Source of the DNA: Parasphingopyxis marina
GTDB lineage: Bacteria > Pseudomonadota > Alphaproteobacteria > Sphingomonadales > Sphingomonadaceae
Length of the DNA: 64,000 bases
Assembly (NCBI RefSeq): GCF_014237875.1
Contig: NZ_JACJVJ010000002.1
Coordinates: 124,001-188,000, forward strand
Reading direction: 5' to 3'
The first letter of the stretch is position 1. Every line of letters begins with the position of its first letter. Made by a program: the position numbers and the translations under genes. Shown here one piece after another: positions 1-64,000 of the stretch. The notes under the pieces are model-generated. The model was not told the origin of the DNA. It worked only from the letters and a program-made list of their open reading frames with translations, and did no database searches.

Positions 1-632
1 AACTGACCGGGACGATTGTCCGGCAGGTCGGCGATTTACGGCGCATGGTCGACGAATTCTCGTCCTTCGCGCGGATGCCGAAGCCCGTATTTCGCGAGGA
101 ATCCGTGGTGGATATCGCGCGGCAGGCGATTTTCCTGCACGAGGTGGCTCATCCGGAGATCGCGTTCGATCAGTCGGTGGACGACGGCGTTCCCCAGCTG
201 GTCTGCGACCGGCGGCAGCTCGGCCAGGCGCTCACCAATGTCGTCAAAAACGCGGTTGAGGCTGTGGAGCAGAAATTCGGCGAGGGAGAATCCGGCGGCA
301 AGGTGCGGCTCGCCGTCACATTCGAGAAGGGGCGCTTCTGCATCGATGTCGAAGACAATGGCGTAGGGCTTCCCGAAGAGCGCGAACGGCTGACCGAACC
401 GTATATGACCACGCGCGAACGCGGCACCGGGCTTGGGCTCGCGATCGTCAAGAAAATCATCGAAGAGCATTTCGGCACGATTTCCTTCGCGGACATATCC
501 GATGGCGGTACGCGCGTGCGAATCATGCTCGATGCCCAGACGTTGGCGCCGCTCAAGGATGCCGTGCCCGCTAGCGGCGAGGAAGATGCTCGCCTTTCCC
601 AATTAACGAGAAGCAACGAGGAGACGGCCTGA
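1..632 (+). CDS. ntrY: NtrY-type sensor histidine kinase, C-terminal part (gene starts before the window)
   Basis: The reading frame is open from base 3, so only the 3' part of the gene is present. The visible protein has the region after the phospho-acceptor histidine helix (VRQVGDLRRMVDEFSSFARMP) and a complete HATPase_c domain: N box with NVVKNAVEAV, G1 box DNGVGLPEE and G2 box GTGLGLAIVKKIIEEH. The FSSFARMP segment and the response regulator one base downstream are typical of NtrY, the membrane kinase of the NtrYX pair, which is linked to nitrogen and redox control in alphaproteobacteria. It would phosphorylate NtrX. The N-terminal membrane, HAMP and PAS parts lie outside the window. The family call is firm; the signal sensed is unknown. 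Confidence 0.9.
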   Translation, partial: LTGTIVRQVGDLRRMVDEFSSFARMPKPVFREESVVDIARQAIFLHEVAHPEIAFDQSVDDGVPQLVCDRRQLGQALTNVVKNAVEAVEQKFGEGESGGKVRLAVTFEKGRFCIDVEDNGVGLPEERERLTEPYMTTRERGTGLGLAIVKKIIEEHFGTISFADISDGGTRVRIMLDAQTLAPLKDAVPASGEEDARLSQLTRSNEETA

Positions 633-633
633 C

Positions 634-2016
634 ATGGCGCTCGACATTTTGGTGGTCGATGACGAAGCGGATATTTGCGAGCTCGTGGCAGGGGTGCTCG
701 AGGATGAAGGCTATGAGACGCGCACCGCGCAGAATAGCGACGATGCGATCGCGGCGATCGAAGAACGACGGCCGTCGCTGGTCTTGCTCGACGTTTGGCT
801 GCAGGGCTCCAAGCTCGACGGACTCGATCTGCTCGACGAGCTGAAAAGGCGTGATCCCAGTCTGCCGGTGCTGGTGATTTCGGGCCATGGCAATATCGAC
901 ACCGCGGTTGCCGCTATCCGCCGTGGCGCCGTCGATTTCATCGAAAAGCCGTTCGAGGCGGCCCGGCTCCTACATCTGGTTGCGCGCGCGACCGAAACCC
1001 AGCGGTTACGGCGTGAGAACGAGTCGCTCCGGGCCCGGATCGGCGAGGAAGATGAGCTGACCGGAAATTCGAGCGCGATCAACGCGGTGCGCGCCACCCT
1101 CAAGCGGGTTGCCGGCACCGGCAGTCGTGTACTCATTACCGGACCTGCCGGCGTCGGCAAGGAGGTCGCCGCGCGACTGCTCCACGGCTGGAGCAACAGG
1201 ACGGATGCGAATTTCGTGGTCGTTTCGGCGGCACGGATGACGCCCGAACGGGTCGAGGAAGAGCTGTTTGGAACGGAGGATGACGACGGACCACACCCCG
1301 GTCTTCTCGAACAGGCGCATGGCGGGACATTGTTCCTCGACGAGATCGGGGACATGCCGCTCGACACCCAGGCTCGCATCCTGCGCGTACTGACCGACCA
1401 ACGGTTCAGCCGGGTTGGTGGCCAGCGTATGGTGAATGTGGACGTGCGCGTGATTTCCGCGACGGCCCGGGATCTTGAGAAGGAAATCGAGGAGGGGCGG
1501 TTCCGCGAGGACCTGTTTTACCGGCTCAACGTTGTGCCCGTTCACTTGCCGCCGCTCGCTGAGCGCCGGGAAGATATCCCGCCGCTCGCCGAGCATTTCG
1601 CGGCCCGTTATGCGGCCGAACGGCGCGTGCCCAATCCCGAAATTTCCGAGGAAGCAGTCGCCGCCATGCAGGCCTATGAATGGCCCGGCAATGTCCGCCA
1701 GTTGCGAAACATCGTAGAACGGACGATCATTCTTGCGCCGGGCGACCGTATCGCGCGGATCGATGTGGATATGCTGCCGGGAGAAATTCTCGAGGATCAA
1801 ATGCAGATCACGCCCGATACCGGCGCTCGTGCAATTATGGGAACGCCGCTACGCGAGGCCCGCGAAACCTTCGAACGCGAATATCTGCGCGTCCAGATCC
1901 GGCGCTTTTCCGGCAATATTTCGCGAACCGCGACCTTTATCGGTATGGAACGCTCTGCGCTTCATCGCAAGCTGAAGACGCTCGGGCTTCACGACACGAA
2001 GAAAAACAGCAACTGA
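634..2016 (+). CDS. ntrX: NtrX response regulator, AAA+ family, lacking the GAFTGA loop
   Basis: A 460-residue regulator with a receiver domain (acidic pair D9-D10, phospho-acceptor D53 in LLDVW, lysine in EKPFE), an AAA+ domain (Walker A GPAGVGKE near residue 170, Walker B GGTLFLDEIGDMP, arginine-finger region FREDLFYRLNVVP) and a C-terminal Fis-type helix-turn-helix (GNISRTATFIGMERSALHRKL). It begins one base after ntrY stops, so the two are translated together. After ELFGTE, where sigma-54 activators carry GAFTGA, the sequence reads DDDGPHPGLLE, so the sigma-54 contact loop is missing. By family knowledge such proteins regulate without sigma-54. It is probably a DNA-binding repressor or activator working with the usual sigma factor (inference). 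Confidence 0.95.
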   Translation: MALDILVVDDEADICELVAGVLEDEGYETRTAQNSDDAIAAIEERRPSLVLLDVWLQGSKLDGLDLLDELKRRDPSLPVLVISGHGNIDTAVAAIRRGAVDFIEKPFEAARLLHLVARATETQRLRRENESLRARIGEEDELTGNSSAINAVRATLKRVAGTGSRVLITGPAGVGKEVAARLLHGWSNRTDANFVVVSAARMTPERVEEELFGTEDDDGPHPGLLEQAHGGTLFLDEIGDMPLDTQARILRVLTDQRFSRVGGQRMVNVDVRVISATARDLEKEIEEGRFREDLFYRLNVVPVHLPPLAERREDIPPLAEHFAARYAAERRVPNPEISEEAVAAMQAYEWPGNVRQLRNIVERTIILAPGDRIARIDVDMLPGEILEDQMQITPDTGARAIMGTPLREARETFEREYLRVQIRRFSGNISRTATFIGMERSALHRKLKTLGLHDTKKNSN

Positions 2017-2136
2017 TTGATATCGTACGCGTTGCATCCTACATCTGACGGTGAGGCGGCGCCGCCGCCTTATCGAACAGACGTCGATCAACGATGCCAA
2101 GCGGGCTATGGACCCGCCAAGAACCGGAGGCCAATA

Positions 2137-2622
2137 ATGGCTGAAAAGGTCAATATACTTCAGGATTTGTTTCTCAACACGCTGCGCAAGACGAAGACCC
2201 CGGTCACGATGTTCCTGGTGAAGGGCGTGAAGCTTCAGGGCGTTATCACCTGGTTCGACAATTTCTCGGTGCTGTTGCGCCGCGACGGCCAGTCTCAGCT
2301 TGTCTACAAGCACGCGATCTCGACGATCATGCCCGGCGCGCCGATCGACATGTCGGAAATCGAGACGGCGTTCGAACAGCAGAAAACCGGTAAGCTGCTG
2401 CAGGAAATCTTCCTCAATGCGGTAAAACGCGAACGCGATCCGGTGACGATGTTCCTTGTCAACGGCGTGATGCTTCAGGGCGAAGTGGCGGCGTTTGATC
2501 TGTTCTGCCTTTTGCTTAACCGCGACGGCCAGTCGCAGCTTGTCTACAAGCACGCGATTTCGACCATCCAGCCGGCCCATGCGCTCGATCTGGGTAGCGC
2601 GGAACCCGACGCCGACTCTTGA
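2137..2622 (+). CDS. hfq: Tandem-domain Hfq RNA chaperone (two Sm-like folds in one chain)
   Basis: The 161-residue protein carries two full Hfq domains, about residues 6-66 and 86-146. Each has the LQ(D/E)xFLN start, PVTMFLVxGVxLQG (Sm1) and the signature [11 protein letters not shown] (Sm2), so both keep the YKH residues that bind U-rich RNA ends in Hfq. Ordinary Hfq is about 70-100 residues and forms a hexamer; a double protein would be expected to make the ring from three chains (inference). The start is the ATG at 2137 because GGAGG lies at 2126-2130; in-frame codons further upstream do not look coding. The gene sits between ntrX and hflX, the usual alphaproteobacterial position. The two halves share a nearly identical 48-base block at 2281-2328 and 2521-2568. 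Confidence 0.96.
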
Positions 2623-3929
2623 GCGTTTTCGAACGCGACGAGGGTGATGGCTTCGCGCGCGGCGATCGTGCGCTGGTCGTCTTTCCCGATATTGGCCAAG
2701 CGGAGGGCAGGGACAATGCGTCCCGGCTCGACGAGGCGGCGGGGCTCGCCGAAGCCATCGGGATCGAGGTTGCCGACCGCAAGGCCGTAAAAATCCGCCA
2801 AGTGCGTCCGGCCAGTCTGTTCGGCAAAGGGCAGGTCGAACGTCTGGCAATCGACGCTCGCACCGCCGAGGCCGATCTGGTCATCGTTGATACCGCGATT
2901 ACGCCTGTTCAGCAAAAGACGCTTGAAGATGAACTCAAGGTCAAGGTCATCGACCGGACAGGGTTGATCCTCGAAATTTTTGGGGAGAGGGCGGCCACCG
3001 CCGAGGGGCGACTTCAGGTCGAACTCGCGCATCTCGATTATCAGGCGGGACGGCTCGTTCGGTCCTGGACGCACCTTGAGCGCCAACGTGGCGGATTCGG
3101 ATTTCTTGGCGGTCCGGGTGAAACGCAGATCGAGGCCGACCGCCGGATGATCCGCGATCGCATGGCGAAGTTGCGCAAGGAGTTGGAACAGATCAAGAAA
3201 ACACGGGGCCTCCACCGGGCACGGCGGCAAAAGGCACCCTGGCCGGTCATCGCGCTTGTCGGCTATACCAATGCCGGAAAATCTACACTTTTCAACGAGA
3301 TGACGGGAAGTGGCGTCATGGCGGCGGACCTGCTGTTTGCTACGCTGGATCCGACGATGCGCGAAATTTCGCTTCCCGGGCTCGACAAGGCGATCCTGTC
3401 GGACACGGTCGGTTTCGTTTCCGATCTGCCGACCCAGCTCGTAGCCGCTTTCCGGGCGACGCTGGAAGAGGTGAATGCTGCCGACCTAATCGTCCATGTC
3501 CGCGATATCGCGCATCCCGATAGCGACGAGCAGCGCGTCGATGTGTTGGCCGTGCTCGAGGAGATCGGCGCGGGTGCCGGGGAGGGGAGTGCTCCCCTGA
3601 TCGAAGCCTGGAACAAGATCGATATGCTCGATCCTGCGACGCGTGAACGGATCTGCAACGCGGCCGAGCGGCGCGCCGACGTCCTCGCCGTATCGGCGCT
3701 GACCGGAGAAGGGGTCGATGACCTCCGCGAGTTGATGGTCACGGCGCTCGACAGAGGTAGCAGCGTCCATGAGGTCGAAATTGCGCTATCCGACGGGGAG
3801 AGCATGGCTTGGCTCCACCGTAATGGAAGCGTTCTGGATCAGGATGTTGACGGTGATATCATGCGAATTTCCGTGAAGCTTTCGGCTATCGACTGGGAGC
3901 GGTTTCAGGGCAGGGAGGCTGCGGCCTAG
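2619..3929 (+). CDS. hflX: GTPase HflX, ribosome-associated
   Basis: The 436-residue product has the HflX N-terminal nucleotide-binding domain ([11 protein letters not shown], then [10 protein letters not shown]), a helical linker ([22 protein letters not shown]) and a TRAFAC GTPase domain with P-loop GYTNAGKST, switch [12 protein letters not shown] and the NKID specificity motif (AWNKIDML). HflX splits stalled or heat-damaged 70S ribosomes in other bacteria. The start is a TTG at 2619 that overlaps the hfq stop by four bases, so translation is probably coupled to hfq. The linkage hfq-hflX is conserved in proteobacteria. The 3' end overlaps the convergent mazG stop by four bases. Confidence 0.95.
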
Positions 3930-4639
3930 CGTTCTGCGGCCTTGGCCTGTTCCCACAGGTACTCCATTTCGTCGAGGGAAAGCGCAGAAAATGAAGCGCC
4001 GGCGCGGTCTTCCATCGAACGGAAACGCCGCTCGAACTTGCCGTTGGCCGCTCTCAAGGCCGCTTCCGGGTCGATTCCGAGATGGCGCGCTAGATTAACC
4101 GCTGCGAACAGGAAATCTCCCATCTCTTCAATGCGCTCCACCTCGTTCTTGGCAGATTCGAGTTCCGCAAGCTCTTCCGCGATTTTGGCCTTGGGGCCGG
4201 CGGCATCAGGCCAGTCGAAACCGGTACGGGCCGCGCGCTTCTGCAGCTTTTCGGCGCGGAGCAGCGCGGGGAGGGCCTTTGCTACCCCATCGAGAGCGCT
4301 TTCATCGCCCTTTCGCGCCCTTTCCGCAGCTTTCATCGCTTCCCAGCCGGGCCCGGCATCGCCATCGCCGAAGACATGCGGATGCCGACGAACCATCTTG
4401 TCGGCAACGCCTTCGATCACGTCAGCAAGCGTAAAGTCGCCGGATTCCTGTGCCATGCGGGCATGAAAGACGACTTGGAACTGAAGATCGCCGAGTTCGT
4501 CCTTGAGCGCGGCCATGTCGTCGCGCTCGATCGCGTCGGCGACCTCATAGGCTTCCTCGATCGTATATGGCGCAATCGTCGCGAACGTCTGCTGGACATC
4601 CCAGGGGCAGCCGGATTCGGGATTGCGCAGCCGCTCCAT
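3926..4639 (-). CDS. mazG: Nucleoside triphosphate pyrophosphohydrolase MazG
   Basis: The protein has the two MazG repeats: GCPWDVQQTFATIAPYTIEEAYEV with acidic metal ligands EEAYEVADAI in the first half, and a second copy around KIAEELAELESAKNEVERIEEMGDFLFAAVNLAR. MazG hydrolyses NTPs to NMP and pyrophosphate and is thought to clean the nucleotide pool. The first standard start codon is the ATG at 4639, giving 237 residues. However, the frame upstream still reads ISRLAAIMERLR, which matches the N-terminal helix of E. coli MazG (IDRLLTIMQRLR), and no ATG, GTG or TTG occurs between the stop at 4733-4735 and 4639. The true start may therefore be a rare codon such as ATT at 4658-4660, or the first helix may be lost. 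Confidence 0.93.
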   Translation of the reverse strand: MERLRNPESGCPWDVQQTFATIAPYTIEEAYEVADAIERDDMAALKDELGDLQFQVVFHARMAQESGDFTLADVIEGVADKMVRRHPHVFGDGDAGPGWEAMKAAERARKGDESALDGVAKALPALLRAEKLQKRAARTGFDWPDAAGPKAKIAEELAELESAKNEVERIEEMGDFLFAAVNLARHLGIDPEAALRAANGKFERRFRSMEDRAGASFSALSLDEMEYLWEQAKAAER

Positions 4640-4739
4640 GATGGCTGCAAGCCTCGAAATCGCGGCGGAAAGTCGCTCAACGGTGCGAGGGGGGTTATCG
4701 AACGCGATGATCTTTAATCCCGATAATATACATTATGTA

Positions 4740-4841
4740 AAATAGACGTCCCTATACGATCCAAGGCCCTCTCGAGGCCCCTAACGGCAAAAAGCGCCCC
4801 GGCAAACCGCTGGGGCTGCGTTTCTGCGGGATAAGTCGCGG
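4740..4841. other. Intergenic region without a recognised gene
   Basis: This short gap between the mazG 5' end and the end of the next minus-strand gene holds an AGC(G)CCCC ... GGGGCT inverted repeat at about 4793-4816 and no poly-U run of note. It could be a weak terminator for the downstream secreted-protein gene read on the minus strand, but the evidence is poor. Confidence 0.25.
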
Positions 4842-5333
4842 CTATCGAGGCCGAGGCGGATGATCGGTTCCGTTTGCTAGCCGGCCGATCACGACCGGCT
4901 GATCGGCACCAGGCGTTCGCGTGCGGTTTGCGCCTATATTGATTGACCGGTCCGATCCTACGCTTAGGCCGGCGCGCTGCCGGGCGAAAACGAGATCGGA
5001 TTGTTGGGACTGATAGATGTGGGCATTGCTCGATGCGCCGGTTCTCGAAAGCGTCGGGTATGGGATCGGTATCGGCGCCGTCGGCGAAGGGCCGCGCTGA
5101 ACATCGACGTCCGGCGGCAGGCCGCCGGGCGAGCTGCTGCCGGCCAAACCGGTTCTCGCGCGATTGCGCGGAAGCGCGGCGGGCAAATGGCCGGGAATGG
5201 CAATATTGTCGGTCGTTACAACCGGGGCGCTCGGTACGAACGGATGTAGCGGCGGCGGCGCGTCATCCTGACCCGATACAGGCACCAGCGGCGTTGCCAG
5301 CAGTGCGATCAGGGCAAAAATGTGAAAGCGCAT
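4842..5333 (-). CDS. Secreted hypothetical protein, proline-rich
   Basis: I do not recognise a family. The 163-residue product starts with a clear signal peptide (MRFHIFALIALLATPLVPVSG) and continues with a low-complexity, Pro/Ser/Arg-rich region (DDAPPPLHPFVPSAP; PTAPIPIPYPTLSRTG) and a C-terminal part rich in Gly, Arg and Asn. The start at 5333 is chosen because GGAG precedes it at a good distance and the signal peptide begins there; a longer frame runs upstream but looks non-coding. No cysteine and no catalytic motif are visible. It stands alone between mazG and the retropepsin gene on the same strand. It is probably a periplasmic or exported protein; the function is unknown. Confidence 0.6.
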   Translation of the reverse strand: MRFHIFALIALLATPLVPVSGQDDAPPPLHPFVPSAPVVTTDNIAIPGHLPAALPRNRARTGLAGSSSPGGLPPDVDVQRGPSPTAPIPIPYPTLSRTGASSNAHIYQSQQSDLVFARQRAGLSVGSDRSINIGANRTRTPGADQPVVIGRLANGTDHPPRPR

Positions 5334-5436
5334 GGGTGATTCTCCATCGGGGGCGATGAAATGTTTTTCGCCGTTATCGGCCCATCTCGGAGTGACGTGC
5401 ATCACTTTGTTGCTCGAAAGCGTGCAGCCGCAAAGC

Positions 5437-6030
5437 CTAGGGCTGGAGGACGAGCCATTCCCCTTCGACGCCCCAACTTGAGAGCGACGATAGGAAATTC
5501 ATGCCGAGCACGTTGGTGCCCTGAAATTCCTCGGCGATGACAACGGAAACGGCCTCGCGCCGGATGGGCCCGACGACGAGTGTCGCGACCTCGGCGCGAT
5601 CTGCGTTGATCACGCCGTTGGCCGTCGAAAGCACCATCGGAAAGCCGCCGGATCTTTCGACATCGGAACGCTGCGCGGCGCCCACCGAGAGCGCGGTGAT
5701 CGTCGCGCCGCTGTCCACCAGAAAGCGTTCTTCATTGCCGTTGACTAGGGCCGTGACCCAGAAATGGCCGTCGGGTGACTGGCGGATGCGCAGCGCCTCC
5801 CCTTCGACAACGGCTTCTGGCGGACTGATCTCGGACCAGACACGCTGGCCGAATGCCTTTATGTCGTTGCGAAATGCGTAGATGACGAGCCCGATTGCGA
5901 AGATCGCGATCCATGCCAGCGCCATTTTTGCCGCCTGTCCCATTGGAATGCGGCGGGCGAACAAGGCGCTGCCGACAAGAGTAAGTGCGCCGATCGCCCA
6001 GAGGATGCTGACGCCCTGCCCCTCGTTCAT
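5437..6030 (-). CDS. Membrane-anchored retropepsin-like aspartic protease (clan AA, TIGR02281 type)
   Basis: The 197-residue protein has two N-terminal hydrophobic segments (ILWAIGALTLVGSALF and ALAWIAIFAIGLVIYAF) followed by a soluble single-lobe aspartic protease domain. The active-site triplet is in FLVDSGATITALS (DSGAT), and the second conserved part ends with NVLGMNFLSSLSSW (GMNFL), both hallmarks of the family. One lobe means the active enzyme should be a dimer, as in retroviral proteases. Its ATG overlaps the stop of the upstream metallo-hydrolase (ATGA), placing it last in the holB-metG-tatD run. Its substrate is unknown; the protease domain should face the periplasm. Confidence 0.88.
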   Translation of the reverse strand: MNEGQGVSILWAIGALTLVGSALFARRIPMGQAAKMALAWIAIFAIGLVIYAFRNDIKAFGQRVWSEISPPEAVVEGEALRIRQSPDGHFWVTALVNGNEERFLVDSGATITALSVGAAQRSDVERSGGFPMVLSTANGVINADRAEVATLVVGPIRREAVSVVIAEEFQGTNVLGMNFLSSLSSWGVEGEWLVLQP

Positions 6031-6794
6031 CCGATTTCCACCTCCAGCCCGTCATAGCCGGGTTCTACTCCGTCAGGCAGTTCCCCGGACAGCATGTCAT
6101 AGTCCATAGAATGGTCCATATGCGTCAATATTGCGCGTTTAGGCCGGGCTTTCTCGATCCAGCCGAGCACTTGGGCAAGATGCGGATGAGTCGGATGTTC
6201 GCGCCGCCGCAGGGCGTCGACCACCCAGATATCCACATCGCTCACGCATTCCATGGCCTTGGCGGTGAGGCCGGTGAAATCCGTGGTGTAGGCCACGCTC
6301 GCGCCGCCATATTCGAAACGCAGGGCCGCCGAAGTGATCGAGCCGTGGGGCATATCGGCTGCGGTCACGGTGATGCCGCCAAGCGTACAATTATCGGAGA
6401 GCGGAAAGGGCTGAGCGTAAGACGGATAGGGCCCGGTTCCCTTGAACGCGAAATCAAAGCGCTGGGTGATTTCTCGAAGGGCACCCGGCCGCGCATGGCA
6501 TGGAACCGGTCCGCCTAGCGCAAAATAGAGCTGACGCAGCTCGTCGATACCGTGGCAGTGATCGGCATGTTCGTGTGTCCAGATTACATGATCGATGCGC
6601 TTGCTGTCGGCGTCGAGCAGCTGCTGGCGTAGGTCGGGCCCGGTATCGACAAGGATATGCGTGTCGGCAGTCGACACCAGGATCGAAGACCGCATCCGCC
6701 GATTTTTGGGATTTTGAGGATCGCAGGCGCCCCAATCATTACCGATCCTGGGCACGCCCGAGGATGTTCCACAACCGAGGATCCGAAGCTTCAC
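6027..6794 (-). CDS. Metallo-beta-lactamase-fold hydrolase, PhnP-like
   Basis: A 255-residue protein beginning MKLRILGCGTSSGVPRIG, with the metal-binding motif THEHADHCHGIDELR and further ligands in VDTGPDLRQQ, DMPHGSI and LTHMDHSMDY. These match the MBL-fold family that includes PhnP (5-phospho-alpha-D-ribosyl 1,2-cyclic phosphate phosphodiesterase). No phn genes are nearby, so the exact substrate is uncertain. A GTG start overlaps the tatD stop by four bases (GTGA), and its own stop overlaps the next gene (ATGA). In many alphaproteobacteria this gene follows tatD, which fits a housekeeping hydrolase role. Confidence 0.88.
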   Translation of the reverse strand: MKLRILGCGTSSGVPRIGNDWGACDPQNPKNRRMRSSILVSTADTHILVDTGPDLRQQLLDADSKRIDHVIWTHEHADHCHGIDELRQLYFALGGPVPCHARPGALREITQRFDFAFKGTGPYPSYAQPFPLSDNCTLGGITVTAADMPHGSITSAALRFEYGGASVAYTTDFTGLTAKAMECVSDVDIWVVDALRRREHPTHPHLAQVLGWIEKARPKRAILTHMDHSMDYDMLSGELPDGVEPGYDGLEVEIG

Positions 6795-7579
6795 GCTGGC
6801 GTCTTCTGGACGGTCTTGTCGAACAACGTGTGGAAGTTGCGGCTCGTATAGTCCGCCAGCGTCTCGAGGCTTTCGCTGCGCAGGTCCGCGAGAAACGCTG
6901 CAGTATCGGCGACGAAGGCCGGTTCGCAGGTCTTGCCGCGATTGGGCACCGGCGCGAGAAATGGTGCGTCGGTTTCGATCAGCAGCCGGTCGGCGGGTAT
7001 CGTCTTCGCGCTTTCCTGCAGGTCCTTCGCATTCTTGAAGGTCACGATGCCCGAAATCGAGATGTAGAAACCGAGATCGAGCGCCTTTTCGGCGAAATCC
7101 TGGCTTGCGGTGAAACAGTGGATGACGCCCTTGTACGGCCCCTTCCCCATCTCGTCGGCGAGGATTTCGGCGGTGTCTTCCTCAGCCTCGCGAGTGTGAA
7201 CGATCAGCGGCAGGCCGGATTCGCGGCAGGCGGCGATATGGCTGCGGAAGCTCGCGCGCTGCCGGTCGCGGTCCGAATGATCGTAATAATAGTCGAGTCC
7301 GGTTTCACCGATTGCAACGACGCGCGGGTGATCGGCCCGGGCGACAAGCTTGGCGGTATCGATATCGGGATGCGCGTCGGCTTCGTGCGGGTGGATGCCG
7401 ATCGACGCCCAGACGTCGCCTTCGCGTTCCGCCGTGCTGACGATATCGTCCCATTCGCTCTCGCGGGTCGAGATGTTGAGCATCGTCGACACGCCGCGCG
7501 AACGCGCCGCGGCGAGCACTTCGCTCTGACGTTCGGCAAGTCCCTCATAATTGAGGTGGCAATGGCTATCGACAAACAT
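6791..7579 (-). CDS. TatD family metal-dependent hydrolase (DNase-like)
   Basis: The 262-residue TIM-barrel protein shows the complete TatD metal set: DSHCHLN at the N-terminus, GIHPHEAD, the glutamate in GETGLDYYYD, HTREAEED, HCFTAS and ETDAPFLAP. TatD enzymes act as metal-dependent nucleases, with roles in DNA repair or turnover suggested in several bacteria; despite the name they are not needed for Tat export. The gene lies 25 bases after metG on the same strand, a very common pairing (metG-tatD), and precedes the PhnP-like hydrolase by overlap. The assignment to the family is firm, the substrate is not. Confidence 0.92.
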   Translation of the reverse strand: MFVDSHCHLNYEGLAERQSEVLAAARSRGVSTMLNISTRESEWDDIVSTAEREGDVWASIGIHPHEADAHPDIDTAKLVARADHPRVVAIGETGLDYYYDHSDRDRQRASFRSHIAACRESGLPLIVHTREAEEDTAEILADEMGKGPYKGVIHCFTASQDFAEKALDLGFYISISGIVTFKNAKDLQESAKTIPADRLLIETDAPFLAPVPNRGKTCEPAFVADTAAFLADLRSESLETLADYTSRNFHTLFDKTVQKTPA

Positions 7580-7604
7580 GGCGCCAGAAATAGGCGTTCA
7601 GCCC

Positions 7605-9170
7605 CTAACTGTCACCCTGCTCTGCGGGCAATTCCAGGCGCGGGAAGACGCCTTGGGGCTGGGGCAAGGTCAGCCCGGCCGCCAACGGCGTCGCGAGAGC
7701 AGCAAAATCGCGTGCATCCTTGCCCTGGCTGAGCTGGTCGAGAAGCGCATCGGCCAATTCCGGGATGGCCCAGCGCGCAAGGATCGCGAGCTGCCGCACG
7801 GCCTCGGCGCAGCGATAGAGGACCGTGTCGGCGCGCCCGGGATCGATCTTGCGCACCGACCAGGGCTGTTCCTCCGAAATGTAGAGATTGGCTTCCCCGG
7901 CCCCGCGCCAGATCGCTTCGAGTGCGCGGTGGATGGCGAGTTCGTCCATCGCTTCGGCGGCTTCGGCGGGAATGGCTTCAAGGGTTGCGATAAGCTTGGC
8001 ATCGGCCTCGCTGGCCTCACCGGGCGCTGGCACCGTGCCGTCACAATTCTTGGCGATCATCGATAGCGTGCGCTGGGCAAGGTTGCCGAGATCGTTGGCG
8101 AGATCAGCGTTGCAGCGGGTGACGATGGCTTCTGCCGAATAGCTGCCGTCATTGCCGAAGCTTACCTCGCGCAGCAGGAAATAGCGGACGGAATCTACCC
8201 CGAAGGTTTCGGCCAGCGCGATAGGATCGGTGACGTTGCCGACCGATTTCGATTCCTTCTGGCCGCGATTCAGCAGAAAGCCGTGGCCGAAAACGCGATC
8301 CGGCAGCGGCAGACCGGCGCTCATCAGGAAGGCCGGCCAGTAGATGGTGTGGAAGCGGACGATGTCCTTGCCAATGATATGGGTGACGTCAGCGCCCTCG
8401 CCCCAATAGCGCGCATAAAGCCCATCCTCGTCCGGCCAGTCGAGCCCGGTCAGATAGTTGGTCAGCGCATCGACCCAGACATACATGACGTGATCTTCGC
8501 TGCCGGGAACCTTCACGCCCCAGTCGAAGCTGGTGCGCGAGACCGAAAGATCGCGCAGCCCGCCTTCCACGAAATTGGCGATCTCGTTGCGGCGGCTCTC
8601 GGGCTGAATGAAGCCGGGGTTGCGCGCGTACAGATCGAGCAACTTGTCCTGATATTCCGAGAGCTTGAAGAACCAGCTTTCCTCGACCGTCCATTCGACG
8701 GGAGTGCCCTGCGGGGAGAGTTTTTCGCCCCCTTCCCCGTCTTCGAGCTCCTTTTCGTCGTAATAGGCCTCGTCGCGAACCGAGTACCAGCCTTCATAGC
8801 GATCGAGATACAGGTCACCATTGGCTTCCATCCGCCGCCAGATCTCCTGTACGGCGAGATGGTTTGCTTCCTCGGTCGTGCGAATGAAACGATCATAAGA
8901 TACATTAAGAACGTCGCACATTGCCATGAAATACGGTGTCATTTCATTGGCGAAATCGCGCACGTCCATATCGCGTTCGCGCGCGGTTTTCACCATTTTC
9001 AGACCATGCTCGTCGACGCCGGTCTGAAAACGGACGTCGCGGCCCGAAAGCCGGAAAAACCGCGCAATCGCGTCGGTCGCTATCGCCTCATAGGCATGGC
9101 CGATATGCGGCTTACCGTTCGGGTAGCTGATGGCGGTGGTGATGTAGAAAGGCTTGGAATCGGCGGTCAT
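7605..9170 (-). CDS. metG: Methionyl-tRNA synthetase
   Basis: The 521-residue class I synthetase has the HIGH motif at residues 22-25 (PHIGHAYE) and the second signature at KESKSVGN, a variant of KMSKS in which Met is replaced by Glu while both lysines remain. The connective region lacks zinc-binding CxxC knuckles. It charges tRNA-Met. The ATG at 9170 overlaps the holB stop (ATGA), so holB and metG are coupled. The C-terminal part (about residues 380-521) is the alpha-helical anticodon-binding domain; there is no extra tRNA-binding dimer domain, so the length fits the short form. Confidence 0.96.
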   Translation of the reverse strand: MTADSKPFYITTAISYPNGKPHIGHAYEAIATDAIARFFRLSGRDVRFQTGVDEHGLKMVKTARERDMDVRDFANEMTPYFMAMCDVLNVSYDRFIRTTEEANHLAVQEIWRRMEANGDLYLDRYEGWYSVRDEAYYDEKELEDGEGGEKLSPQGTPVEWTVEESWFFKLSEYQDKLLDLYARNPGFIQPESRRNEIANFVEGGLRDLSVSRTSFDWGVKVPGSEDHVMYVWVDALTNYLTGLDWPDEDGLYARYWGEGADVTHIIGKDIVRFHTIYWPAFLMSAGLPLPDRVFGHGFLLNRGQKESKSVGNVTDPIALAETFGVDSVRYFLLREVSFGNDGSYSAEAIVTRCNADLANDLGNLAQRTLSMIAKNCDGTVPAPGEASEADAKLIATLEAIPAEAAEAMDELAIHRALEAIWRGAGEANLYISEEQPWSVRKIDPGRADTVLYRCAEAVRQLAILARWAIPELADALLDQLSQGKDARDFAALATPLAAGLTLPQPQGVFPRLELPAEQGDS

Positions 9171-10144
9171 GGCCGGGGTTCATGCAGCGAAGCGAGCAGC
9201 CCGGCAAGCGCGAAAACCGTGCCCTGCGGATCGAGCGAGAGATGCTGCGCGCCGCCTGCCAGCGAACGCGCCTCTTCCCAGGTAGAAATCGCATGGGCAA
9301 GCGCCCTGCCCCTCAGATTTTTCGAATGGGCGACGATCGCCGCGGGCGCGCGTTCGAGGAAAGCTTCGTAGCGCGGTTGGGCCGCCTTGAGAGACAGCGA
9401 TTTCGCAAGCGTGCTGCGAGCCGCATTTCCGCGATCCCCTTCGCGGATCAGCGCGCTGATCGTGTCATCGAGCGCGGCGATCTCCAGCCCGGCATAGCGC
9501 AGCGCTTGACCCGGCGCTCCGCCGCCGATGCCGACCAGGGCGGTAATTTCCTGCGGATCGAGATCGGGCTCGGCCTGCCGTATGGCTGACGCCATGGCGT
9601 CATCGGAAAGCCTTGAAAACTTGAGCATTCTACAGCGCGAACGGATCGTCGGCAGGATTCGTCCGGGGCTGTGGCAGACGAGCAGGAAGACGCATTTTGC
9701 CGGCGGCTCTTCGAGATTTTTGAGCAGCGCATTGGCAGCCGGACGCTCGAGATCGTCGATCGCGTCGATGACGACGGTGCGCCAGTCCGACATCGACGGT
9801 GTCGTCGAAAAGAGCGACTGGATACGGCGCACCTGATCGACGGTGACATTGCGCGCGAGTTCATCGGGTTTTCTCTCGCGCGGCAGCCGCTGGAGGCGAC
9901 GGAGATCGGGGTGGCTCCCGGCGGCGATCAGCTGGGCCGTGGGGTGGCCGCCGGGGACGGCGAGCCCTTCCCCCAGCGTTTCGGGCGCCGCGGCCTGGGC
10001 AAGCACGCGTTTCGCGGCGAGATCGGCAAACAGCGCCTTGCCGACGCCTTGCGGCCCGGCAAGCAGCCAGGCGTGATGGAGTTTCCCGGAATCGAGCGCG
10101 TCGCGGAACTCTGAAACGGCGCTATCGTGGCCAAAAAGCTTCAC
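9167..10144 (-). CDS. holB: DNA polymerase III subunit delta-prime
   Basis: The 325-residue protein begins MKLFGHDSAVSEFRDAL and has the clamp-loader AAA+ features HHAWLLAGPQGVGKALFADLA (P-loop), NALLKNLEEPPAKCVFLL and a sensor region ILPTIRSRCRMLKF with the SRC motif. It is part of the clamp loader that puts the sliding clamp onto DNA. It starts with GTG overlapping the tmk stop (GTGA) and overlaps metG at its end. The tmk-holB pair is widely conserved, which supports the symbol over DnaX, which is longer. Confidence 0.94.
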   Translation of the reverse strand: MKLFGHDSAVSEFRDALDSGKLHHAWLLAGPQGVGKALFADLAAKRVLAQAAAPETLGEGLAVPGGHPTAQLIAAGSHPDLRRLQRLPRERKPDELARNVTVDQVRRIQSLFSTTPSMSDWRTVVIDAIDDLERPAANALLKNLEEPPAKCVFLLVCHSPGRILPTIRSRCRMLKFSRLSDDAMASAIRQAEPDLDPQEITALVGIGGGAPGQALRYAGLEIAALDDTISALIREGDRGNAARSTLAKSLSLKAAQPRYEAFLERAPAAIVAHSKNLRGRALAHAISTWEEARSLAGGAQHLSLDPQGTVFALAGLLASLHEPRP

Positions 10145-10764
10145 AACAGCCGCTCTCGCACCGCATTGCAGATCGCTTCCGTAACAGCGTCAACGGGTTG
10201 TTCGGCGTCGATGATGGCAAAACGTTCGGGTTCGGCGGCGGCAACCAACTCGAATCCCCCAGCTACGGCCTCATGAAAGGAAAGATCGCGAATGCTGAAC
10301 CGGTCATTCTCGTCACCGTCGCGCGCCAATGCCCGTTCTGCGCCGATTTGCGCGCCCGTGCGGAGCAATAGGGTCAAGTCGGGCCAGCAGCCGTTCAGCG
10401 CGGTCTCGTTGATCCCGCGCACGACGCTTGCGCCCAGCCCGCCCGCGATACCCTGATAGACGATCGAAGAATCGACGAAGCGATCGCAGATGATCCACTG
10501 CCCTTTTTCCAGGGCGGGCCGGATCAGGCTTTCGACATGGTCGGCGCGAGCAGCGGCGAAAAGATGCGCTTCGGCCATCGCGGAGAGCGGAACGTCGTCA
10601 TCGAGCAATAGCGCGCGGATCGCGTCGGCGCCGGCCGTGCCGCCTGGCTCCCGGGTCGCGACGACGGCGATTTCCTGCTCGTGAAGCCATGACGCCAACC
10701 GGCGCGAATGGGTTGATTTTCCAGCCCCTTCGCCGCCTTCGAGCGAGATGAATTTTCCGCTCAC
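10141..10764 (-). CDS. tmk: Thymidylate kinase
   Basis: The 207-residue protein starts MSGKFISLEGGEGAGKST (P-loop), has the DR(F/Y) motif in WIICDRFVDSSIVYQG and the TREPGGT segment that binds dTMP. The enzyme phosphorylates dTMP to dTDP. A GTG start overlaps the dacC stop (GTGA) and the gene overlaps holB at its 3' end. The lid arginines appear in GAERALARDGDENDRF. Size and motifs are standard. Confidence 0.96.
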   Translation of the reverse strand: MSGKFISLEGGEGAGKSTHSRRLASWLHEQEIAVVATREPGGTAGADAIRALLLDDDVPLSAMAEAHLFAAARADHVESLIRPALEKGQWIICDRFVDSSIVYQGIAGGLGASVVRGINETALNGCWPDLTLLLRTGAQIGAERALARDGDENDRFSIRDLSFHEAVAGGFELVAAAEPERFAIIDAEQPVDAVTEAICNAVRERLL

Positions 10765-11936
10765 CCGAGCCCGACCAGCGACAGCAACCCGGCCCAGACT
10801 CGTCCGAAAAACCCGCGCTCGCCGACCGCTTCGCCGGCTACGAGCGGCATTTGCTGCTCCGGCATGTCCGGCGTGCGGATGATGAGATCGGCGATATGCT
10901 GGCCTTCAGTAATCGGCGCGCGGACCGGCCCAGTATAGCGGATGAGGACCTCACGATCTCCCGCGAGGCCTGCGGGCGTCGTGACGGCGAGATCGCGCGG
11001 CGCGACGAGCGGCACTTCGCTGGCATCCCCGCCCTGTACCTGCGCCGTGCCGACTTGCCCGCCTGCGGCGATCAGGCGGCGCGATTGCCAGGCATTGAAA
11101 CCCCATTCGAGGAAACGCACGCTTTCGCTGATCCGCTCGCTGAACGAATCGAGCCCGGCGACGACCATGACGAGCCGCCTGCCCTCCTGTTCGGCGGAAC
11201 CGGTGAAGCCGAAGCCCGCTTCCTGGGTGTGGCCGGTCTTGAGGCCGTCGGCGCCGTCAACACGGCCCATGATCGGATTGCGGTTGGGCTGGGTGATGGG
11301 CTCGTTATTGCCCATGGTTTCGCCCCAGGTGAACTCGCGGCGCGCATAGAATTGCGTGTAGAGTTCAGGATAACGGCGGATCGTCGCGGCGGCGAGCCGA
11401 GCAAGGTCACGTGCCGTCACAAAGGACCGGCCCTCGTCGGGCCAGCCGGTGGCATTGCCGAAATGGCTGTTTTCCAGCCCCAGTTCCTCGGCCTTGCGGT
11501 TCATGAGCGCGGCAAAGGCGGTTTCGGTGCCGGAAATGCACTCGGCCAGCACGACGCTGGCGTCATTTCCCGATACGGTCACGACCCCGTAGAGCAGGTT
11601 TTCGATGCTTACCCGTTCGCCGGGAGAGAGGAACATTGTCGATCCGGCGGCAGGCCCGTGCCATTGCCGCCAGGTTTCCGGCCGCACCGTGCATTCTTCG
11701 TCCAGCGCGTGCTCGCCTTCGTCGATCAGGTCAAACACAACGTGCGCGGTCATCATCTTCGCCATCGAGGCGGGAGGGATTCGCCGGTCCGCATCGCGCG
11801 AGAACAGCACGGCGCCGGAACTCATATCGTAGAGGAAGGCGACCGGCGCTTCGCCGTCATAAACCGGCCTTTCGGCCGAGCCCGTGGCCGCAAGGGCCGT
11901 TGCGGCGAGGGCCAGGAATACGGATACGCGTTTCAT
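10761..11936 (-). CDS. dacC: D-alanyl-D-alanine carboxypeptidase (PBP5/6 type)
   Basis: A 391-residue secreted penicillin-binding protein with signal peptide (VSVFLALAATALAATGSA), SxxK at S57-K60 (ASMAKM), SxN in VVTVSGNDAS and KTG in GLKTGHTQEAG. The C-terminal PBP5-type beta domain follows and the last residues (FGRVWAGLLSLVGLG) form an amphipathic membrane-anchoring helix. It trims the terminal D-Ala from peptidoglycan stem peptides in the periplasm. The gene lies 23 bases after rlpA and overlaps tmk, so cell-wall and replication genes share an operon. Whether it is best called dacA or dacC is a naming matter. Confidence 0.92.
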   Translation of the reverse strand: MKRVSVFLALAATALAATGSAERPVYDGEAPVAFLYDMSSGAVLFSRDADRRIPPASMAKMMTAHVVFDLIDEGEHALDEECTVRPETWRQWHGPAAGSTMFLSPGERVSIENLLYGVVTVSGNDASVVLAECISGTETAFAALMNRKAEELGLENSHFGNATGWPDEGRSFVTARDLARLAAATIRRYPELYTQFYARREFTWGETMGNNEPITQPNRNPIMGRVDGADGLKTGHTQEAGFGFTGSAEQEGRRLVMVVAGLDSFSERISESVRFLEWGFNAWQSRRLIAAGGQVGTAQVQGGDASEVPLVAPRDLAVTTPAGLAGDREVLIRYTGPVRAPITEGQHIADLIIRTPDMPEQQMPLVAGEAVGERGFFGRVWAGLLSLVGLG

Positions 11937-11959
11937 CTGACTTTCCTTCAGGGAGTTTG

Positions 11960-12991
11960 CTAGCGACCGGTGTCGCGGAATATCCGCGCATCGCCGAATC
12001 CGGCGGAATGCGCCCGTGACAGCGCTTCGCGCGCCGCCGTTTCGCTGGGATAGGGACCGATCCGCACACGCCGGATATTGTCGATCGTGGTCACCTGGAT
12101 TTGTCCGAGTGCGCTGGCCCGATTGGCGAGCCGCCGGGCATTGGCCGCATTGGAAAAGGCCCCAAGCTGGACGAAATAGGTTCCGCTTGCGGCCGGCGGC
12201 GGGCTTGCGGCGGGAGGCCGTGGCTGGGTGGGCCGTACAGGCCGCGCTTCGTCTTCGACCTGAAAGGTAACACCGGGATTTGCTGAAGACGGCGGTGCGG
12301 GTGTGGAAATAGGCGCCGCTGCCGGAGCATAGGCCGCATTGGCGGCGGCAGGAACGTCCGGAGAAGGCACGGCTTGCGGAATAGCCCCACCGCCCTGTTC
12401 GAACCGCGCGCGAAGCGCCGTCAAAAGCTGCGGCGAGGTGTCCAGTCGGGGTTCGGCGGGTTGCCCTATCCTCAGGCGCGCCCGGTCGCTCTCGACCGGC
12501 GATATGCGGCGGACGCGCACCGGCGCCGTTCCCTGTTCGACGATTCCGAGCTGGCGCGCCGCGCCGACCGAAAGGTCGATGATCCTGTTGCCCGCGAACG
12601 GCCCACGATCGTTAATCCGGACAAGGATCGTCCGGCCGGTCTGAAGCGCAGTGACCTCGACATAGGAGGGAAGCGGCAAGGTGCGGTGAGCCGCGGAAAT
12701 CCCCGACGGATTGAACCGCTCGCCATTGGCCGTCGGACGGCCCGAAAGCTCGTTTCCATAATAGGAGGCGAGCCCGACCTCGTCATAATGCTGGGGATCG
12801 GCGGGCACATAGGTCCGGTCCTCGATCGTGTAGGGATCGCCGATAATGACGGGCGTGTCGGACACGGCGGCGCCATAAACCTGCCCGGTCGACGCGCTTT
12901 GCGGCGCAGGCGCCAGATTGCCGCCGCCGCACCCGGCCAGTGCGACAAGCGCCGCCAATGCAAGGGTTATCCGTTTATCGAACGATTTCAT
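11960..12991 (-). CDS. rlpA: RlpA-family septal lipoprotein with SPOR domain
   Basis: The 343-residue protein starts at 12991 (MKSFDKRITLALAALVALAGC) and has a lipobox LAGC. Next comes a double-psi beta-barrel domain with the RlpA signature (VGLASYYGNELSGRPTANGE, then RINDRGPFAGNRIIDLS). A Pro/Ala-rich linker leads to a C-terminal SPOR domain (TYFVQLGAFSNAANARRLA) that binds glycan strands without stem peptides at the division site. In Pseudomonas RlpA is a lytic transglycosylase on such naked glycans; enzymatic activity here is inferred. Its first 17 bases overlap the end of the MltB-like gene, and dacC follows. Confidence 0.92.
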   Translation of the reverse strand: MKSFDKRITLALAALVALAGCGGGNLAPAPQSASTGQVYGAAVSDTPVIIGDPYTIEDRTYVPADPQHYDEVGLASYYGNELSGRPTANGERFNPSGISAAHRTLPLPSYVEVTALQTGRTILVRINDRGPFAGNRIIDLSVGAARQLGIVEQGTAPVRVRRISPVESDRARLRIGQPAEPRLDTSPQLLTALRARFEQGGGAIPQAVPSPDVPAAANAAYAPAAAPISTPAPPSSANPGVTFQVEDEARPVRPTQPRPPAASPPPAASGTYFVQLGAFSNAANARRLANRASALGQIQVTTIDNIRRVRIGPYPSETAAREALSRAHSAGFGDARIFRDTGR

Positions 12992-14006
12992 CAGCCAGCA
13001 ATCCCACCGACAGCGCATAGAAATTCGAGCAGTTATAGTCGAGGATCACGCGATAATTGTTGGTGAGAAGATAGGCCGTGCTGCCCGGGCCGTCGGGCTC
13101 CAACAGGGTCGCCATAATGTCGTCGTCGGGCCAGGCGCCCGATTGCGGTCGGATGCCGAGCGCACGCCACTCGGCCATCCTCATCCACCGGCTGTGTCGT
13201 TCCATCACGCGCGGGCAGCGCGCGGCGTCCGTGCGGTTGGCGACAGCGCTACGATCGAGCGAGGACGGCACATTGACGGCGATGCCCCAGGGCTCGCCGG
13301 CTCGCCAGCCGGCATTGTGGAGATAGTTACCGATCGAGGCGAGCGCATCGGGCTCGCTGCGCCAGATTTCTGAACGTCCGTCGCCGTCGCCATCGATTGC
13401 GAGGCGCAGATAAACGCTCGGCAGGAACTGCGGATAGCCGAAGGCCCCGGCCCAGCTTCCGACCAGCTGTTCGCGCGGTACGCCGCGATCGATCATTTTC
13501 ATCGTGGCGATGAATTCGCCTGCGAACAGATCGCGGCGGCGGCCCTCATAGGCCAGCGTCGCCAGCGAACGCGGAAGGTCGAAATCGCCGGTAATCCGGC
13601 CATACCCCGTCTCATGACCGTAAATTGCGATAGCGATCTTGCCGGGAACGCCGGTGCGCCGCTCGATATCGAGGAGCTGGGCGCGCACCCGGTTATAGGT
13701 GCTGCGGCCACCTGCGATCCGCGTCGAATTGACGTGACGTGCCTGATAAGGCGCGAAAGGCGGGATCGGGGAATCGAAGCTGCCGCCGGGCTGACTGCGG
13801 TCGAGCTGGATGACGCGCGGATTGTAGGTCAGCGTCGGGATCACGCGGTCGAGCGTCTGCGGGCTCACGCCTTCGGCGATCGCCTGCGCCCTCAACTGCT
13901 GCATATATTGACGAAAGCCCTCATCCGTCTGGGCACGGGCCGTTCCTGCTGTTCCAAAAACGGCGAAAGCGGTCAATATTCCCAACATCTTGTACATGAT
14001 ACGCAT
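12975..14006 (-). CDS. Lytic murein transglycosylase, MltB family
   Basis: The 343-residue protein has a signal peptide (MYKMLGILTAFAVFGTAGTARAQ) and the MltB/SltB fold with catalytic glutamate in IAIYGHETGYGRITGDFDL, followed by SWAGAFGYPQFLPSVYLRLAIDGDGDG, all family signatures. It cleaves the MurNAc-GlcNAc bond with 1,6-anhydro product formation. The start at 14006 is chosen from the GAAGGGAAG ribosome site just upstream and the position of the signal peptide. No lipobox is present, so it should be periplasmic and soluble. It heads the operon that continues with rlpA and dacC, giving three peptidoglycan-active proteins in a row. Confidence 0.93.
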   Translation of the reverse strand: MRIMYKMLGILTAFAVFGTAGTARAQTDEGFRQYMQQLRAQAIAEGVSPQTLDRVIPTLTYNPRVIQLDRSQPGGSFDSPIPPFAPYQARHVNSTRIAGGRSTYNRVRAQLLDIERRTGVPGKIAIAIYGHETGYGRITGDFDLPRSLATLAYEGRRRDLFAGEFIATMKMIDRGVPREQLVGSWAGAFGYPQFLPSVYLRLAIDGDGDGRSEIWRSEPDALASIGNYLHNAGWRAGEPWGIAVNVPSSLDRSAVANRTDAARCPRVMERHSRWMRMAEWRALGIRPQSGAWPDDDIMATLLEPDGPGSTAYLLTNNYRVILDYNCSNFYALSVGLLADEIVR

Positions 14007-14113
14007 ATGCTTCCCTTCACCGCTCTTCCTGCCATAGCCGCCGGAATAAGGGAAAGGCATTTCATCGCATGTCTTGCACGGGGGGGCGCTGGCAGGATAA
14101 GCGCGCACTCGAA

Positions 14114-14205
<92 letters not shown>

Positions 14206-14210
14206 GTTGC

Positions 14211-14834
14211 CTAGATCTTGTCCGCGTAAATTAGATGGCCTTCGCCAAGGCGGTTCAGCACCGTGCCGATATCGCTTTCGGAAAAGGCGAAACATCCGTC
14301 GCTGCGGCCGAGCTTGCCCTGTTGGGCGACAATATCGGGCCCGACATACCAGGCGGGATGGATGACGATGGCGCGGTCCATCGCGTTGCTGTTTTGGGGA
14401 TCGAGCCCCGCGAGACGTCGCGACTCTCCGTGCGAGCCGACATAGCGGTTCGCCGCCAGATAGGCGCCAGAGGAGGATGCGGCGGATCCGGGCCGGTTCG
14501 AAAATTGTTGGACGAAGCCGCTATGGGCAGGGTCCGATCCTCGACCATGGGCGACGAGCAGCGTCTGGCTGCGGCCGCTAACGGGATCGAGAATGTAAAA
14601 GCGTGGAAGCCGGGAATGGGCCGCATAATCGGCGATGCCGATAACGTCGGTTGCGATGATCTGATCACGATGCCGGCGAAAAGCCTCCATCGCACGGGCA
14701 ACGAGCTCCTCAGGAGGCTCTGCAAGGTTGGAACGGTCTGCGGCGGTCGCCTTGGCGATGCTAGGCATTCCAAGCGCCATAATGCCGCATCCAGCAAGAA
14801 TCTGGCGGCGGGATAGCGTGGGGGTCTTCGTCAC
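14211..14834 (-). CDS. L,D-transpeptidase catalytic-domain family protein (YkuD_2 type) with Tat-like signal
   Basis: The 207-residue product begins MTKTPTLSRRQILAGCGIMALG, a twin-arginine signal peptide. The mature part has HGRGSDPAHSGFVQQFSN, GAYLAANRYVGSHGESRRLAG, MDRAIVIHPAWYV and GRSDGCFAFSESD. The HxxW and S-GCF motifs match the YkuD_2 group, relatives of L,D-transpeptidases with the nucleophilic cysteine in SDGCFA. Such proteins are often annotated as murein L,D-transpeptidase catalytic domain proteins; activity has rarely been shown. It ends five bases from the tRNA-Ser 3' end and is divergent from another L,D-transpeptidase gene at 14946. Confidence 0.85.
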   Translation of the reverse strand: MTKTPTLSRRQILAGCGIMALGMPSIAKATAADRSNLAEPPEELVARAMEAFRRHRDQIIATDVIGIADYAAHSRLPRFYILDPVSGRSQTLLVAHGRGSDPAHSGFVQQFSNRPGSAASSSGAYLAANRYVGSHGESRRLAGLDPQNSNAMDRAIVIHPAWYVGPDIVAQQGKLGRSDGCFAFSESDIGTVLNRLGEGHLIYADKI

Positions 14835-14945
14835 TTCGGATACTCCACGATTGTGGCGATCCTAGCATATATTGCGCAGATTGCCGACGTCTTCCCCAAA
14901 GCCTAACCTAGACCCGCCAAAGGTGCGTTTAAAGGTGTGTATCGG

Positions 14946-15803
14946 ATGAGAAAGTTTCTCCTTCTCCTGATCTTGCTGTTTTCGGCGCCTGCCGTGGCGC
15001 AGGAGGAGGTCGATCCGGTATGCACCTTTGCCGAGACCCAATGGCCCGGCGCCGATCCCGCTGCCGAGCCTGCGCACCCGGCCCATCCCCATTATGCGGC
15101 GCTGCAGCGCGCCTATGCGCAGGAGACCGACCCCGGCCGGCGGGCGACCCTGGCGGCCAATATCCGGCGCTGGGAAGCGATGCCGCACCGGCTTGGCGAT
15201 CGCTATCTGCTCGTGAACGCGGCGGCATTCCGCGCGACCCTGTGGGAGGATGGTAGCCCGGTTTCGCAATGGCGCGTGATCGTCGGCCGGACGCGCACGC
15301 AGACGCCCATCTTTCATACCGAGGCGCGCGGCGTGATCCTGAACCCCTGGTGGGAGATTCCCGCGAGCATCGTCGCGGAAAGCGTCGGTGCGCTCGTCCG
15401 CAACCGCCCCGCCGAAGCGCGTCGCCGCGGTTATGTCGTACAGGGCGGCCGCTATCGGCAGCGCCCCGGCCCCGGCAACGCGCTGGGCCTGATGAAACTC
15501 GACATGCCCAATGCGCACAGCGTGGGTATCCACGATACGCCCAGCCGGCAGCTATTCGATCGCGAGGATCGCGCGCTCAGCCATGGCTGTGTCCGGATCG
15601 ACGACGCGCTGGGTTTCGCGACGACGCTGTTGTCCCGCCAACCCGAATGGACTCGCGAACGCGTCGATGCGGTGATCGCGGTCGGCGAGACGCGCACCGT
15701 GCCCTTCGACGCCCCCCTCCCGGTCTATATCGGCTATTTCACGGCGGAACCGGCGGCCGACGGCACCATCGGCTATTTCCCGGATATTTACGGCCGGGAC
15801 TAA
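14946..15803 (+). CDS. L,D-transpeptidase (YkuD/ErfK family)
   Basis: A 285-residue secreted enzyme with signal peptide (MRKFLLLLILLFSAPAVAQ) and a YkuD domain: YLLVNAAAFRATLWEDG, WRVIVGRTRTQTPIF and the catalytic motif with HSVGIHDTP followed by LSHGCVRIDDA (HGCVR cysteine). It should make or modify 3-3 cross-links or attach proteins to peptidoglycan in the periplasm. The ATG at 14946 is preferred over a GTG nine bases earlier because AAAGG lies at 14931-14935. The domain has a long N-terminal extension (residues 20-75) containing DPVCTFAETQWPG of unknown role. It is divergent from the YkuD_2 gene, with 111 bases between them. Confidence 0.92.
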   Translation: MRKFLLLLILLFSAPAVAQEEVDPVCTFAETQWPGADPAAEPAHPAHPHYAALQRAYAQETDPGRRATLAANIRRWEAMPHRLGDRYLLVNAAAFRATLWEDGSPVSQWRVIVGRTRTQTPIFHTEARGVILNPWWEIPASIVAESVGALVRNRPAEARRRGYVVQGGRYRQRPGPGNALGLMKLDMPNAHSVGIHDTPSRQLFDREDRALSHGCVRIDDALGFATTLLSRQPEWTRERVDAVIAVGETRTVPFDAPLPVYIGYFTAEPAADGTIGYFPDIYGRD

Positions 15804-15814
15804 CGGTGAAGGCG

Positions 15815-16054
15815 TTATGCGCCCGGGTTGTTCTCGATCCGGTCCGCGTTGGCGATCAGGTCTTCACCCAGCTTTCGCGCCAGCGCCGGCGTCATATGCA
15901 GCTGCAGCGCCTCCGGCGTGTTCGGCGGCAGGGTGGAATCGGGCGTGAAATAGGTCATGCGGGTCAACACCCGATCGGGCGACGTCGCCGTCTGATAACC
16001 GTGAATCGCATGGATCACGAGGTTGCCCTCGGCGTCCTGTTCCCAATCGTCCAT
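15815..16054 (-). CDS. Small BssS-like protein
   Basis: The 79-residue product aligns by eye with the enterobacterial biofilm regulator BssS (formerly YceP). Shared features are an N-terminal His-x-x-x-Gly-aromatic step (HAIHGYQTAT), a basic-hydrophobic strand then YFTP (RVLTRMTYFTPD), a leucine-rich strand before MTPALARKL, and a final helix ending in ADRIENN. In E. coli BssS affects biofilm formation and signal uptake, but the mechanism is not clear. The start at 16054 has AGGAG upstream; codons further upstream look non-coding. It is convergent with the L,D-transpeptidase gene and lies 74 bases beyond the stop of the TpsB gene on the same strand. The homology call needs a profile search. 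Confidence 0.6.
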   Translation of the reverse strand: MDDWEQDAEGNLVIHAIHGYQTATSPDRVLTRMTYFTPDSTLPPNTPEALQLHMTPALARKLGEDLIANADRIENNPGA

Positions 16055-16128
16055 GATGCGCTCCTGAGCAGTTTTGCGCGGCATATGGGAGCAGGCGCAG
16101 CGGCACAAGCCGTCCGGGGCGAAGGGGC

Positions 16129-17781
16129 CTAGAAATCGGCTCCCAGAACGAGCCGCACGCGCGGGGAGCGATCGCCGCTGTCGAAGCGGTCCTCGTTCAG
16201 CGGCGCGGCGGCTTCCACGGCCAAGCGGAACCGATCGGCAATCGTAGCCCGCGCACCCGCGCCTGCGGAAACGAGGCGCCCTCCGCCCAGTCCGGCCCCG
16301 CGATTGCGAACCCCGGCACCATCGACGAAACCGTAAATTTGCAGGCCATCCAGGCTATCGGAAGTATTTTCGATATCGTATCGCAGCTCCATCGCCCCGG
16401 CGATGCCGTTTTCGCCCGAGCGTTCATAGAAATCGAAGCCCCGCCCATAAGCAGGGCCGCCAATCCCCATTTCGTCGGCCGCCAGCAACGGGCGCGAGGC
16501 CATCTGCGCCTGGCCGGTGGCCTCGACGCTGAAACCGCTTCCCAGCGGCCGATAGACGCGCGCGAAAAGCTGGACTTTCGTGAACACGCCGCTGCCGTCG
16601 AAGCGCGAGGACAGTGGATCGTTCCCTCGGGTTGCGTCGAAAATCGCGATTCCCTGGGTCAGCTGAACGCCCCCGCTCAGATGCGAGCCGGCGATCCAGG
16701 CATAGCCGTTAAGGCCAAGCTCCGCGGTGGTCACGCGATCCTCGCGGATACGCAGGGTTTCCGCGTCCTGCGTGGTCTCCCGATACCGCAGATTGGCATA
16801 TCCCCACAGACTTGCTTCGCTGGTACGGACCAGCGGGTGAGAAATGGTGAGATAGGCGCTGAGGCTGTCGCCTTCGATATCGCCGCGGAACGACCTGATA
16901 TCCGGGTTCGATCGCGCGAAGAAGCCGCCAAGGGCAAAGCGTGTGCCGGTCTGCCCGATACCGGCCTCGTAGCGGGCGCTTGCAAAGCCCAGATCGCCCG
17001 GTTCGAAGGGTGTGGCGACCGCTGACAGGGACAGCTGGTCGCCGCCGCCGACTATGTTGCGGAGATGTACGCCGCCTTGGACACGCCAGGGACCGACGGA
17101 TTCGCTGCCGTTATTGTCGAGCTGCGCCCAACCGGCGACGGCGTCTTCGACGATCGCCACCTGGAGAACGCCCTCGCCTTCCTGGCGGAAGAATTGGGGA
17201 TTGGCGATCCGGACGCCCGGAATATCGGCGGCGAGGAGCAATTGCCGCTCCAGCCGCGCCCGGGTGACGGGCTCACCGTCGCTTAATGCATCGATGAACG
17301 CTTCGGCAGCGCTGTTGCGATCGCCGACATAGCGAATTTGACCGACCACGCCCGGATCGACGGAAATCTGCAATATGCCGGATTGGATGCGTTGGCGCTC
17401 GATCCAGGCGGTTGCGAAAACATAGCCTTCGTTCTGGAGCACGGCCGCAACCGCGGTTGTCAGGGTCCGGAGATCTTCCGCCGAGAGCGTTCGGCCTACA
17501 AAGCCCTGATAGGCCGGAACGAAGCTTGCGGCCGGCAATACCGTGTTTTCGACGCGTACGGCCCCCACAAACACGCCGTCATCGGCGTCCATATCCCGGA
17601 TATCGACCGGAATCGACGTCGGCGGCAATGCGACGTCGTCAGGCCTTTCGAACGGGGATTGCATGTCGAGACTCTCGGTCGCAATGGCCGGATCGGCGCG
17701 ATCCAGCGCGTTTTGCGCCGCAACAGGCGGGCAAAGCATCGTTAATCCGCTCAAGGCAATAAGGAGGGGGGAAGCGCGCAT
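16129..17781 (-). CDS. TpsB-like outer-membrane transporter (ShlB/FhaC/HecB family, POTRA plus barrel)
   Basis: The 550-residue protein has a signal peptide (SPLLIALSGLTMLCPPVAAQ), a linker, a POTRA_2 region (about 70-150: VRVENTVLPAASFVPAYQGFVGRTLSAEDL ... GYVFATAWIERQRI), a second POTRA-like part (residues 150-220, LQISVDPGVVGQIRYVGDR) and a C-terminal 16-strand barrel starting near WAQLDNNGSESVG. The end, VRLVLGADF, closes with Phe as in outer-membrane barrels. The loop-6 motif, usually VRGY/F, appears as GRGFDFYE. These proteins export large beta-helical TpsA partners. No TpsA gene lies beside it in this window; the divergent neighbour is instead a FecR-domain repeat protein. Confidence 0.88.
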   Translation of the reverse strand: MRASPLLIALSGLTMLCPPVAAQNALDRADPAIATESLDMQSPFERPDDVALPPTSIPVDIRDMDADDGVFVGAVRVENTVLPAASFVPAYQGFVGRTLSAEDLRTLTTAVAAVLQNEGYVFATAWIERQRIQSGILQISVDPGVVGQIRYVGDRNSAAEAFIDALSDGEPVTRARLERQLLLAADIPGVRIANPQFFRQEGEGVLQVAIVEDAVAGWAQLDNNGSESVGPWRVQGGVHLRNIVGGGDQLSLSAVATPFEPGDLGFASARYEAGIGQTGTRFALGGFFARSNPDIRSFRGDIEGDSLSAYLTISHPLVRTSEASLWGYANLRYRETTQDAETLRIREDRVTTAELGLNGYAWIAGSHLSGGVQLTQGIAIFDATRGNDPLSSRFDGSGVFTKVQLFARVYRPLGSGFSVEATGQAQMASRPLLAADEMGIGGPAYGRGFDFYERSGENGIAGAMELRYDIENTSDSLDGLQIYGFVDGAGVRNRGAGLGGGRLVSAGAGARATIADRFRLAVEAAAPLNEDRFDSGDRSPRVRLVLGADF

Positions 17782-17982
17782 CGATCTCCGCCGGGACAGC
17801 TAAAAACGGTTCGATCCGAGGCCCTACAGCCGATATCGCTAATATTCGGTTTCGTTGGAGCGGCGCGTAAAGACGGTGTTAACTGCTTTCGCAAGGAAAG
17901 CGCTAATCAGTGTCAACTAATTCCTTACGTCGAAGATCGCCCGAACAAAAAGGGGGGCGAATAACGACCGGGGATATTACCC
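17782..17982. promoter_or_regulatory. Divergent control region between the TpsB-like and FecR-domain genes
   Basis: The 201-base gap should carry promoters in both directions. Besides the plus-strand promoter entered separately at 17879-17907, two inverted repeats stand out. One is CCGATAT-CGCTA-ATATTCGG at about 17830-17849 with one bulged base. The other is TCGCCC at 17937-17942 pairing with GGGCGA at 17955-17960, just before the FecR ribosome site. The first may serve as an operator and the second as a leader hairpin; both roles are guesses. Confidence 0.4.
17879..17907 (+). promoter_or_regulatory. Candidate promoter of the FecR-CHASE2 operon with a palindromic spacer
   Basis: A -35-like TTAACT (17879-17884) and a -10-like GCTAAT (17902-17907) are separated by exactly 17 bases, and the whole spacer is the inverted repeat GCTTTC-GCAAG-GAAAGC (17885-17901). 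A protein bound there would cover the promoter core. The hexamers match the consensus only partly, so the promoter call is tentative; the palindrome itself is exact. Confidence 0.4.
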
Positions 17983-19473
17983 ATGAAAACCATCAGATAT
18001 TGCCTCATTCCGGCGCTTCTCCTTTCCAGTCAGGCGGCGCTAGCCGATGGACCGCGTTGGCGGGTTACCGAAACGAGCGGAGATGTGCAGGTGATGCGGT
18101 CCGGGCTTTCGCGCACCGCGACCCGCGGCAGCATGCTCTATTCGGGCGATATCGTAGCCACCGGCGATCGCGGCCGGGCGGTCGTGACTCGCGGCGAAGA
18201 ATATATGATCGTTTCGCCGGGCACCCGCTTGCGGCTTCCCGGTGATACCCGCGCGGGAGGAATAACCCGTATTATTGAAGAGGTTGGAAACGTTGTTTAC
18301 AACGTTCAGCGAAGAAATCATGAGCATTTCGGCGTCGAAACGCCCTATCTTGCGGCGGTCGTCAAAGGGACGACCTTCTCGGTTACTGTCGGCCCGGAAG
18401 GCTCGTCGGTCCAGGTCCTCGAAGGCCTTGTCGAGGTATCGACGCTCGATGGCGGGGCGACCCAGCTTGTCGAGCCCGGCTCGGTCGCGCTCGTTGCGGC
18501 CGGCAATCGTTACCAGCTGACGGTCGAAGGCAATGGAACCGAAGTCATCGATTCTCCGAACGCGCCCGAAAATGGCGGCGAGGCCGAACCGGGCGACGAT
18601 CAGGGCCATGTAACGACGGCCCTCCTTACCCCTTCGGACAGCCCATATGCGGATCAGATTGTCGATGAAATTCGGGCAAACCCGGTCGAGCTTGGCGCGT
18701 TGACCGGCGGGATCGTGGGCGGCGCGAACGATATCCGCGCCGAATTCTCCGAAGCCGACTACGCATCGCTCGATGCCGGAAATCTCGGAAACGATCTTGT
18801 TGATGGCAGTGGCGCGAGTGTCGGTGGCGGTAACGGCGTCGGAGGCGGCGTGAATGTCGGTGTCGGTGGCGGTAACGGCGTCGGAGGCGGCGTGAGTGTC
18901 GGTGTCGGTATTGGCGACGGAAACAACGGTCACGGAAACGATCCTGGTGGGTTCGACTCGAGCAATCCGGGGAACAGCTTAGGCGTCGGTGGTGGCGCGA
19001 GTGTCGGTGGCGGCAACGGTGTGAATGTCGGCGTCGGTGGCGGCGCGAGCGTTGGCGGCGGCAACGGTGTGAATGTCGGCGTCGGCGGCGGCGCGAGCGT
19101 TGGCGGCGGCAACGGTGTGAATGTCGGCGTCGGCGGTGGCGCGAGCGTTGGCGGCGGCAACGGTGTGAATGTCGGTGTTGGCGGCGGCGCGAGTGTCGGC
19201 GGCGGCAACGGTGTGAATGTCGGTGTTGGCGGTGGCGCGAGTGTCGGTGGCGGCAGCGGTGTTGATGTCGGCGTTGGTGCAGGCGTCGGTGGCGGCGGCG
19301 TGGATGTCGGTGTCGGCGTAGGTGTCGGCGGCGGCGGTGTCGATGTTGGAGTCGGAGTAGGCGGCGGCGGCGTGGGAATCGGGATCGGTGGCCTCAATGT
19401 CAATCTGAACGCCGGATCCGGATCGGGCTCTTCGGGCGGCGGCCTTGGAGGCTTACTCAATCGTAACCGATAG
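17983..19473 (+). CDS. Secreted FecR-domain protein with glycine/valine-rich tandem repeats
   Basis: The 496-residue protein has a signal peptide (IRYCLIPALLLSSQAALADG) and an N-terminal FecR domain (about residues 25-180): GDVQVMRSGLSRTATRGSML, GDIVATGDRGRAVV, FGVETPYLAAVVKGTTFSV and QVLEGLVEVSTLDGG are typical. After an acidic linker comes an extremely Gly/Val/Asn-rich C-terminal half (about 280-485) with six 16-residue units of the form GVGGGASVGGGNGVNV, ending in GGGLGGLLNRNR. It has no transmembrane helix after the signal peptide, unlike classical FecR anti-sigma regulators, so it is probably periplasmic or exported. It is followed after 16 bases by the CHASE2-EAL gene and is divergent from the TpsB-like gene. 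Its function is unknown; a surface or matrix role is inference. Confidence 0.85.
   Translation: MKTIRYCLIPALLLSSQAALADGPRWRVTETSGDVQVMRSGLSRTATRGSMLYSGDIVATGDRGRAVVTRGEEYMIVSPGTRLRLPGDTRAGGITRIIEEVGNVVYNVQRRNHEHFGVETPYLAAVVKGTTFSVTVGPEGSSVQVLEGLVEVSTLDGGATQLVEPGSVALVAAGNRYQLTVEGNGTEVIDSPNAPENGGEAEPGDDQGHVTTALLTPSDSPYADQIVDEIRANPVELGALTGGIVGGANDIRAEFSEADYASLDAGNLGNDLVDGSGASVGGGNGVGGGVNVGVGGGNGVGGGVSVGVGIGDGNNGHGNDPGGFDSSNPGNSLGVGGGASVGGGNGVNVGVGGGASVGGGNGVNVGVGGGASVGGGNGVNVGVGGGASVGGGNGVNVGVGGGASVGGGNGVNVGVGGGASVGGGSGVDVGVGAGVGGGGVDVGVGVGVGGGGVDVGVGVGGGGVGIGIGGLNVNLNAGSGSGSSGGGLGGLLNRNR
18982..19269 (+). repeat. Six in-frame 48-bp tandem repeats
   Basis: Units begin at 18982, 19030, 19078, 19126, 19174 and 19222. 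Units 1-5 encode the same 16 residues and differ only at synonymous third positions; unit 6 has Asn-to-Ser and Asn-to-Asp changes. More degenerate versions of the motif lie on both sides (about 18811-18912 and 19270-19400). Because 48 is a multiple of three, gain or loss of units keeps the frame. Confidence 0.95.
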
Positions 19474-19489
19474 CCGCTAAACTGGCGGG

Positions 19490-21826
19490 ATGTGGGGCCT
19501 CCCTTCTCTCGCCAGATATCGGCCAGGATATCGCATCGCGGTTTTCCTGATCGCGTTGGCGGCAGGCGCCATCGCGTCCACCACACAGGTTGCGGCCCCC
19601 CTCGACGACCAACTGCGTATTGTCAGGGACAATATTCGAACCCATGAGGCGAGCGGCGACATCGTCCTCGTCGAAATCGATGCGCGCAGTCTTGCCGAGA
19701 TTGACCGCTGGCCCTGGCCGCGCAGCAATCATGCGACACTCGTGCGCCGGCTGGAAGCCGCCGGCGCCGATATGGTCGCGTTCGACGTCGATTTTTCCAG
19801 CGCGTCCGATCCCGCTGAAGATCAAGCCTTCGCAGCCGCGCTCACCGAGAGCCATTCGCTGATATTGCTTCCCGCTTTTCGGCAATTTGCCGGTTCGGGC
19901 AGCAGGCAGGTGATCGAGAGCGAACCGATTGCGCCGCTGCGCGAAGCTTCTTTCCTGGCCGCAGTCAACATCCAGCCGGACGCCAGCGGCCAGGTGCGGC
20001 GGGCGCTTCTCGGCGTTTATACCGACGGTGTGCCCCGCCCTTCCCTGCCCGCCATGCTATCGGGCGTAACCGGATCGGCGGATACCTCCTTTCCCATCGA
20101 CTATTCGATCGATCCCGGTAGCATTCCCCGGCTGAGCTATGCCGATGTGGTTGCCGGACGGGCCGACCTGACGATGGTCGAGGGAAAATCCGTTATGGTC
20201 GGAGCAACCGCCATCGAGCTCGGGGATCGCTACGCGGTGCCGGGGCATGGCGTAATCCCGGGGGTGGTCATCCAGGCGTTAGCGGCGGAAACCCTGCTGG
20301 CACAGGGGATCCCGCGTGAATTCGGGCCGCTTGCCGGTCTCGGGATCGCCTTTCTCAGCGTCCTGCTGCTGATTTCTCGGGGGACGCTTTGGGTACGGTG
20401 CGTCTCGGCGGCTATTGGCGGCCTCTTCGTCCTGGGTCTCCCGCTCGTCGCGGAATCGCGCTTCAATGCGAGCTACGAAATCGCTCCGGCTCTGGCGATG
20501 CTGGCGGCGGCCGGGTCGGCCGGACTTTGCGCGATGGTGCTGCGCAAATATCTGCGGACGGCGCTGCTCGAACGGGAATCGGGACTGCACAATCGCGCGG
20601 CGCTGCTGCGCGCCATGGGCCGCAAACCCGATACGCAGCTCGTGATCGCTCGCATTGCCGAATATCCGGACATTGCGACGGTCATTTCCGCCGGCGATAT
20701 CAAAACCTATTTCCGGGAAATTGCGCGCCGTTTGGGGGTCGCGACACATTCGACCTTGTACCGGATCGACGATAATCTCCTGGCCTGGTTATGCGACGGT
20801 TTCGGCAATGAGGAGCTGGGCGATCATCTCGACGCGATCGATGCCTTGTTCAAGGCGCCGATCTCGGTCGAAGGCCAGCGCGTGGACACCAATCTGTTCT
20901 TCGGTGTCGCCGAAGGCAAGGGCGCCGACGCGCATCACCTGATTTCGGGGGCGTCATTGGCCGCGACGCGCGCCACCGAGGCCGGTTATCGCTGGGAACG
21001 CTATTTCGAGGGCGACGAGGATGGCGGAAAATGGCGGATTGCGTTGCTCGGAGAGCTTGACGAAGCGCTGCGATCGGGGGCCCTGTGGGTCGCCTTCCAG
21101 CCCCAGCTCGATATCGTTTCCGGCGGTATCCTCGGTGCGGAGGCACTGATCCGCTGGAATCACCCGGTCCGCGGGCCGATCCCGCCGGACAGCTTCATCC
21201 CGCTGGTCGAAAAGCGCGGCCGGATTGCGGATCTTTCGCTGTTCACGGTCGATCGCGCGCTCGAGGCCTTGCGCAAATGGCAAGGGGTTGGTCTCGACAT
21301 GAGCGTTGCCGTCAACATCTCGGCGACATTGCTCAAGAAGCGCGATTTCCTGGACGCCATGTGGGAAAAGATCGAATCCTCCGGGGTGCGCCTGGACGCG
21401 CTGACCATCGAGATCACCGAATCCGCCGCGCTGGAAGATCCCGAGGCGGCGATCGCGGCGATGAACGAATTGCGGGAGCGCGGCATTCGGCTTTCGGTCG
21501 ACGATTATGGCACCGGCCAATCGACGCTGACGTATCTGCGGAAACTTCCCGTACACGAGATCAAGATCGACAAGAGCTTCGTGCAGGGCCTGACTGAAAA
21601 TGCCAGCGATCGCATCCTGATCCGCTCGACCATCGAGCTGGCGCATGAGTTGGGCCTGAAAGTGGTGGCCGAAGGCATCGAGAATCTCGAATGCCTCGAA
21701 GCCCTGAAGGAGCTCGACTGCGATATCGCCCAGGGCTTTTTCATCGGACGGCCGATGGAGGCGACCGCTTTCGAGATGTTGGCCGAAAATGGCGGGGCGA
21801 ACCGCGCTTCCGCGATTGCGGCCTAG
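19490..21826 (+). CDS. CHASE2 - degenerate GGDEF - EAL membrane c-di-GMP phosphodiesterase
   Basis: A 778-residue protein. An N-terminal membrane helix (YRIAVFLIALAAGAIAST) leads into a periplasmic CHASE2 sensor (about 35-285), then three membrane helices (about 285-355). A cytoplasmic GGDEF-like domain follows without the GGDEF motif (YRIDDNLLAWLCDGF at that place), and last comes an EAL domain (about 525-770). The EAL residues look intact: GAEALIRW, VNIS, EITES, DDYGTGQSTLTYL, KIDKSF, EGIE and DIAQGFFIGRP. It should therefore hydrolyse c-di-GMP in response to a periplasmic signal, while cyclase activity should be absent. It starts 16 bases after the FecR gene stops, so the two form an operon. 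Confidence 0.93.
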   Translation: MWGLPSLARYRPGYRIAVFLIALAAGAIASTTQVAAPLDDQLRIVRDNIRTHEASGDIVLVEIDARSLAEIDRWPWPRSNHATLVRRLEAAGADMVAFDVDFSSASDPAEDQAFAAALTESHSLILLPAFRQFAGSGSRQVIESEPIAPLREASFLAAVNIQPDASGQVRRALLGVYTDGVPRPSLPAMLSGVTGSADTSFPIDYSIDPGSIPRLSYADVVAGRADLTMVEGKSVMVGATAIELGDRYAVPGHGVIPGVVIQALAAETLLAQGIPREFGPLAGLGIAFLSVLLLISRGTLWVRCVSAAIGGLFVLGLPLVAESRFNASYEIAPALAMLAAAGSAGLCAMVLRKYLRTALLERESGLHNRAALLRAMGRKPDTQLVIARIAEYPDIATVISAGDIKTYFREIARRLGVATHSTLYRIDDNLLAWLCDGFGNEELGDHLDAIDALFKAPISVEGQRVDTNLFFGVAEGKGADAHHLISGASLAATRATEAGYRWERYFEGDEDGGKWRIALLGELDEALRSGALWVAFQPQLDIVSGGILGAEALIRWNHPVRGPIPPDSFIPLVEKRGRIADLSLFTVDRALEALRKWQGVGLDMSVAVNISATLLKKRDFLDAMWEKIESSGVRLDALTIEITESAALEDPEAAIAAMNELRERGIRLSVDDYGTGQSTLTYLRKLPVHEIKIDKSFVQGLTENASDRILIRSTIELAHELGLKVVAEGIENLECLEALKELDCDIAQGFFIGRPMEATAFEMLAENGGANRASAIAA

Positions 21827-21946
21827 CGATGCGCGGCAAATCCGACCGCCCGAACCGTTAGGCCCAGATTAACCATGGCGGTACGGATTTCTTTAGTATG
21901 CATCGCGTAATGACCGATTTCAGCAGTTCCGGGGGGGATGCTTCGA

Positions 21947-22270
21947 ATGCGATTGAGCACAGAATATTGTGACGAAGGCCTAGGCACCGGTTCGGTTGCG
22001 GCCGGCTCGATCGACATATGGGCGCGCGTCTCGCAATATGAGCGCAAGCCGAAGCTCGCGACCGTCCGCGATCTTTCACCGTCCGGCTTCATGCTCGACC
22101 GCAACTCCTCCGTGGAGGTCGGAACCCTGCTTCTGCTGCAATTTCCCGGCCTGAATTCGATGGTGGCGCGGGTCATCTGGATCAACGATATTCTTGTAGG
22201 CTGTGAGTTCGAGCGCCCGCTTTCGTCCGAGGAAATGGCGACGCTTCAGAAATCCGCCTGGTGCATGTAG
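21947..22270 (+). CDS. PilZ domain protein
   Basis: The 107-residue product has a PilZ-like core: ERKPKLATVRDLSPSGFML carries the DxSxxG element, followed by VGTLLLLQFPGL and ARVIWINDILVGCEFERPL. PilZ domains bind c-di-GMP; the upstream basic RxxxR element is present only in a loose form (RKPKLATVR), so binding must be tested. The start is either ATG at 21938, which directly abuts a run of seven G, or ATG at 21947, which has that G run nine bases upstream; I prefer the latter. It lies 120 bases after the EAL gene on the same strand and ahead of a strong terminator, so it may belong to the same unit. Confidence 0.8.
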   Translation: MRLSTEYCDEGLGTGSVAAGSIDIWARVSQYERKPKLATVRDLSPSGFMLDRNSSVEVGTLLLLQFPGLNSMVARVIWINDILVGCEFERPLSSEEMATLQKSAWCM

Positions 22271-22320
22271 CGAAAGATCGCTGAACCGGCGCGGCTGTCC
22301 GCCCGGTTCAAAACGAGTTT

Positions 22321-22359
22321 GAGGCCGCGTCTCGGGGGAAACGCGGCCTCATCCTTTTT
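22321..22359 (+). terminator. Strong, probably bidirectional, intrinsic terminator
   Basis: GAGGCCGCGT (22321-22330) and ACGCGGCCTC (22341-22350) form a perfect 10-base-pair stem with a 10-base loop, followed by ATCCTTTTT on the plus strand. On the minus strand the stem is followed by AAACTCGTTTT. It can end the PilZ transcript and the rpmE transcript, which converge here. Confidence 0.85.
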
Positions 22360-22386
22360 GGAAATGCCCGAAAGCGCGTAAAGCGC

Positions 22387-22617
22387 TTATTTCTTGCCGA
22401 GCGTAAGGCCGCCGAAACGCTTGTTGAAGCGGTCGATGCGGCCGCCGGTATCGATCAGGTTGCGATTGCCGCCGGTCCAGGCCGGGTGCGACTTCGGATC
22501 GACGTCCAGATTGAGGGTTTCTCCCTCGGCGCCCCAGGTGGAGCGCGTCTGAAATTCGCTGCCATCGGTCATCTTGACCGTGATCATGTGATATTCGGGA
22601 TGAATCTCGGATTTCAT
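22387..22617 (-). CDS. rpmE: 50S ribosomal protein L31
   Basis: The 76-residue protein starts [19 protein letters not shown] and contains [14 protein letters not shown] and [10 protein letters not shown], standard L31 elements. It has no cysteines, so it is the form without the zinc ribbon, common in alphaproteobacteria. AAGGAAAG lies upstream of the ATG. It is transcribed alone between the terminator at 22321 and the divergent cobalamin region. Confidence 0.97.
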
Positions 22618-22694
22618 TGTCTTTGCTTTCCTTTGGGCTGGTTACCGACCAGCCGTTTCAAGCGAAGGCGCGCGTCTAGCGGTTACGGCTCCGC

Positions 22695-22723
22695 TTGACA
22701 AGGCCGGTTTTCGGCGGCTAGCG
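22695..22723 (+). promoter_or_regulatory. Candidate promoter of the btuBFCD operon
   Basis: TTGACA (22695-22700) is a perfect -35 hexamer, followed after 17 bases by CTAGCG (22718-22723) as a weak -10. Transcription would start near 22730, immediately before the riboswitch. The position and the good -35 make this the likely promoter. Confidence 0.5.
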
Positions 22724-22734
22724 CGGCCTCAAGC

Positions 22735-22900
22735 AAAGGTGCCGCCGTAACGGGCGGTGAAAAGGGAAGCCGGCGAAAATCCGGCGCTGTGCCCGCAACT
22801 GTAAGCGGTGAGCCCCTCCCCTTGCGCCACTGGACCAACTGGTTCGGGAAGGCGGGGAATGGGCATCGATCCGCAAGTCAGGAGACCTGCCTTTGCTGTC
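22735..22900 (+). promoter_or_regulatory. Cobalamin riboswitch
   Basis: The leader has the ordered landmarks of the class: an AAAGGTGCCG start, AAAGGGAAGCCGG, GCCCGCAACTGTAAGCGG, GCCACTGG, GGGAAGGCG and AAGTCAGGAGACCTGCC (B12 box plus the closing stem). It lies 87 bases before the btuB start. By knowledge of the class, adenosylcobalamin or a related cobamide lowers expression of the downstream genes. The GACATGTGTCGTGAACGAAGGAGC segment just before btuB may contain the expression platform covering the ribosome site. Confidence 0.95.
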
Positions 22901-22986
22901 GTCCGTGCCCGGCCGGGACCAGCCGTAAGCATGGGAAGCGACAGCTTCCTTCGTGACGACATGTGTCGTGAACGAAGGAGCTCTAT

Positions 22987-24876
22987 ATGTCCCTGTTATT
23001 GCTGATTACGGCCGAAGCGGCCGCTCTCTCTTCCTCCAATCCCCAGATCCTCGTGACGGCGTCGCGCGCGGCGATTTCCTCCGAAGAGGCCGGCGTCTCG
23101 GCGACGGTGATCGATGAGAACCGGATCGATGCGCTCGGCGAAAGCCAATCCATCGATCTTCTGCGGCTTACGCCCGGCATCTCGGTGTCGGTCTCCGGCG
23201 CGCGGGGTACCCAAGCGCAATTGCGGATCCGCGGCGGCGAGGCAAACCACTCGCTCGTCTTCATCGACGGCATTGCCTTCACCGATCCCGCTTCGGGGAA
23301 TGAATCGCGGTTCGAAACGCTGACGGCCGACGGCCTGGGGCGGATCGAGGTTATTCGTGGCCCCCAATCGGCCTTGTGGGGCCCCGAAGCACTGGGCGGC
23401 GTGATCGCCATGTCGAGCGCAGATCCGCTTGGGGGTACGCGCGTAACGGGCTTCGGCGAATATGGGGCGCATGAAAGCATCCGCGCCGGCGGTTCGGCAA
23501 CCGTGACCGGCAATGGTTACGGCATCACCGCGACGGCAAGCCATGCGCAAAGCGACGGCATCGATATTGTCGGCGGCGGAACCGGGGACCGCGACGGTTT
23601 CGAAAATACGAGCGCCGGCCTGCTTGCGGTCGCCCGGCCCGGCGCCAACGGCGAAATCGGACTGGCCGCGCGGCTGATCGCGGCGGAATCCGAATTTGAC
23701 GGCTCCGATCCCCTCTCCTTCACCCGCGCCGACACACTCGACACGTCGGAAAGCGAGACGGCGGCATTGCGCCTCTGGGGCGCGCTCGGCATCGATCCCG
23801 ACAGCCCCTGGGCGGTGCGGGCCGAAGCCCAATATCTGTCGAGCGAAAACCGCAACCTCAACGCCGGCAATCCGCTCAACCGGACGGAAGGGTCGCGTTG
23901 GCGCCTTTCCGGGCAAGTGGAGCGGCGGCTTTCCCTTGGCGCTACCGACCATGTATTGATCGCCGCCGTCGAACGTGAGGACGAACGCTTCCAGGCGCGC
24001 GACCAGCAATATTTCGGTGCGACCGACCAGGACCGGGATCGCGGCCGCACCGGTTTTGTCGGCGAATGGCGCGCCCATTGGGGACCGGTGATCTCTACCG
24101 ACATCGCAGTCCGGCACGATGATTTCGAGGCGTTTGAGGATGCAACGACAATTCGCGGAACGTTTGTCGCCAGGGTGAGCGCACAGCTTTCGTTGCACGC
24201 CTCCTATGGCGAGGGCATCGCCCAGCCGAGCTTCTTCGATCTGTTCGGCTTCTTTCCCGGAAGTTTCGTCGGCAATCCGGCGCTCCAAGCCGAAACGGCG
24301 CATGGATATGAGGTCGGCGCCACGTGGCAGGAAGACGATTTTCACGTCTCGCTGACGGCCTTCGAGAGCAATCTCGAAAACGAGATCGTCTCGGTGTTCG
24401 ATTCCGCGACCTTCCTGTCCTCGACCGCCAATGCCACGGGCGAGAGCAAGCGGCGCGGTATCGAGGCGGCATTCGCCATCGCGCCGCTGCCCGGCTTGAG
24501 GATCGATGCAAACTACACTTATCTGGACGCCGAGGATCAGCAGGTTTCGGGCGACGCGCGGCTGCGCGAGGTCCGCCGACCCCGTCATAGTGCGAACATT
24601 GCCTTCGACTATCAAAGCGACCGGCTGACGATAGGCGGATCGATGGCCTATGTCGGCAAACGCCAGGATACCGATTTCGATCTTTTCCCTGCGCAAAATG
24701 TGACGCTCGGCGCCTATGTTCTCGCATCGGCGCGGATCGCCTATGCGGTGATACCGGGGATCGAGGTCTATGGACGCGTCACCAATCTTTTCGACGAGGA
24801 GTATCAGGATGTGGTCGGCTATTCGACGCCGGGCATGGCTGCTTATGCGGGCCTGCGCTTTCGTTTCGGCGATTAG
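22987..24876 (+). CDS. btuB: TonB-dependent vitamin B12 outer-membrane receptor
   Basis: The 629-residue protein has a short signal sequence (MSLLLLITAEAAALSS), a TonB box-like segment (QILVTASRAA), the plug domain with RIEVIRGPQSALWGPEALGGVI, and a 22-strand barrel ending AYAGLRFRFGD. The last residue is Asp, with the expected Phe two positions before. AAGGAG lies six bases before the ATG. Control by the cobalamin riboswitch and the btuFCD genes behind it support corrinoid uptake rather than siderophore uptake. Its last 68 bases overlap the btuF gene in another frame. Confidence 0.94.
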   Translation: MSLLLLITAEAAALSSSNPQILVTASRAAISSEEAGVSATVIDENRIDALGESQSIDLLRLTPGISVSVSGARGTQAQLRIRGGEANHSLVFIDGIAFTDPASGNESRFETLTADGLGRIEVIRGPQSALWGPEALGGVIAMSSADPLGGTRVTGFGEYGAHESIRAGGSATVTGNGYGITATASHAQSDGIDIVGGGTGDRDGFENTSAGLLAVARPGANGEIGLAARLIAAESEFDGSDPLSFTRADTLDTSESETAALRLWGALGIDPDSPWAVRAEAQYLSSENRNLNAGNPLNRTEGSRWRLSGQVERRLSLGATDHVLIAAVEREDERFQARDQQYFGATDQDRDRGRTGFVGEWRAHWGPVISTDIAVRHDDFEAFEDATTIRGTFVARVSAQLSLHASYGEGIAQPSFFDLFGFFPGSFVGNPALQAETAHGYEVGATWQEDDFHVSLTAFESNLENEIVSVFDSATFLSSTANATGESKRRGIEAAFAIAPLPGLRIDANYTYLDAEDQQVSGDARLREVRRPRHSANIAFDYQSDRLTIGGSMAYVGKRQDTDFDLFPAQNVTLGAYVLASARIAYAVIPGIEVYGRVTNLFDEEYQDVVGYSTPGMAAYAGLRFRFGD

Positions 24877-25642
24877 CGGTCCGGTGACGGCCGTGGCAGC
24901 GGACGATGCGGCGGCACCCCGCCGTGTCGTCTCGCTCAACATGTGTACCGACGAGTTGGTGTTGCTGCTCGCCGCGCCCGAACAGGTCGTATCGGTCACG
25001 CATCTTGCGCGCAGCCCGCATGAATTTGCTTTCTGGCGAACGGCGCGCCGTTATCCGGCGAACGACAGCAGCGTCGCGTCGGTGGCCGGATTGCGGCCCG
25101 ACCTGATCGTGACGATGGGGGGATTGGCGCGGGATCGCGAGAGACTTGCCCGGCGTTTGGGCGCGGATCTGCTGGTCCTGCCCTTCCCCGCCAGCCTCGA
25201 CGATATCGAGCGCTCGGTTACGACGCTCGCCGATCGGCTGGGGAGGCGGGAGCGGGGGCGCCATTTCGTTGCGGCACTTCACCGGTTGCGGAGCGCAAAG
25301 CCGGATGCCGCGATACCGGCGCTGTTTCTGAGCGGGGGTGGCGAGACGCACTATCCCGGCAGCCTGGGCGCGCAGTGGCTTGAACTTGCGGGTGTGACGG
25401 CACCTGACGATCTTGGAGGACGGGTGCCTGCGGAACGCGTGCTGGTCGCGCCGCCATCTGTCGTCATCCGCAGCGATTATCGGCGAGCGCAAACGTCGCG
25501 GGGGCATTTCTGGCCGGGTTATCGTTTCATTGAAAATGCGCATCGCACGCGGACGATCTGGACGGACGGACGCCGCTGGACGTGCGGCGGCCCTGCGCTG
25601 ATGCCGGAAATCGTGCGGATCAGAGAGGCGCTGGCCTTGTGA
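24809..25642 (+). CDS. btuF: Cobalamin ABC transporter, periplasmic substrate-binding protein
   Basis: The 277-residue product has the helical-backbone binding fold typical of B12 and siderophore carriers: RRVVSLNMCTDELVLLLAAPEQVVSVTHLARSP, then SVAGLRPDLIVTMGG and LDDIERSVTTLADRLG. The start at 24809 is chosen because GAGGAG sits seven bases upstream and the first residues form a signal peptide cleaved near AVAA-DDAA. This start lies within the end of btuB, so the two genes overlap by 68 bases. It would pass cobalamin from the outer-membrane receptor to BtuCD. Confidence 0.9.
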   Translation: MWSAIRRRAWLLMRACAFVSAISGPVTAVAADDAAAPRRVVSLNMCTDELVLLLAAPEQVVSVTHLARSPHEFAFWRTARRYPANDSSVASVAGLRPDLIVTMGGLARDRERLARRLGADLLVLPFPASLDDIERSVTTLADRLGRRERGRHFVAALHRLRSAKPDAAIPALFLSGGGETHYPGSLGAQWLELAGVTAPDDLGGRVPAERVLVAPPSVVIRSDYRRAQTSRGHFWPGYRFIENAHRTRTIWTDGRRWTCGGPALMPEIVRIREALAL

Positions 25643-26607
25643 ACCCCCGGCTGTATTTCACTTTCTCCGCGGCGGTGCTGGCTCTTTTCGCGGCAGCGCT
25701 ATTGTTGCCGCTGCAATCGCTTCCTGCACTGTGGGGCAGCGATCCCGAGCTGGCGGGCATCGTCATTACCGAACTGCGGCTGCCGCGCGCCCTGCTCGCG
25801 CTGGTCTATGGCGCGGTGCTTGGCGCGAGCGGCGCCGCGATCCAGGCACTGTTCGCCAATCCCCTCGCCTCGCCCGATATCACCGGCGCCACCGGTGGCG
25901 CTGCGCTGGGCGCCGTCTTCACCGCCTATATATTGGGCCTGGCCGGACCGGTGGCGGTCGCGCTGGGTGGCGTGACTGGGGCCGGGCTGGCGCTCGGCCT
26001 GCTGTTGCTGCTTGCCGGGCCGCGCGCCGAGACGGCCACACTGCTCCTCGCCGGTATCGCGATCAGCGCAATCACCGGCGCGACGACGGCCCTCGCCCTC
26101 GCTCTCGCCCCGTCGCCCTTCGCCTTTTACGATGCCTATGACTGGCTGATGGGATCGCTGGTGGACCGTAGCCTGCCGCAGCTGCTTTTTGCCGCAGTCC
26201 CCGCGCTGGCAGCCCTGGTCTACCTTGCGACCCGCGCCCGGCCGCTCGATGCGCTGGCGCTTGGCGAAGATACCGCGGCGGCGATGGGCCATGACATCAC
26301 CGGCCTGCGATATGGCGTCGTAGCCGCGACCGCGCTCGGAGTTGGCGCTGCGGTCTCGGTGTGCGGCGCGGTCGGCTTTATCGGGCTTGTCGGCCCGGTG
26401 CTCGCGCGCAGACTTACGGCCGGGCATCCCGGCCGCGCCATCCTGCCCGCCGCGCTGATCGGTTCAGTGCTCCTGCTATCGGCGGATCTTGCGATCCGGT
26501 TCGCGCCGCCCGACCGGTCCATTCCGGTCGGTGTGCTCACCGCGATGCTGGGCGCGCCCTTCTTCCTGTGGCTTGTCGCGCGCATGCGCTGGGACGCGAA
26601 ACCATGA
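25639..26607 (+). CDS. btuC: Cobalamin ABC transporter permease
   Basis: The 322-residue FecCD/BtuC-family permease has about ten hydrophobic helices and the family signatures LRLPRALLALVYGAVLGASGAAIQALF, NPLASPDITGATGGAALGA and GFIGLVGPVLARRL. It starts with a GTG at 25639 that overlaps the btuF stop (GTGA); a longer reading upstream would lie in btuF. Its stop overlaps the btuD start (ATGA). It forms the membrane channel of the B12 importer. Confidence 0.94.
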   Translation: MNPRLYFTFSAAVLALFAAALLLPLQSLPALWGSDPELAGIVITELRLPRALLALVYGAVLGASGAAIQALFANPLASPDITGATGGAALGAVFTAYILGLAGPVAVALGGVTGAGLALGLLLLLAGPRAETATLLLAGIAISAITGATTALALALAPSPFAFYDAYDWLMGSLVDRSLPQLLFAAVPALAALVYLATRARPLDALALGEDTAAAMGHDITGLRYGVVAATALGVGAAVSVCGAVGFIGLVGPVLARRLTAGHPGRAILPAALIGSVLLLSADLAIRFAPPDRSIPVGVLTAMLGAPFFLWLVARMRWDAKP

Positions 26608-27308
26608 CGGCGCGGCTTCATGCTTCCGCGATTGCGCTCGGCGACAGGCTCGAGCGTTGCGATCTTGCTCTCGAGGCGGGATGTATGACGATGATCGTCG
26701 GCCCGAACGGAGCCGGAAAAACGAGCCTATTGCGCGTTCTCGCCGGGATCGGGGGCGACGGAGATATTGAAATCGACGGCGAAGCACTTGGTTCGTTGCC
26801 GCCCTCTCGCCGCGCGGCCCGGCTCGCTTTCTTGGGGGCATCGCGCGATATTCGCTGGCCCTTGTCGGCCCGCGATTTCGTGGCGCTGGGCCTGATGGGG
26901 TCGGCCGATCCGAATCGCGTAGAACGCGCGCTGGGCTTGGTCGACGCCGAAGGTTTTGGCGCGCGCAGGCTGGACCGGTTATCGACCGGAGAACGGTCGC
27001 GGATCATGATCGCCCGGGCGCTCGCTCCCGGCGCCGGCGTCGTCCTGCTCGACGAGCCCTGCGCCAATCTCGATCCGAAATGGCAGCTTGTTGTGCTGGA
27101 CCGGCTCCGCGCCGAAGCGCAGGCCGGCGCGGTTGTTGCGCTGTCGATCCACGATCTCGACCTTGCCCGACGCCACGGCGACCGCGTGATCGTCATCGAG
27201 GATGGCCGGATCGCGGCCGACGGGCCACCGGCCGAAGCGCTCTCCGACATGATCGTCGAGCGCGTGTTCGGTATCCGGCGGAAGCAGGATTTCTGGATAA
27301 GGGCCTAG
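26604..27308 (+). CDS. btuD: Cobalamin ABC transporter ATPase
   Basis: The 234-residue ABC protein has Walker A GPNGAGKTS, a Q-loop region, the signature LSTGERSRIMIARALA (LSTGE in place of LSGGQ), Walker B VVLLDEPCANLD and the switch histidine in SIHDLDLARR. It powers BtuC. The ATG at 26604 overlaps btuC by four bases. It is the last gene of the riboswitch-controlled unit and faces the convergent fabZ ten bases away. Confidence 0.94.
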   Translation: MTARLHASAIALGDRLERCDLALEAGCMTMIVGPNGAGKTSLLRVLAGIGGDGDIEIDGEALGSLPPSRRAARLAFLGASRDIRWPLSARDFVALGLMGSADPNRVERALGLVDAEGFGARRLDRLSTGERSRIMIARALAPGAGVVLLDEPCANLDPKWQLVVLDRLRAEAQAGAVVALSIHDLDLARRHGDRVIVIEDGRIAADGPPAEALSDMIVERVFGIRRKQDFWIRA

Positions 27309-27318
27309 GCCCGGAAGC

Positions 27319-27801
27319 TCAGGATTCCGGTGGGTCCGCGATCATCGCGGTGAAATCGGCGCTCGCGACGAGCTTGCCGTCGACAAAGGCTTGCCCGGCG
27401 AACTTGCACACCGGGAAACGCTTCTTCGCGAAACCGACCTTCAGGCTGAGCATGCAGCCCGGTTCGACCGGCGCGCGAAATTTCGCCCCGTCTATCGCCA
27501 TGAAATAGACGAGCTTGCCGCTGTCCAGCAGGTCGAGCTCGTCGACCGCGAGGATTGCCGCCGCCTGCGCCATCGCCTCGACGATAAGGACGCCGGGCAT
27601 GATCGGACGGCCGGGGAAATGCCCCTGAAAGAATTCCTCGTTCATCGACACCGCTTTGATCGCGGTAATCGATTCCCCGGGGACGATTTCCTCGACCCGG
27701 TCGACGAGCAGAAAGGGATAGCGATGCGGAATGGCCGCCATCACCCGTTCGATACCGAACGGGCCGATAGCGGCCGTTTCCGTCATTTCGGGCTCGCTCA
27801 C
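27319..27801 (-). CDS. fabZ: 3-hydroxyacyl-ACP dehydratase FabZ
   Basis: The 160-residue hot-dog protein has [15 protein letters not shown] (active-site His), [30 protein letters not shown] (active-site Glu) and [10 protein letters not shown]. It dehydrates 3-hydroxyacyl-ACP in fatty-acid synthesis. It starts with GTG at 27801 overlapping the ompH stop (GTGA), or at ATG 27786. In most proteobacteria lpxD sits between ompH and fabZ and lpxA follows; neither is present here, and the gene after fabZ is the convergent btuD. Confidence 0.96.
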
Positions 27802-28439
27802 CGGCCCTCAGGCTGCGCGGTGCTCTGCTCGGCAGCCTGCGCGGCGCGAAGCGTGTCGCCGGGGTTCCAACCGGCCGGCGGAATCGCCTGTACGCTGGCC
27901 ACGCGCGTGTTGAGCTGTGCGGTTACGGCGGCGGTGATGTTCGCCGGCGAGTTCGGCGCGATGCTCGTAATCGCTTCGGGCGACAGCACGAGATCGACGT
28001 TCGAAGCCGTCATTGCCGCAGTCATCGCATCGTTGAAATGGATGCCAATCTGTTCGCGGATATACTGGCGCGCGAGGACCATCGGACGGTTCAGCGTGGC
28101 AAGTTCCTGCTCGGCAGCCTGCTGGCGCTGGACGAAGGTTGTCACGGCGGGCGGCGTTACCTGCGGGTTGGTGTTGGCCGCCTGCGCTGCCTGCGCCGCG
28201 GTCTGCAACGGCTGCAATTCGGTCTGCAGGGCGACGGCGCGAGCCTGGGCCTGCTGGATCTGCGTTGCATAGGTCGACTGGATCTGGCCCACGGCGGCCT
28301 GATAGGCGGTCGTGGCCTGGATCGCGCCATCGACGCTGATTACGCCGACGCCGCGAGCCTGCGCATGGGCGGGCGTCGTTGCCACCATCGGAAGCGCGAG
28401 CAAGAGGCCCGCGAAGAAGGTTTTGGTTTTTGAAAACAT
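27798..28439 (-). CDS. OmpH/Skp-family periplasmic chaperone
   Basis: The 213-residue product has a signal peptide ([21 protein letters not shown]), a beta start ([18 protein letters not shown]) and a long helical coiled-coil part rich in Gln and Ala ([26 protein letters not shown]), as in Skp, followed by the C-terminal return strand ([16 protein letters not shown]). Skp guides unfolded outer-membrane proteins to the Bam complex. Its ATG overlaps the bamA stop by one base (TGATG). A C-terminal tail ([17 protein letters not shown]) extends beyond typical Skp. Confidence 0.88.
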
Positions 28440-31153
28440 CAGAATTGCGTTCCTATGTTGAATGAGAAAAGTTTTTCCTCGTCCCCTTCTTCGGACAGAA
28501 GGGCATAGGCGAGGTCGATCCGGAACGGACCGAAGGGCGAGTTCCACGAAACACCGGCACCTATCGTCACACGGGGCATAGGCGAATCGCCGACAAAGCG
28601 TTCGAGGAACGGGGCGATGGTACGATTTGCCGCCGTATTAGCGTTGCCCATACCATCTGTCGGATCTGTTGTCAGGGTTCCGTCTGCCGCGATGAACAGC
28701 GCGTTGCCTGCATTGTCGAGCAGCGGAATCACAATCGGGCCCGGGACGCTGTCGCCGGTGCACGGCGTCTGGCCAACGGTCGCGCCAGTCGAATCGATGC
28801 ACGGGAAAGTCTGGAGCGTCGGGTTCGTGACGCCGAACACCGCGCCCGCATCGACGAAGATCGACGGCCGGAAGCCGAGTTCGCGTGCGCCCGCCCCGAG
28901 CGGAATTTCAAGTTCGGCGCGTCCTAGATAATAAGCCCGGCCGCCGATGGCATCGTCGACAACGAACTGCTGGTCGGTAATCAGCGTATTCGTGCCGGGC
29001 TGGTAGGAGAAGCGCTGGACGCGCGGGCCGACGCCGCGGATATCGAAACCGCGGATCTGCGGTTCGCCAAGGAAGAAGCGGTCGGTAAGGCGGACGTCGT
29101 CGACCCCCGCCAGGCCGCGATTTTCGAACGAATGGACATAGCCGGCCTCGGCGCTGAGGCTGAAAATGAAGCCCGATCCGACGTTGAAATATTGATCGGC
29201 ATCGATCCGCGAGCGCAGATAGGTGACGTCGCCGAACAGGCCGGCGAAATCCTGGCTAAGGATCACGCGGCGTCCGCGGCTCGGACGGAAGCTGTTGTCG
29301 AGCGTGTTGTAGACGAGCGAATAGCCGACGCTCGAAATCAGCCGCTGGCCGATCGCGTCGCAAAGGAAGCGGCCGGCCAGGAGCGGACTGCACTGGCCGT
29401 TGATGAAGAAGGTGTTCTGATCGAGCGACACGTCTTCATTGTTGAGGCCATAACGCAGCGCGAGCGTCCAATATTCGGTAAGCGGCACGCCGGCGCGAAT
29501 CTGGAAGCCGGTGGAAACCTGCTGATAGGTCGTGTTGCGCTCGTTCCCGATGAAGTTGAACGAGTCGAAATCCCGGCGGAACACGTCGACACCGACCGCG
29601 ATATTGCGATCGAAGAGATAGGGCTCGGTAAAGCCGAGCTCGATCGAGTTCGAATAGCTCGAATAATTGATGCCCGCCCGCAGTTCCTGGCCCCGGCCCA
29701 GAAAATTGCGCTGGCGCACGGAGAAATTGATGATGAAGCGTTCGAGGCTGGAGAAACCAGCCGAAAGCTGGAGTTCCCCCGTGGCGCTTTCCTCGACATT
29801 CGCAGTGAGGATGATCCGGTCGGGCGCCGATCCCGGGGTTTGATCGATCTCGAAATCTTCCTGGAAGAAACCGAGCGATTGGATGCGGCTTTGCGAGCGG
29901 CGAAGCGAGAAGCTGTTGAACGCATCGCCTTCCCGCAGGCGGAATTCGCGGCGGATGACCTTGTCCTGAGTGAGCGTATTGCCGCTGATATCGATCCGCT
30001 CGACATAAACGCGCGGTGCCTGTTCGATGCGGAAGGTGACCGCCATCGTCCGGTCTTCACGGTTGATCCGGAAATCCGGACGCGCTTCTGCGAAGGCATA
30101 GCCGAGCAAGCCGGCCGTTTCGTTCAGCCGGTCGATCGTGTCTTCGATCTGCTGCGCGTTATACCAGTCGCCCGTCTGCATCGGGATATAGTTCGAAAAC
30201 TGGGCTTCGTCGAAATCGCGCAGATCGCTGTCGAGTTCGAGGTCGCCGAAACGATAGCGTTCGCCCTCCTCGACCAGATAGGTGATGATGAAATCGCGGC
30301 GATCCGGCGTCAGTTCGGCGACGGCGGAAATCACGCGGAAATCGGCATAGCCTTCGGTCAGATAGAATTGGCGTAAACGCTGCTGGTCGAAGGCGAGCCT
30401 GTCGGGATCGAAGGTGTCGCTCGACGAGAAGAAACGGAAGAAGCGGGACTGTTTCGTCGCCATTTCCGAGCGCAGCTGGCCGTCGGAGAAAACCTCGTTG
30501 CCGATGACGTTGATCGCCTGAACGCGCGAGGCAGGCCCTTCGCTGATTTCGAAAACGATATCGACGCGGTTCTGATCAAGCTCGACCATCTGCGGCTCGA
30601 TGATCGCTGCGAAGCGGCCACGGCGGCGATAGAGTTCGATGATGCGCGCGACATCGGCCCGGACGCGCGAGCGCGTGAAGATCTGGCGCGGCGCAAGGCG
30701 GATTTCCTGCCGGATATCGTCATCTTCCAGCCGGCGGTTTCCCTCCAGAAGGATGCGGTTGATAACCGGATTTTCCTGGACGACGATCGTCAGGTGCGCA
30801 TTGTCTGCCGGGTCGATGCGGATTTCGACATCGCGGAACAGCTCGGTCTCGAACAGGTCGCGCAGGGATTCGTCCAGCTGGGCGCGTGTATAGGTGCTGC
30901 CGGGCCGCAGATCGATATAGGAGCGCACTGTATCGGGTTCGATACGCTGCGAGCCTTCGACGTCGATCGCGCGGATGACGGGCAAGGCGGACGCCGCCGT
31001 GGTCGTGGCTTCGCTTTCGGTCACCGGAGACGCCGAAGTGTCGAACGGTGTGGCCTGGGCGTAAACGGGCGCGCTGAAGCCGCCCAGCATGGTTCCCAGC
31101 ATCAGCGCGGACAGCCGCCTTTGCTTCGATTTTTTGGGGTTACTCAGATGCAC
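28439..31153 (-). CDS. bamA: Outer-membrane protein assembly factor BamA
   Basis: The 904-residue Omp85 protein has a signal peptide (about residues 1-33), five POTRA domains (about 55-440; the first begins IRAIDVEGSQRIEPDTVRSY) and a barrel with GFTEPYLFDRNIAVGVDVF and the loop-6 motif QIRGFDIRGVGP. It ends FSFNIGTQF with terminal Phe. It inserts outer-membrane proteins and is essential in other bacteria. An insertion of about 60 residues in the barrel (FPCIDSTGATVGQTPCTGDS to the TANRTIAPF region) contains two cysteines that could form a disulfide in an external loop. It lies between rseP and ompH. Confidence 0.96.
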   Translation of the reverse strand: MHLSNPKKSKQRRLSALMLGTMLGGFSAPVYAQATPFDTSASPVTESEATTTAASALPVIRAIDVEGSQRIEPDTVRSYIDLRPGSTYTRAQLDESLRDLFETELFRDVEIRIDPADNAHLTIVVQENPVINRILLEGNRRLEDDDIRQEIRLAPRQIFTRSRVRADVARIIELYRRRGRFAAIIEPQMVELDQNRVDIVFEISEGPASRVQAINVIGNEVFSDGQLRSEMATKQSRFFRFFSSSDTFDPDRLAFDQQRLRQFYLTEGYADFRVISAVAELTPDRRDFIITYLVEEGERYRFGDLELDSDLRDFDEAQFSNYIPMQTGDWYNAQQIEDTIDRLNETAGLLGYAFAEARPDFRINREDRTMAVTFRIEQAPRVYVERIDISGNTLTQDKVIRREFRLREGDAFNSFSLRRSQSRIQSLGFFQEDFEIDQTPGSAPDRIILTANVEESATGELQLSAGFSSLERFIINFSVRQRNFLGRGQELRAGINYSSYSNSIELGFTEPYLFDRNIAVGVDVFRRDFDSFNFIGNERNTTYQQVSTGFQIRAGVPLTEYWTLALRYGLNNEDVSLDQNTFFINGQCSPLLAGRFLCDAIGQRLISSVGYSLVYNTLDNSFRPSRGRRVILSQDFAGLFGDVTYLRSRIDADQYFNVGSGFIFSLSAEAGYVHSFENRGLAGVDDVRLTDRFFLGEPQIRGFDIRGVGPRVQRFSYQPGTNTLITDQQFVVDDAIGGRAYYLGRAELEIPLGAGARELGFRPSIFVDAGAVFGVTNPTLQTFPCIDSTGATVGQTPCTGDSVPGPIVIPLLDNAGNALFIAADGTLTTDPTDGMGNANTAANRTIAPFLERFVGDSPMPRVTIGAGVSWNSPFGPFRIDLAYALLSEEGDEEKLFSFNIGTQF

Positions 31154-31241
31154 GCAATACCGCCCTTATTCTTATGTTCCGGCACGAAAAATGTCGGACT
31201 GCCCTGCCCTATCGGCGCGTGCCGATCAAGCCGTTCAATCT

Positions 31242-32351
31242 TTACCACAGGTCGAATGATCGCAGATCTATGACCGTCACCATCACCATGAAGCCGAGCA
31301 AGACGGCAAGACCCATGCGGAAAGCCCATTCCTGTGCCTCTGGCTTTATCGGTTTCCTGCGAACAGCCTCGGCCGCATAGAACACCAGGTGACCCCCGTC
31401 GAGCATGGGGATTGGCAACAGGTTGATGAATCCCAGATTAATCGAGATCATCGCCATGAAGACGAGGAAGGCATAAAGGCCCAGCGAAGCCGCCTGTCCG
31501 GAGATCTGGCCGATCTTGAGCGGGCCGCCAAGCTCCTCGATTGATCGCTGGCCGCTGACGATCTGGCCGAGGCCGACGACGATCATCTCGAGTCCGCCCA
31601 CGGTCTGGTCCATCGCTGCGCCGGGCAGCTCGGCAATGCCGAGCGGCTGCATCTCGATCGCCGTGCCGTATATTCCGATCCGGCCGATCCGGGCTTCGTT
31701 GCCGAACCGGTCCGCTTCGGTCACGTCCAGGGTCGTCGCCACGATTTCCACCGGCATACCGTCACGAACGACGTCGAAGGCCATCTCTTGTCCGGGCCGC
31801 AAGCTGACATAGGTCGCAAGATCCGCGAACCGCTCGACGGCGCGGCCGTCGACGGCGACGACCCGGTCTCCCAGTTCGAAGCCGGCTTCGTCGGCGGGCA
31901 GGCCTTCCTGCAATGCCGTCACCACAGCCGGATTTTGCGCCTGACCATAGGTGCCGAGCAGGCCCATGAAGAGGACGAAGGCGAACACGAGGTTGATCAT
32001 CGGTCCCGCCAGGATGATCAGGAAACGCTGCCAGACCGGCTTGAACTGGAACAGGCCGTCGCGCTCGGCCTCGGGAAGCTTCGCCAGCTCCGGGTCGGGC
32101 TGGCTCGCGGCGTTCATATCGCCCTTGAACTGTACATAACCGCCGAGCGGCATCCAGCCGACTTTCCACCGCGTGCCGCGCTTGTCGGTCCAGCCGACGA
32201 TTTCGCGTCCGAAGCCTATCGAGAATTTCTCGACCCTGGTGCCGAACCAGCGGGCGACCAGATAGTGGCCCATTTCATGAACGAAGACGAGCGGCCCGAT
32301 GACGAGCAGAAAGGCCATGACGGTGAAAAGGAAACCGGGACTTTCGATCAT
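31242..32351 (-). CDS. rseP: Site-2 membrane metalloprotease RseP
   Basis: The 369-residue protein has HExxH in VFVHEMGHYLVARWFG within the first membrane helix, a PDZ domain (about 125-200; GLPADEAGFELGDRVVAVDGRAVERF) and the second active-site motif in NLGFINLLPIPMLDGGHLVFY. Only one PDZ domain is apparent, against two in E. coli RseP (450 residues). It performs intramembrane cleavage, for example of anti-sigma factors. It overlaps dxr by ATGA and lies 88 bases before bamA. Confidence 0.94.
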   Translation of the reverse strand: MIESPGFLFTVMAFLLVIGPLVFVHEMGHYLVARWFGTRVEKFSIGFGREIVGWTDKRGTRWKVGWMPLGGYVQFKGDMNAASQPDPELAKLPEAERDGLFQFKPVWQRFLIILAGPMINLVFAFVLFMGLLGTYGQAQNPAVVTALQEGLPADEAGFELGDRVVAVDGRAVERFADLATYVSLRPGQEMAFDVVRDGMPVEIVATTLDVTEADRFGNEARIGRIGIYGTAIEMQPLGIAELPGAAMDQTVGGLEMIVVGLGQIVSGQRSIEELGGPLKIGQISGQAASLGLYAFLVFMAMISINLGFINLLPIPMLDGGHLVFYAAEAVRRKPIKPEAQEWAFRMGLAVLLGFMVMVTVIDLRSFDLW

Positions 32352-33514
32352 GCGGCTTGCTTCTCCATAAGGTCCTGGGCGTAAGCGCGAGCGGCGCCGT
32401 CTATCGCGAATATATCGTCAAGCTGCTGGGGGGAGCCGGGGTCATAGACGTCCAGCACCGCTTCGACAATCATTGCGATATCGAGGAAACCGATGCGCCC
32501 GGCGAGGAAAGCGGCCACCGCTTCCTCGTTGGCGGCATTGAGGATCGCGGGACGGGCGCCACCCGCCTCCATGGCGGCACGTGCCAGCGCCAGCGCCGGA
32601 AACCGCTCGGTATCCGGTTCCTCGAAATCGAGACGCCCGATTTCAGCGAGATTCAGCCGCTCGCACGGGGTCTCCATCCGGTCGGGCCAGGCCAGTATAT
32701 GGGCGATTGGTATACGCATATCGGGGCTGCCGAGCTGCGCGAGCACCGACCCGTCACGATATTCGACCAGGGAATGGATCACAGACTGGCGATGGACAAC
32801 AATGCGAAAATCCTCGGCCGGAAGGCCGAACAGGTGCTTGGCCTCGATCAGCTCCAGGCCCTTGTTCATCAGGGTCGCCGAATCGATGGAGATTTTCGCG
32901 CCCATCGACCAGTTCGGATGCTGAACGGCGCGTTCCGGCGTTACAGAGCGCATCTGCTCCCGCGTCCATTCGCGAAAGGGGCCACCTGATGCCGTCAGGA
33001 TGATGCTCGAAATACCCTCCGGCCGGTCATGATCGAAGCATTGGAAGATCGCATTATGCTCGGAATCGACCGGCAGGATCGTAACGCCTTTTTTCCGCGC
33101 GGCTTCCGTCATTAGCGAACCGGCGGACACCAGCGATTCCTTGTTGGCGAGCGCGATCGTCGAGCCGGCCTCGATCGCGGCCATGACCGGACGAATGCCG
33201 GCCGCCCCCACGATGGCCGCCATTACGAGATCGGCCCCCGCCCCCGCAGCGTCGCAGATCGCCTCCGCGCCCGCCGATACGGCAACGCCGCTGCCGGCGA
33301 GCGCTTCTTCGAGCGCGGCCTTGCGGTCAACATTGCCGATGACCGCTTGTTTGGCGCGTGTCTTGCGCGCCGCATCAGCGAGCCCTTCGACGTCGCAATG
33401 CGCCGTCAGCGCGACGATTTCGAAGGCGTCCGGGTTACGCATGGCGAGATCGAGGGTTGACTGACCCACCGATCCGGTCGCGCCGAGGATGGTAAGGCTC
33501 TTGCGCGCGCTCAT
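32348..33514 (-). CDS. dxr: 1-deoxy-D-xylulose 5-phosphate reductoisomerase
   Basis: The 388-residue enzyme begins MSARKSLTILGATGSVGQSTLD (NADPH-binding loop), with ALANKESLVSAG, PVDSEHNAIFQCF (metal and substrate ligands), TASGGPFREW and NWSMGAKISIDSATLMNKGLE. It makes 2-C-methyl-D-erythritol 4-phosphate in the MEP isoprenoid pathway. The start at 33514 gives an ATGA overlap with the cdsA stop; a longer frame extends upstream inside cdsA and is rejected. UppS nearby uses isoprenoid products. Confidence 0.97.
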   Translation of the reverse strand: MSARKSLTILGATGSVGQSTLDLAMRNPDAFEIVALTAHCDVEGLADAARKTRAKQAVIGNVDRKAALEEALAGSGVAVSAGAEAICDAAGAGADLVMAAIVGAAGIRPVMAAIEAGSTIALANKESLVSAGSLMTEAARKKGVTILPVDSEHNAIFQCFDHDRPEGISSIILTASGGPFREWTREQMRSVTPERAVQHPNWSMGAKISIDSATLMNKGLELIEAKHLFGLPAEDFRIVVHRQSVIHSLVEYRDGSVLAQLGSPDMRIPIAHILAWPDRMETPCERLNLAEIGRLDFEEPDTERFPALALARAAMEAGGARPAILNAANEEAVAAFLAGRIGFLDIAMIVEAVLDVYDPGSPQQLDDIFAIDGAARAYAQDLMEKQAA

Positions 33515-34299
33515 GCGATTGCTCCCGCGGCCGCCAGTCCGGCGACGCAGATCGCCACCGGCAACAGGCCGTCGAGCCGGTCGAGTGCCCCGCCATGACC
33601 GGGGAAGAGGTTCGAGCTGTCTTTCACATCCGCGCGCCTTTTGAGCCAACTCTCATATAGATCGCCAAGCTGGGCAAGGACAGCAAGGCCGGCGGCGAAT
33701 GGGACGAAGGCCATCGGAATGCTGCCGAACCAGGCGAAAATCGCGCTGACGAGGACGGCGCTGATCATGCCGCCGATCAACCCTGCCCATGTCTTGTTGG
33801 GGCTGAGCGCCGGGGCGAGCTTGGGCCCGCCGATCGACTTGCCCGAGAAATAGGCGCCGATATCGGTCGCCCAGACAACCGCCAGCGCCCAGAGCGTCAA
33901 CACGAGGCCGCCTTGTTCGCGCAGAAAGACGATCGCGAGAGAGCCGAGCCCGATATAGAGAAATCCGCCCCCGATTTTGGGGTTCATGGTCACTGCGGCG
34001 GTCGCAATTGCACCACCCAGCAGCGCCGCCAGCGTCGTCATGTCGATGAGCCGAACCGAGGGATGGGCATAGATCAACAGCGCCAGGATAAGCGCTGCGG
34101 CGATGACCGATTTTGCAGCGCCGGCTCTCATCAGGCCGCCCCATTCCACCATCATCGCGGCGGCGAGAAAGGTGGCGAGTAGCCAGAAGGCGCCCTTCCC
34201 CGCATAGAGCGCGCCGATGGCGACCAGGAGCAGCACGATGCCGGTCGCGGTGCGGACCCAGAGGTTACGGAAATCGCTGCGCGCTGCGGTTTCGGTCAC
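33511..34299 (-). CDS. cdsA: Phosphatidate cytidylyltransferase
   Basis: A 262-residue integral membrane protein with about seven hydrophobic helices. The C-terminal signature SWLKRRADVKDSSNLFPGHGGALDRLDGL matches the CDP-diacylglycerol synthase pattern. It makes CDP-diacylglycerol from phosphatidic acid and CTP, the precursor used by the pssA product encoded at 38631-39422. It starts with GTG overlapping the uppS stop (GTGA). Confidence 0.96.
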   Translation of the reverse strand: MTETAARSDFRNLWVRTATGIVLLLVAIGALYAGKGAFWLLATFLAAAMMVEWGGLMRAGAAKSVIAAALILALLIYAHPSVRLIDMTTLAALLGGAIATAAVTMNPKIGGGFLYIGLGSLAIVFLREQGGLVLTLWALAVVWATDIGAYFSGKSIGGPKLAPALSPNKTWAGLIGGMISAVLVSAIFAWFGSIPMAFVPFAAGLAVLAQLGDLYESWLKRRADVKDSSNLFPGHGGALDRLDGLLPVAICVAGLAAAGAIA

Positions 34300-35051
34300 A
34301 GGCCACCAAAGCGGCGTTCGCGCCGGCCGAATTCAGCGACGGCCTCGGCAAGCGCCTCGCCGCCAAAATCGGGCCAGAGCGTGTCGGTGAACAGCAGTTC
34401 GGCATAGGCCGCCTGCCACAAAAGGAAATTGGAGAGCCGTTTTTCGCCCGACGTGCGGATCAGGAGATCGAGCGGCGGCAGCCCGTGGGTTTCAAGCCGC
34501 TCCTCGATTGCCGCGCCGTCCACCGCATCCGCCGTCAGACGCCCCGCGGCCACATCCTCGGCGATGGTGCGCGCGGCGCTCGCGATCTCGAACTGCGAAC
34601 CATAGTTGAGCGCAACCACCAGCGTTGCCAGCCCGTTATTCTTCGTGCGCTCGACCGCATTGTCTATCAGTTCGACGACATCGGCATCGAAGGCGCGATA
34701 ATCGCCGATGACGCGGATACGGATACCTTCCCGCGCCAGCGCGTCGAGCTCCTTGCGGATGAAGCGGCGCAAGAGGTTCATCAGGTCGGCGATTTCGTCC
34801 GCCGGCCGGCTCCAGTTTTCCGAAGAAAAGGCATACAGCGTCAGGACTTCGATCCCGAGTTCGCCTGCGGCCCGCACGATTTCGCGCGCGGCTTCTATCC
34901 CCTTGCGGTGGCCGGCGACGCGCGGCAGGCCGCGCTGCTTCGCCCAGCGTCCGTTGCCGTCCATGATGATCGCGACGTGGCGCGGAGCGGTATCACCACC
35001 GCCCTTGCCGGCCGCCGCGTCGTCCACGGGTCGGGCCGGTTCGGCGGTCAC
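34296..35051 (-). CDS. uppS: Undecaprenyl diphosphate synthase
   Basis: The 251-residue cis-prenyltransferase has [22 protein letters not shown] (catalytic Asp), [24 protein letters not shown] and [25 protein letters not shown]. It produces the C55 lipid carrier for peptidoglycan and polysaccharides. The GTG at 35051 overlaps the frr stop (GTGA); the first 24 residues are a variable extension. A much longer frame exists upstream within frr but is a shadow. Confidence 0.96.
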
Positions 35052-35605
35052 AGCTCTAGGATTTCCTTTTCCTTGTCGGTCGCGATGGCGTCGATCTCGG
35101 CGATCTTGTCGTCGGTCATCTTCTGGACTTCGGCTTCTAGGCGCTTCTTGTCGTCCTCGCTGATTTCCTTCTTGTTCTCGTCGGTCTTGATATCGTCCAT
35201 GCCGTCGCGCCGGACGTTGCGGACCGCGACCTTGGCCTTTTCCGCATATTGGCCGGCGAGCTTGGCCAGTTCCTTGCGGCGTTCCTCGGTCAAATCGGGA
35301 ATCGGCAGGCGGATCGTCGTACCGTCCAGTTGCGGGTTCAGGCCGAGGCCCGCCGCGCGGATCGCCTTTTCGACGGGCTGGACGTTGGAGCTGTCCCACA
35401 CCTGGACCGAGAGCATGCGCGGTTCGGGCGCATTGACGGTCGCCACCTGGTTGAGCGGCATATTTGCGCCATAAACTTCCACCGTGACGGGATCGAGCAA
35501 GGATGCCGAAGCCCGCCCCGTCCTCAGACCGCCCAGATCGCCTTTCAGCGAATCCACAGCGCCAGCCATTCGGCGCTCGACGTCGCCCTTGTCATATTGT
35601 GCCAT
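35048..35605 (-). CDS. frr: Ribosome recycling factor
   Basis: The 185-residue protein has all RRF landmarks: [22 protein letters not shown], the central [20 protein letters not shown], and [13 protein letters not shown]. It splits post-termination ribosomes with EF-G. It follows pyrH after 11 bases and overlaps uppS, inside the rpsB-to-fabZ superoperon. Confidence 0.97.
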
Positions 35606-35616
35606 CAGGCCTCTCC

Positions 35617-36333
35617 CTAGCTTCCGACGGTCGTCGAAACTCCGCCTCCCGCGAGCACCTTGGCAAGATTGCCCTGTTCGCGGATGTTGAAGACGACGAT
35701 CGGTATGGTGTTATCGCGGCACAGCGCGACGGCAGCCGCGTCCATGACCTTGAGATTATCGGAAAGAACGCGGTCGTAACTCAAGGTTTCGTAGCGCGTC
35801 GCCCCTTCCACCTTGTGCGGATCGGCATCGTAGACGCCATCGACGCTCGTCCCCTTGAGCAGCGCATCGCACCCCATTTCAGCGGCGCGCAGCGCGGCAG
35901 CGGTGTCGGTTGTGAAATAGGGATTGCCCGTGCCCGCCGCGAAAATCACGATCCGGCCTTTTTCCATATGCCGCACGGCGCGGCGGCGGATATAGGGCTC
36001 GCAGACCGTATCCATGGGGATGGCCGAGAGCACCCGTGTGTCCTGACCGATCTGTTCGAGCGCATTCTGCACGGCGAGCGCATTCATAACTGTCGCCAGC
36101 ATGCCCATATAATCGGCGCTGGTGCGATCGAAGCCCCTGGCCGCTGCGGCAAGCCCACGGAAGATATTGCCGCCGCCGACCACGAGACAGAGCTCATGGC
36201 CAGCCTCCTTGGCGGCCGCCACTTCGCCGGCCAGGCGCGCGGTCGTTTCCGGGTCGATGCCGAACTGGCCTTCGCCCATCAGCGCTTCGCCGGAAAGCTT
36301 CAAGAGTATGCGGTTATAGCGCGGGCGCGACAT
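35617..36333 (-). CDS. pyrH: UMP kinase
   Basis: The 238-residue amino-acid-kinase-fold enzyme starts [23 protein letters not shown], with [32 protein letters not shown] and [11 protein letters not shown]. It converts UMP to UDP. It lies between tsf (96 bases upstream) and frr, the standard order. Confidence 0.97.
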
Positions 36334-36429
36334 TGCCGGTCCGGCCTTTCCTCAGGGTGGATATGCAAGCGGCGCGCACCCTAGTAAGGGCGCACGCCGC
36401 TGCCAAGTATTTGATTGAGCGGATGTGAA

Positions 36430-37353
36430 TTAGCCCGCGACAGCCGCGGCGACCTCTGCCGCAAAATCGTCTTCCTTCTTTTCGATGCCCTCGCCGAGCT
36501 GGAAGCGGACGAACGCCTTCAATGCGATCGGCGAACCGGCTTCCTTGGCGGCCTGGGCGACGACGTCTTCGATCTTGGTTTTATTGTCCATCACGAAGAC
36601 CTGGCTGAGCAGCGCGTTCTCCTTACGATATTTGGCGATCGCGCCATCGACCATCTTTTCGACGATCTCCGCCGGCTTGCCGGATTCCGCGGCCTTTTCG
36701 GTTGCGATGGCGCGTTCGCGCTCGACCGTTTCCGGATCGAGCTCTTCGCCGGTCAGCGCAAGCGGCGCGGCAGCGGCGATATGCATGGCCAACTGCTTGC
36801 CGAGCGGTTCCAGTACATCCGCCCCGGCTTCGCTCTCCAGCGCAACCAGAACGCCGATCTTGCCCATATTGGGCGCGGCGGCGTTGTGGACGTAGGAAAC
36901 CACGGCGCCATTATCCACGGCCACCTTGGCGACCCGGCGGATGCCCTGGTTCTCGCCGATGGTGGAGATGTTCTCGGTCAGCTTTTCCTCGACCGTGCCG
37001 CCTTCGGGATAGGGCGCGGCCTTCAGCGCCTCGACCGTCTGCTCGGTACCGAGCGCCAGCGTCGTCACCTTGGCGACGAAATCCTGGAACTGCTCGTTTT
37101 TGGCGACGAAGTCGGTTTCCGAATTGACCTCGACGACAGCGCCTTCGACGCCGTCGACGGTGACGCCGACCAAGCCTTCAGCAGCCGTGCGGCTCGCCTT
37201 TTTCGCGGCAGCGGCGAGACCCTTGGTGCGCAGCCAATCGACTGCGGCTTCCATGTCGCCGTTATTTTCCTCGAGCGCCTTTTTGGAATCCATCATGCCG
37301 GCGCCGGTGCGCTCGCGCAGTTCCTTCACGTCCTTGGCAGAAAATTCAGCCAT
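36430..37353 (-). CDS. tsf: Elongation factor Ts
   Basis: The 307-residue product begins [27 protein letters not shown] and contains [10 protein letters not shown], the conserved EF-Tu contact. It exchanges GDP for GTP on EF-Tu. The start at 37353 has AAGGA upstream and matches the family N-terminus; an ATG 24 bases earlier is less likely. The gene follows rpsB after 87 bases that contain a strong hairpin. Confidence 0.97.
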
Positions 37354-37389
37354 CTGTCCGTCCTTATTGGTTTGCAATGGGTCTTTCAG

Positions 37390-37418
37390 ACGCCGCCGGG
37401 CTGCGGACCCGGCGGCGT
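37390..37418. other. Perfect 11-bp hairpin between rpsB and tsf
   Basis: ACGCCGCCGGG (37390-37400) pairs exactly with CCCGGCGGCGT (37408-37418) around a seven-base loop. On the transcribed minus strand it is followed by CTGAAAG, with no U run, so it is unlikely to be a full terminator for rpsB. It could be a processing or RNA-stability element that sets the rpsB:tsf ratio (inference). Confidence 0.6.
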
Positions 37419-37440
37419 TTTGTCTGGTAAGCGCAGTCCG

Positions 37441-38199
37441 CTACGCGTCGGCGACGGCCGGTTCGACCGGCGGTTCGACGGCAGCGCCGATATCCGCGCC
37501 CGAAGCGGCGGCGGCCTCGACGGCACCGGCACCAGCGGCCTGGGCGATCGCTTCGCAATAGAGGCGGATCGCGCGGGCCGCATCGTCATTCGCGGGAACC
37601 GGGAAGGCAATGCCATCCGGGCTCACATTCGAATCGAGAATGGCGACCACGGGAATGCCGAGCGTGTTGGCTTCCTTGATCGCAAGATCTTCCTTGTTGG
37701 CGTCGATCACGAACATCACGTCCGGCAAGCCGCCCATATCGCGGATACCGCCCAGCGACAGCTCCAGCTTGTCGCGCTCGCGTGTCTGCTGGAGGATTTC
37801 CTTCTTGGTGAGGCCCGCCTTGTCGCCCGAAAGCAGTTCTTCGAGGCTTTTCAGCCGGCGGATCGAGTTGGAAATCGTCTTCCAGTTGGTCAGCATGCCG
37901 CCGAGCCAGCGATGGTTCACGAAGTGCTGGCCGCACGAACGCGCACTGTCGGCAATCGGCTGCTGCGCCTGGCGCTTGGTGCCGACGAACAGGATCTTGC
38001 CGCCTCCGGCGACCGTCTGGCCGACGAAATCGAGCGCCCGCTGGAACAGCGGCACCGTCTGCGAGAGATCGATGATATGGACCCCGTTGCGATCGCCGAA
38101 AATATACGGCTTCATCTTGGGGTTCCAGCGATGGGTCTGGTGGCCGAAATGCGCCCCGACCTCGAGCAATTGCTGCATGGTGACGGAAATGTCCGCCAT
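37441..38199 (-). CDS. rpsB: 30S ribosomal protein S2
   Basis: The 252-residue protein begins [21 protein letters not shown] and has [38 protein letters not shown] and [16 protein letters not shown], all S2 signatures. The ATG at 38199 has GGAAGGAG upstream. The Ala/Pro-rich C-terminal tail (about 25 residues) is a common extension in this group. It is the first gene of the superoperon that runs to fabZ. Confidence 0.97.
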
Positions 38200-38238
38200 G
38201 ATATTTCTCCTTCCGGTTATACCTCTGGAAAGCAAGGA

Positions 38239-38255
38239 TCGGGGCTCGGCCCCGA
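38239..38255 (-). promoter_or_regulatory. Leader hairpin upstream of rpsB
   Basis: TCGGGGC-TCG-GCCCCGA forms a seven-base-pair stem in the untranslated leader, about 40 bases before the rpsB start. S2 operons are often autoregulated through leader RNA, so this may be part of such a structure; the rest of the fold was not worked out. Confidence 0.35.
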
Positions 38256-38293
38256 CACCGGTATGTAAACGCCTTCCATGTGGAATGGACGCG

Positions 38294-38322
38294 CATTTAG
38301 GCGGGCCGGACTGATAAATCAA
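38294..38322 (-). promoter_or_regulatory. Candidate promoter of the rpsB superoperon
   Basis: On the minus strand TTGATT (-35, bases 38322-38317) is followed after 17 bases by TAAATG (-10, bases 38299-38294). The start would be near 38286, leaving a leader of about 87 bases before the rpsB ATG. No other good hexamer pair was noticed in this stretch. Confidence 0.45.
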
Positions 38323-38458
38323 CCCTTGACAGTTACGGAACAAATAGTGAACAACAGTCACTCGTCGCAAGGGAAAGCCATTTGGCGGCCTTGTGGATAA
38401 GATTGTGGATCGCCAGCGGCTTTTGGACGTTGAGATCGACGCTAGAGGAGATCGAAAG

Positions 38459-38683
38459 ATGTTGCAGTTAGCCGCCGCCCTGTTCTTCGTTGTCGCGCTG
38501 GTCGCCCCGCTCGCGGTGATCGTGTTGACCCTCGAAAGCCATTGGCTCCAGATCGTCAATGCTCTGACCGGCAAACATTATGTCGCACCGATTCCCGATA
38601 ACCGCCCTGCCCGCCTGCGCGAACGGCAGGTCAGCCATCGCGTGGCGCAGCCTCCTGCGCGGTCTGCGCGCGCCGTCGCCTGA
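38459..38683 (+). CDS. Small single-pass membrane protein, unknown function
   Basis: The 74-residue product begins [23 protein letters not shown], a membrane helix, then a short basic tail with [18 protein letters not shown] lies eight bases before the ATG, which is a good ribosome site. I do not recognise a family. It is convergent with pssA, and the last 53 bases overlap the pssA coding region on the opposite strand. The gene lies between the divergent rpsB promoter and pssA. The ribosome site supports expression; the overlap argues for caution. Confidence 0.5.
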
Positions 38684-39422
38684 CCTTGGCATAATTGAAT
38701 ATGCTGACGGGCATGCTGGCGAGATAGGCGATGGCGAGCGCCGAAAAGGCGATCCAGGGTATGGTGACCACGGCCGCGATCATGCCGGCGATGGCCGCAA
38801 GCGCGCCGAAGCGTACGCCGCGCCGGAGCCGGATCGACGACCAGCTGAAAGTCGCGATGTTCGATACCAGCAGGAAGGCGATAAAGCCCGTCCAGGGCGC
38901 GACGATATAGAATTCGCGCAGGATCGGTTGTTCGGTCACCAGCCACAGAAAAATCGGCAACAGCAACAGCCCGGCGCCGGTCGGCGCGGGTACGCCGGTG
39001 AGAAAGCCCGCGGATTTATGCGGCTGCTCGTCGACATCGATTTGCGCATTGAAGCGCGCGAGCCGCAGGGCGCAGGCTGCCGCAAAGGCGAGCGCGAAGA
39101 TCCAGCCGTAACGCGGCATCGTCTGCAACGACCAGAGATAGACGATAAGCCCCGGCGAGACGCCAAAGGCGATTACGTCCGATAGGGAATCCAATTCCGC
39201 CCCGAATCGTGTCGCGCCGTTCAGAAGCCGCGCGATCCGTCCATCGAAACCGTCGAGTACGCCGGCGATGACGATGAAGGTCACCGCCGTCTCCCAGCGG
39301 CCGGCCAGCGCAAAACGCACCGCGCTCAATCCCATGCATAGCGCAAGCACGGTGATCGCGTTGGGAATGATCGCGCGCAACGGCAATCCGCGCCGCACGC
39401 GCTTCGGGCGGACACGCTTCAC
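38631..39422 (-). CDS. pssA: CDP-diacylglycerol-serine O-phosphatidyltransferase
   Basis: The 263-residue membrane protein has the CDP-alcohol phosphotransferase motif in [28 protein letters not shown] and about seven hydrophobic helices. It joins CDP-diacylglycerol and serine to phosphatidylserine. It starts with GTG overlapping the psd stop (GTGA), so psd and pssA are coupled and encode successive steps to phosphatidylethanolamine. Confidence 0.94.
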
Positions 39423-40153
39423 TGCGAGACGCCGAACGCGCGGCTGTCCTGGCCGATCCGGGCGACAATCGTTTCGCCCGCGACCGTTTTCTGGCCGAGC
39501 GCGACCAGCGGCGCCGTGCCGGCAGGCAGGTAGACATCGACGCGGCTGCCGAAGCGGATCAGGCCGATCCGCTGCCCGGCGACGACCATGTCGCCGGGCT
39601 TCACCCAGGGCACGATCCGCCGCGCGACCAGCCCGGCGATCTGCGTAAAGCCGATCCGGGAGCCGTCGCGCATTTCCACCAGGATGTGCTGGCGTTCATT
39701 GTCCTCGCTGGCCTTGTCGAGATCGGCGTTCACGAACTTTCCCGAAATATAGATGACCTCGCGGATCGTGCCGCCGACCGGCGCGCGGTTAATATGGACG
39801 TCGAATACGCTCATGAAGATCGAGACACGCGTCATCACTTCGTCGCCCAGCCCGTCGGGTCCGGCCATTTCACGGGGCGGCGCCACTTCGCGGATCAGGG
39901 TGATCAATCCGTCGGCCGGGGCGACGATCACGCCTTCTTCGGTCGGCGTCACGCGCACCGGATCGCGAAAGAAGGTGGCGATCCAGATCGCGAGCCCGAT
40001 CAGCGGCCAGGCGATCAGCCCCCAGCCAAGCCACATAAAGATGATGATGGCGACCCCGGTGACGGCCAGATATTTGTAACTTTCAGGATGGACGGACGGC
40101 CATTGCCATCGCACATTGCGATCGTCGCCCGGCGGCTTTTGAAGCTCTGTCAT
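39419..40153 (-). CDS. psd: Phosphatidylserine decarboxylase, short type
   Basis: The 244-residue protein has an N-terminal membrane part ([33 protein letters not shown]), then [22 protein letters not shown] and the self-cleavage site [11 protein letters not shown], where the serine of the FGS sequence becomes the pyruvoyl group. The length fits the archaeal-type (PSD-B) short form rather than the 320-residue E. coli enzyme. It works directly after PssA. Confidence 0.94.
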
Positions 40154-40215
40154 ACGGGCTTGATACAGTCGGCTTGCGAGGGTGACAATCGGCGCATTTT
40201 CCGGTTGCCCGCCGG

Positions 40216-40244
40216 TTGATTGCGCGGCCTTTGCGCCCTAGACG
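40216..40244 (+). promoter_or_regulatory. Candidate promoter of icd
   Basis: TTGATT (40216-40221) and TAGACG (40239-40244) are separated by 17 bases and lie 44 bases before the icd ATG. The -35 is identical to that proposed for rpsB. Supported by hexamer similarity only. Confidence 0.4.
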
Positions 40245-40287
40245 GCATGAAAAGTCGGATTCCTCCCCATTTCGGAAAGCAAACTGC

Positions 40288-41511
40288 ATGGCCAGCAAGA
40301 TCAAGGTGAAGACCCCTGTCGTAGAAATCGATGGCGACGAGATGACCCGGATCATCTGGGAATGGATTCGCGAGCGCCTGATCCTGCCCTATCTCGATAT
40401 CGATCTGAAATATTACGATCTTTCGATTCAGAAGCGCGACGAAACCGACGATCAGATCACCGTCGATTCCGCCAATGCGATCAAGGAATATGGCGTCGGC
40501 GTGAAATGCGCGACGATCACGCCCGACGAAGCCCGTGTCGAGGAGTTCGATCTCAAGAAGATGTGGAAATCGCCGAACGGCACGATCCGCAATATCCTGG
40601 GCGGCGTCGTTTTCCGCGAGCCGATCGTGATCGAGAATGTGCCCCGGCTCGTGCCTGGCTGGACCGATCCCATCGTTATCGGCCGCCATGCCTTTGGCGA
40701 TCAGTATCGCGCGACCGACACGCTGATCCCCGGCCCCGGCAAGCTGCGGCTCGTTTATGACGGCGACGACGGCACCTCGATCGATCTCGAAGTGTTCGAC
40801 TTCCCCTCGCCCGGCGTCGCGATGGCTATGTACAACCTTGATGACAGTATCCGGGATTTTGCCCGCGCGAGCCTCAATTACGGCCTGCAGCGCGAATGGC
40901 CGGTATATCTGTCGACCAAGAACACCATCATGAAGAAATATGATGGCCGCTTCAAAGACCTTTTCGAAGAAGTGTTCGAATCCGAATTCAAGTCGGATTT
41001 CGAGGCCAAGGGTATCGAATATCAGCATCGCCTGATCGACGATATGGTCGCCAGCGCGCTCAAATGGTCGGGCAAATTCGTCTGGGCCTGCAAGAATTAC
41101 GATGGCGACGTCCAGTCGGACACGCTCGCACAGGGCTTCGGTTCGCTCGGCCTGATGACATCGGTGCTGATGGCGCCCGATGGCAAGACGATCGAAGCCG
41201 AAGCGGCGCACGGTACCGTCACCCGGCATTTCCGCATGCACGAACAGGGCAAGGCGACGTCGACCAATCCGATCGCCTCGATCTTCGCCTGGACGCGCGG
41301 CCTGATCTATCGCGGCCGGTTCGACGAAACGCCCGAAGTGACGCGCTTCGCCGAGACGCTGGAGCGGGTTTGTATCGAGACGGTGGAAAATGGTCAGATG
41401 ACGAAGGATCTCGCGATCCTCATCGGCCCGGATCAGGCCTGGATGACGAGCGAGCAATTCTTCGAAGCGATCCGCACCAATCTGGAAACCGCGATGGGCG
41501 AGTGGCAATAG
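40288..41511 (+). CDS. icd: NADP-dependent isocitrate dehydrogenase (eukaryotic-like, type II)
   Basis: The 407-residue enzyme begins [29 protein letters not shown] and has [60 protein letters not shown] and [10 protein letters not shown]. These match the homodimeric NADP enzyme of alphaproteobacteria and eukaryotes, not E. coli Icd. It converts isocitrate to 2-oxoglutarate in the TCA cycle. The ATG at 40288 fits the family N-terminus; an upstream in-frame start is unlikely. Confidence 0.97.
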
Positions 41512-41515
41512 GCCG

Positions 41516-42736
41516 CTAGCCCGTTCCGAAAGCGTCGGGACTTTCAATCCGCTCGCGCGCAAAGCCGAGCCCGATGACGCGCGCCGGTATCCAGCGCAGG
41601 AACGGTAACCTGTTGAACAGACGGAGCGGCAGGGGCGGCCTGGTAAGGCCCGATTTCCCGGAGACGAGCGGCGCGATGATATTATCCTGCGCTATCTTCT
41701 GAAGCCCCTGGATGCGCGCCGTGGGTTTCCATCGGCGCGCCTGGACCTTGGCCAGAAGCGGGTCGGGCGCTTCGCCCTTGGCCATCGGGCTAGCGAGGAT
41801 ATTCGCGGCGGCAACCGCGTCCTGCACCGCCAGATTGATGCCGACGCCGCCGATCGGAGACATCGCATGAGCGGCATCGCCGATCGCCAGCAATCCGGGC
41901 TTGTACCAGCGGGTAAGCCGGTCGAGCCCGACGGAGAGCAGTTTCACATCGTCCCAGCTGGCGATCTCCCCGATGCCTTCCGCGAGCAACGGCACGGCCG
42001 TGGAGAGCTCTTGGCGAAACGCCTCGATCGGTCGCGATCGCACGCGCTCCCCCTCGCCCTTGGGAAAGACGAAGGCGCATTGCCAATAGTCCCCGCGATC
42101 GATGAGGACGATGATCCGGCCGTTCTCGAAAACGCCGAAGGTTTCCTCCTCCCGATGCTTGGGCACGCGGAACCAGAAGACATCCATCGGTGCGCCGAGT
42201 TCCTCGAGGGGTAACGCGGCTTCCCGGCGCAGGATGGAACGCCGTCCGTCCGCCGCGATGACGAGGCTCGCACCGATCGTGCGGCCATCGGCAAGGGTCA
42301 CGCCGGCGATCCGCCCCCCCTCACCCGCGACGATACCCGTCGCCTCGCTGCTCAACATCAGCCGAAAGGTCGGATAGCGCTTGGCCTTGTCGGCGATGAA
42401 ATCGAGCAAATCCCATTGCGGCATCATCGCGATGAAGGGTGCGGGGGTCTTCAGCCTCTTGAAATCGGCGATCTCGATGAACCGGCCGGCAACCCGCGCC
42501 CTGATGCGGTCGACCTTGTTGTGAGGCAGCTGTAACAGCTCGTCGAGCAGCCCCAGTTGATCGAACAATTCCATCGTCGAGGGGTGGACGGTATCGCCGC
42601 GAAAATCGCGGAGGAAGTCGGCATGCTTTTCCAGAACCAGCGTTTCCACGCCGGCGCGCGCGAACAGCATTCCGGCGACAAGCCCTGCGGGCCCACCGCC
42701 AACAATGCAGATTTGCGTGGGTATATCCGCTTTCAC
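41516..42736 (-). CDS. FAD-dependent monooxygenase-like oxidoreductase (PHBH fold)
   Basis: The 406-residue protein has the dinucleotide-binding loop CIVGGGPAGLVAGMLFARAGVETLVLEKH, the DG motif region VIAADGRRSILRREAAL and the FAD-ribose motif AIGDAAHAMSPIGGVGINLAVQDAVAAANIL. It belongs to the p-hydroxybenzoate hydroxylase superfamily (often hydroxylates aromatic or quinone substrates; UbiH-type proteins are relatives). The substrate cannot be told from sequence, and no aromatic pathway genes are near. It converges with icd, four bases away. Confidence 0.85.
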   Translation of the reverse strand: MKADIPTQICIVGGGPAGLVAGMLFARAGVETLVLEKHADFLRDFRGDTVHPSTMELFDQLGLLDELLQLPHNKVDRIRARVAGRFIEIADFKRLKTPAPFIAMMPQWDLLDFIADKAKRYPTFRLMLSSEATGIVAGEGGRIAGVTLADGRTIGASLVIAADGRRSILRREAALPLEELGAPMDVFWFRVPKHREEETFGVFENGRIIVLIDRGDYWQCAFVFPKGEGERVRSRPIEAFRQELSTAVPLLAEGIGEIASWDDVKLLSVGLDRLTRWYKPGLLAIGDAAHAMSPIGGVGINLAVQDAVAAANILASPMAKGEAPDPLLAKVQARRWKPTARIQGLQKIAQDNIIAPLVSGKSGLTRPPLPLRLFNRLPFLRWIPARVIGLGFARERIESPDAFGTG

Positions 42737-42774
42737 CCCTGCCCATTACCAGCATTGCCGCTAAGAAGTGAAGT

Positions 42775-44553
42775 ATGCACCATGGCATCGAATCGACAGG
42801 TTTCAGCGATGCGCTCGTCATTCTGGGCGTGGCCGGGATCATTATTCCGCTGTTCGCGCGCTTCCGGATCACGCCGGTTATCGGTTTCATCATCGTCGGC
42901 GCGCTGGTCGGTCCGGCAGGTTTGGGTTCGCTCGTCGATCGTGTGCCCTGGCTTTACCACGTTACGATTTCCGATCCGGAGGCGATCGCGCCTTTCGCCG
43001 AATTCGGTATCGTGCTGCTGCTATTTTCGATCGGCCTCGAACTTTCGTTCAAGCGGCTTTGGGCGATGCGCGTCATGGTGTTCGGGATCGGTGCCGCCGA
43101 ACTGATCATTTGCGGCGTCCTGATCGCAGGCGCGCTTTACGCCATGGGTCAGAACAGCGTCGGCGCGCTTGGACTGGGGCTCGCGCTGGCGCTTTCCTCG
43201 ACGGCGCTCGTTCTGCCGATGTCCGGCACGAAGAGCCCGGTCGGCCGCGCCGCATTGGGCATGTTGTTGTTCGAGGATGTCGCGATCGTGCCGATCATCT
43301 TCCTGCTCGGCGCGATGGCGCCGACCGCTGGAGCCGGCCTCGCCGATCTTGGCCAGACATTGCTTTACGGGGTAGCCACCGTCCTCGCGATGCTCGTCGG
43401 CGGACGCATACTGCTCCCGCGCCTTTTCGCCCAGGCCGCGCGGACGAAAAGCCCGGAGGTATTCCTCGCCGCCAGCCTTCTCATCGTCATCCTCGCCAGC
43501 CTGGCGACGACGGCGGTAGGACTTTCCCCCATCGTCGGCGCGATGGTCGCCGGGCTCGTCATTGCAGAAACCGAATATCATCGCGAAGTCGAGGTGATTA
43601 CCGAACCGTTCAAGGGGCTGGCGCTCGGCGTGTTCCTGATCACCGTCGGCATGAGTCTCGATCTCGTGCAGATTCTTCAGCACTGGACGTCGCTGCTGCT
43701 TGCTGTTGTCGGCGTCGTGGTCGTGAAGACGATTGTGACCGGACTGCTGCTGCGCTTTTCGGGTGCGCGCCGGGCCACCGCGGCCGAAGCCGGTCTGCTC
43801 ATGGCCTCGCCTTCGGAAACGACGTTGATCGTGCTGGCGGCCGCGTTTCAGGCCGGTGTCATCCAGGCCTCGACCGCTGCTTTCTGGCAAACCGTGACGG
43901 CGATCGGCCTTACCATCACGCCGTTGTTGGCAATGGCCGGTCGCGTCGCCGCCCGCCGTGTCGAGATGCGCGAGGCCGTTGTGCATATTCCAGGCCAGGA
44001 CGACGACCAGGAGGAACGCGCTATTATCGTCGGGTTCGGCCGGGTGGGACGTGTCGTCGCCGAGATGCTTCGCGAGCATGGCAAGCCCTTCGTCGCCGTG
44101 GATTCGAACATAGACACCGTCGCGCGGGGACGGAGCGACGGCTTCCCGACTATTTTCGGCGATGTCGCCCGGGCGCAACTGATCGAACATCTCGATCTCG
44201 ACAATGCGAGCGCGCTGATCCTTACCATGGACGATCCGGTCAGCGTGGTTCAGCTCACCCGCAAGGTTCGGGAAGCGCATCCGGATCTCACCATCGTTGC
44301 CCGCGCCCGCGATCCGGATCATGCCGCAGAGCTTTACCGCGCGGGCGTCACCGACGCCGTTCCCGAAACCGTGGAATCCTCGCTTCAGCTCTCAGAGGCC
44401 GCGCTCGTCGATATCGGCGTGCCGATGGGGCCCGTGATCGCTTCGATCCATGAGAAACGCGCGCAACTGCGCGAGGCGATCATGAAACTCGGCGAGCTCG
44501 ACCGCCTACCGGAACTGCCGCGCGAAAAGCTGAGAAACTCGAAAAACAGCTAG
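42775..44553 (+). CDS. KefB/YbaL-type cation:proton antiporter with RCK domain
   Basis: The 592-residue protein has an N-terminal Na+/H+ exchanger domain with about 12 membrane helices ([59 protein letters not shown]) and a C-terminal TrkA-N/RCK domain ([39 protein letters not shown]). It probably exports K+ or Na+ in exchange for protons, gated by a nucleotide or thiol. It is divergent from the FAD oxidoreductase with 38 bases between and overlaps the convergent alaS stop by four bases. No kefG/kefF partner is nearby. Confidence 0.9.
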
Positions 44554-47204
44554 GCCGAAACGCTCGCGATGGAGTCGCGGATCGCCGCGAGGGCGGCCTC
44601 AGCCTTGTCCCCTTCGGGTCCGCCGCCCTGGGCCATGTCCGGACGCCCGCCGCCGCCCTTGCCGCCCAGCGCTTCGACGGCGGCACGCACGAGCGCGACG
44701 GCGTCGAGATCGCCTGTCAGATCGTCGGTGACGCCAACCGCCACGCTCGCGCGACCGTCGTTGACCGCGACAATCGCCGCGATGCCCGATCCGAGCTTGG
44801 TCTTCGCCTCGTCGATCAGCCCGCGCAATTCCTTGGCGTCGAGCCCGTCGACCGCCTGCCCGATGAACTTGATGCCTCCGGCTTCTTCGATCTCGGCGGT
44901 CGGTTGCGATCCGCCGCCGCCCATCGCGAGAGCCTTTTTCGCATCGGCGAGCTCGCGCTCGAGCCGCTTGCGTTCGTCGACCAGCGCGGCGACGCGCGCC
45001 GGCAGTTCGTCGGCGGTCGTCTTGAGGGCATCGGCGGCGGTCGTGAGGATTTCCTCCCGGCCGCGATACCAGAGCCGCGCGGCTTCGCCGGTCAGCGCCT
45101 CGATCCGGCGAACGCCCGACGACACGGCGCTTTCCGATATGATGACGAACAGGCCGATATCGCCGAGTGCGCGAACATGGGTGCCGCCGCACAATTCGAC
45201 CGAATAGTCTTTCGGGCCCGACTGGCCCATCGAGAGTACGCGGACCTCATCCCCATATTTCTCGCCGAACAGCGCCAGCGCGCCGGCCTCGATCGCCTCG
45301 TCCGGCGTCATGAGGCGGGTGGCGACCGGCGCGTTGCCGCGGATCTGGGCGTTTACATCGGCCTCGACCGACGCGATTTCCTCATCGGTCAGCGCTTTGG
45401 GATGTGAGAAATCGAAGCGCAGCCGGTCTTCGGCGACGAGGCTGCCCTTCTGGGTCACGTGTTCGCCCAGCCGGTGGCGCAGCGCAGCATGCATGAGATG
45501 GGTCGCGCTGTGATTGGCGCGCAGCCGGTCACGGCGCTCCGCATCGATCGCCAGTGCGACGACATCGCCGACGGCAATTTCGCCCGATGTGACGGTGGCA
45601 TGATGGGCATGGAGGCGGCCAAGCGGTTTCGCCGTGTCGGAAACCTTGGCCTCGAATCCGCTATCGCTGCGGATCGTGCCGGTATCGCCCATCTGGCCGC
45701 CACTCTCGCCGTAAAAGGGCGTCTGGTTGGTCAGGATGGCGACCGTATCGCCGATCGATGCCGTGTCGACGCTTTCGCCCTCCTTGACGATGGCGATCAC
45801 CTGCCCCTCGCCTTCGCTGGCAGTGTAGCCGGTGAATTCGGTTCCGCCATGACTCTCCGCAATATCGAACCAGACGGCGTCCGAGGCAGCGTCGCCCGAT
45901 CCCTTCCAGGCGGCCCGCGCGGCGGCTTTCTGTTCGGCCATTGCGGCATCGAAGCCTTCGCGGTCTACCCCTAGCCCGCGGCTGCGTAGCGCGTCCTCGG
46001 TCAGATCATAAGGAAAGCCGAAGGTGTCATAGAGCTTGAACGCGGTTTCGCCGGGTAGCGTACCGCCTTCTTCCATGCCGACAAGCGCTTCGTCGAGCAG
46101 TTTGAGGCCGTTGTCGAGCGTGCGTCGGAACCGGATTTCCTCCAGCTTCAGCGTTTCCTCGACCAGGGCCTGGGCGCGGACCAATTCGGGAAAGGCGCCG
46201 CCCATTTCGGCAACGAGCGACGGCACGAGCCGGTGCATGAGCGGATCCCGGGCGCCAAGGATATGGGCATGGCGCATTGCGCGTCGCATGATCCGGCGCA
46301 ACACATAGCCACGGCCTTCATTGGCCGGCAGCACGCCGTCGGCGATCAGGAAGCTCGAACTGCGCAGGTGATCGGCGATCACCCGGTGGGAGGCGGCGGC
46401 ATCGCCTTCGGCCTTGGCCCCTGTTAGTTCGACGGATTCATGGATCAGCGCGCGGAATAGGTCGATCTCGTAATTGTCGTGCGTGCCCTGAAGGACGGCG
46501 GCCATCCGCTCCAGCCCCAGGCCGGTGTCGATCGACGGGTGCGGCAGATCCCGGGCGATTTCATTGTCTTCCTGCTCATATTGCATGAAGACGAGATTCC
46601 ATATTTCGACGAAGCGATCGCCGTCCTCGTCCGGCGATCCGGGCGGCCCGCCGGGAATATGATCGCCATGATCATAGAAAATCTCCGAACAGGGGCCGCA
46701 GGGGCCGGTATCCCCCATCGCCCAGAAATTATCCTTGGTCGCAATCCGTATGATCCGCGATTCCGGAAGACCCGATATCTTCTTCCAGAGATCGAAAGCT
46801 TCGTCGTCGGTATGATAGACGGTCGCGGTCAGCCGATCGGGGCTGATACCCCATTCTTTCGTGATCAGATCCCAGGCGAGCTCGATCGCATGGTCCTTGA
46901 AATAGTCGCCGAACGAGAAATTTCCGAGCATTTCGAAAAAGGTGTGATGGCGAGCGGTATAGCCGACATTATCGAGATCGTTGTGCTTGCCGCCGGCACG
47001 GACGCATTTCTGTGAACTCGTCGCGGTCGAGTAATCGCGCGTTTCCAGCCCGGTGAAAACATTTTTGAACGGCACCATGCCGGCGTTGACGAACATCAGC
47101 GTCGGATCATTGTGCGGAACCAGCGGCGCCGAAGGCACCACCGCATGGCCCTTGCTCCCGAAATAATCGAGGAAGGAACGGCGTATATCGTTGGTCGATG
47201 TCAT
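44550..47204 (-). CDS. alaS: Alanyl-tRNA synthetase
   Basis: The 884-residue class II synthetase begins [30 protein letters not shown], with [11 protein letters not shown]-type core ([17 protein letters not shown]), the [12 protein letters not shown] segment, editing-domain zinc ligands [11 protein letters not shown] and [16 protein letters not shown], and the C-Ala domain (about 760-884, ending in a Gly-rich [16 protein letters not shown] region). It charges tRNA-Ala and edits mischarged Ser or Gly. I choose 47204 because MTSTNDIR is the common family start; an ATG nine bases earlier is possible. Confidence 0.97.
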
Positions 47205-47296
47205 GCGCGGCATGTAGGCAGAGCGCGCTGCGCGGGCAAGCCGCTAGATAGCCCTGCAGGACCGGGCGCCGGTTCGAAAACCGACGCCCGAACATG

Positions 47297-47806
47297 CTAT
47301 TGCGATGGGCCGCCGAAATTGTCGACCGCATAGGTGGCGATTTCCCGGGCTGCGCCGCGGATTGCCGAGCCCGCGTCCCCGCCGAAAAAGCCACCTCCCA
47401 GGCGGCCTTCCGACTGGATGACGGCCAGCGAATTGCCTTGTGGATCGAAGAATTCCGCGCGTACGACCATCCGGGCTTCGCCGCCTCCGAGCCCGCCGAG
47501 GAAATAGCGGGCGGCCTGGCTGCCTTCGTCGAAGGTCATGAAACCGTAGCGGACGGTGAGTTCGGAACCGCGCGCGAACGCCGCGGCGTTCTGCGCATCG
47601 CCGAAAAATTCCTCGTCCATATAGCGCTGCAATTCGTCCACCGAATCTTGCTCGACATCGATCGTGCCGCCGTCATATTCGAGCGTCACCGACTGGGCGG
47701 TATAGGCTGTTCGGTTCGGACTGATGACCATGTTGCTGCTGCCCGCGCAGGCGGAAAGGACAATGGTCGCCGCGACGGCGGCGATCAGGCTACGGATTTT
47801 TGTCAT
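47297..47806 (-). CDS. DUF4410-like lipoprotein
   Basis: The 169-residue protein has a lipoprotein signal (LIAAVAATIVLSAC) and a mature part with the pattern of DUF4410 proteins: a strand ELTVRYGFMTFDEGSQAARYFLGGLGGGEARMVVRAEFFDPQGNSLAV, then a Gly-rich hinge and amphipathic helix (AIRGAAREIATYAVDNF). The function of this domain is unknown. It should be anchored in the outer or inner membrane facing the periplasm. The gene stands alone after alaS in reverse order, with an inverted repeat upstream at 47827-47848. Confidence 0.75.
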   Translation of the reverse strand: MTKIRSLIAAVAATIVLSACAGSSNMVISPNRTAYTAQSVTLEYDGGTIDVEQDSVDELQRYMDEEFFGDAQNAAAFARGSELTVRYGFMTFDEGSQAARYFLGGLGGGEARMVVRAEFFDPQGNSLAVIQSEGRLGGGFFGGDAGSAIRGAAREIATYAVDNFGGPSQ

Positions 47807-47826
47807 TGCGACCCCCTAAACTTTTT

Positions 47827-47848
47827 ATGCGGAAAGATATTTCCGTAT
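47827..47848. promoter_or_regulatory. Inverted repeat upstream of the DUF4410-like lipoprotein gene
   Basis: ATGCGGAAA-GATA-TTTCCGTAT has one mismatch in nine pairs. It lies 21 bases upstream of the lipoprotein ATG, in the untranslated leader or promoter. It could be an operator or an RNA hairpin; nothing else supports either. The rest of 47807-47952 shows no gene. Confidence 0.3.
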
Positions 47849-47952
47849 GTCTTTGAGCAATAGTTCCTTAGCCATGGCAACGCCCGATAGGTCCAGATCG
47901 CGCCCCAATGCGGAAACGCGGACCGGGCACCGTCCCGCCACGCCCCTATATT

Positions 47953-48579
47953 TTAGGCGAAAGCGTAGGGACCGCCTCGTTGCAGCGCTGTCTGATAGGC
48001 CGGCCGGGCATGGATTTTGTCGAGCCAGGCGAGAAGGTTGGGGTAACGGGCGTCCAGTCCGGCGCGCTGCTGGGATGCCTCCAGCGGAAAGCTCATCATC
48101 ACGTCGGCCGCGGTGAAGCTCTCGCCGGTAAACCAGGGACGTTCGCCAAGTTCCGCGTTGAGCCAGGCGAGATGCTGCGAAAGCATCGCGAGAAGCGGCT
48201 TGCGCGCCGGGCGTCCGAGCAGGCCGAGCCGGTCCACGATCAGGATCGAGAGCAGGGGCGGCATCATCGATCCTTCCGCATAGTGGAGAAACTGGCGATA
48301 ACGCTGGGTTTCGTCGATATGGGACGGTGCACCGAGCATACCATCGGCCTTGGCGACGAGATATTCCACGATAGCCCCGGTCTCTATCAGCGTTCTGCCA
48401 TCGACTTCGATCATCGGCGATTTTCCTAACGGGTGGACGGCCTTGAGTTCGGCCGGCGCCAGCATCGACTTCTTGTCGCGTTCATAGCGTTTGACCTCAA
48501 AGTCGAGGCCCAGTTCTTCGAGCAGCCAGAGGATGCGCTGCGAACGCGAATTTTCGAGATGATGGACGATAACGGTCAT
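47953..48579 (-). CDS. Glutathione S-transferase family protein
   Basis: The 208-residue protein has the thioredoxin-like N-domain (MTVIVHHLENSRSQRILWLLEELG, with LGKSPMIEVDG and ETGAIVEYLV for the glutathione gamma-glutamyl site) and the all-helical C-domain (ADVMMSFPLEASQQRAG with the conserved N-cap motif). Ser-11 or Ser-13 (ENSRSQR) may be catalytic. Substrate unknown. It is a single gene on the minus strand between the DUF4410 gene and recA. Confidence 0.9.
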   Translation of the reverse strand: MTVIVHHLENSRSQRILWLLEELGLDFEVKRYERDKKSMLAPAELKAVHPLGKSPMIEVDGRTLIETGAIVEYLVAKADGMLGAPSHIDETQRYRQFLHYAEGSMMPPLLSILIVDRLGLLGRPARKPLLAMLSQHLAWLNAELGERPWFTGESFTAADVMMSFPLEASQQRAGLDARYPNLLAWLDKIHARPAYQTALQRGGPYAFA

Positions 48580-48630
48580 GGCGTAATTTCCCTGCGGTGC
48601 GGCCCATCTTGGCTAAGGCCAAGCTACCCG

Positions 48631-48665
48631 AAAAGCAAAAGGCCCGCCCGGAAGGGCGAGCCTTT
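48631..48665 (-). terminator. Intrinsic terminator after recA
   Basis: On the minus strand AAAGGC-T-CGCCC and GGGCG-G-GCCTTT form a stem with a TTCC loop, followed by TTGCTTTT. It lies 29 bases downstream of the recA stop, which is where recA transcription should end. Confidence 0.7.
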
Positions 48666-48693
48666 CACGAAAGCCGTAGCGGCAGTTGCGGAT

Positions 48694-49779
48694 TTATTCC
48701 TCGCCGCCCTCTTCGTCATCGATATCGGGGCCGGCCATCATCTCTTCGGCGACCTCTTCCTCTTTGCCGCGAATGGCGCGTTCGAGCTGTTCGCAAATCT
48801 CCGGATTTTCCTTGAGGAAGGACTTGGAGTTTTCGCGGCCCTGCCCGATCCGCGTCGAATCATAGGAGAACCAAGCGCCCGACTTTTCGACGATACCGGC
48901 CTTCACGCCGAGATCGAGAATCTCGCCGACCTTGGAAATGCCCTGGCCGTACATGATGTCGAATTCGACCTGCTTGAACGGCGGCGCGACCTTGTTCTTG
49001 ACGACCTTTACGCGTGTCGTGTTGCCGACGATTTCGTCGCGGTCCTTGATCTGGCCGATCCGGCGGATATCGAGCCTGACCGACGCGTAGAATTTGAGCG
49101 CATTGCCACCGGCCGTGGTCTCCGGGCTGCCGTACATCACACCGATCTTCATGCGGATCTGGTTGATGAAGATCACCATGCATTTCGACCGGTTGATCGA
49201 CCCGGTGAGTTTACGCAGCGCCTGGCTCATCAACCGGGCCTGCAGGCCGACATGGCTGTCACCCATTTCACCCTCGATTTCGGCGCGCGGCACGAGCGCG
49301 GCAACCGAATCGATGACGAGCACATCGATGGCGTTGGAACGCACCAGCGTGTCGGCGATTTCCAGCGCCTGTTCGCCGGTATCGGGCTGAGAAATGATCA
49401 GTTCGTCGATATTGACGCCAAGCTTCTTGGCATAGCCGGGATCGACCGCATGTTCGGCGTCGATGAATGCAGCGGTACCGCCATTCTTTTGCGCCTCGGC
49501 GATCGTGTGCAACGCCAGCGTGGTCTTGCCCGAACTTTCAGGCCCGTAGATTTCGACGACCCGCCCCTTGGGAAGACCGCCGATGCCGAGTGCGATATCG
49601 AGACCGAGCGAACCGGTAGAAATCGAATCGATTTCCAGTTTTTCGCGCGAGCCAAGCTTCATCGCGGAGCCTTTGCCGAAGGCCCGGTCGATTTGCGCGA
49701 GTGCGGCGTCGAGCGCCTTTTCTCTGTCGGTATCGTTCATGGTTTTTTCGGATTCTATGACTTTGAGTTGAGCTGCCAT
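48694..49779 (-). CDS. recA: Recombinase RecA
   Basis: The 361-residue protein has Walker [50 protein letters not shown], the Walker B region [23 protein letters not shown], and [34 protein letters not shown] (L2 loop). The acidic tail ([11 protein letters not shown]) is typical. It drives homologous recombination and the SOS response. AGGAGGG precedes the ATG. Its promoter overlaps an SOS box at 49854-49868. Confidence 0.98.
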
Positions 49780-49830
49780 TACCTGTTTCCCTCCTAGAAG
49801 CTCCGCGTCGCGGGTTCAACGCTTGCGGAT

Positions 49831-49868
49831 TATGTACACAGTTTGTTCCGAAAGAACAAGTAGGGAAC
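49831..49868 (-). promoter_or_regulatory. recA promoter with an overlapping LexA (SOS) box
   Basis: On the plus strand GAACAAGTAGGGAAC (49854-49868) is an exact GAAC-N7-GAAC, the alphaproteobacterial LexA box; on the minus strand it reads GTTC-N7-GTTC. A -35 TTGTTC (49859-49854) overlaps one half-site and a -10 TACATA (49836-49831) follows after 17 bases. LexA binding would block the -35, giving DNA-damage induction. Confidence 0.8.
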
Positions 49869-49872
49869 GAAT

Positions 49873-50229
49873 TCAGGAGGTGACGGCGCTGTTGATCGCG
49901 TTTCCGACGCTTTCGAGGGTGAAGGGTTTGCTGAGATAGGGCCGGCTGGAATGGCGTTGCGGCGGAGAATCGAGATCGCCTCCGCTGGCGAGCAGGAATG
50001 GCATATCGGCATCGTCCAGCGCGTCGGCGATCGGCCAGCTAGCCTTGCGATCCCGCAGATTGACGTCGAGTATCGCGACGTCGAACGCCCCTCCCGCAAC
50101 CGCCGCCAATCCGTCTTCCAGATTGTCCGCGACACCGGTTACGCGGTGACCAAGCGTTTCGACGAAATCCTCGAGCATCATCGCGATCAGCGGCTCGTCT
50201 TCGACAATCAATATTCTTACGCCCGTCAT
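49873..50229 (-). CDS. Single-domain response regulator
   Basis: The 118-residue receiver domain has the acidic pair in LIVEDEPLIA, phospho-acceptor Asp in VAILDVNLRD and lysine in YLSKPFT, with no output domain. The segment PFLLASGGD resembles the FATGY motif of the alphaproteobacterial single-domain regulators that feed stress-response phosphorelays, but with Ser and Gly replacements. The neighbour cckA, 69 bases further upstream, encodes a hybrid kinase, so it may work with it or with a stress kinase elsewhere; this is inference. Confidence 0.88.
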   Translation of the reverse strand: MTGVRILIVEDEPLIAMMLEDFVETLGHRVTGVADNLEDGLAAVAGGAFDVAILDVNLRDRKASWPIADALDDADMPFLLASGGDLDSPPQRHSSRPYLSKPFTLESVGNAINSAVTS

Positions 50230-50298
50230 ATCCCGGCCTTACCGCCAAAGATTTGCAGGGCAAAGAGGCATCGCTGCGAATATGTCAGTAATTGCCGA

Positions 50299-52734
50299 CT
50301 ATTGCGGCTTGACGATCGCGGCTACGGCGTCGGCGAGTTGCTGCACCGAAAATGGTTTCGGAAGGAAATGCACCTGTTCGATGTCGATGGACTGACGCAG
50401 CTGTTCTTCGGCATAACCGGACATGAAGAGGATCGGGACATCGGGCAATGTCGTACGAAGTTCCTGTGCCATTGTCGGCCCGTCCATCCCTGGCATGACG
50501 ACATCGGAAAGGATGAGATCGAAATCGGTCCGCGTGCCCACGACCTGCAGAGCATCCTCTCCGTCTCGGGCGGTTACGACGGTATAGCCTTGCCGTGAGA
50601 GTGCGCGTTCGACGACGGCGCGAACCATGTCTTCATCTTCGACAACCAGGATCGTGCCGCTTCCCCAGGGTTCGGCACCACCACCGTCCTTCGCCGGTAT
50701 TTTCGCGGCGGCGGCTTTGGCGGGCGGCGCGGCCGGGGCTGGCACCGCATCGCCGCGATGGACCGGAAGATAGATGGTAAAGGCGGTGCCCTTGCCCAGT
50801 TCGGAATCGGCGAAGATATAACCGCCCGACTGTTTGACGATGCCATAGACGGTCGACAGGCCGAGCCCTGTCCCCTTTCCCACTTCCTTTGTCGTGTAAA
50901 AGGGTTCGAAGATCTTGATGAGCGCATCCGGCGAAATGCCGATACCGGTGTCCTTGACGCGGAGCGCCGTATAGTCGGCCGGCGGCATGATGTCTTCGCC
51001 CATCGCTTCGGCTTCGGTCGACGTCATCGCGAAGGTTTCGATCATCAAGGTGCCGCGCTCTTCCCCGTGCGCCGCCTGCATCGCGTCGCGCGCATTGACC
51101 GCCAGATTGACGATCACCTGCTCCAGCTGGCCGGGGTCTGCGCGTACCGGACCGAGATTGCGTCCGTGATGGACGGAGAGCTCGACGGTTTCGCCGAGCA
51201 GTCGCTTTAGGAGGTTGGAGACCTCCGAAACGACGTCGGGCAGTTGCAATATCTGGGGACGCAAGGTTTGCTGGCGTGAAAAGGCGAGTAGCTGACGGGT
51301 CAGCCCCGCCGCGCGATTGGAATTCGATTTGACCTGTTGAATGTCGTCATAATCGCTGTCGCCCGGCGAATGGCGCATTAACATCAGATCGCAATGGCCG
51401 ATGATCGCCGTGAGGATATTGTTGAAATCGTGTGCGACGCCGCCTGCGAGCTGGCCGACCGCCTGCATCTTCGTTGCCTGGGCGACCTGACGCTTGAGTT
51501 TCTCGTCGTCGCTATTGTCCTTGAGGCTCAACAGCACGGCGGCGTCGCCCAGGCCGTGCGCTCCCGCCACGGTCATCGCCACGGTTTCGTCAGGCTGGTG
51601 CTTGAGGCGCAGCGCGATATCGGCGGATGTCGACGCGCTGTTCGCGAAACGGCGCACGGCATTGGCTACCGCCGTTTTATCCTCATCGACGACGAGGTCG
51701 CCGGGATAGACGGGCCGCTCATGTTCGCCGAGCCCGGCGGCGCGACGGAAGGCCGCATTCATGAACAACAGGCGGCCATCGCGCTCGGCGAGTGCCAGCC
51801 CGAGCGGAAGCATCGCAAGCAGGGCATGGACATGCTCGGCACCGGTTGCCTGCCCCGGCCCTGCAATCTCGTCGAGCATGAAGAAGGCAAGCGGATCGCC
51901 TTCCGGTCCGTCGGTCGGAATCGGTACCTGAACAAAGCGCAAAGGTGGCCCATTTTCGCCTTCCAGCGAAATCCGGATCATCCGGTCCTCGCCGGTTTCA
52001 AGCAGACCGGTGAAATCGCGTCCGCGCAGCTTGTCCGACGACGATCCCAGGGCGCGCTGGCGAAAGACGCGGTTGGCGGCAATCATCCTGCCCTTGCTGT
52101 CAACCAGGGCGGTCATCATGCCGGCAACGCCGAGCGCGGTGCCGGCGGCGCCCTCCATCAGCCGCCGGGCCTCGCCGATAAGATCGCTCGAGGCGGCGGG
52201 CAGGAAACGCCAGATCAGAAAATCGCCCTTCTCGCCCCCGCGTTCGACGCTTGCGTCATAGCTTCCCTGAGGGGTGCGGAGCGCCATCGCCTGCCCGTGC
52301 CCGTCGCGCCAGGCCGCGCGCCCGGCCTGGGTCAGCCGGTCCGGCCCGTCATCCTCGAACCGCAATCCCGGAGGCGTCGGCGCGCCCGGAAACTCGGTTT
52401 CAAAAGCACTGTTGGCAGCGATCAGCACGCCCTGGCGGTCTGTGACCGCGATTGCCGTCGTGCGGCCCTCGATCGTGGCCCGCACCAATGCGCGGTCCGG
52501 GCCGACCGCACCCACGGTGCCCGCGGGCCGCAATCGCGCCCAGAAAGTCGCGGCGGCGATGGCGGTCAGGAAAAAGGCGGCGAACCCGGCAGCAAAGAAA
52601 GGGCTTTCCAGGAGGAACATCAGCAACAGGGCCGATGCGAGCCCCAGAATCACGACGATGGCGAGAAGCGCCCGATCCGCAAAGGCCGTTGCCGCCGGGC
52701 GTTTGTCCTTTCCCTGCGGCGCGAGTGTAGCCAT
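50299..52734 (-). CDS. cckA: Hybrid histidine kinase CckA
   Basis: The 811-residue protein has two membrane helices near residues 20-60 ([38 protein letters not shown]), PAS-like regions, a HisKA domain with the phospho-accepting His ([20 protein letters not shown]), an HATPase_c domain ([32 protein letters not shown]) and a C-terminal receiver with acceptor Asp in [16 protein letters not shown]. This architecture and the sequence around His are those of CckA, the master cell-cycle kinase that signals through ChpT to CtrA. The ATG at 52734 overlaps the DUF2062 stop by one base (TGATG). Confidence 0.94.
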
Positions 52735-53312
52735 CAGTGCGCGAGCTCCCTGTGCCGCTTCTTCCAACGTCGGCCCACGCGATAGCGCCAAAACCAGCTT
52801 GCCGCCAAATAGCTTATCGCGGCGGAAATAACGGCAATCACCAAAAGCCCGCCAACAAGCGCCGGTGCGGCGTCGGTCGCAAGCCAGGCCAGCCATTGGG
52901 AGGCCGAGGCGCCATTTTCGTACATCACGCGAAAATGCGCGGGGTTCGCATGGAGCCCGAACACGTCATTACCGACAAACACCGCCGCAATCAGGATGAA
53001 CGGCGTGGTGATGGGATTGCTCGCAAAGGTCGCGGCGGCGGCAACCGGGATATTCGCCCGGAACGGGAGCGCGAGCAGCGCCGAAGCGATGATCTGCAGC
53101 CCGGGGATCATCACGAAAATGCCGACAATCATGCCGAGCGCTGCCCCGCGCGGGACGGAGCGGCGGCTAAAGCGCCACAAATGGCTGTGCATGATGCGGG
53201 AAGCGAAGGGTTTGATAAACCGGTTCCTCGCCAGTTCTTCGCGGCTTGGCGAGTGGCGACGAACCCAGCGGACGAACGGGCCGCTTTCGCTGTTCTTGCG
53301 CCGCTTAGCCAT
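52734..53312 (-). CDS. DUF2062 membrane protein
   Basis: The 192-residue product contains [53 protein letters not shown], the DUF2062 signature, and about three membrane helices; the tail is basic ([16 protein letters not shown]). Function unknown. It is coupled to cckA by the TGATG overlap and to smpB by an eight-base overlap at 53305-53312. The neighbourhood smpB-DUF2062-cckA is probably conserved in the order (inference). Confidence 0.85.
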
Positions 53313-53787
53313 GGTCTTTCAACAGGCGTCCCTGCTCCCTCTTCCAGTCGCGCGCCTTCTCCGTCTGGCGCTTGTCGTGCTGCTTCTTGCCCTTGGCGAG
53401 CGCCAGTTCGACCTTCGCCCTGCCCCGGCCGTTGAAATAGATCGAAAGCGGCACCAGCGTCATGCCCTTGCGCTCGACTGCACCGTGCAGCTTGTTGATC
53501 TCGTTGACGTGCAGCAGCAATTTCCGCCGCCGTTTCGGATCGTGATTGTGGCGGTTGCCGTGGCTGAATTCGGGGATGTTGGCGTTGATCAGCCAGACCT
53601 CGCCCCCCTCGACATCGGCATAGCTTTCGGCGATCGAGCCTTCGCCGAAGCGCAGGGCTTTCACCTCGGTCCCGGTCAGCGCTATTCCCGCCTCGAGTTT
53701 TTCCTCGATGGCATAGTCATAGCGCGCGCGCCGGTTCTCGGCGACGGTCTTCACCTTGTCGAATGTTTCAGGACGGGGCCGGGCCAT
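53305..53787 (-). CDS. smpB: SsrA-binding protein SmpB
   Basis: The 160-residue protein has the OB-fold core [56 protein letters not shown] and the C-terminal helix with [26 protein letters not shown], which enters the ribosome in trans-translation. It binds tmRNA; the ssrA gene is not in this window. Located nine bases after dapA and overlapping DUF2062. Confidence 0.97.
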
Positions 53788-53796
53788 GGAAAATCC

Positions 53797-54672
53797 TTAG
53801 AGCAGCCCCGCATGACTCAATGCTGAATCAACGGCTGCCTGTGCGTCTTCGGACGGCCATGTCATCGGCAGGCGCAGTTCGCCAGGGAAACCGGGCCGAA
53901 CCTTGCTCAATGCATATTTGACCGGGCCTGGCGAGGCATCGGCGAACATTGCCTTGTGCAAGGGATACAACCGATCGTGAAGGCTTCGTGCCTTCGCCAC
54001 GTCGCCGGCCGCCCAGGCCGCCTGGAATTCGCCGCAAAGCCGCGGTGCCGCGTTCGCCGTTACCGAGATGCACCCGACTCCGCCCATCGCATTGAACGCC
54101 AGGGCGAGATCGTCATTGCCCGAAATCTGGCAGAAATCTTCGCCGCAGGCGGCGCGCTGCTCAACGACGCGAGCAAGGTCGCCGGTCGCATCCTTTATGC
54201 CGACGATGCTCGGAAATTTCACGAGCCGTGCCATCGTCGAAACCGCGATATCGCTCGCCGTCCGGCTGGGGACATTATAGAGGACGATCGGCAAGTCGCA
54301 CGCGCCAACGATCGCCTCGAAATGCCGATAGATTCCCTCCTGGCTCGGCCGGTTGTAGTAGGGCGGCACGAGGAGGCCGGCCGTTGCGCCCAGTTCCTGT
54401 GCCTTTTGCAGGTTCAGGATCGCGTTGCGCGTATCGTTGGATCCGCACCCGGCGATCACCGGCACCCGTCCGGCCGCCTGCTCGATACAGACGCGAACCA
54501 CGTTGAAATGTTCATCGAACGCCTGGGTCGCCGCCTCGCCGGTTGTCCCGCAGGGGACGAGCGCGCTCGACCCTTCCGCAATCTGCCAGTCGATCAGACT
54601 CCGATAGGCGTCTTCGTCGAACGTTCCGTCGCGAAACGGCGTCACCAGAGCCGGAATCGACCCGCTGAACAT
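53797..54672 (-). CDS. dapA: 4-hydroxy-tetrahydrodipicolinate synthase
   Basis: The 291-residue TIM-barrel enzyme begins MFSGSIPALVTPFRDGTFDEDAYRSLIDWQI, with CGTTGEAAT, the Tyr in LYNVPSRTASDI and the Schiff-base Lys in VGIKDATGDLARV. It condenses pyruvate and aspartate semialdehyde in lysine and diaminopimelate synthesis. The start at 54672 is set by the ribosome site AAGGAG upstream; an earlier in-frame ATG is less likely. Confidence 0.96.
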   Translation of the reverse strand: MFSGSIPALVTPFRDGTFDEDAYRSLIDWQIAEGSSALVPCGTTGEAATQAFDEHFNVVRVCIEQAAGRVPVIAGCGSNDTRNAILNLQKAQELGATAGLLVPPYYNRPSQEGIYRHFEAIVGACDLPIVLYNVPSRTASDIAVSTMARLVKFPSIVGIKDATGDLARVVEQRAACGEDFCQISGNDDLALAFNAMGGVGCISVTANAAPRLCGEFQAAWAAGDVAKARSLHDRLYPLHKAMFADASPGPVKYALSKVRPGFPGELRLPMTWPSEDAQAAVDSALSHAGLL

Positions 54673-54774
54673 AGAAATCTCCTTCACCTCAGGCGGTTTG
54701 CGCGGCATAGCGCCGCCCATATGGTTATGTGTCCGCCGAGGCGTTCACCGCCAGATAAGGATTGACCCCGCATT

Positions 54775-56790
54775 ATGTCCAGCATGATCAAGCACACAAT
54801 TACACTCGCCGCGCTCGCCGCCGCGACATTGACCGCATGCGCGCCCGCCGCCGCGCAATCGCTGACATCCGAACAGCGGGCCTGGTATGCGAACCGGCTC
54901 GGCGTATCCGGCAGCAATTCCGTCGGTTCCGTGCCGCGCGCCAATCCGCTCGGCGAAGCGATATTGCAGTGGAACCGGCTTCAGCAGAGCGATTCCCTGC
55001 CCTTCAACGACTATGCAAGCTTCCTCGTTTCGCACCCGGACTGGCCGGGCGAAGCGCGCATGCGTCGCGTAGCGGAAAACCAGATCCCGGCGACCGGAAC
55101 CTCAGCCGCCTCGCTGATCGCCTTTTTCGACCGCCATCCCCCGGTGACGCCTTCTGGCGCGCTGCGCTACGCCGAAGCGCTGGCTGCTACGGGGCGAAAC
55201 GAAGAAGCGCGGGAATCCGCCCGTCGCGGATGGCGCATGGGAGCGTTCAATCGCAACTCGGCCCCTGCCGACGAAGCCGCTCTGCTTGGTCGTTTCGGTT
55301 CGGCGCTTACGGCCGAGGACCATGACGCCCGGTTCGACGAATTGCTTTGGCAAGGCGATACAGGCGCGGCGGGCCGCGTCATTTCGCTGACATCGGCTTC
55401 CCGGCGCGATGCCCATTCCGCTCGGCTGAGGCTGGCGACCGGTGCCGGCGCGGAAGCCGGCGGCTCGGCGATGGGCGATCCCGGCTATGTCGCAGCGCGG
55501 GCAAGCTGGCTACGCAACAATGGACGGTCGGCAGAGGCGCGCAATCTGCTCGCCAACCGCACGGCCCTGCAATACCGGCCCAGCGATGCCGAAGAATGGT
55601 ATGAAGTGCTGCTCACCAACGCCCGCTCCGCAGCCAATGATCGCCAATGGACGCTCGCCTACGGTATCGCGAGCCGGGTCGATGATGCTTTCGACCCGGG
55701 CACCGATGTCAGTGAACAGGCGCTTGGCGTGCGCGACGACTATACAAGCCTTGTCTGGCTGGCCGGAACCACAGCGCTTTGGGAGCAGAACCGGCCCACC
55801 GAGGCGATCGGCATGTTCGAGCGCTATGGCCGCGCTGCACGGACGCCGCAGACGCGCTCCAAGGGCTTTTACTGGGCGGGCCGAGCCGCTGAAGCTGCCG
55901 GACAGCGCGATGCGGCCAACCGCTTCTATGAGGAAGCAGCCGCCTATTACGATTATTTCTACGGGCAGCTCGCTACCGAACGGCTGGGTCGCTCCCTGAG
56001 CGTTCCCGTGGTTCGCCGGCAACCGCCCAGCACCGAAGCGCAGCAAGCCTTTTACGGCCGCGAAATTGTCCAGGCGATCCGCATGCTCGGTGAACTCGGC
56101 GCGTGGGACAAGCAGTCCGCCTTTTTGCGCGAACTCGCCCAACAGGTCGAAACCGACGACGAGCATCAGCTCGCAGCGATGCTCGCCTCGCAGCTCGGGC
56201 GCCAGGATCTGGCCGTGATGACCCATCGCAGCGCCCGGGTGAACGGCTTCGATGCCAGCGATTATGGCTATCCGACCGTGAATATGCCCGCTGGTACCGA
56301 GCGCTACTTCTCGATCGTTCATGCCATCGCGCGGCAGGAAAGCCAGTTCGATCCCCGCGCCGTCAGCCATGCCGGGGCCCGTGGGCTGATGCAGTTCATG
56401 CCGGCGACCGCGCAGGAGGTTTCACGCTGGATCGGCCGCGGGTACAGCCCATCGGCGTTGACCAGCGACCCGCAATATTCGATCCAGCTCGGCCGCGCCT
56501 ATTACGAAAATCTCTATGAGCGCTGGGGCAATCACGTGCTGGCGGCGGCCAGCTACAATGCCGGGCCCGGCAACGTGAATCGTTGGATCCGCGCCAATGG
56601 CGATCCGCGTACGCCCGGCGTCGATATAGTCCGCTGGATTGAGGAAATTCCAATCTACGAGACCAAGAACTACGTCCAGCGCGTGATGGAAAATGCGGTG
56701 ATGTATGATCTGCTGAATCCCAACCGGGCGTTCATTCGCAACACGACGACGCCCCTCACGCGCTATCTGGGCAAGTCTACGCCCGGTTGA
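54775..56790 (+). CDS. Soluble lytic murein transglycosylase
   Basis: The 671-residue protein has a signal sequence (ITLAALAAATLTACAPAAAQ; the LTAC could also act as a lipobox), a long alpha-helical superhelix (about 35-490) and a C-terminal SLT domain (about 510-640) with the catalytic Glu in AIARQESQFDPRAVSHAGARGLMQFMPATAQ and ASYNAGPGNVNRW. It cleaves glycan strands in the periplasm. It is divergent from dapA and its stop overlaps the greB start (TGATG), so the two are coupled. Confidence 0.93.
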   Translation: MSSMIKHTITLAALAAATLTACAPAAAQSLTSEQRAWYANRLGVSGSNSVGSVPRANPLGEAILQWNRLQQSDSLPFNDYASFLVSHPDWPGEARMRRVAENQIPATGTSAASLIAFFDRHPPVTPSGALRYAEALAATGRNEEARESARRGWRMGAFNRNSAPADEAALLGRFGSALTAEDHDARFDELLWQGDTGAAGRVISLTSASRRDAHSARLRLATGAGAEAGGSAMGDPGYVAARASWLRNNGRSAEARNLLANRTALQYRPSDAEEWYEVLLTNARSAANDRQWTLAYGIASRVDDAFDPGTDVSEQALGVRDDYTSLVWLAGTTALWEQNRPTEAIGMFERYGRAARTPQTRSKGFYWAGRAAEAAGQRDAANRFYEEAAAYYDYFYGQLATERLGRSLSVPVVRRQPPSTEAQQAFYGREIVQAIRMLGELGAWDKQSAFLRELAQQVETDDEHQLAAMLASQLGRQDLAVMTHRSARVNGFDASDYGYPTVNMPAGTERYFSIVHAIARQESQFDPRAVSHAGARGLMQFMPATAQEVSRWIGRGYSPSALTSDPQYSIQLGRAYYENLYERWGNHVLAAASYNAGPGNVNRWIRANGDPRTPGVDIVRWIEEIPIYETKNYVQRVMENAVMYDLLNPNRAFIRNTTTPLTRYLGKSTPG

Positions 56791-57272
56791 TGGCGGATCG
56801 GCCGAACTACATCACGCCGGCCGGCTACGCGGCGCTCAAGGCGGAATATGAGACGCTGTTCGGCAAGGACCGGCCTGCGCTGGTCGAGATAATCAGCTGG
56901 GCGGCCGGTAATGGCGACCGCAGCGAAAATGGCGACTATATCTACGGTCGCAAAAAGCTGCGCGAGATAGACCGGCGGCTGACCTTCCTCTCCAAGCGCA
57001 TGAAAGCCGCGCAGGTCGTCGATCCCGTTCAGCAACCCGACAAGGACCGGATCTATTTCGGCGCGTCGGTGACCTTGGCCGACGACGATAACAATGAGCG
57101 CGTGGTGAAATTGGTCGGCGAAGATGAGGCGGATGCCTCGAACGGCCGGATCAGCTGGCATTCCCCGCTCGCCAACGCGCTGAAGCGCGCAAAGGTCGGC
57201 GACTGCCGGACGGTGCGGCTGCCCGGCGGCGAAAAGGAATGGGAAGTCGTCGCGATCAGCTACGAGGGCTGA
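56790..57272 (+). CDS. greB: Transcription elongation factor GreB
   Basis: The 160-residue protein has the N-terminal coiled-coil with basic patch (NYITPAGYAALKAEYETLF, then NGDRSENGDYIYGRKKLREIDRRLTFL, with the acidic tip residues between) and the C-terminal FKBP-like domain (LVGEDEADASNGRISWHSPLANAL). It rescues backtracked RNA polymerase. Basic residues in the coiled-coil and the DYIYGRKKLRE motif favour GreB over GreA. ATG at 56790 shares a base with the lytic transglycosylase stop. Confidence 0.93.
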   Translation: MADRPNYITPAGYAALKAEYETLFGKDRPALVEIISWAAGNGDRSENGDYIYGRKKLREIDRRLTFLSKRMKAAQVVDPVQQPDKDRIYFGASVTLADDDNNERVVKLVGEDEADASNGRISWHSPLANALKRAKVGDCRTVRLPGGEKEWEVVAISYEG

Positions 57273-57276
57273 GCGT

Positions 57277-57789
57277 TCAGGCCATCAGATCGAGCGGTTT
57301 TGGCAGCGTCTCGAGCAGCGCTTCATCGAACCGCGCATCGATGTGGAAGAAGGCGAGCCGGACGATCTTGTCCGTGCGGTTTTCCCAGGCATGGTCGGTG
57401 CCGCGCTGGACGGCGACATCGCCCTGTTTCAGCACGGTTTCGCTATCGGTGAGAAGCAGCACGACCTCGCCCTCGATCACGACCATGTAATCGAGCGTGC
57501 GGGTGCGGTGCATGACGGTGCGCTGACCGCCCATGCTTTCGGGATACATCTCGATGATCCGGATGAGATGCCCCGACGGCGGCATGATCGTGAAATTGCG
57601 ATCATTCGGTTCGGCCTGTTCGGCCGTGAGCGTCGGCACGGGTTCGGGCGCGTTCCAGATCTCGATAAAATCCGCGCCGACGCCTTCACCCTGCATCGGA
57701 TGATTTTGCGGCGGCGGGCCGTCTTCGAGGATCACCGATTTCCCGTTCGCGTCGTGCCCGGTGACGACGCGCCTTCCCGTGCCGGCCAT
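57277..57789 (-). CDS. Cupin domain-containing protein
   Basis: The 170-residue protein has a C-terminal cupin: HRTRTLDYMVVIEGEVVLLLTDSETVLKQGDVAVQRGTDHAWENRTDK. The motif-1 histidines are reduced to one (HRTRTLDY) but the motif-2 His (DHAWEN) is present, so metal binding is not certain. The N-terminal half (GADFIEIWNAPEPVP) is family-like for a group of cupins often near isoprenoid or amino-acid genes, substrate unknown. It converges with greB, four bases away. Confidence 0.8.
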   Translation of the reverse strand: MAGTGRRVVTGHDANGKSVILEDGPPPQNHPMQGEGVGADFIEIWNAPEPVPTLTAEQAEPNDRNFTIMPPSGHLIRIIEMYPESMGGQRTVMHRTRTLDYMVVIEGEVVLLLTDSETVLKQGDVAVQRGTDHAWENRTDKIVRLAFFHIDARFDEALLETLPKPLDLMA

Positions 57790-57813
57790 ATTTTCCCACC
57801 CGCTACCGTTGGA

Positions 57814-58245
57814 TCAGTAGCGGTGTCTACCATAGCCGTTGGCGATATGGACCAGCGCGATGCGAATTTCGGCGTCGGTCAGCCGGTAATCGCGATCAGT
57901 ATCGGCCCAGCGGCGGAAATAGGCGTTGGCCCGGTTGGCATCGCCACGGTCGACTTCGTTACGATAACCTAGCCGTAGAAGATCACGCACGAATTGCTGC
58001 CCTTCGCGGGTTTCGGCGAGCCAGGGGTCGAGCTGGCCGCGCTCACTGATCCGAAACGGCGTGTCGTAGCGGTCGCCATAGCCATGATCGCCGTAATAGC
58101 CGTTCCCGCCATTATAGTCGGCGTCGTAATAGCCGTCGCGCTCCCCATAATAGTCGTCCGATCCGCCATAGCCGGAATAGCTGTCGTAGGCGCAGCCGCT
58201 CAGCGTCACGCCCAGCATGCCCGTTGCCAGAAGAATTTTGCGCAT
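57814..58245 (-). CDS. Tyr/Gly-rich lipoprotein with EF-hand-like loop
   Basis: The 143-residue product has a lipoprotein signal (MRKILLATGMLGVTLSGC) and a low-complexity Tyr/Gly/Asp-rich segment (SDDYYGERDGYYDADYNGG) followed by a folded part: RISERGQLDPWLAETREGQQFVRDLLRLGYRNEVDRGDANRANAYFRRWADTDRDYRLTDAEIRIALVHI. The loop DTDRDYRLTDAE fits the EF-hand pattern D-x-D-x-D-x-x-L-x-x-x-E, except that Gly at position 7 is Arg. The start at 58245 has AAAGGCGGG upstream. Function unknown; a calcium-responsive surface lipoprotein is possible (inference). Confidence 0.72.
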   Translation of the reverse strand: MRKILLATGMLGVTLSGCAYDSYSGYGGSDDYYGERDGYYDADYNGGNGYYGDHGYGDRYDTPFRISERGQLDPWLAETREGQQFVRDLLRLGYRNEVDRGDANRANAYFRRWADTDRDYRLTDAEIRIALVHIANGYGRHRY

Positions 58246-58310
58246 GTCCCGCCTTTCACTTGGTTGCGGGAATATCGCACGGTCGCACCCGAAAGCGCAA
58301 ACAGGGTCAA

Positions 58311-59096
58311 TCAATCCTTGAGCTTTGTCCCCAATTGGGACTCGGCGAGTTTGACCAGGGCGGGATCGGCCTCGGGCGGGTCCATCGATACCGTTTCTTC
58401 GAGCCGCTCGGCAATATGAGTCATTGCCGCGATCCGTGCGGATTTCTTGTCGTTGCCATCAATCGCCTGCCAGGGCGCCCAGCGCGTGTCGGTGCGGGCG
58501 AACATGTCGTCCATCGCCTCGAGATAGGCGTCGCGCTTGGCCCGGTTGCGGAAATCGTCGGGTTTCAGCTTCCAGCGTTTCCAGGGGTTTTCGAGCCGGG
58601 CGCGAAAGCGTTTGTCCTGCTCTTCCTGCGTCACATGCATGAACAGCTTCACGATGGGCGTGCCGCTGTCCTTTTGCTGCGCTTCGAACTCGTTGATCTC
58701 ATCATAGGCGCGCTTCCACTCGGCCTCGCTGCAATAGCCCTCGACCCGCTCGACAAGCACGCGGCCATACCAGGTGCGATCGAAAATCCCGATCTCCCCG
58801 ATCCCGGGCAGCTTCTGCCAGAACCGCCAGAGATAATGATGCGCCAGCTCTTCCTTGGTCGGTGCGCCGATCGCCCAGACGTCATAATGGCGCGGTTCCC
58901 AACGCCCTACGAGACGACGGATCATGCCACCCTTCCCGCCTGCGTCCCAGCCCTCGACGGCGATCACGGCGCGTTTGTCGTTGACGATATAGCAGGCCTG
59001 CACCCGCGCGAGCCGCTCTTGTAGTTCGATCAGGGCATCGTCGTAATCGCCGTCGAACCCGGCGCCTTTTTCATAGTCTTTCAGGTCGATCGTCAT
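58311..59096 (-). CDS. ppk2: Polyphosphate kinase 2 family protein
   Basis: The 261-residue protein has Walker A EGWDAGGKGGMIRR, lid-region Arg, and Walker B FDRTWYGRVLVERVEGYC, the PPK2 hallmarks. It transfers phosphate between polyphosphate and nucleotides, direction not known. The family has three classes; the length of about 260 fits a single-domain enzyme, class not determined. It lies 18 bases after aspS on the same strand. A ppx gene is at the right edge of the window. Confidence 0.92.
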   Translation of the reverse strand: MTIDLKDYEKGAGFDGDYDDALIELQERLARVQACYIVNDKRAVIAVEGWDAGGKGGMIRRLVGRWEPRHYDVWAIGAPTKEELAHHYLWRFWQKLPGIGEIGIFDRTWYGRVLVERVEGYCSEAEWKRAYDEINEFEAQQKDSGTPIVKLFMHVTQEEQDKRFRARLENPWKRWKLKPDDFRNRAKRDAYLEAMDDMFARTDTRWAPWQAIDGNDKKSARIAAMTHIAERLEETVSMDPPEADPALVKLAESQLGTKLKD

Positions 59097-59114
59097 ATGC
59101 GGTCTTCCGGGCCG

Positions 59115-60911
59115 TTATCCGTCTTTCGGCGGCTCTACCACGCGGATATTAAGCTCGCGTAGCTGACGGGCGGACACTTCCGAAGGCGCCCCCATCATCA
59201 GGTCCTCGGCCTTCTGGTTCATCGGGAAGAGAACGACTTCGCGCAAATTCGGCTCGCCGGCGAGCAGCATGACGATGCGGTCGATGCCCGGCGCCGAGCC
59301 GCCATGGGGCGGGGCGCCGAATTTGAACGCGTTGATCATGCCCGAGAAGTTCTCGTCGACATCGGATTGGCTATAGCCGGCGATCTCGAACGCCTTGTAC
59401 ATGATATCAGGCCGGTGGTTCCGGATCGCACCCGAGCTGAGCTCCACGCCGTTGCAGACGATGTCGTACTGCCAGGCGCGGATATCGAGCGGGTCCTTCT
59501 CTTCCAGCGCTTCCATCCCGCCCTGCGGCATCGAGAAGGGGTTGTGGCTGAAATCGACCTTTTTCTGTTCCTCGTCATATTCGTACATCGGGAAATCGAC
59601 GATCCAGCAGAATTTGAAGACACTCTCATCGATCAAACCAAGCTCTTCGCCAAGCCGCGTCCGCGCGGCGCCCGCCAATTTTGCTGCTTCGCCGGGCTTG
59701 CCGGCGGCAAAGAAAACGCTGTCGGCATCGCCAAGATCCAATTCTGCGAGCAGCTTCGCGGTTTTCTCTTCGCCATGGTTGTTGGCGATTGGACCGGAAG
59801 GTGCGCCTTCCTTGCGGTTGATATAGCCGAGGCCCGCAAAACCCTCGCCGCGCGCCCATTCGTTCATGCTGTCGAACCAGCGGCGCCCCCTATCGCCGGT
59901 GTTCGGGGCCGGGACCGCGCGGACGACACCGCCCGAGCCAACGATATTGGCGAACAGGCCGAAGTCCGACCCTTCGAAATGGCTGGAGACGTCGACGATC
60001 TCGATGGGATTACGCAGGTCCGGCTTGTCGGAGCCATATTTGAGCATCGCCTCGGCGAAGGGAATGCGGACGAAATCGGGATCGACGGTGCGGCCCTTGC
60101 CCTGCCAGTCGGCGAATTCCTGGAACACGCCGCAGAGCACGGGTTCGATGGCCTCGAAGACATCGTCCTGCGTCACGAAGCTCATTTCGAAATCGAGCTG
60201 GTAGAATTCGCCGGGAGAGCGATCCGCACGCGCGTCTTCGTCGCGGAAACAGGGCGCTATCTGGAAATATTTGTCGAAGCCGGCGACCATGATCAGCTGC
60301 TTGAACATCTGCGGTGCCTGCGGCAGCGCGTAGAACTTTCCGGGATGAACGCGGCTGGGGACAAGATAGTCGCGCGCGCCTTCGGGGCTGGAAGCCGTCA
60401 GGATCGGCGTCTGGAATTCAGTAAAGCCCTGCTTCACCATGCGGTTGCGGATCGAGGTGATGACCTCGGACCGCAGCATGATGTTCGCATGCATGCTTTC
60501 ACGGCGCAGATCGAGATAGCGGTAGCGCAGGCGGATATCCTCGGGGTAATCAGCCTCGCCGGCCACCGGCATCGGCAATTCTTCGGCCGCCGACTGCACT
60601 TCAACCGATGTCGCCCGAATTTCGATCTCGCCGGTATCGAGTTTCGGGTTGATGAGATCGGTAGACCGCGCAACGACCTTGCCGGTCACCGTGATCACCG
60701 ATTCCGCGCGCAAACTTTCCAAGGTTTCGAAGGCAGGGCCGTCGACCTCTGTCACGATCTGGGTGATGCCGAAATTGTCGCGCAGATCGACGAAAACGAG
60801 ATCGCCATGATCCCGTTTGCGGTGGACCCATCCCGAGAGGCGGACCTCCTCGCCGACATGATGGCTGCGAAGTTCGGAACAATTGTGCGTGCGGTATGTG
60901 TGCATGTTCAT
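59115..60911 (-). CDS. aspS: Aspartyl-tRNA synthetase
   Basis: The 598-residue class II synthetase has an N-terminal OB-fold ([30 protein letters not shown]), class II motif 2 ([30 protein letters not shown]), a GAD insertion domain (about 290-420) and motif 3 ([17 protein letters not shown]). It charges tRNA-Asp, and as a bacterial-type enzyme may be discriminating or not. The start is set at the ATG at 60911 ([10 protein letters not shown]) because GGAG lies six bases before it; ATGs at 60923 and 60905 are alternatives. Confidence 0.95.
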
Positions 60912-61333
60912 GGGCGGCTCCATAGCGCAATCGCGTGGTCGGGCAAGCGGCGAAATATAGGTCTTGCGGCGGATCTCACACCTAACGCGGTTTTTCGAGC
61001 TGTTCTTGTTGACTCGCCGCCACCTCCATCTACGCAGGATTTGGAAACGGGTCGCGCTGGATAAAACAGGCGGATTCAGTGAAACGTTTCTTATCAGCTC
61101 CGGCCGTACCCATGGCACAGGCCATCGGCGGCTGTTCCCCGTTCGAAGATACCGAAGGCATGTCCGGTACGGCCAATCTTTGCGCCGGCTATACGACTTC
61201 GACGGCCAATCAGCTCAACGCGACATCGAACGCGCAGGATCGAAGATTGCATTTCGTACAAGCATGCCGAGTTCATGCCCTGAGCTTCGCTTGAATGGGA
61301 TTTTCAAACCGAGAAAAAAGTGGAGTTTCACCA
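60912..61333. other. Region with no confident gene; possible small lipoprotein-like ORF
   Basis: A plus-strand frame from a GTG at 61079 to 61294 would encode 71 residues starting [19 protein letters not shown], which looks like a lipoprotein signal, then [21 protein letters not shown]. Codon choice in its middle is gene-like, but no ribosome site precedes the start and there is no family match I recognise. It may be a small secreted protein, a decayed gene or chance. The aspS promoter should be at the left of this region on the minus strand and that of the next lipoprotein at the right. Confidence 0.25.
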
Positions 61334-61822
61334 ATGAAAATACGGATCAGTGGCTTCGTTCTTGCCGCCGCGCTGACTTTGCCGGCCTGCTCTGACGGCC
61401 TTACCGCGGAAGAGGAAATTGCGCAGATCGAAGCAGGGCGTGAAGCGGCAGCCAACCAGCAGGCCTCGCCGCAAGCACGATATGATCGGGCAGTCGAATG
61501 TGCGGCAACGGCGCTCAATGTTTCAAACGTGTTCGATGTTATCGCGTCGACCCATGACGATGGCGATCCGGCGCGGGCCGCGCAGGCACGGAGCGGTGCT
61601 CAGGACAATCTGGCCCAAGCGCGGATATTCGTTGGCCTGGCCGAGCAGATAGCCGCCGACCCCGGGATCGGAAAATCGCGGGACGCCGTGCTTGCGGATA
61701 TCGACGTTGTCGACCGCCGGATTCGCCAGCGGGGCAGCAGTGCAGAGGATTTCACGACATTTGTCACCCAGATCGCCAGCGAGTCGGATCAATGCGACGC
61801 GGAGCGGGCAAGCCTCCAATAG
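61334..61822 (+). CDS. Lipoprotein of unknown function
   Basis: The 162-residue product has a lipoprotein signal with lipobox (ISGFVLAAALTLPAC) and a helical mature part (LTAEEEIAQIEAGREAAANQQ, then RYDRAVECAATALNVSNVFDVIAS) with two further cysteines. I do not recognise a family. The start at 61334 is set by TGGAG eight bases upstream. It lies 75 bases before rnd on the same strand, so it may share its transcript. A periplasmic, membrane-anchored location is likely. Confidence 0.65.
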   Translation: MKIRISGFVLAAALTLPACSDGLTAEEEIAQIEAGREAAANQQASPQARYDRAVECAATALNVSNVFDVIASTHDDGDPARAAQARSGAQDNLAQARIFVGLAEQIAADPGIGKSRDAVLADIDVVDRRIRQRGSSAEDFTTFVTQIASESDQCDAERASLQ

Positions 61823-61897
61823 GGAAATCGTCCAGCTTTCCACAAGATTGGCGTTTGAACCGGTGGCGCGCGCCGTAGGGGCGCCTAAGGTTTGGTC

Positions 61898-63079
61898 ATG
61901 AAAATACACCCGGTGATCGAAGACAGCGATTCCCTGGCACAGCTTTGCTCCCGCATGGCTCAGTCGCATTTCGTCGCCGTCGACACCGAGTTCATGCGCG
62001 AAAGCACCTATTGGCCCGACCTGTGTCTGATCCAGATCGCGGACGGCAAGGAGGCCGCTGCCGTGGATCCCAAAGCGCAGGGACTCGACCTTTCCTCGCT
62101 GCTCGAACTGCTCGTGGATAATGAGGATGTGCTCAAGGTGTTTCACGCCGGCGGCCAGGATGTCGAGATCGTCTACAACCTGACGGGCCGGACGCCCCAT
62201 CCCATCTTCGACACGCAAATCGCAGCCATGGCGCTGGGGCTGGGCGAGCAGATCGGCTATTCGAACCTCGTCGATGCGTTGCTGGGCCGGCAACTCGACA
62301 AGGGCGCGCGTTTTACCGACTGGGGCCGTCGCCCGCTCGACAAGCGACAACTCGACTATGCTGTCGCCGACGTTACCCATCTTGCGGAGCTGTTTCCCAA
62401 CATGCTGGACGAACTCCGCAAAACCGGGCGGGGCGCCTGGATCGATGCCGAAATGGATAAGCTCGCCGATCCCTCCAATTACGAGAACGCGCCCGACGAA
62501 GCGTGGAAGCGCGTCCGCATCCAGAGCCGCAAGCCCGATGTCCTGGGACGGCTGAAGGCGCTGGCGGCCTGGCGCGAACGCGAGGCGCAGGACAAGAACC
62601 TTCCGCGTGGAAGGCTGCTTCGGGACGAAACGCTGGCCGATCTCGCCGCACACCCGCCCAGGCAGCAACAGGCGCTGGGCAAGGTTCGCGGTCTGCCTTC
62701 AAGCTGGGCCGGCAACGATATCGGCGGGCGACTGATGAACGTCATGACCAAGGCCGAAGCTTTGCCGGAAAACGAGTTGCCGTCGCGCAAGGACCGCAAG
62801 CCGGGTCTTGGCAAGGAAGGCGCGCTCGTCGCCGACCTTCTCAAATTGCTGCTCAAGATACGGGCGCGGGAGATCGGGGTTGCGCCGCGGCTTGTCGCGC
62901 GTGCCGACGAGTTGGAGCATCTCGCCGCGGGCCGCCGCGACGATTTGGGAATCCTCACGGGATGGCGCTATGAAGAATTCGGCCGTGACGCGGTCGATCT
63001 TGTGGAAGGGCGGCTGGCGTTCGCGGTCCGTGACGGCAAGCTCAAGATGACGCACGCGGAGGACAAAGAGGATGAATAG
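61898..63079 (+). CDS. rnd: Ribonuclease D
   Basis: The 393-residue protein has the DEDD exonuclease motifs: VAVDTEFMRESTYWPDLCLIQIAD (Exo I, Asp and Glu), VFHAGGQDVEIVYNL (Exo II) and QLDYAVADVTHL (Exo III, DYxxxD), followed by an HRDC domain (about 210-290) and a second C-terminal helical part. It trims tRNA 3' ends. An ATG at 61898 has AAGG eight bases upstream; an alternative TTG is six bases earlier. Its end overlaps the next gene by eight bases. Confidence 0.93.
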   Translation: MKIHPVIEDSDSLAQLCSRMAQSHFVAVDTEFMRESTYWPDLCLIQIADGKEAAAVDPKAQGLDLSSLLELLVDNEDVLKVFHAGGQDVEIVYNLTGRTPHPIFDTQIAAMALGLGEQIGYSNLVDALLGRQLDKGARFTDWGRRPLDKRQLDYAVADVTHLAELFPNMLDELRKTGRGAWIDAEMDKLADPSNYENAPDEAWKRVRIQSRKPDVLGRLKALAAWREREAQDKNLPRGRLLRDETLADLAAHPPRQQQALGKVRGLPSSWAGNDIGGRLMNVMTKAEALPENELPSRKDRKPGLGKEGALVADLLKLLLKIRAREIGVAPRLVARADELEHLAAGRRDDLGILTGWRYEEFGRDAVDLVEGRLAFAVRDGKLKMTHAEDKEDE

Positions 63080-63416
63080 GTTTTTTTTCGCGATTGCCGC
63101 CACCGCTGTGCTGGCTGCTGGATGCGCCCCCGGCCTGGACGGTCATGACGATAGCTGGATGCCGCCGGCCGCCGACGGTTCGACTGGCGCGCCGATCCCC
63201 GTCGCCGGCGAGGGCCCCTGCGATGCTGAAGCGGCGCAGGGATATGTCGGCCAGCCGATATCAGAAGCGCTGGGCGTCGAGGCAATGCGGTATACGGGTG
63301 CGCGCGAACTGCGCTGGATTGCGCCCGACAGCTCGGTGACGATGGATTACCGGCCCACCCGGCTCAATATCGAATATGACGAAGCCCGCAACGTAACCGC
63401 CATTCGCTGCGGCTAG
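63072..63416 (+). CDS. I78-family peptidase inhibitor lipoprotein
   Basis: The 114-residue protein has a lipobox (FFFAIAATAVLAAGC) and the inhibitor I78 core: PCDAEAAQGYVGQPISEALG, GARELRWIAPDSSVTMDYRPTRLNIEYDEARNVTAIRCG. The two remaining cysteines probably form the conserved disulfide. Such proteins inhibit serine proteases and are common in Gram-negative bacteria. It overlaps the end of rnd by eight bases and is convergent with the ppx stop, sharing four bases. Confidence 0.9.
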   Translation: MNRFFFAIAATAVLAAGCAPGLDGHDDSWMPPAADGSTGAPIPVAGEGPCDAEAAQGYVGQPISEALGVEAMRYTGARELRWIAPDSSVTMDYRPTRLNIEYDEARNVTAIRCG

Positions 63417-64000
63417 CGCAGTCGCATCTCGGGCTCTTTGCCAAAGGCGTCTGCAAGCTGGCGGTGGCGCTTGGCAACCGGCTCACCGTAAAGCTCGGCA
63501 TCGCTATTATCGACATACAGGACGAGGCGATCGCCTTCGATCGCGATTTCGCTGAGCTCAAGCGGTCCGGCGACGCCGCCCGACAGCCGCTGACCGAGCC
63601 GCATAGCCAAGCCCCAGCGCGCGGACTGATCCAGTTCGTCCTGACTGCATAGGCTGACGAACTCGTCCACGCCGCCGGTGCCGCCGCCGAAATTGGTGAA
63701 CAAGGCCTGGGCCATCTTGCCGCGCCCGTTGCTCTCGATCCCCACCCAGTTGCCGTGCAGCGCCATCTCCAGCCCGCGTTCGGCGCGAAACTCGGGATGC
63801 GCGCGCCAACCGGTATCCGCGAGCAGGCAGGCGGCGAGCCGGAGGCGCTTGTCGGTATCGGACTCGGCTTGAAACAGTGGCGCGATCCAGCGGTTGAGAA
63901 GGTCTCCATGTTCGGGGAAGCGGCCCTGCCGCTCTCCTTCGTCGCGGGTCGCTGCGATCAGTGGATCGATGGCGCGGGTTTCATCGTCGAGACGCTCGTA
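63413..64000 (-). CDS. ppx: Exopolyphosphatase / Ppx-GppA phosphatase, C-terminal part (gene continues past the window)
   Basis: The frame is open from the last base of the window to the stop at 63413, about 195 residues, and is read on the minus strand, so the N-terminal part is cut off. The sequence RQGRFPEHGDLLNRWIAPLF, LRLAACLLADTGWRAHPEFRAERGLEMAL and GNWVGIESNGRGKMAQALF matches the C-terminal HD-type domain of Ppx/GppA. Exopolyphosphatase removes phosphates from polyphosphate ends. The ppk2 gene at 58311 acts on the same polymer. The exact choice between Ppx and GppA is open because the catalytic part is missing. Confidence 0.8.
   Translation of the reverse strand, partial: YERLDDETRAIDPLIAATRDEGERQGRFPEHGDLLNRWIAPLFQAESDTDKRLRLAACLLADTGWRAHPEFRAERGLEMALHGNWVGIESNGRGKMAQALFTNFGGGTGGVDEFVSLCSQDELDQSARWGLAMRLGQRLSGGVAGPLELSEIAIEGDRLVLYVDNSDAELYGEPVAKRHRQLADAFGKEPEMRLR

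Follow-up and report, generated by a model that had tools for sequence, protein, structure and literature searches.

A conserved sphingomonad gene module of a TpsB barrel, a FecR-domain protein and a CHASE2-EAL protein suggests a route from the cell surface to c-di-GMP

The locus described here lies in a stretch of 64,000 nucleotides from Parasphingopyxis marina, which we call the window, and Pfam matches and open reading frame (ORF) coordinates place in it all the kinds of genes that an initial annotation had recognized. The minus strand carries a TpsB gene (16129-17781; ShlB E 3.5e-25, POTRA_2 E 1.5e-10), and divergent from it on the plus strand is the gene for a FecR-domain protein (17983-19473; FecR E 5.1e-8) with a signal-like N-terminus, as judged by eye, and a variable low-complexity tail. 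After a gap of 16 bases by ORF coordinates, as the annotation had claimed, there follows a gene for a CHASE2-degenerate GGDEF-EAL protein, a predicted c-di-GMP phosphodiesterase (19490-21826, plus strand; Pfam CHASE2 E 9.2e-37, EAL E 2.6e-69), and then the gene for a PilZ-domain protein, an optional member of the set (21938-22270, plus strand; Pfam PilZ E 2.3e-7). These are four genes, not the five-gene order of which the annotation spoke. The tpsB and FecR genes diverge from an intergenic region of 201 bp by ORF coordinates (17782..17982), which contained no sigma-70-like promoter match; in 59 of the 68 relatives with both ORFs, from the best 80 of 441 introduced below, this spacing is 57-181 bp. 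A stem-loop of 14 pairs with a loop of 4 (22320-22351), between the PilZ gene and a convergent L31 gene, is a probable terminator, which the terminator scan assigned to the minus strand. The strong terminator of the annotation has its stem here, but its strength depends on this one structure, and the total of 6 terminator-like sites is not above that of shuffled sequences (mean 6.9).

The host genome (3.3 Mb) has two matches each to ShlB and FecR, three to CHASE2 and a single weak one to the TPS domain (E up to 0.1). This sole TPS-domain match is a 2739-residue TpsA located about 214 kb from the tpsB at 16129-17781 and beside a TpsB of its own, which bears out the earlier observation that no TpsA is nearby. 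It is part of a second TPS locus, comprising a CHAT-TPR protein, a CHASE2-cyclase, a small exported protein, TpsB and TpsA, which the annotation had missed. The small exported protein of this locus (L009) was considered as a FecR relative, and the relationship was unsupported (hhalign probability 5.9). A viral origin was rejected as well, a TpsB scan of viral contigs having given no relative.

The distribution of the genes was followed in two samples, one of 119 genomes drawn from the family for genome searches and one of 80 loci from a FecR-profile scan of named genomes, these being the best 80 out of 441 confirmed relatives of the FecR protein, hence the family's nearest portion. Both sets share three assemblies (G073 = L049, G081 = L059 and G105 = L097). 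Queried with the window TpsB, 66 of the 119 genomes gave some match and 14, the host's own included, gave a match of at least 228 bits, the next best being 149 bits. The FecR-domain profile matched 53 of the 119 at E 0.001, of which 15 had E below 1e-40, and the 14 genomes with the module TpsB all fall within these 15 with the module FecR. The odd one (G077) contains the FecR protein with its tail as well as CHASE2-EAL, with a TpsB match nowhere in the genome. FecR and CHASE2-EAL lie beside TpsB in 12 of the 13 non-own genomes; in the thirteenth (G023) the module is split over contig ends, with FecR at the end of a contig and the rest cut off.

The best 80 of 441 come from Sphingomonas, Sphingobium, Sphingopyxis, Parasphingorhabdus, Stakelama, Sphingosinicella, Qipengyuania, Altererythrobacter, Porphyrobacter and other genera; Allopontixanthobacter sediminis (L049) and Sphingomonas horti (L059) also belong to the family searched. 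A module-type TpsB adjoins FecR in 76 of these 80 loci (75 complete, one truncated where its contig ends). The full CHASE2-EAL gene is there in 68, two others have part of it at a contig end, and in five of the ten loci without it the FecR ORF also has no end on the contig. All three genes occur together in 66 of the best 80, or in 68 counting the two with CHASE2-EAL cut by a contig end, and this gene set is therefore more than chance. TpsB, the FecR protein and CHASE2-EAL are a conserved module, in which the TpsB belongs to the locus across many genera, as the annotation had supposed, and is not an accidental neighbor. An independent TpsB with a distant TpsA, together with FecR-EAL pairs mostly free of TpsB, had been named as the contrary outcome, and this FecR subfamily does not look like that.

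Two gene orders dominate among the best 80 of 441. In 30 loci the layout is that of the window, and in 34 CHASE2-EAL follows TpsB on its strand, both divergent from FecR, with other orders in two loci. The TpsB and CHASE2-EAL genes of the second layout overlap by 1 base in 14 of the 34, which suggests that the two may be co-translated. The loci without an adjacent TpsB are also informative. Two genomes (L105 and L110) each have one module FecR and one module-type TpsB on different contigs, and no FecR, CHASE2 or EAL was found in the fetched flanks of these unlinked TpsB genes (the L110 contig being only 8.6 kb). Because the TpsB is kept when unlinked, this co-retention speaks for a functional link between TpsB and FecR. 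A third locus (L090) is an extra FecR copy, the other one in its genome having TpsB beside it, and in a fourth (L066) a 26-residue TpsB remnant lies beside FecR (54% identity, E 5.8e-4), the TpsBs elsewhere in that genome being of the non-module kind only. Shared neighborhood without shared function, in which adjacent genes are simply co-inherited, would agree with a gene order that differs between layouts and with a PilZ gene that comes and goes, but we consider it very improbable given two main orders with the same three members, unlinked co-retention in two genomes and a single TpsB group.

The initial annotation had counted PilZ as part of the set, and we do not retain it as a core member because only three other loci have one beside CHASE2-EAL (L059, L075 and L086). 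It is located between FecR and CHASE2-EAL in L059 and behind CHASE2-EAL in L075 and L086. These three came from a Pfam scan of the 49 small same-strand ORFs at most 500 bases from CHASE2-EAL in 68 loci. With the window PilZ as query, phmmer, which is weak for PilZ, gave 0 matches in 93 loci, and a genome-wide PilZ search, not fully sensitive, recovered the S. horti PilZ (G081 = L059) but not the window's own.

The window TpsB exceeds the Pfam cut-off for both ShlB and POTRA_2 and begins with a signal-like N-terminus. Its AlphaFold2 model (mean pLDDT 88.6) has two POTRA domains and a 16-strand barrel, by a count of strands made by eye in the predicted model, and its PDB relatives are CdiB and FhaC. 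The structure job took the window and 47 of the 75 complete TpsB rows. All 22 module TpsB rows examined for grouping (the window and 21 others) fall together (support 100/99), and the TpsB of the CHAT/CHASE2-cyclase locus falls outside this group. Bit scores separate them as well, with 498-734 bits for the 75 complete module-type TpsBs beside FecR versus 174-280 bits for 28 non-module TpsBs. No module FecR lies within 6 kb of any of these 28; a same-strand neighbor that is TpsA-like or very large (at least 1200 residues) accompanies 14 of them, and a CHASE2-cyclase 9.

At E 0.1, none of the 14 module TpsBs in the 119-genome set has a TPS-domain match beside it. Of 13 other ShlB matches in these same genomes, 12 adjoin a TPS-domain match and the remaining one (G081, L141) adjoins a TpsA-like ORF found by phmmer only. 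Six module genomes that are 99-100% complete (G044, G051, G055, G059, G068 and G105) contain the module's ShlB as their only one and no TPS match at E 0.1, and the leftover weak TPS matches in G091 (17 bits) and G081 (13.9 bits) are both far from the module. In six control genomes without the module, 9 of 13 ShlB proteins adjoin a TPS match (one of these nine pairs spanning the ends of a single contig in G053, taken as circular), and the other 4 lie beside none (G031 has two of them, G061 and G110 one each). It is thus uncommon for a TpsB to lack a detected TpsA, but these 4 of 13 show that this is not confined to the module. It is conceivable that the cargo of the module TpsB is encoded elsewhere, as a separate and divergent TpsA or some other product, with FecR and CHASE2-EAL acting only as regulators. 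The PF05860 profile does miss some TpsAs, as in L141, non-module TpsBs without a TPS match exist (in G061 there is one ShlB and no TPS match anywhere in the genome), and the host's second locus pairs a CHASE2-cyclase with a TPS system. We nevertheless hold this to be improbable, since 0 of 14 module TpsBs adjoin a TPS match and since, in 6 of the 14 genomes, the module's ShlB is the only one and the TPS-domain search at E 0.1 gave nothing.

The conserved exported neighbor of TpsB is the FecR protein. At E 0.001 Pfam finds only FecR in it, with no match to an anti-sigma, STN or LysM domain, and PF05860 matched neither this protein nor the N-terminal pieces of 73 relatives. Structure comparison of the predicted model gives its FecR domain the fold of the PupR periplasmic domain; no TPS-domain chain was among the structure matches listed, which excludes nothing. 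The tail contains a 48-bp (16-residue) Gly/Val/Asn-rich tandem repeat (18982-19274, plus strand) with 6.1 copies and 93% matches in TRF. Residues 331-430 are modeled as regular strands with block pLDDT of 77-87; exact repeats readily give regular beta models, and we therefore do not rely on the tail model.

FecR proteins paired with CHASE2 are also known from other contexts. We chose 20 FecR-CHASE2 regions by hand for comparison, not exhaustively, and found no TpsB match in any of these 20. The scan covered the fourteen in which a pair of a different kind is clearly adjacent, leaving out G077 and five with small FecR proteins only. Their FecR proteins contain LysM (PF01476) in 8 of 14 and PEP-CTERM in 3, and 13 of the 14 CHASE2 partners have HATPase_c, the other a cyclase; these pairs are of the BiofilmReg kind described in PMC5192318. 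Median tail entropy is 3.31-3.89 bits in these 14 TpsB-less pairs and 1.23-3.20 bits in 69 relatives from the best 80 of 441, a count that omits seven FecR ORFs running off the contig and four containing X (L035, L081, L103 and L110) and includes three without adjacent TpsB (L066, L090 and L105). Twelve further module relatives range from 1.72 to 3.37, one of them (3.37) overlapping the comparison group. FecR-CHASE2 pairs outside the subfamily thus mostly lack a low-complexity tail. The tail tracks this FecR subfamily, and TpsB only broadly, because members without an adjacent TpsB keep it (L066 2.36, L090 2.09, L105 2.62, G077 2.74).

This bears on the main rival to an exported tail, a sensor-only arrangement similar to Fec/Pup signaling, in which TpsB is a surveillance or transducer barrel, FecR is wholly periplasmic with its tail as a spacer, and the state of TpsB is passed to CHASE2-EAL with nothing exported. 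The tail compositions are wholly different from one another, which also fits a simple spacer, and they resemble those of the TolA and TonB spacers, a likeness we count in favor of this rival. The PupR-like fold, the TpsB-less subfamily members that keep their tail, and a 1213-residue protein combining FecR and TPR beside a CHASE2-cyclase (L126) point the same way, as do the FecR-CHASE2 pairs without TpsB, which mostly have histidine kinases and often LysM (PMC5192318). What it leaves unexplained is why a TPS-type translocator with its usual domains should be kept without its usual cargo, and we regard it as possible, on the doubtful side.

Co-variation was examined in 65 complete sets, the window's and those of 64 loci. 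Every pair of regions in these linked genes correlates strongly (rank correlation 0.64-0.88). Partial correlations of FecR are 0.33 with the TpsB barrel (resampled 0.22-0.45), 0.25 with POTRA2 (0.12-0.34), 0.18 with CHASE2 (0.04-0.29) and 0.13 with POTRA1 (0.01-0.30), and 0.02 with both the TM/GGDEF region and EAL. The difference between CHASE2 and EAL is of interest because they are parts of one protein. Modest as they are, these values give weak support to a position of FecR between TpsB and CHASE2.

The GGDEF domain of the protein at 19490-21826 is considered degenerate because Pfam finds no GGDEF match in it. In its EAL domain E550, N608, E640, D670, D671, K691, E727 and Q747 are invariant in 13 of 13 aligned sequences (numbered by the first alignment row, which begins at residue 2), and we take these to be the residues needed for metal binding and catalysis. 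With the site conserved throughout, lowering of c-di-GMP is the likely output of this predicted phosphodiesterase.

Several known systems resemble parts of the module. LapD-type proteins of the LapA/LapD adhesin retention system have a degenerate EAL domain and act as receptors, not enzymes. LapD is an effector responding to c-di-GMP according to PMC12077191, whereas the module protein keeps a conserved EAL site and has CHASE2 as its periplasmic domain. BiofilmReg-type operons encode a LysM-FecR protein and a CHASE2 histidine kinase in Burkholderia, with the pair also in P. aeruginosa PAO1, according to PMC5192318. There, as in the module, an exported FecR protein adjoins an inner-membrane CHASE2 receptor, but the LysM and histidine kinase of BiofilmReg stand against a low-complexity tail and EAL here. 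In Fec/Pup signaling (FecA-FecR-FecI, PupB-PupR-PupI) the periplasmic region of PupR binds the periplasmic domain of an outer-membrane receptor, as PMC7186176 describes. The FecR-domain fold is shared with PupR, but the protein here lacks an anti-sigma or STN match and the output would be c-di-GMP. Two-partner secretion (type Vb, with a CdiB/FhaC-type TpsB and a TpsA) resembles the module in TpsB domains, predicted fold and sequence, and differs in that the module TpsB has no adjacent TPS-domain TpsA and its conserved exported neighbor has a FecR domain. Finally, the CHAT/CHASE2-cyclase/TpsB/TpsA loci (L009 and relatives) likewise link a CHASE2 receptor to TpsB, in the same genome, but carry a TpsA, a CHAT protein and a cyclase.

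The FecR-CHASE2 pairing and TpsB are each already known. The annotation had known of no published description of the set, and this stands for the exact combination, with no description of TpsB, FecR and CHASE2-EAL together found in the open-licence PMC literature on CHASE2 with FecR, two-partner secretion and ShlB; it does not stand for the FecR-CHASE2 pairing, which is published in PMC5192318, a paper whose main text does not contain the words "two-partner" or "hemolysin". The fixed combination of FecR-CHASE2 with EAL and a TpsB without an adjacent TpsA appears to be new.

The reading we prefer, and hold only tentatively at a little under an even chance, is an envelope-spanning chain from TpsB through FecR to CHASE2-EAL, with the FecR protein as client of TpsB and its tail as cargo. 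TpsB would form the outer-membrane part, its POTRA domains reaching into the periplasm, and the beta-rich FecR domain would stay in or near the periplasm, working with TpsB and with the periplasmic CHASE2 domain. The variable, cysteine-poor, low-complexity tail would be the TpsB cargo, threaded to the outside. The inner-membrane CHASE2-EAL protein would read the state of the FecR domain, change its EAL activity and lower c-di-GMP, and in some species a PilZ protein may be added as a nearby c-di-GMP receiver. What the analysis shows is gene conservation, co-retention, the lack of a detectable TpsA partner, predicted folds and the conserved EAL site. That FecR touches TpsB and CHASE2, that its tail is exported, which way the signal runs and that the enzyme is active are inferred, as is the "surface system" named in the annotation. 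The annotation had offered the FecR protein either as the exported partner or as a sensor feeding CHASE2, and both may hold.

A more specific version of this chain, itself rather doubtful, is a new class of two-partner secretion tied to a second messenger. Here the FecR domain would replace the TPS domain, dock on the POTRA domains of its dedicated TpsB and be retained in the periplasm, with the fast-evolving tail displayed outside. CHASE2 would read the retained domain, so that contact or loading of the tail would set c-di-GMP breakdown.

The signals recognized by CHASE2 are called unknown in PMC5192318. In this module CHASE2 has a probable partner in the periplasm and a probable barrel in the outer membrane, so that its input can be tested. 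Export of the FecR protein, if it occurs, would widen two-partner secretion beyond the TPS domain and link the cell surface directly to c-di-GMP; the module suggests that such a connection, so far undescribed, exists.

The module is flanked on one side by a tRNA and a divergent pair of genes for L,D-transpeptidases (YkuD; window 14116-15803), and a relative of one of these YkuD genes also lies near the module in another locus, L023. A cobalamin riboswitch (window 22720-22908; 134 bits) lies upstream of a TonB-dependent receptor gene, which is an ordinary arrangement. The whole-genome PilZ search missed the window PilZ (21938-22270) despite its hmmscan score of 31.5 bits, which marks a limit of that search.

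CHASE2 and FecR proteins also occur in other settings. The third CHASE2 protein of the window's genome is a CHASE2-EAL protein (L010:3301-5622, equivalent to G000:C2:101300-103621), for which profile searches of that genome found no adjoining FecR or ShlB match. Elsewhere, a FecR-TPR protein of 1213 residues (L126:1484-6895) adjoins a CHASE2-cyclase, and its C-terminal half has a barrel-like appearance by eye. In some rows of the FecR profile search, which covered 119 family genomes, the match extends beyond a TGA (marked "1 TGA"); the small FecR proteins, including those of regions L127-L131, have their C-terminus directly past the FecR motif, and the TGA is probably the natural end of these genes. 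A CHASE2 gene lies near the small FecR protein in 4 of these 5 regions.

Among the non-module TpsBs, that of L031 (G031:C8) belongs to a run of consecutive genes for a CHAT protein, a small exported protein, a CHASE2-cyclase and the TpsB itself, with no adjoining TPS match or TpsA-like ORF found by domain search and neighbourhood survey; the similar locus L029 has a TPS match directly downstream (G106:C10:129084). The TpsB of L133 (G061:C1), from a genome with a single ShlB match and, when searched, zero TPS matches, has no large or recognised neighbours and is a further TpsB without a known partner.

The window's own genome carries a second TPS locus (L009:2506-18588, on G000:C2), comprising a CHAT-TPR protein, a CHASE2-cyclase, a small exported protein, a TpsB and a TpsA of 2739 residues. 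Because the neighbourhood survey placed a CHASE2-cyclase within 6 kb of 9 of the 28 non-module TpsBs, this type of locus appears to represent a second CHASE2-TPS system that recurs.
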